This document shows, piece after piece, positions 1 to 12,290 of a stretch of DNA of 12,290 nt (positions are counted from its first letter, which is position 1; every line of letters begins with the position of its first letter). Origin of the DNA: an uncultured Verrucomicrobiota bacterium. GTDB taxonomy: Bacteria; Verrucomicrobiota; Verrucomicrobiae; Opitutales; Opitutaceae. The translations under genes and the position numbers were made by a program. The DNA is taken from NCBI GenBank assembly GCA_946482165.1, contig CAMLQS010000133.1, forward strand, positions 1 through 12,290. The letters run 5' to 3'. The notes under the pieces were generated by a model that saw nothing but the letters and a program-made list of their open reading frames with translations, searched no databases and was not told the origin of the DNA.

Positions 1-574
1 AGCCCGCTTGGGGGATCTTGCTCGCGACGTCGGCGCTCCACGGCGCGGACCAGTTCACGAGGTCGGGGGATTCCCAGACGATGAGCGAGGTGCTGCCGCT
101 GGTGGTGGCGACGCCCCAGCCCTTCTTGCTGGCGATGCGCAGGTCGGTCGCGAGGATGTTGAACTTCTTGCCATCGGCGGAACGGATGATGGCGGGATCG
201 CGCACACCTTTTTCCCCGAGGTTGGAAAGGAGGACGGGCTCGGAGTTGTTCAAGTCGCGCCAGCGCAGTCCGTCTTCGCTGACGGCGAAGTAGATCTGCT
301 CACCGGCAGATCCCACGCCGGTGAAATAGACCAGGAGGTAGGCGGCGAGAGGCTCGGCTGCCGGCGCGGGCGCAGGGGAGGGAGGGGGAGCGGGAACGAG
401 CGCAGTATCGGGGGCGGGGGCCGGGGTGATTGCAGGGGCCGAGGCGGGGGCCGAGGCGGGGGCCGGAGTCCGCGAGGGCTTGGCGAACGCGGGGGCCTGG
501 GGGCGCGCGGAGAGGATAGAGGTGGCGCCGAGGAGGGGCAGCGCGCAGAGCAGGAAACGAAAGGAGCGGAACAT
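1..574 (-). CDS. Exported GH43-type glycoside hydrolase, C-terminal part missing (gene a)
   Basis: Only the first 191 codons are in the window; the frame is still open at the left edge. The start is the ATG at 574-572. It gives a short basic N-terminus (MFRSFRF) and a hydrophobic core ending near ILSA-RPQ, a plausible signal peptide. Residues about 30-75 are a low-complexity Pro/Ala linker. From about residue 76 the sequence reads as the first part of a GH43-like five-bladed beta-propeller: AYLLVYFTG, EQIYFAVSEDGLRW, LGEKGVRDPAIIRS, FNILATDLRI, then SLIVWESPDLVNWS. The Asp of VRDPAI is the likely catalytic base, and the EDGLRW and SPDLVNWS segments are typical of exo-acting arabinosidase or xylosidase relatives. 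The general acid would lie outside the window. It follows gene b after 51 bases on the same strand, so it is probably the fifth gene of the operon. Exact substrate is unknown. Confidence 0.85.
   Translation of the reverse strand, partial: MFRSFRFLLCALPLLGATSILSARPQAPAFAKPSRTPAPASAPASAPAITPAPAPDTALVPAPPPSPAPAPAAEPLAAYLLVYFTGVGSAGEQIYFAVSEDGLRWRDLNNSEPVLLSNLGEKGVRDPAIIRSADGKKFNILATDLRIASKKGWGVATTSGSTSLIVWESPDLVNWSAPWSADVASKIPQAG
435..466 (-). repeat. 12-base tandem repeat in the Pro/Ala linker of gene a
   Basis: Read on the plus strand, the 12-mer ggggccgaggcg occurs at 435-446 and 447-458, with a partial third copy at 459-466. On the coding strand it encodes repeated Ala-Ser-Ala-Pro units in the linker between the signal peptide and the catalytic domain. 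The 12-base period keeps the frame, so changes in copy number would only alter linker length. Confidence 0.75.
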
Positions 575-625
575 GGGAGGGGATGTGGTCGGGTATGAAG
601 GCGGGATGGTGGGCGCGCTCGTCGG

Positions 626-1615
626 TCAAGGTTTGGGCGGAAGGTCCACGCCTTCCGTCGTCTGCACCACGCGACGGATCGAGCCGTCGGCTTCGTGATA
701 GAGGTAGTCGATGCAGACGGCGCGACGATAGCTGCCGCCTTCGCCGAGGGGGCCGCCGCTTTGAATGCCGCCGTTGTGGTAGATGAAATACCACTGCCCC
801 TTAAACTCGATGATGCCTTGGTGGATCGTGTTGCTGTTAAAGGCGCCTTCCGAAACCAGCCCGCGGAAGGTCCATGGACCTTCGATCGAGGGCGCGGTGG
901 CGTAGGAGATTTTTTCGGGAAAGCCGCTGGCGTAGGAGAGGTAGTAGGTGTCGGCGTGCTTGTGGACCCAGGGCGCCTCGGTGAATCCGGTGAGACCGGC
1001 GACCTGCTTGATCGGGCCGTCGAGCTCGGTCATCGAGGGCTTCAGCTTGGCGTAGTAGCAGTTCACGTTGCCCCAGAAGAGCCAGGCGGCGCCTTCGGCA
1101 TCGATGAAGACGGCGGGGTCGATGTCTTCCCAGGAGTGCCTGCCTTTGGGCGTCATGTCGGCGGTGACGAGGGCGGATCCGCGGGCGTCCTTGAAGGGGC
1201 CGAGCGGAGAGTCCGCGACGGCGACGCCGATGGCCTTGCCGCGATGGGTGTCGTTATGCTCGATCGAGACGAACCAGTAGAACTTGCCGTCTTTCTCGAC
1301 GACGTGGGCTGCGTAGGCGTCTTTCGTCGCCCAGGCAAAGTCCTTCACGGAAAGCAGCGGGCCGTGGGGCGTCCAGGTGCGCATGTCCTTCGACGAGTAG
1401 CAGTGCCAGTCGGGCATTCGGTAGCTCTCCCTCGGTTTGGCGACGTCGTGTCCGGTGTAGAGGTAAACGGTGTCGCCATGGACGATGGCCGCGGGATCGG
1501 CGGTGAAGCGATCGGTGATGATCGGGTTGGCCGCGCGGAGCAACGGGGCCGCGAGCGGGAGGATAAGGGCGAGGACGGCCAGCGGACGGGAAAAAAGCGG
1601 GTTCACGGGAAGCAT
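626..1615 (-). CDS. Exported GH43 glycoside hydrolase, probable arabinofuranosidase/xylosidase (gene b)
   Basis: The protein has 329 residues with the chosen ATG at 1615-1613, which gives a normal signal peptide (MLPVNPLFSR, hydrophobic core, cleavage near LLRA-ANP). The mature part is one GH43 five-bladed propeller. Visible catalytic residues are D40 in FTADPAAI (general base), D166 in WEDIDPAVFID (pKa modulator) and E213 in GFTEAPWVHK (general acid). H265 in TIHQGIIE and the final propeller strands are also present, so the enzyme looks complete and active. The family acts on arabinose or xylose side chains and ends of plant hemicelluloses; the exact bond cannot be read from the sequence. 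An in-frame ATG at 1675-1673 overlaps the stop of gene c by one base (TGATG). It would add 20 residues, MPPSPLASAP and onward, ahead of the signal peptide, so a coupled longer start is possible. Confidence 0.92.
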   Translation of the reverse strand: MLPVNPLFSRPLAVLALILPLAAPLLRAANPIITDRFTADPAAIVHGDTVYLYTGHDVAKPRESYRMPDWHCYSSKDMRTWTPHGPLLSVKDFAWATKDAYAAHVVEKDGKFYWFVSIEHNDTHRGKAIGVAVADSPLGPFKDARGSALVTADMTPKGRHSWEDIDPAVFIDAEGAAWLFWGNVNCYYAKLKPSMTELDGPIKQVAGLTGFTEAPWVHKHADTYYLSYASGFPEKISYATAPSIEGPWTFRGLVSEGAFNSNTIHQGIIEFKGQWYFIYHNGGIQSGGPLGEGGSYRRAVCIDYLYHEADGSIRRVVQTTEGVDLPPKP

Positions 1616-1674
1616 GTGGGATAGGGGATTCTTCAGGGGAGCGGACGGCGCGGAGGCGAGCGGCGAGGGAGGCA

Positions 1675-2709
1675 TCAAGGGGCGTCGGGCAGGCCTTTTC
1701 CGTCGATGATTGGCTCGCCGCGGTCTCCCGGGCGGAAGGTCTGGACCATGGGATCCATGGGCTGGATACGGCCGTCGGAGTCGAAGGTCATGCGGGCGAG
1801 ACAGACTTCGCGCTTGTAGCCGTTGCCGTCGGGAATCGCGTGGCGGTGGTAGGCGACATACCAGCGGTCGGTGCCGGGGACGTTCACCACGCTGTGATGG
1901 GCGGTGGCGACGGCGGGGCCGTTTTTCGCCAGGACGATGAAGTCCTTGCCTGACGTGGTGACCGGGCCGGTGGGCGAGTCGGCGACGCCCCAGCCGACGC
2001 GGTAGTTGGGGCTGCGCGCGTCGTCGATGGACCACATGAAGTAGTATTTGCCCTGTCGCTTGAAGACCACGATGCCCTCGCGGAAGTCCCGAAGGGGAAT
2101 GTCGACGGGATTGCCGTCGACGGTGATCATGTCGGGCTTGAGGCGGACGACCTGGCAGGGACGGCCGTTGCCGTAGTAGAGCCAAGCCTGGCCGTCGTCA
2201 TCGATAAACGGATACGGGTCGATGGTGTTGGTGCGGACGAGCGGATCGTTCTTGCCCTTGCGTTCGAGCAGGGGGCGGTCGAGCGCGTCCTTGAACGGAC
2301 CGGCGGGCGTGCCGGCGGTCGCCACGCCGATCTTACCGTCGGCGCAGAAATAGAAATAGTAGGTGCCGTCGCGCTCGATGCAGTCGGGCGCCCAGGCGCG
2401 GAGGTTCGCCCATTTCAGCTCACGCGTGACGTCGAGGATCATGCGTTCCTTTTTCCAGGTCACGAGATCCTTGGAGGACCAGACGGAGAAGTCGGTGGTG
2501 AGCCACTTGTCTTTGTCGGAGGTGGGGTAGACGTAGTAGGTGTCACCGAAGAGGCGGATGCCCGGGTCGGCGGTGAATCCGTCGAGAATGGGTCTGGGCG
2601 GGACGGGCGCCGCTTCGGGCGTCGGGGCGCCCGCTTGGGATTCGGCGAACGCGGTGCAGCAGGCCAACGCGCCGATCAAGGCGGCTGGCCAGCGGATAAG
2701 GGAGCGCAT
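1675..2709 (-). CDS. Exported GH43 glycoside hydrolase (gene c)
   Basis: The protein has 344 residues. The N-terminus MRSLIRWPAA followed by a hydrophobic core and AFA-ESQ is a signal peptide; the Cys pair at 17-18 is not in a good lipobox, so signal peptidase I processing is more likely. After a short Pro/Ala-rich stretch (to about residue 40) comes a GH43 propeller. Probable catalytic residues are D48 in FTADPGIRLFGDTYYVY (base), D164 in NTIDPYPFIDDDG (modulator) and E211 in FREGIVVFKRQGKYYFMWS (acid), with a histidine pair at 271-272 in ATAHHSVV. The closest relatives by pattern are bacterial GH43 beta-xylosidases/arabinofuranosidases of the D-G-F-x-A-D-P type. It lies 28 bases after the GH30 gene on the same strand, and its stop touches a possible start of gene b, which supports a common transcript. 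Confidence 0.92.
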   Translation of the reverse strand: MRSLIRWPAALIGALACCTAFAESQAGAPTPEAAPVPPRPILDGFTADPGIRLFGDTYYVYPTSDKDKWLTTDFSVWSSKDLVTWKKERMILDVTRELKWANLRAWAPDCIERDGTYYFYFCADGKIGVATAGTPAGPFKDALDRPLLERKGKNDPLVRTNTIDPYPFIDDDGQAWLYYGNGRPCQVVRLKPDMITVDGNPVDIPLRDFREGIVVFKRQGKYYFMWSIDDARSPNYRVGWGVADSPTGPVTTSGKDFIVLAKNGPAVATAHHSVVNVPGTDRWYVAYHRHAIPDGNGYKREVCLARMTFDSDGRIQPMDPMVQTFRPGDRGEPIIDGKGLPDAP

Positions 2710-2737
2710 GGAGAGTGCGGGTATGGCTGCGGGGTGC

Positions 2738-4141
2738 TCAGGCCTTGGGCTCGGCGGGAGGCAGGATAAAGGTGTGGACGGAGCGGGGCGGAAGTTTCAC
2801 CCGAAGCCGGTCGGGGCGTCCGGCGACGGCCACGGTGAAGGTGTGTTCCCTCGGCGAGGAGTTGGCGGCGACAACGACGACGGACCGGTCGGGATTGACG
2901 AAGGCGATCTGGTCTCCCCAGAGGCTGGTGGAGACGATGCGGCGGGCGCCGGGGCGAACGTAGCGGCTGAAGTGGCTGAGAACGTGGTATTCGCCGTTGT
3001 AGGCGACTCGGGCTTCGTCGCGGTGGACGGTGACGAGGGCGTTCTGTTTCCAGTCCCACGTGCTCATGCCGGTTTCGTTGAGCACCATGTTCCAGGCGAA
3101 GTAGGCGTTGGCCCCGTTGGAGAGATAGCGTTTGAGTTCGCCGAAGAGCCTGAAGGCATCGTCCCAAGAATTGGCCCCGCCGTTGCACTTCGTTTCGGAC
3201 TGCATGAGCTTTTTCTGGGGATAGAGCTCGTATGCGAGGCCGATCTGGGTGTTGCGGTCGTATTGGAAGGCGATGCCGGTGAGGAAGGAGTTGGCGCGCG
3301 GGTCCTCGAGGACCGTGATGAGGCGGGCGTTGGGGTTTTCTCCGCCGTTCACGGGATCGCCGTTGAGTCCGAGCCAAAGTTCCACGTCGGGGTGGCGCTC
3401 GCGGAGGACGGGGCCCAGGTAGTCGGCGATGAATTCGCGCAGCTCGGGGCCGCTCCAAAGGCAGGTGGGGTAGGGGCTGGCGATGTTGGGCTCGTTCTGC
3501 GGGGCGATCGCATAGATGGGAACGCCCTTGGCCTTGTAGGCTTCGACCCAGCGGGCGAAGTAGTCGGCGTAGGTGCGGAGCACGCGGGGCTCCCAACGCA
3601 GGGAGCCCTTGGCGTAGGAGCGGTTGGTTTTCATCCAGGCGGGCGGGCTCCACGGCGAGGCCCAGCAACGGAGGTCGGAGCGGGTGGCGAGGGCGGCCTG
3701 GATGTAGGGGAGAAGGAGCTTCTCGTCGCGCGCGGTAGAGAAGTGCTTGAGCTCGTAGTCCTCCGGGGTGTCGGCCAAGGAATAGGCGTCGAGGGCGAAG
3801 TCGCTCGCGCCGATCGGAATGCGGGCGAGATTGAAGTTCGCCCCATCCGGCCCGAACAGGGCGCGGACAACTTCGTCACGGGCGGACTGCGGGAGGACGG
3901 AGAGTGCTTGCCAGCCGTGTTCGTTGAAGCAGCCGCCGAAGCCGTCTATCGTCTGGCGGAGGCGGTCGGGAGAGACGTAGATGGTCGGCGGTTCGTCGGC
4001 CCGGGCGGGTTCGAACGCGGGGGCGGGCATGAGCTCGCCGGATTTTTCCGCGGTGGTGGCTATCCAGATAACCGACGGGTCGGCGAGGAGAGGGGCGGCC
4101 GCGGCGAGGGCGGAAACGAGGGCGATGAGGGTTTTTCGCAT
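2738..4141 (-). CDS. Exported GH30 glycoside hydrolase
   Basis: The protein has 467 residues with the ATG at 4141-4139. MRKTLIALVS plus an Ala/Leu core ending LLA-DPS is a signal peptide; the frame stays open upstream, but that part would destroy the signal peptide and overlap gene d. The protein has the GH30 layout: an N-terminal strand of the side beta-domain, then a TIM barrel from IDGFGGCFNEHGW (about 65) onward, with WASPWSPPAWMK (160-171). E217 in APQNEPN is the acid/base and E316 in MQSETK is the nucleophile. The C-terminal beta-sandwich is at about 385-460 (GEYHVLSHFSRYVRPGARRI, then AFVNPDRSVVVVAANSS). GH30 includes beta-glucosylceramidases, beta-1,6-glucanases and xylan-active enzymes. 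The GH43 neighbours favour a hemicellulose role, but the specificity is not proven by the sequence. Confidence 0.93.
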   Translation of the reverse strand: MRKTLIALVSALAAAAPLLADPSVIWIATTAEKSGELMPAPAFEPARADEPPTIYVSPDRLRQTIDGFGGCFNEHGWQALSVLPQSARDEVVRALFGPDGANFNLARIPIGASDFALDAYSLADTPEDYELKHFSTARDEKLLLPYIQAALATRSDLRCWASPWSPPAWMKTNRSYAKGSLRWEPRVLRTYADYFARWVEAYKAKGVPIYAIAPQNEPNIASPYPTCLWSGPELREFIADYLGPVLRERHPDVELWLGLNGDPVNGGENPNARLITVLEDPRANSFLTGIAFQYDRNTQIGLAYELYPQKKLMQSETKCNGGANSWDDAFRLFGELKRYLSNGANAYFAWNMVLNETGMSTWDWKQNALVTVHRDEARVAYNGEYHVLSHFSRYVRPGARRIVSTSLWGDQIAFVNPDRSVVVVAANSSPREHTFTVAVAGRPDRLRVKLPPRSVHTFILPPAEPKA

Positions 4142-4212
4142 GGAAGGGATGGCTGAGTATAGGGGGAAAGGGGACGGAAGGACGCGGAAAGGTGTGGCGG
4201 GCGGGAGGCTTG

Positions 4213-5292
4213 TCACGGGGCGCTGGCGAGGGACGCGGGGGATGTATGCGGGTAGGGACCGTCGGGCACGGGCGTTCCGAAATCGGGCGAGCCGTCCGGG
4301 CGCCAATGGATTATCTGCGCGCGGGTGGCCCGGTCCGGATTTCGCAACGGGGAGCCCTGGATATGTTCGTAGTTGCGCGCGTGATACACGAGGACGTCGG
4401 TCTTGCCGTCGGGCGTGGTGGTGAAGCTGTTGTGCCCGGGGCCGAACTGGCTCGCTGAGCGGTAGCTGGCCAGGACGGGCTCGGGCGATTTTTTCCAGAC
4501 GGAGGCGTCGAGCAGGTCGGCGTCCGCGTCGGCGGAGAGGAGACCGAGGCAGTAGTTGGCGTCGGTGGCGCTGGCGGAATAGGTCATCCAGACGCGTCCG
4601 TTTTTGACGAGGACGGCCGGGGCTTCGCAGACCGAGTGGCGGCGTTTTTCCCAGTGGTGTTCGGGCTTGGTGAGACGGGTGACGGGTCCCGCGATGGACA
4701 AGGGGGTGTCCATGCGGGCGATGTAGATGTTGGAGCCCTTGATGCCTTTTTCGTCCTGGGCCCAAACGTAGTAGCGAACGCCCCGGTGGACGAAGGTGGT
4801 GGCGTCGAGCGAGAACGAATCCCAGCCGAGCTTGATCTTTCCCTTTTCCGTCCAGGCGGCCTCGAGAGGATTTTCGCCGGCGCCTTCGAGAACATAGGGC
4901 CGAATGGCCCAGATGTTTTCGGCTTCGCCGGCGGTAAAGTAGAGATACCACTTGTCGTCGATAAAGTGGAGTTCGGGGGCCCAGATGTGGGCGCCCATCG
5001 GTCCGCGGGAGTGTTTACGCCAGATGACCTTGGGCTCGGCGTCGGAGAGGCCGGCGAGGGTGGGGGCGCGGCGCAACTCGATGCGGTCGTATTCCGGAAC
5101 CGTGGCGGTGAGATAGTAGTAGCCGTCGGCATGAAGAATGACGTGGGGATCCGCCCGCTTCGGGATGATCGGGTTGGTCCACGAAATCGCGGGATCGGCG
5201 GCGACGATGGACGGGGCGGGCTCGGCGGCGCTCGCGGCGACGGCGTGCAGCAAAGCGAACAGGAGGAGCAAGCGACGAAACGTGTGTGACAT
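4213..5292 (-). CDS. Exported GH43 alpha-L-arabinofuranosidase-like enzyme, first gene of operon (gene d)
   Basis: The protein has 359 residues from the ATG at 5292-5290. A longer frame begins at 5349, but the shorter start puts MSHTFRRLLL and a hydrophobic segment ending ASA-AEP at the N-terminus, a clear signal peptide. The domain matches the bacterial alpha-N-arabinofuranosidase 2 type of GH43: RADPHVILHADGYYY (D48, base), TVPEYDRIELRRA, GAHIWAPELHFID, WDSFSLDATTF (D163), SVCEAPAVLV (E223, acid), TYSASATDANYCLG and FGPGHNSFTTTPDG (H287). This type usually removes terminal arabinose from arabinan or arabinoxylan. It is the promoter-proximal gene of the leftward operon, 71 bases upstream of the GH30 gene. 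A palindromic operator candidate lies 107-128 bases upstream of its start. Confidence 0.93.
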   Translation of the reverse strand: MSHTFRRLLLLFALLHAVAASAAEPAPSIVAADPAISWTNPIIPKRADPHVILHADGYYYLTATVPEYDRIELRRAPTLAGLSDAEPKVIWRKHSRGPMGAHIWAPELHFIDDKWYLYFTAGEAENIWAIRPYVLEGAGENPLEAAWTEKGKIKLGWDSFSLDATTFVHRGVRYYVWAQDEKGIKGSNIYIARMDTPLSIAGPVTRLTKPEHHWEKRRHSVCEAPAVLVKNGRVWMTYSASATDANYCLGLLSADADADLLDASVWKKSPEPVLASYRSASQFGPGHNSFTTTPDGKTDVLVYHARNYEHIQGSPLRNPDRATRAQIIHWRPDGSPDFGTPVPDGPYPHTSPASLASAP

Positions 5293-5631
5293 GGAAAATC
5301 CGGGAATGATTAGGGGAGGCTCCGGAGTCGGCCCGAGGGTTCCGCGCAAACACTCGCCGAGGGGAACAGTGACGATAGCGGAGGTCGGATGGTTCAGGTA
5401 TAGACCCGACCGGGTCCATTGTTCGCGAGGGCGTTTCGGGGGTAAGGTGTTTCCCTCCCCACGGCGTCCCGGCTGCTCGTCGAGAGAACGTCCTTCCCCT
5501 GTTCGCGGCCTTTTACTCCCCCATCGCTCTCCAGCGTCCTTCGACGTTCCCCGATTTTTAAGCGGCTTCGTCCCCCGGTCGTTTGTCCACGGTCCGCGCC
5601 GCCGCGTCTTTTTCCAGCCCTAATCCCAACC
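5293..5631. other. Divergent intergenic region between hydrolase operon and surface-protein gene
   Basis: These 339 bases separate two divergently read genes and should contain both promoters. The only clear element is the imperfect palindrome at 5399-5420. On the minus strand a TATACC lies directly downstream of the palindrome and might be a -10 box, but no good -35 goes with it. The part next to the plus-strand gene (about 5450-5631) is rich in C and T on the plus strand. I see no small gene or terminator here. Confidence 0.6.
5399..5420. promoter_or_regulatory. Candidate LacI-type operator upstream of the GH operon
   Basis: The left arm TAGACCCG (5401-5408), a 2-base centre AC, and the right arm CGGGTCCA (5411-5418) form an inverted repeat with one mismatch. 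The right half CGGGTCCATT is identical to that of the perfect palindrome at 9485-9506, upstream of the LacI-family regulator gene. Distance to the start of gene d is 107 bases, compared with 88 bases between the second site and the regulator start. Binding by that regulator is inferred. Confidence 0.7.
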
Positions 5632-8247
5632 ATGCATCCTATCCCATCGCTCGTCTCAATGTCCTCCGTTCCGGCTTTCTCCATCGGACAAGCCGTTGCC
5701 GCGAAAAAAATCCGCGCGTCATCCGTCAAACTGCATTCAGCCATACTCGGCCTCGCCTTCGCCGCATCCATTCCCGCCCTTCACGCCGCCACCGATGCGT
5801 GGGACGGTTCGACCGATTCCCTCTGGGCGACGGCGACCAACTGGGCCACGGACGTCTCCGCGCCCGGAACCGGTGAGAGCGCCACCTTCAACGGCGCGGG
5901 CAATGGCAACACGGTCGTCGATCTCGGCGCCGGCGTGACCGTCGGCTCCGTTCTTTTCGACAGCGGCTCCGCCGCCGCCTACACGATCGGCTCCGGAGCG
6001 ATCGGCAGCCAGACGCTCAGCCTCGACAACGCCGGGGCGATCACGGTGAACGCCGGCGTCACGAGCGCCCAGACCTTCAACGCGAACCTCGCGCTGAACA
6101 GCGCGGCGGGCGCCACCACGACGATCACCAACAATGGATCGGGCGTTCTCGCCTTTGCAGGCGCCATCAATGCCAATGTCGCCAGCGGCAACGGCGTATT
6201 GAACGTCGATGGCACCGGCGACACGACGATTTCCGGCGCGATCACCAAGACCGGCGCGGGCAGCAACGCTCTCTTCAAGAAGGGCTCGGGCACCTTGACG
6301 CTTTCCAACGGCAGCGTCTGGAGCGGCGCGGGTGCCGTGCAGACTGCTTTCTCCGGTCCATTCACCGTTCAACAAGGAACCCTCCTTCTTGGTGGCGGCA
6401 CGCACACCGTCACCGGTGAAGCGGTCATCGGCGGTGTGGTGACGCATGGGGGAGCAGGTCAAAATGCAAAGATCCAGGTGGACGCCGGTGCGCTCAGCGT
6501 CAGCGGCTTTCTGTCCGTCGGCCGCGGCAACGGCACGGGTGCGGTGTCCTCGGACTTGGTGTTGAACAATGCCGCCTCTGTGACGGCCGGAAACATTAGC
6601 GCCGGCTTTAACGCCGGCAACACCGCCAATTTGCCCAAGGGTTCCATCACATTGAACGGGACATCCTCCCTCACGGTGTCCGGCGGAACCAACAGGGTCT
6701 TCTTCCTGGGCGAGTCGGTTGGCTCGGACATGACTCTGACGGTCAACGATTCCGCCGTGGTGACCAACACGACGGGCAGGGTCGGCCTCAATAATAACGC
6801 GAATAATTCGGCCTCATTGACGATCGGAAGCGCGACCGGAAAAGGCACGGTGATCATGAACGGCGGCACGATCAACGTGAGTTCCACGGATATCGGAAAG
6901 GGACTGAACAATACCCAGGCGGGCAACGGCACGCTCACGGTGAAAACGGGAGCGACCTACAACAACGAGGGCGATTTCCGCACCGGATTCGCCGGAAGCG
7001 CGTCCGGCCAAGCCACGGTGAACGTGGACGGAGGCACCATTAACATTGGTTCAACGGTCACGCGCTGGATGCAGATTGGTTACTGGGACTTCACCAACTC
7101 CACGATCAACGTTACCGGCGGAAATCTGAATCTGAACGGCGGTTCTTCGATTCGATTCAATATCAATAACAATACCGGCACGAACGCGATCAACCAGAGC
7201 GGAGGCAATGTCACTTTCTATAGCGACAATCAGACGACGATCGGCGGCACCGGCGTTCTTGAGATGCAGGCCGTCGGCGGGGCGGCGAGCAACAACACCT
7301 ACAACCTTAACGGCGGAACGCTCACGGTGACACAGGTGATGTCCACCGCGACCACTGGCACGCGGACGTTCAACCTCAATGGCGGCACGTTGAAGGCGGC
7401 GAAGGCGACCACGGCCTTCCTTAATCTCGGCGCCGGCAACGCCCGTGCCAACGTTCGCAACGGCGGCGCCCTGGTCGACACCAACGGGTTCGACGTCACC
7501 ATCGCCCAGGCGCTGGAGCACAGCAATGTCGGAGGCGACAACGCCACCGACGGCGGTCTGACCAAGTCCGGTTTGGGCAAGCTGACGCTCTCCGGCGTCA
7601 ACACCTACACCGGCAACACGACGATCAACTCCGGCACCTTGGCGCTCGCCTCGACCGGCAGCATCGCCAACAGCGCCACGATCATCGCGAACGGCACCTT
7701 CGATGTGTCCGCGGTCACCGGCTTCACCGTCGGCGCCAGCCAGACCTTGAGGGGCTCCGGCACGGTCACCGGCGCGACCACGGTCAATGGCACGCTGGCG
7801 CCCGGCAACAGCCCCGGTCTGCTCACTTTCTCGGGCGACCTGAGCCTCGGTGCGTCCTCGACCTCGCAGTTGGAGATCAACGGCACGACCCGCGGCTCGG
7901 GCTATGACGCGGTCGACGTCGGCGGCGCTTTGTCCTATGGCGGCGTAATGAGCCTCGTCTTTGATGCTCCGATCAGCGCGGGAACCTACGATCTCTTCGG
8001 CGGGTTCAGCGGCCAGTCGGGCACCTTCGCTTCCGTCAGCGTGGGCGGCAGCTTCGCCGAGGCCTTCAGCGGCTCCCCGGTCATCACCGGAAGCGGATGG
8101 AGCGCCTCCAGCGCCAGCTGGAGCTACGCCTTCGACAATGGCAGCGGCGACTTGACCATCAGCGCGATTCCCGAGCCCTCGGCTTTCGCCGCTCTCGCCG
8201 GTTTGGTCGGCCTTGGCCTCGTCGGCTCCCGTCGCCGCCGTCGCTGA
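5632..8247 (+). CDS. Large beta-helix surface protein with PATR repeat and PEP-CTERM sorting tail
   Basis: The protein has 871 residues. From the ATG at 5632 there is a long basic N-region (KKIRASSVK) followed by a hydrophobic segment ending PALHA-ATDAW; an ATG at 5659 would give a shorter version. The mature part is Gly/Thr/Ser/Asn-rich, with repeating strands such as GNGTLTVKTGATYN, ATVNVDGGTINIG and STINVTGGNLNL, as expected for a right-handed beta-helix. A textbook autotransporter-associated repeat sits at about 641-670 (GGLTKSGLGKLTLSGVNTY, then GNTTINSGTL). It is followed by the usual GTLAPGNSPGLLTFSGDLSL segment near 722. The tail is IPEPS, a hydrophobic helix, then SRRRRR: a PEP-CTERM signal recognised by an exosortase. 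There is no outer-membrane beta-barrel, so export would be by Sec plus PEP-CTERM sorting. Adhesion or polymer binding is plausible but inferred. A terminator follows. Confidence 0.93.
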   Translation: MHPIPSLVSMSSVPAFSIGQAVAAKKIRASSVKLHSAILGLAFAASIPALHAATDAWDGSTDSLWATATNWATDVSAPGTGESATFNGAGNGNTVVDLGAGVTVGSVLFDSGSAAAYTIGSGAIGSQTLSLDNAGAITVNAGVTSAQTFNANLALNSAAGATTTITNNGSGVLAFAGAINANVASGNGVLNVDGTGDTTISGAITKTGAGSNALFKKGSGTLTLSNGSVWSGAGAVQTAFSGPFTVQQGTLLLGGGTHTVTGEAVIGGVVTHGGAGQNAKIQVDAGALSVSGFLSVGRGNGTGAVSSDLVLNNAASVTAGNISAGFNAGNTANLPKGSITLNGTSSLTVSGGTNRVFFLGESVGSDMTLTVNDSAVVTNTTGRVGLNNNANNSASLTIGSATGKGTVIMNGGTINVSSTDIGKGLNNTQAGNGTLTVKTGATYNNEGDFRTGFAGSASGQATVNVDGGTINIGSTVTRWMQIGYWDFTNSTINVTGGNLNLNGGSSIRFNINNNTGTNAINQSGGNVTFYSDNQTTIGGTGVLEMQAVGGAASNNTYNLNGGTLTVTQVMSTATTGTRTFNLNGGTLKAAKATTAFLNLGAGNARANVRNGGALVDTNGFDVTIAQALEHSNVGGDNATDGGLTKSGLGKLTLSGVNTYTGNTTINSGTLALASTGSIANSATIIANGTFDVSAVTGFTVGASQTLRGSGTVTGATTVNGTLAPGNSPGLLTFSGDLSLGASSTSQLEINGTTRGSGYDAVDVGGALSYGGVMSLVFDAPISAGTYDLFGGFSGQSGTFASVSVGGSFAEAFSGSPVITGSGWSASSASWSYAFDNGSGDLTISAIPEPSAFAALAGLVGLGLVGSRRRRR

Positions 8248-8276
8248 GGGGCTTGCGAAGCCGTGTTCGGTTCCCG

Positions 8277-8305
8277 GCCGCGCCAGCCACTTGGCGCGGC
8301 TTTTT
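8277..8305 (+). terminator. Intrinsic terminator after the PATR/PEP-CTERM gene
   Basis: Perfect 9-base stem GCCGCGCCA (8277-8285) with TGGCGCGGC (8292-8300), a 6-base loop and five T residues at 8301-8305. It begins 30 bases after the stop codon, so the next gene probably has its own promoter. Confidence 0.9.
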
Positions 8306-8431
8306 CGTCGGTCGGCGCGTGTGAGTTAATCACGGCTTCATGCGTCCGACATTCTCTTCCGTCCCTTGCCTGCGGTTCTTAAACGCCGCGCCGGCTTTTG
8401 GCGCGTTCCCATCCATTCCCGCTTTTTTCCC

Positions 8432-9406
8432 ATGCACGATCCAACTCATCGTTCCGTCTCCCGATTCAGTCTCGCCGCCGCGCTTTTGCTCCCGGCCGTG
8501 AGCGCCCAGGCCGCCACGTTGGCGTATTATCGTTTCGAAGGGGCGTCGCTCGGCGAAATCGTCAGCCCGGTCGACGATCTTTCCGGCGCCGGCCGTTCCA
8601 TCCATCCCTGGGGGCCGGTGCTGCGGTCCTCGGACGTGCCCGTGGCGAAGGTGCCCGAGACCGGCGCGGGCAACCTCGCCTCCGTGCGATTCCTCGGCGA
8701 CTCCGACTGTTTTTCCAACGCCGACGAGGGGCTCAGTCGTCAGTCTCCGGCGAGCTTCACCATCGAGGCATGGGTGAAATTCGATTCGCTCGCGGGCGTG
8801 CAGACCTTCATCGGTCGCGACGACATCAACGAAGGGGCCGGTCGCGGATCCCTGTTCTATTTTTCGAAGGAGAACGACGCGTTTCCGATGCCCGACCGCA
8901 CGGCCAACGCGTTTCGCGTCGAGTTGGTCACCCGTGACAACGCGGTGATCTCGGTCAACAGCGGCCACGTGGCGCAGACGGGCGTCTGGTATCACGTGGC
9001 CGCGGTGGGCGATGCGACGAAGGGCACGCTTTCGCTTTATGTCGACGGGCGGCAGGTCGGCGATTGCGCGGGGTTCACCGGGCTTTTCGCCCCCTCCGGA
9101 CATGGGATGTGGACCTTTGGCCGCGGCCAGTTCAGCGGCCGCGTGGCCGACCGGTTTTTCGGATTCCTTGACGAGGTGCGTTTCAGCGACGTGGCGCTTG
9201 CGCCGGATCGCTTCCTCAACGCCGTCCCTCCCCCGCCTCCCGTCCCGGTGGCGGTTCCGGCACCCGTGTCTCCGCCGCCCGCGGTGGTGATAGTTCCCGA
9301 GGCGGTTCCGCAAGCTCCGGCGAGTTCTCCGGTTGATGACGATGCGGCCCCTTCGGCGGAAACGGCCAAGCGCCGCCCGGGTTCCTTGTGGCCGGCCAAG
9401 CGTTGA
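8432..9406 (+). CDS. Exported LamG-domain (concanavalin-like) protein with Pro-rich tail
   Basis: The protein has 324 residues from the ATG at 8432, chosen because MHDPTHRSVSRFSLAAALLL and an AQA-ATLA cleavage site make a signal peptide. A frame opening at 8366 would add 22 residues in front of it. Residues about 28-263 form a LamG/Laminin_G_3 jelly-roll: LAYYRFEG at the start, SFTIEAWVKFDSLAGVQTFIGR (109-129), GVWYHVAAVGDATKGTLSLYVDGRQVG (184-210) and FFGFLDEVRFSDVALAPDRF near the end. This fold often binds carbohydrate. Residues about 265-310 are Pro/Val/Ala-rich, and the tail is AKRRPGSLWPAKR with no PEP-CTERM signal, so its cell location (periplasm, released, or held through the tail) is unclear. 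Terminators lie on both sides, which suggests a single-gene transcript. A carbohydrate-binding role beside the hydrolases is inferred. Confidence 0.88.
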   Translation: MHDPTHRSVSRFSLAAALLLPAVSAQAATLAYYRFEGASLGEIVSPVDDLSGAGRSIHPWGPVLRSSDVPVAKVPETGAGNLASVRFLGDSDCFSNADEGLSRQSPASFTIEAWVKFDSLAGVQTFIGRDDINEGAGRGSLFYFSKENDAFPMPDRTANAFRVELVTRDNAVISVNSGHVAQTGVWYHVAAVGDATKGTLSLYVDGRQVGDCAGFTGLFAPSGHGMWTFGRGQFSGRVADRFFGFLDEVRFSDVALAPDRFLNAVPPPPPVPVAVPAPVSPPPAVVIVPEAVPQAPASSPVDDDAAPSAETAKRRPGSLWPAKR

Positions 9407-9436
9407 TTCGCGCCATTTTTCCGTCGTCTGGTTTCG

Positions 9437-9470
9437 CGCCCGTGATCGCCTGAGCGACCACGGGCGTTTT
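9437..9470 (+). terminator. Intrinsic terminator after the LamG gene
   Basis: CGCCCGTG (9437-9444) pairs with CACGGGCG (9459-9466). After a single mismatch the stem continues with four more pairs around a CTGA loop, and TTTT follows at 9467-9470. It lies 30 bases after the stop codon and just before the operator upstream of the regulator. Confidence 0.85.
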
Positions 9471-9484
9471 GCATCTGGTCCGCG

Positions 9485-9506
9485 AATGGACCCGAGCGGG
9501 TCCATT
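9485..9506. promoter_or_regulatory. Perfect palindrome, candidate operator of the LacI-family regulator
   Basis: AATGGACCCG (9485-9494), centre AG, CGGGTCCATT (9497-9506): 10-base arms with no mismatch. It has no loop suited to a terminator and no T run. It lies between the terminator of the LamG gene and the start of the regulator, 88 bases upstream of the latter, a typical position for autoregulation. It shares its right half exactly, and most of its left half, with the site at 5399-5420. Confidence 0.78.
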
Positions 9507-9594
9507 TCCCCGGTGGCGTGTTTGCACTACGATACAAGGCATCCCGGAGGGGCGAATTCGAGAACCTCCTCCGGAAGAAAAACACCTGCGATCC

Positions 9595-10635
9595 ATGTCC
9601 ACCATTCGTATGCTCGCGGAAGAGCTGCAACTTTCCCGGGTCACCGTTTCCGCGGCGCTTCGCGGCTTGCCTTGGGTAAAGTTGACGACCCGCGAGCGCA
9701 TCCTCCGGCACGCCGAAGAGCGCGGCTATGTTTCTGTTGCCGGGGCCGGAGCGTTCTTGGGCGTGGTCTGCATTTTGCGCATCAAAGGGGTCGGACAACG
9801 CGGGCGGGCCGCTGTGGAGCGGCACCGGGTTATCACGCGCGGGGTGCGAGAGGTTGCCTATGAGTTGGGATACGGCGTGGAGGAGTCGGTGGCCGACTTG
9901 GATGATCTCGGAAACTTCGATCAGATGACGAATGATGCCGGCCATTGCGGAATGATCATTCTCCCTGTCTCCAACGACGATCTGCTTCAGCGTAGCCGGC
10001 TGCCTGAAGTGCCCTGCGTCTACACCGACATTCCCTCTGATGCGCTGGGCCTGGACTCCGTTTTTCCGGATTATCACCAGGGCATGTTTCTCTCGCTTGC
10101 CCGGCTCCGTGCTTCGGGGTTTCGACGAACGGGTCTGATGCTGGACAACCAGCTTTCGCTGCCAGTGAGAGAGAGACTGCTCTCGGCTTATGGCTTTGCG
10201 TTCGCCGGTGGCGGGGCGCCTCCGCCTCCGCCCCTTTTCACCCCGGTTCGTTCGCTCGACGTTTCCTCATCGTGGATGCGGCGGCATTCCTTCGATTCGC
10301 TTTTGACGACGGACACGGAACACTCGCGCCGGGTCGCGTCGGAGTTCGCGCTTCCTGTTTTCGGCCTGGCCGCGGAGCCGAGGCCCGGGGAGTCGGGGCT
10401 TAATCTGAACCTTTGCGAAGTGGGGCGGGGCGCGATGGACAAGCTCCACAATCTCCATGTCGGCTCCGGGCGCTCGTTATCATCCTCGTGCGCATTGGTC
10501 GCCACCTCGTGGGTGGTTTGCGATCAAGTCGACGGTGGGCGCCGCGAGCCGGTCGCGAGCACGGTTGCCGGGGACGTCGCCCGTGCAGTGGCCGAAGCGG
10601 AGACGGTCTTGCGCCTTGAGCGCGCGGCGCGCTGA
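9595..10635 (+). CDS. LacI-family transcriptional regulator (divergent)
   Basis: The protein has 346 residues from the ATG at 9595, which places MSTIRMLAEELQLSRVTVSA at the N-terminus as in LacI-family helix-turn-helix domains (TVSAALRG recognition helix, TTRERILRHAEERGY third helix). A frame opening at 9469 would add 42 residues and cover the operator, so it is not used. Residues about 54-310 resemble the periplasmic-binding-protein-like effector domain: FLGVVCILRI, VREVAYELGYGVEE, CGMIILPVSND, PCVYTDIPSD, and HQGMFLSLARLRASGFRRTGLMLD. Effector is probably a sugar from the hydrolase substrates (inference). Oddities: the segment after the HTH (VSVAGAG) lacks the usual A-R-x-L hinge helix, a GGGAPPPPP loop interrupts the second half near 206-213, and the C-terminus extends to ERAAR. 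It is convergent with the flagellar gene whose stop is 25 bases away. Confidence 0.88.
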   Translation: MSTIRMLAEELQLSRVTVSAALRGLPWVKLTTRERILRHAEERGYVSVAGAGAFLGVVCILRIKGVGQRGRAAVERHRVITRGVREVAYELGYGVEESVADLDDLGNFDQMTNDAGHCGMIILPVSNDDLLQRSRLPEVPCVYTDIPSDALGLDSVFPDYHQGMFLSLARLRASGFRRTGLMLDNQLSLPVRERLLSAYGFAFAGGGAPPPPPLFTPVRSLDVSSSWMRRHSFDSLLTTDTEHSRRVASEFALPVFGLAAEPRPGESGLNLNLCEVGRGAMDKLHNLHVGSGRSLSSSCALVATSWVVCDQVDGGRREPVASTVAGDVARAVAEAETVLRLERAAR

Positions 10636-10660
10636 GGGGGTTCTCCCGTCGGGTCGTCGA

Positions 10661-11044
10661 TCAGGCCGCGGCGTGGCGGTCGCGTCCGTCCCCGTGGTCG
10701 CGCGGGGAGGCGGCGTAGGCGCCGCGCACGGCGCGCAGCCGGCGGGAGCCGCGCTCGAGTTCCGCGCGTTCCAGTTCGGAGGCGGCGCGGGCCCGGCCCA
10801 CGCGCTGGCCGAGGGCGGCGTAGCGGGCGCGCAGCGCTTCCGCCCGGGCGAGCGTGGCGGGGTCGGCGGGAGGGGCGCCGTCCTGTTCGGCGGCGAGGCG
10901 GGCGATCACCGCGAGTTCGCGTTCGAGAAGCGCGGCGAGCGCCGGCCAGTCGTCGTGGCCCGCCGCCCCTTCTTCCTCGTGGGCGAAGGATTCGACGCAG
11001 GCGAGCAGGCGCTGCGTGGCGGGACTGGGTGGTTGGTGCGACAT
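10661..11044 (-). CDS. Small alpha-helical protein, probable FliT-like flagellar chaperone
   Basis: The protein has 127 residues from the ATG at 11044-11042 (MSHQPPSPAT). An ATG at 11116 would add 24 residues (MVIIALGNAG and onward) that run across the 11073-11092 palindrome, so the shorter form is preferred. The sequence is almost wholly helical and rich in Ala, Arg, Glu and Leu. It has two coiled-coil-like stretches: WPALAALLERELAVIARLAA (33-52) and the region from ATLARAEALRARYAALGQ to RAVRGAYAA (63-112). Size, composition and position directly downstream of fliS fit FliT, the export chaperone of the filament cap FliD, and the C-terminal ELERGSRRLRAVRGAY resembles FliT/FlgN-type tails. FliT sequences are poorly conserved, so the call rests mainly on context. 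Confidence 0.6.
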   Translation of the reverse strand: MSHQPPSPATQRLLACVESFAHEEEGAAGHDDWPALAALLERELAVIARLAAEQDGAPPADPATLARAEALRARYAALGQRVGRARAASELERAELERGSRRLRAVRGAYAASPRDHGDGRDRHAAA

Positions 11045-11072
11045 GGGAGGATGGGGAGGGATGGGGTGGGTG

Positions 11073-11092
11073 GCAGGGCGGGCCCGCCCTGC
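11073..11092. repeat. Perfect 20-base GC-rich palindrome between fliS and the FliT-like gene
   Basis: GCAGGGCGGG joined directly to its reverse complement CCCGCCCTGC, without a spacer. It lies in the 88-base gap between the fliS stop and the preferred start of the next gene. It could act as an RNA hairpin altering downstream translation or mRNA stability, or be a REP-like element. There is no T run for a terminator on either strand. Confidence 0.7.
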
Positions 11093-11132
11093 GTTCCCGA
11101 GAGCAATGATCACCATTTGGCCGCGCCGTCGG

Positions 11133-11540
11133 TCACGCGACCTTCGCCTCGCCGCCGAGCAGCATTTCGGCCCAGGCCTCGCGCAGGCTTCGGACCAGGC
11201 GCTCGACCTCGACGAGCGGCTCCTCGTCCTTGCGCAGATTGCACTCCTGAAGGCGCCGGAGGTGATACTCGTAGAGCCGGTCGAGGTTTTCCGCCAGCTC
11301 GCCCCCGGCTTTCCGGTCGAGGTTCGCGCGGAGCTCGAGGATCACCGCCTGGGCGCGAAGGAGAGAAGTGTTGATTTTTTGGATACGCGAGAGGTCGTCC
11401 TCGGGCAGGGCGAAGGCGGCGCGGGCCTGGGCCATGAATCGGAGCGCTCCGTCATAGAGGAGGAGCACGAGCTGGCCGGGGCTGGCGGTCAGGATCGACT
11501 GGGTCTGGTAGGCCCGGGCGTAGGGGTGGGCGTTCGACAT
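11133..11540 (-). CDS. fliS: Flagellar export chaperone FliS
   Basis: The protein has 135 residues, normal for FliS. It shows the family pattern throughout: MSNAHPYARAYQTQSILTAS at the N-terminus with the conserved Y...Q...TASP start, QLVLLLYDGALRFMAQA (23-39), the central helix with INTSLLRAQAVILELRANLD (56-75), and LYEYHLRRLQECNLRKDEEP and LVEVERLVRSLREAWAEML at the C-terminus. FliS binds the C-terminal disordered helix of flagellin in the cytoplasm and prevents early polymerisation before export. It begins 10 bases after the FlgM-like gene and is followed by the FliT-like gene, so the three form one operon, probably read from the sigma-28 promoter at 11911-11937. There is no Shine-Dalgarno; the leader is CCCCTCCCC-ATG. 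Confidence 0.96.
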   Translation of the reverse strand: MSNAHPYARAYQTQSILTASPGQLVLLLYDGALRFMAQARAAFALPEDDLSRIQKINTSLLRAQAVILELRANLDRKAGGELAENLDRLYEYHLRRLQECNLRKDEEPLVEVERLVRSLREAWAEMLLGGEAKVA

Positions 11541-11550
11541 GGGGAGGGGC

Positions 11551-11841
11551 TCAGTCGGGGATTTCGCTCAGGTCCTGCGAGTCGGCGATCAGACGCGCGA
11601 CGCGCTCGATGATCTGGAGGGGCGGGTAGTTTGGATCGAGCGCCAGGGCCTCGGCCCGGGCGATCTCCTCGGGCCGCGAGGCGGGCGAGCGGGCGATGGC
11701 TTCGCGCAAATGGTCGGCGCGGGCCGTGGAGACGTGATCGGCCTGGACGCCCGGGCCGGCCGGCGGGCCCGCTGGCCGGACGGGGCGGGGCCCGGGCGCG
11801 CCGGTCCCTCCCGGGCCGATGGAGGTGGAGTTGGTGATCAT
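11551..11841 (-). CDS. FlgM-like small protein (possible anti-sigma-28 factor)
   Basis: The protein has 96 residues from the ATG at 11841-11839, the one start in this window with a Shine-Dalgarno-like GAGG at suitable distance. Residues about 8-33 are low-complexity Gly/Pro. The C-terminal half is helical and reads REAIARSPASRPEEIARAEA, then LALDPNYPPLQIIERVARLIAD. The arrangement of an R-x-E-x-I-A helix, a D-x-N/S-Y-P turn and a final I-x-x-V-A-x-x-I helix matches the small FlgM-type family, in which the C-terminal helices wrap sigma-28 and hold it inactive until hook completion. Position at the head of a fliS operon and a sigma-28 promoter in front of it fit such a role. Sequence conservation of FlgM is low, so the name stays tentative; a structural or unknown flagellar protein is the alternative. 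Confidence 0.6.
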   Translation of the reverse strand: MITNSTSIGPGGTGAPGPRPVRPAGPPAGPGVQADHVSTARADHLREAIARSPASRPEEIARAEALALDPNYPPLQIIERVARLIADSQDLSEIPD

Positions 11842-11850
11842 GGATTGGGT

Positions 11851-11854
11851 CCTC
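11851..11854 (-). promoter_or_regulatory. Shine-Dalgarno-like GAGG before the FlgM-like gene
   Basis: On the minus strand GAGG lies 9 bases before the ATG at 11841. It supports that start and is exceptional here, because the other ten assessed starts have no such site. Confidence 0.5.
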
Positions 11855-11865
11855 GATTTGCTTTG

Positions 11866-11888
11866 GCCCGGGTCGTCAAATCCCGGGC
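11866..11888 (-). promoter_or_regulatory. Hairpin in the 5' leader of the flagellar operon
   Basis: GCCCGGG and CCCGGGC (7-base perfect stem) enclose a 9-base loop. If transcription starts just downstream of the sigma-28 box, this hairpin lies in the leader, ending about 11 bases upstream of the GAGG. It could influence translation of the first gene. There is no T run. Confidence 0.5.
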
Positions 11889-11910
11889 GCCGCAGTTTGC
11901 TTGCCCGGTG

Positions 11911-11937
11911 TCATCGGCACATGCGCGGAATTATTTA
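11911..11937 (-). promoter_or_regulatory. Sigma-28 (FliA) promoter of the FlgM-like/fliS/FliT-like operon
   Basis: On the minus strand TAAA (11937-11934), 15 bases, then GCCGATGA (11918-11911). The FliA consensus is TAAA-N15-GCCGATAA, so spacing is exact and 11 of 12 consensus bases match. It lies 69 bases upstream of the ATG of the FlgM-like gene, leaving a leader of about 60 bases. Confidence 0.8.
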
Positions 11938-12002
11938 GGGCGGGTCTTGTAAATAACTCGGCCCGGCGGGAGCGGGAGGGGCCGATCTCGAATCGGGGGG
12001 GA

Positions 12003-12023
12003 CGGGCGGGCCCCCTCCGCCCG
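12003..12023. repeat. GC-rich hairpin in the gap upstream of the flagellar operon
   Basis: CGGGCGG (12003-12009) pairs with CCGCCCG (12017-12023) around a 7-base loop. It lies about 50 bases past the stop of the partial gene on the right, so it may help end that transcript, but there is no T run. A weaker inverted repeat, CCGAT/ATCGG, lies at 11982-11996. Confidence 0.45.
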
Positions 12024-12072
12024 AGCGTTGCCGACCGGGTGGCGTGCGCAGGGACGCGCCCGCCTACCATTT

Positions 12073-12290
12073 TCAGCGGTCGGTTTTTTCCGCCGGGACT
12101 CGCGGGGGGAGCAGCGAAGCGACGGCGCCAAAGGCGTGGTCGGCGAAGCGGACGGGGCTTTGTTGCACGGCGGCCGCGGGATCGCCGACCCCCGAGGCAT
12201 GGGCGCGCGCCTCCTGACGCGCGCCGCGGGCGGTGGCGGAGTCGCGTGCGTCGAAAATCTCGTCCGCCATCCAGATCGTGTCGGCGTCGT
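12073..12290 (-). CDS. C-terminal end of an unidentified protein, runs off the right edge
   Basis: The frame is open from the right edge (DADTIWMADEIFDARDSATA and onward) to a TGA at 12075-12073, giving at least 72 residues. An internal ATG at 12270 could serve as a start, but the frame continues without a stop to the edge, so a longer protein is likely. The visible part is acidic then Ala/Arg-rich and ends VPAEKTDR. I recognise no domain. It reads in the same direction as the flagellar genes, 231 bases upstream of them and before their own promoter, so it is probably a separate unit. Confidence 0.5.
   Translation of the reverse strand, partial: DADTIWMADEIFDARDSATARGARQEARAHASGVGDPAAAVQQSPVRFADHAFGAVASLLPPRVPAEKTDR

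Follow-up and report, generated by a model that had tools for sequence, protein, structure and literature searches.

Paired palindromic sites predict a local autoregulated hydrolase regulon for a hinge-less LacI-derived regulator in an uncultured Opitutaceae bacterium

The window analyzed here, the whole 12,290-nt stretch of contig CAMLQS010000133.1 from an uncultured member of the Opitutaceae (assembly GCA_946482165.1), contains a glycoside hydrolase operon and a gene for a LacI-like regulator, each preceded by a similar palindrome. This arrangement raises the question of whether both palindromes are operators of the adjacent regulator and, if so, what kind of protein would read them. Comparison of sequences leads us to the view that both probably are operators of this LacI-derived protein, which would control its own gene and the GH43/GH30 operon as an autoregulated local regulon. 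It also reveals that the regulator departs from its family in a segment of the protein that usually contacts the operator center.

An initial annotation of this DNA had described a perfect 22-base palindrome before the regulator gene and a near copy before the hydrolase operon, and both were recovered. Predicted operator 2 (AATGGACCCGAGCGGGTCCATT; 9485..9506, no strand assigned) reads AATGGACCCG-AG-CGGGTCCATT, with perfect arms in a 10+2+10 arrangement. Predicted operator 1 (TATAGACCCGACCGGGTCCATT; 5399..5420, no strand assigned) reads TATAGACCCG-AC-CGGGTCCATT and differs from operator 2 at 3 of 22 positions, or at 2 when both central bases are ignored; 0.00 such matches are expected by chance (200 dinucleotide shuffles of the window). 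The right half, CGGGTCCATT, is the same in both sites, as had been stated, and exact copies of the 10-base half are confined to these two places in the window. No further full copy is present in the window, again as claimed, the next-best match having 6 mismatches (two central bases ignored) at 4693 within the GH43a gene. Both sites are intergenic, operator 1 between the starts of GH43a (5292) and the divergent PATR gene (5632), and operator 2 between the end of a LamG gene (9406) and the regulator start (9595). The reported distance of 88 nt from operator 2 to the regulator ATG is correct (the site spans 88-109 nt before the start), whereas the 107 nt given for operator 1 and the GH43a ATG becomes 106 (106-127 nt before the start). 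The divergent PATR ORF lies 211 nt from operator 1. Comparing LacI/GalR sugar regulons, Ravcheev et al. 2014 (PMC4052901, excerpted text) placed more than 75% of LacI-type sites 140 to 30 bp before starts, a range that includes both window sites, and found autoregulation for 72% of the regulators they studied.

As sequence, the palindrome has the even form of a 16-22-nt operator (22 nt, arms of 10), to which the regulator would bind. The central pair is AG in operator 2 and AC in operator 1, and central CG is absent from both. The half-site elements GGAC and GTCC are separated by 8 bases, a spacing common to the two sites (n = 2). Elsewhere in the window, a second perfect palindrome, GCAGGGCGGGCCCGCCCTGC at 11073-11092, is the sole other one with 10-base arms and a spacer of 0-8; it lies within a called FliT-like ORF (10661-11116), yet upstream of a likelier start, and adjoins FliS.

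Downstream of operator 1 are five co-directional genes on the minus strand, in agreement with the operon originally described, the fifth being cut by the window edge. GH43a (4213..5292) is followed by a GH30 hydrolase (2738..4141), GH43b (1675..2709), GH43c (626..1615) and GH43d (1..574), with gaps of 71, 28, 59 and 51 nt given the start codons we chose. GH43d scored 135.8 bits with the NCBIfam alpha-arabinofuranosidase model, below the cut-off of 500, and as truncated here had no Pfam match at E <= 0.001. The best-scoring model for GH30, the NCBIfam endo-1,6-beta-glucanase, was far below its cut-off, which leaves the operon's substrate uncertain. The divergent PATR-repeat protein (5632..8247, plus strand) has a C-terminus resembling PEP-CTERM or MYXO-CTERM, with both scores just under the NCBIfam cut-offs. 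Two sequences named Rariglobus (P0017 and P0029) are among the close homologues of GH43a. The closest GH43 cluster, located on a single contig (G313:C69) of a related genome, has relatives of all four GH43 types at 65-76% identity and adjoins genes that, by ORF reading, resemble a sugar ABC transporter; no member of the regulator clade was found on that contig, a point against pairing regulator and operon. These similarities make an Opitutales-like bacterium the probable source of the window. At 47174-47255 of the same contig (about 3174-3255 of locus L172), similar palindromes TATTTGTCACTTAATAAGTGACAAATA and GTTTGTCACTTATTAAGTGACTAAC occur in tandem before an ORF resembling a sugar ABC transporter ATPase, within the cluster of four GH43 relatives.

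The regulator itself (346 aa; 9595..10635, plus strand) had been called LacI-type. LacI-family descent stands, but an ordinary LacI-type protein it is not, a departure that the initial annotation overlooked: the helix-turn-helix (HTH) scores 15.3 bits with the Pfam LacI HTH model versus a cut-off of 27, and the hinge segment is missing. Searching with the regulator returned six proteins at E <= 0.001 (best 7997 candidates scored, from a database of 5.8 billion). P0001 is a 99% copy of the window protein and P0002-P0006 are five true homologues; P0127 (a fragment), P0128 and a weak P0129 came from a further, profile-based search. The single window sequence matches CcpA at E 0.0034, and the group profile, built with hinged P0128 included, aligns from the HTH into the core with CcpA (E 2.4e-9) and LacI (E 3.1e-5). 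A periplasmic-binding-protein-like sensor core was recognized by sequence profile, with A3 aligning to solved LacI-family chains over 176-232 residues (best E 2.6e-10). These matches point to a protein that belongs with the LacI family by descent, as a hinge-less variant.

Absence of the hinge is a property of the whole clade. Between the HTH and the first core strand, 6/6 clade members have 23-25 residues and 49/49 relatives have 36 (48 loci, L081-L128, plus P0128; the copy P0001, the fragment P0127 and the unaligned P0129 were left out of the count). The missing segment of 11-13 residues holds the hinge helix in all 49 relatives, the hinge being kept in 48/48 loci. It carries NPLAGALM, whose A and L fall at hinge positions 51 and 54 in our own alignment to the numbering in the excerpted text of PMC2978694, and the window regulator has no hinge helix bearing A51 and L54. 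The six regulators form one clade (support 100/99), which hinged P0128 joins at 99/99, subject to a long-branch warning. P0128 has the same recognition-helix region as the clade; it and clade member P0006 have SHVT, not SRVT. AlphaFold2 places a helix at 51-56 in P0128 and none in the window protein, with low confidence there for both; over the whole model, pLDDT is 73 for P0128 and 48, a poor value, for the window protein. A Foldseek fold search with the window model listed LacI-family chains at a TM of about 0.2 and was discarded, the model being too poor.

Hinged relatives possess a palindromic motif of their own, TCTKACNGTMAGA. Exact copies were found within 300 nt upstream of 30 of the 48 hinged relatives versus 0.00 per shuffled upstream set, and copies with at most one mismatch upstream of 33 versus 0.04; at up to one mismatch the motif was absent upstream of 15. 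These 48 are the best matches of longer lists and include near-identical rows. Across 14 genomes there were 27 exact sites compared with 5 in a reversed control, but the genomes were picked from the 30 with the motif before the regulator, and 14 of the 27 sites thus carry no new information. Of the further 13, 11 were within 30 kb of the regulator and 2 outside. The relatives' operator is an odd 13-nt palindrome with half-sites one base apart and a CNG center, in many cases situated 15-27 nt before the start codon. In genome G503, a cluster encoding a TonB-type receptor, GH43, rhamnogalacturonan lyase 11 and GH88 contains five sites along its length, among them sites directly before the regulator, the receptor and the GH88 gene. 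The motif apparently marks a pectin-type regulon of this order. It recurs in plant-polysaccharide clusters of G298, G353, G355, G365, G503 and G504.

With the motif both before regulators and in nearby clusters, regulators of the wider group seem to govern local, autoregulated regulons devoted to plant cell-wall sugars, the role initially predicted for the window, and by analogy the relatives back a similar reading there. They resemble the window in having a homologous protein and a palindrome both before the regulator and in a plant-polysaccharide cluster, as in G503; they differ in retaining the hinge and in the form of the operator, with half-sites 1 rather than 8 bases apart. As a candidate operator in the window, TCTKACNGTMAGA was rejected (5 mismatches at best, upstream of both the regulator and GH43a), and the window operator therefore cannot be read across from the relatives. 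GGAC/GTCC does occur in a few relatives' sites, with an SRTT recognition helix, there 1 base apart versus 8 in the window; the pairing of SRTT-type helix with GGAC half-site covers few sites and has exceptions. Moreover, since the palindrome of hinged relatives also lacks a central CG, loss of hinge and loss of CG are not cleanly linked.

Sequence patterns for the regulator fitted 35 stretches in a collection of genome contigs and 32 in viral contigs, with 0 orthologues confirmed in either, and 252 genomes from a single related family yielded no close orthologue. The best regulator match was E 1.1e-39 in 372 genomes of the order, sampled from a larger set (best 5 or fewer candidates per genome scored), and E 5.7e-41 in the 252 family genomes (best 8 or fewer). 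Because these E-values each cover one genome and those of clade members (1e-76 to 1e-108) a far larger database, the latter are much stronger matches. The window operator yielded 13 sites in the 252 genomes, all with 3 mismatches, versus 10 in a reversed control. A widely conserved operator was accordingly rejected. At up to 5 mismatches, related loci gave 22 matches versus 5 in the control, but 13 of the 22 are the family-genome matches, leaving 9 versus 5; three further genomes had none (0/3). On the earlier concern that the palindrome might be scattered through genomes lacking the regulator, these 252 genomes, with no close orthologue found, contain background copies only. For regulator homologue P0004 (51%) and GH43a homologue P0014 (78%), the longest contig listed is 61409 bases in both cases, a coincidence that suggests the linkage of regulator and operon holds in a second organism.

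Promoter-like features were sought beside each site. A TAnnnT sequence lies exactly 21 nt downstream of both, on the strand of the target gene: TACGAT (9528..9533, plus strand) after operator 2 and TATCGT (5372..5377, minus strand, that of the hydrolases) after operator 1, each a possible -10 box. The pattern has a frequency of 0.00195 per position, and a shared offset within 60 nt a chance of about 2e-4, with the pattern picked after looking. No standard sigma-70 promoter was found at either site. If the TAnnnT sequences are -10 boxes, each operator would have its center near -44.5 and would stop at the point where a -35 box is expected to start.

The same two sites could be read in other ways. 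They might belong to another transcription factor encoded elsewhere, such as a wider pentose or catabolite regulator, with the adjacent regulator gene a mere target. The half-site spacing, unlike that of the relatives' operator, fits this idea, as does the missing central CG typical of most LacI-type motifs (PMC4052901, excerpted text). The same text, however, gives autoregulation as the rule for local LacI-type regulators, and relatives of the window regulator have the autoregulatory layout. With no copy better than 3 mismatches in 252 family genomes where searches found no close orthologue, a widely shared factor with the window site is unlikely, and overall we consider a foreign binder improbable while giving it the most weight among the alternatives. 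Least credible is the notion that the palindromes are hairpin elements, dispersed repeats or chance matches rather than protein operators. A perfect palindrome may fold into a hairpin, and one hairpin of terminator-like form (9447..9466, plus strand; 0.4 expected by chance there) does lie between the LamG gene and operator 2, 18 nt before the latter; one phage-like contig of the viral collection also matches the inner 18 specified bases exactly. But no T run follows either palindrome, no Rfam family matches the window at gathering scores, 0.00 copies are expected in the window and the 252 related genomes contain background alone, leaving this reading very little room.

A different doubt concerns the sign of control. 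The pairing of sites and regulator could be right and the protein an activator, as an operator near -44.5 without a -35 box also occupies a class II activator position. The 21-nt geometry common to both promoters and their want of sigma-70 type elements are compatible with activation. This case relies on putative -10 boxes whose pattern was chosen after looking, and many operators of relatives, at 15-27 nt before the start codon, sit where a repressor would. Most local LacI-type sugar regulators are repressors. We regard activation as rather unlikely, slightly more so than a foreign binder.

Our preferred reading, a local autoregulated regulon, would operate as follows. A regulator dimer is predicted to bind the site before its own gene, giving autoregulation, and the same dimer to bind the site before the GH43/GH30 operon. 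Most likely it would cover the -35 region at each promoter and be released or altered by a pentose-type sugar; a sugar freed from an arabinan- or xylan-type polysaccharide probably alters binding, and the inducer may be a pentose or a pentose oligosaccharide. Repression is the default reading, by way of the putative -10 boxes, and the adjacent regulator is the presumed binder at both sites. Of the small regulon first proposed, autoregulation and control of the hydrolase operon are supported by site positions, the strength of the pair and the local layout in relatives; the divergent PATR gene, 211 nt away, is at most a possible further member. With the hinge segment absent, the usual insertion of a helix at the operator center cannot form in the usual way. 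More tentatively, and with the odds somewhat against so specific a scheme, the hinge may have been lost in one event in a small LacI-derived clade along with the usual operator geometry, such that the HTHs would read half-sites spaced about 7 bp wider than those of hinged relatives, with no helix entering the minor groove, and the sugar signal would be passed on to DNA release by means other than folding of the hinge.

The nearest known exception to the hinge/CG rule with which to compare this protein is CytR of E. coli, a LacI-family member said, in work attributed to Jorgensen and colleagues in 1998, to have an unstructured linker and half-sites set apart. CytR takes varied spacing via a flexible linker, whereas in the window regulator the segment is deleted and two sites share one spacing. 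Camas et al. 2010, in excerpted text, cite CytR as a rare exception to the union of hinge and CG. Like the LacI/GalR sugar regulons of Ravcheev et al. 2014 (PMC4052901, excerpted text), the window has an even 22-nt palindrome, predicted autoregulation and a local carbohydrate target operon; unlike them, it has central AG/AC in place of CG and a regulator without a hinge. That text reports central CG in motifs of 1173/1303 regulators and, for 78/1303, even motifs whose central pair is another one or degenerate. As judged by titles in the open-licence literature, no paper was found on hinge-less LacI-type regulators or on LacI operators of Opitutaceae.

The paired-operator layout is ordinary, and it would assign the hydrolase operon to the regulator. 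The missing hinge matters more, as PMC2978694 (excerpted text) portrays a hinge helix inserted at the central CG as a nearly universal trait of the LacI family. A natural hinge-less clade, together with a predicted pair of operators and the hinged tree neighbor P0128, makes the need for a hinge directly testable. Furthermore, the relatives' motif offers a handle on plant-polysaccharide regulons in a little-studied order.
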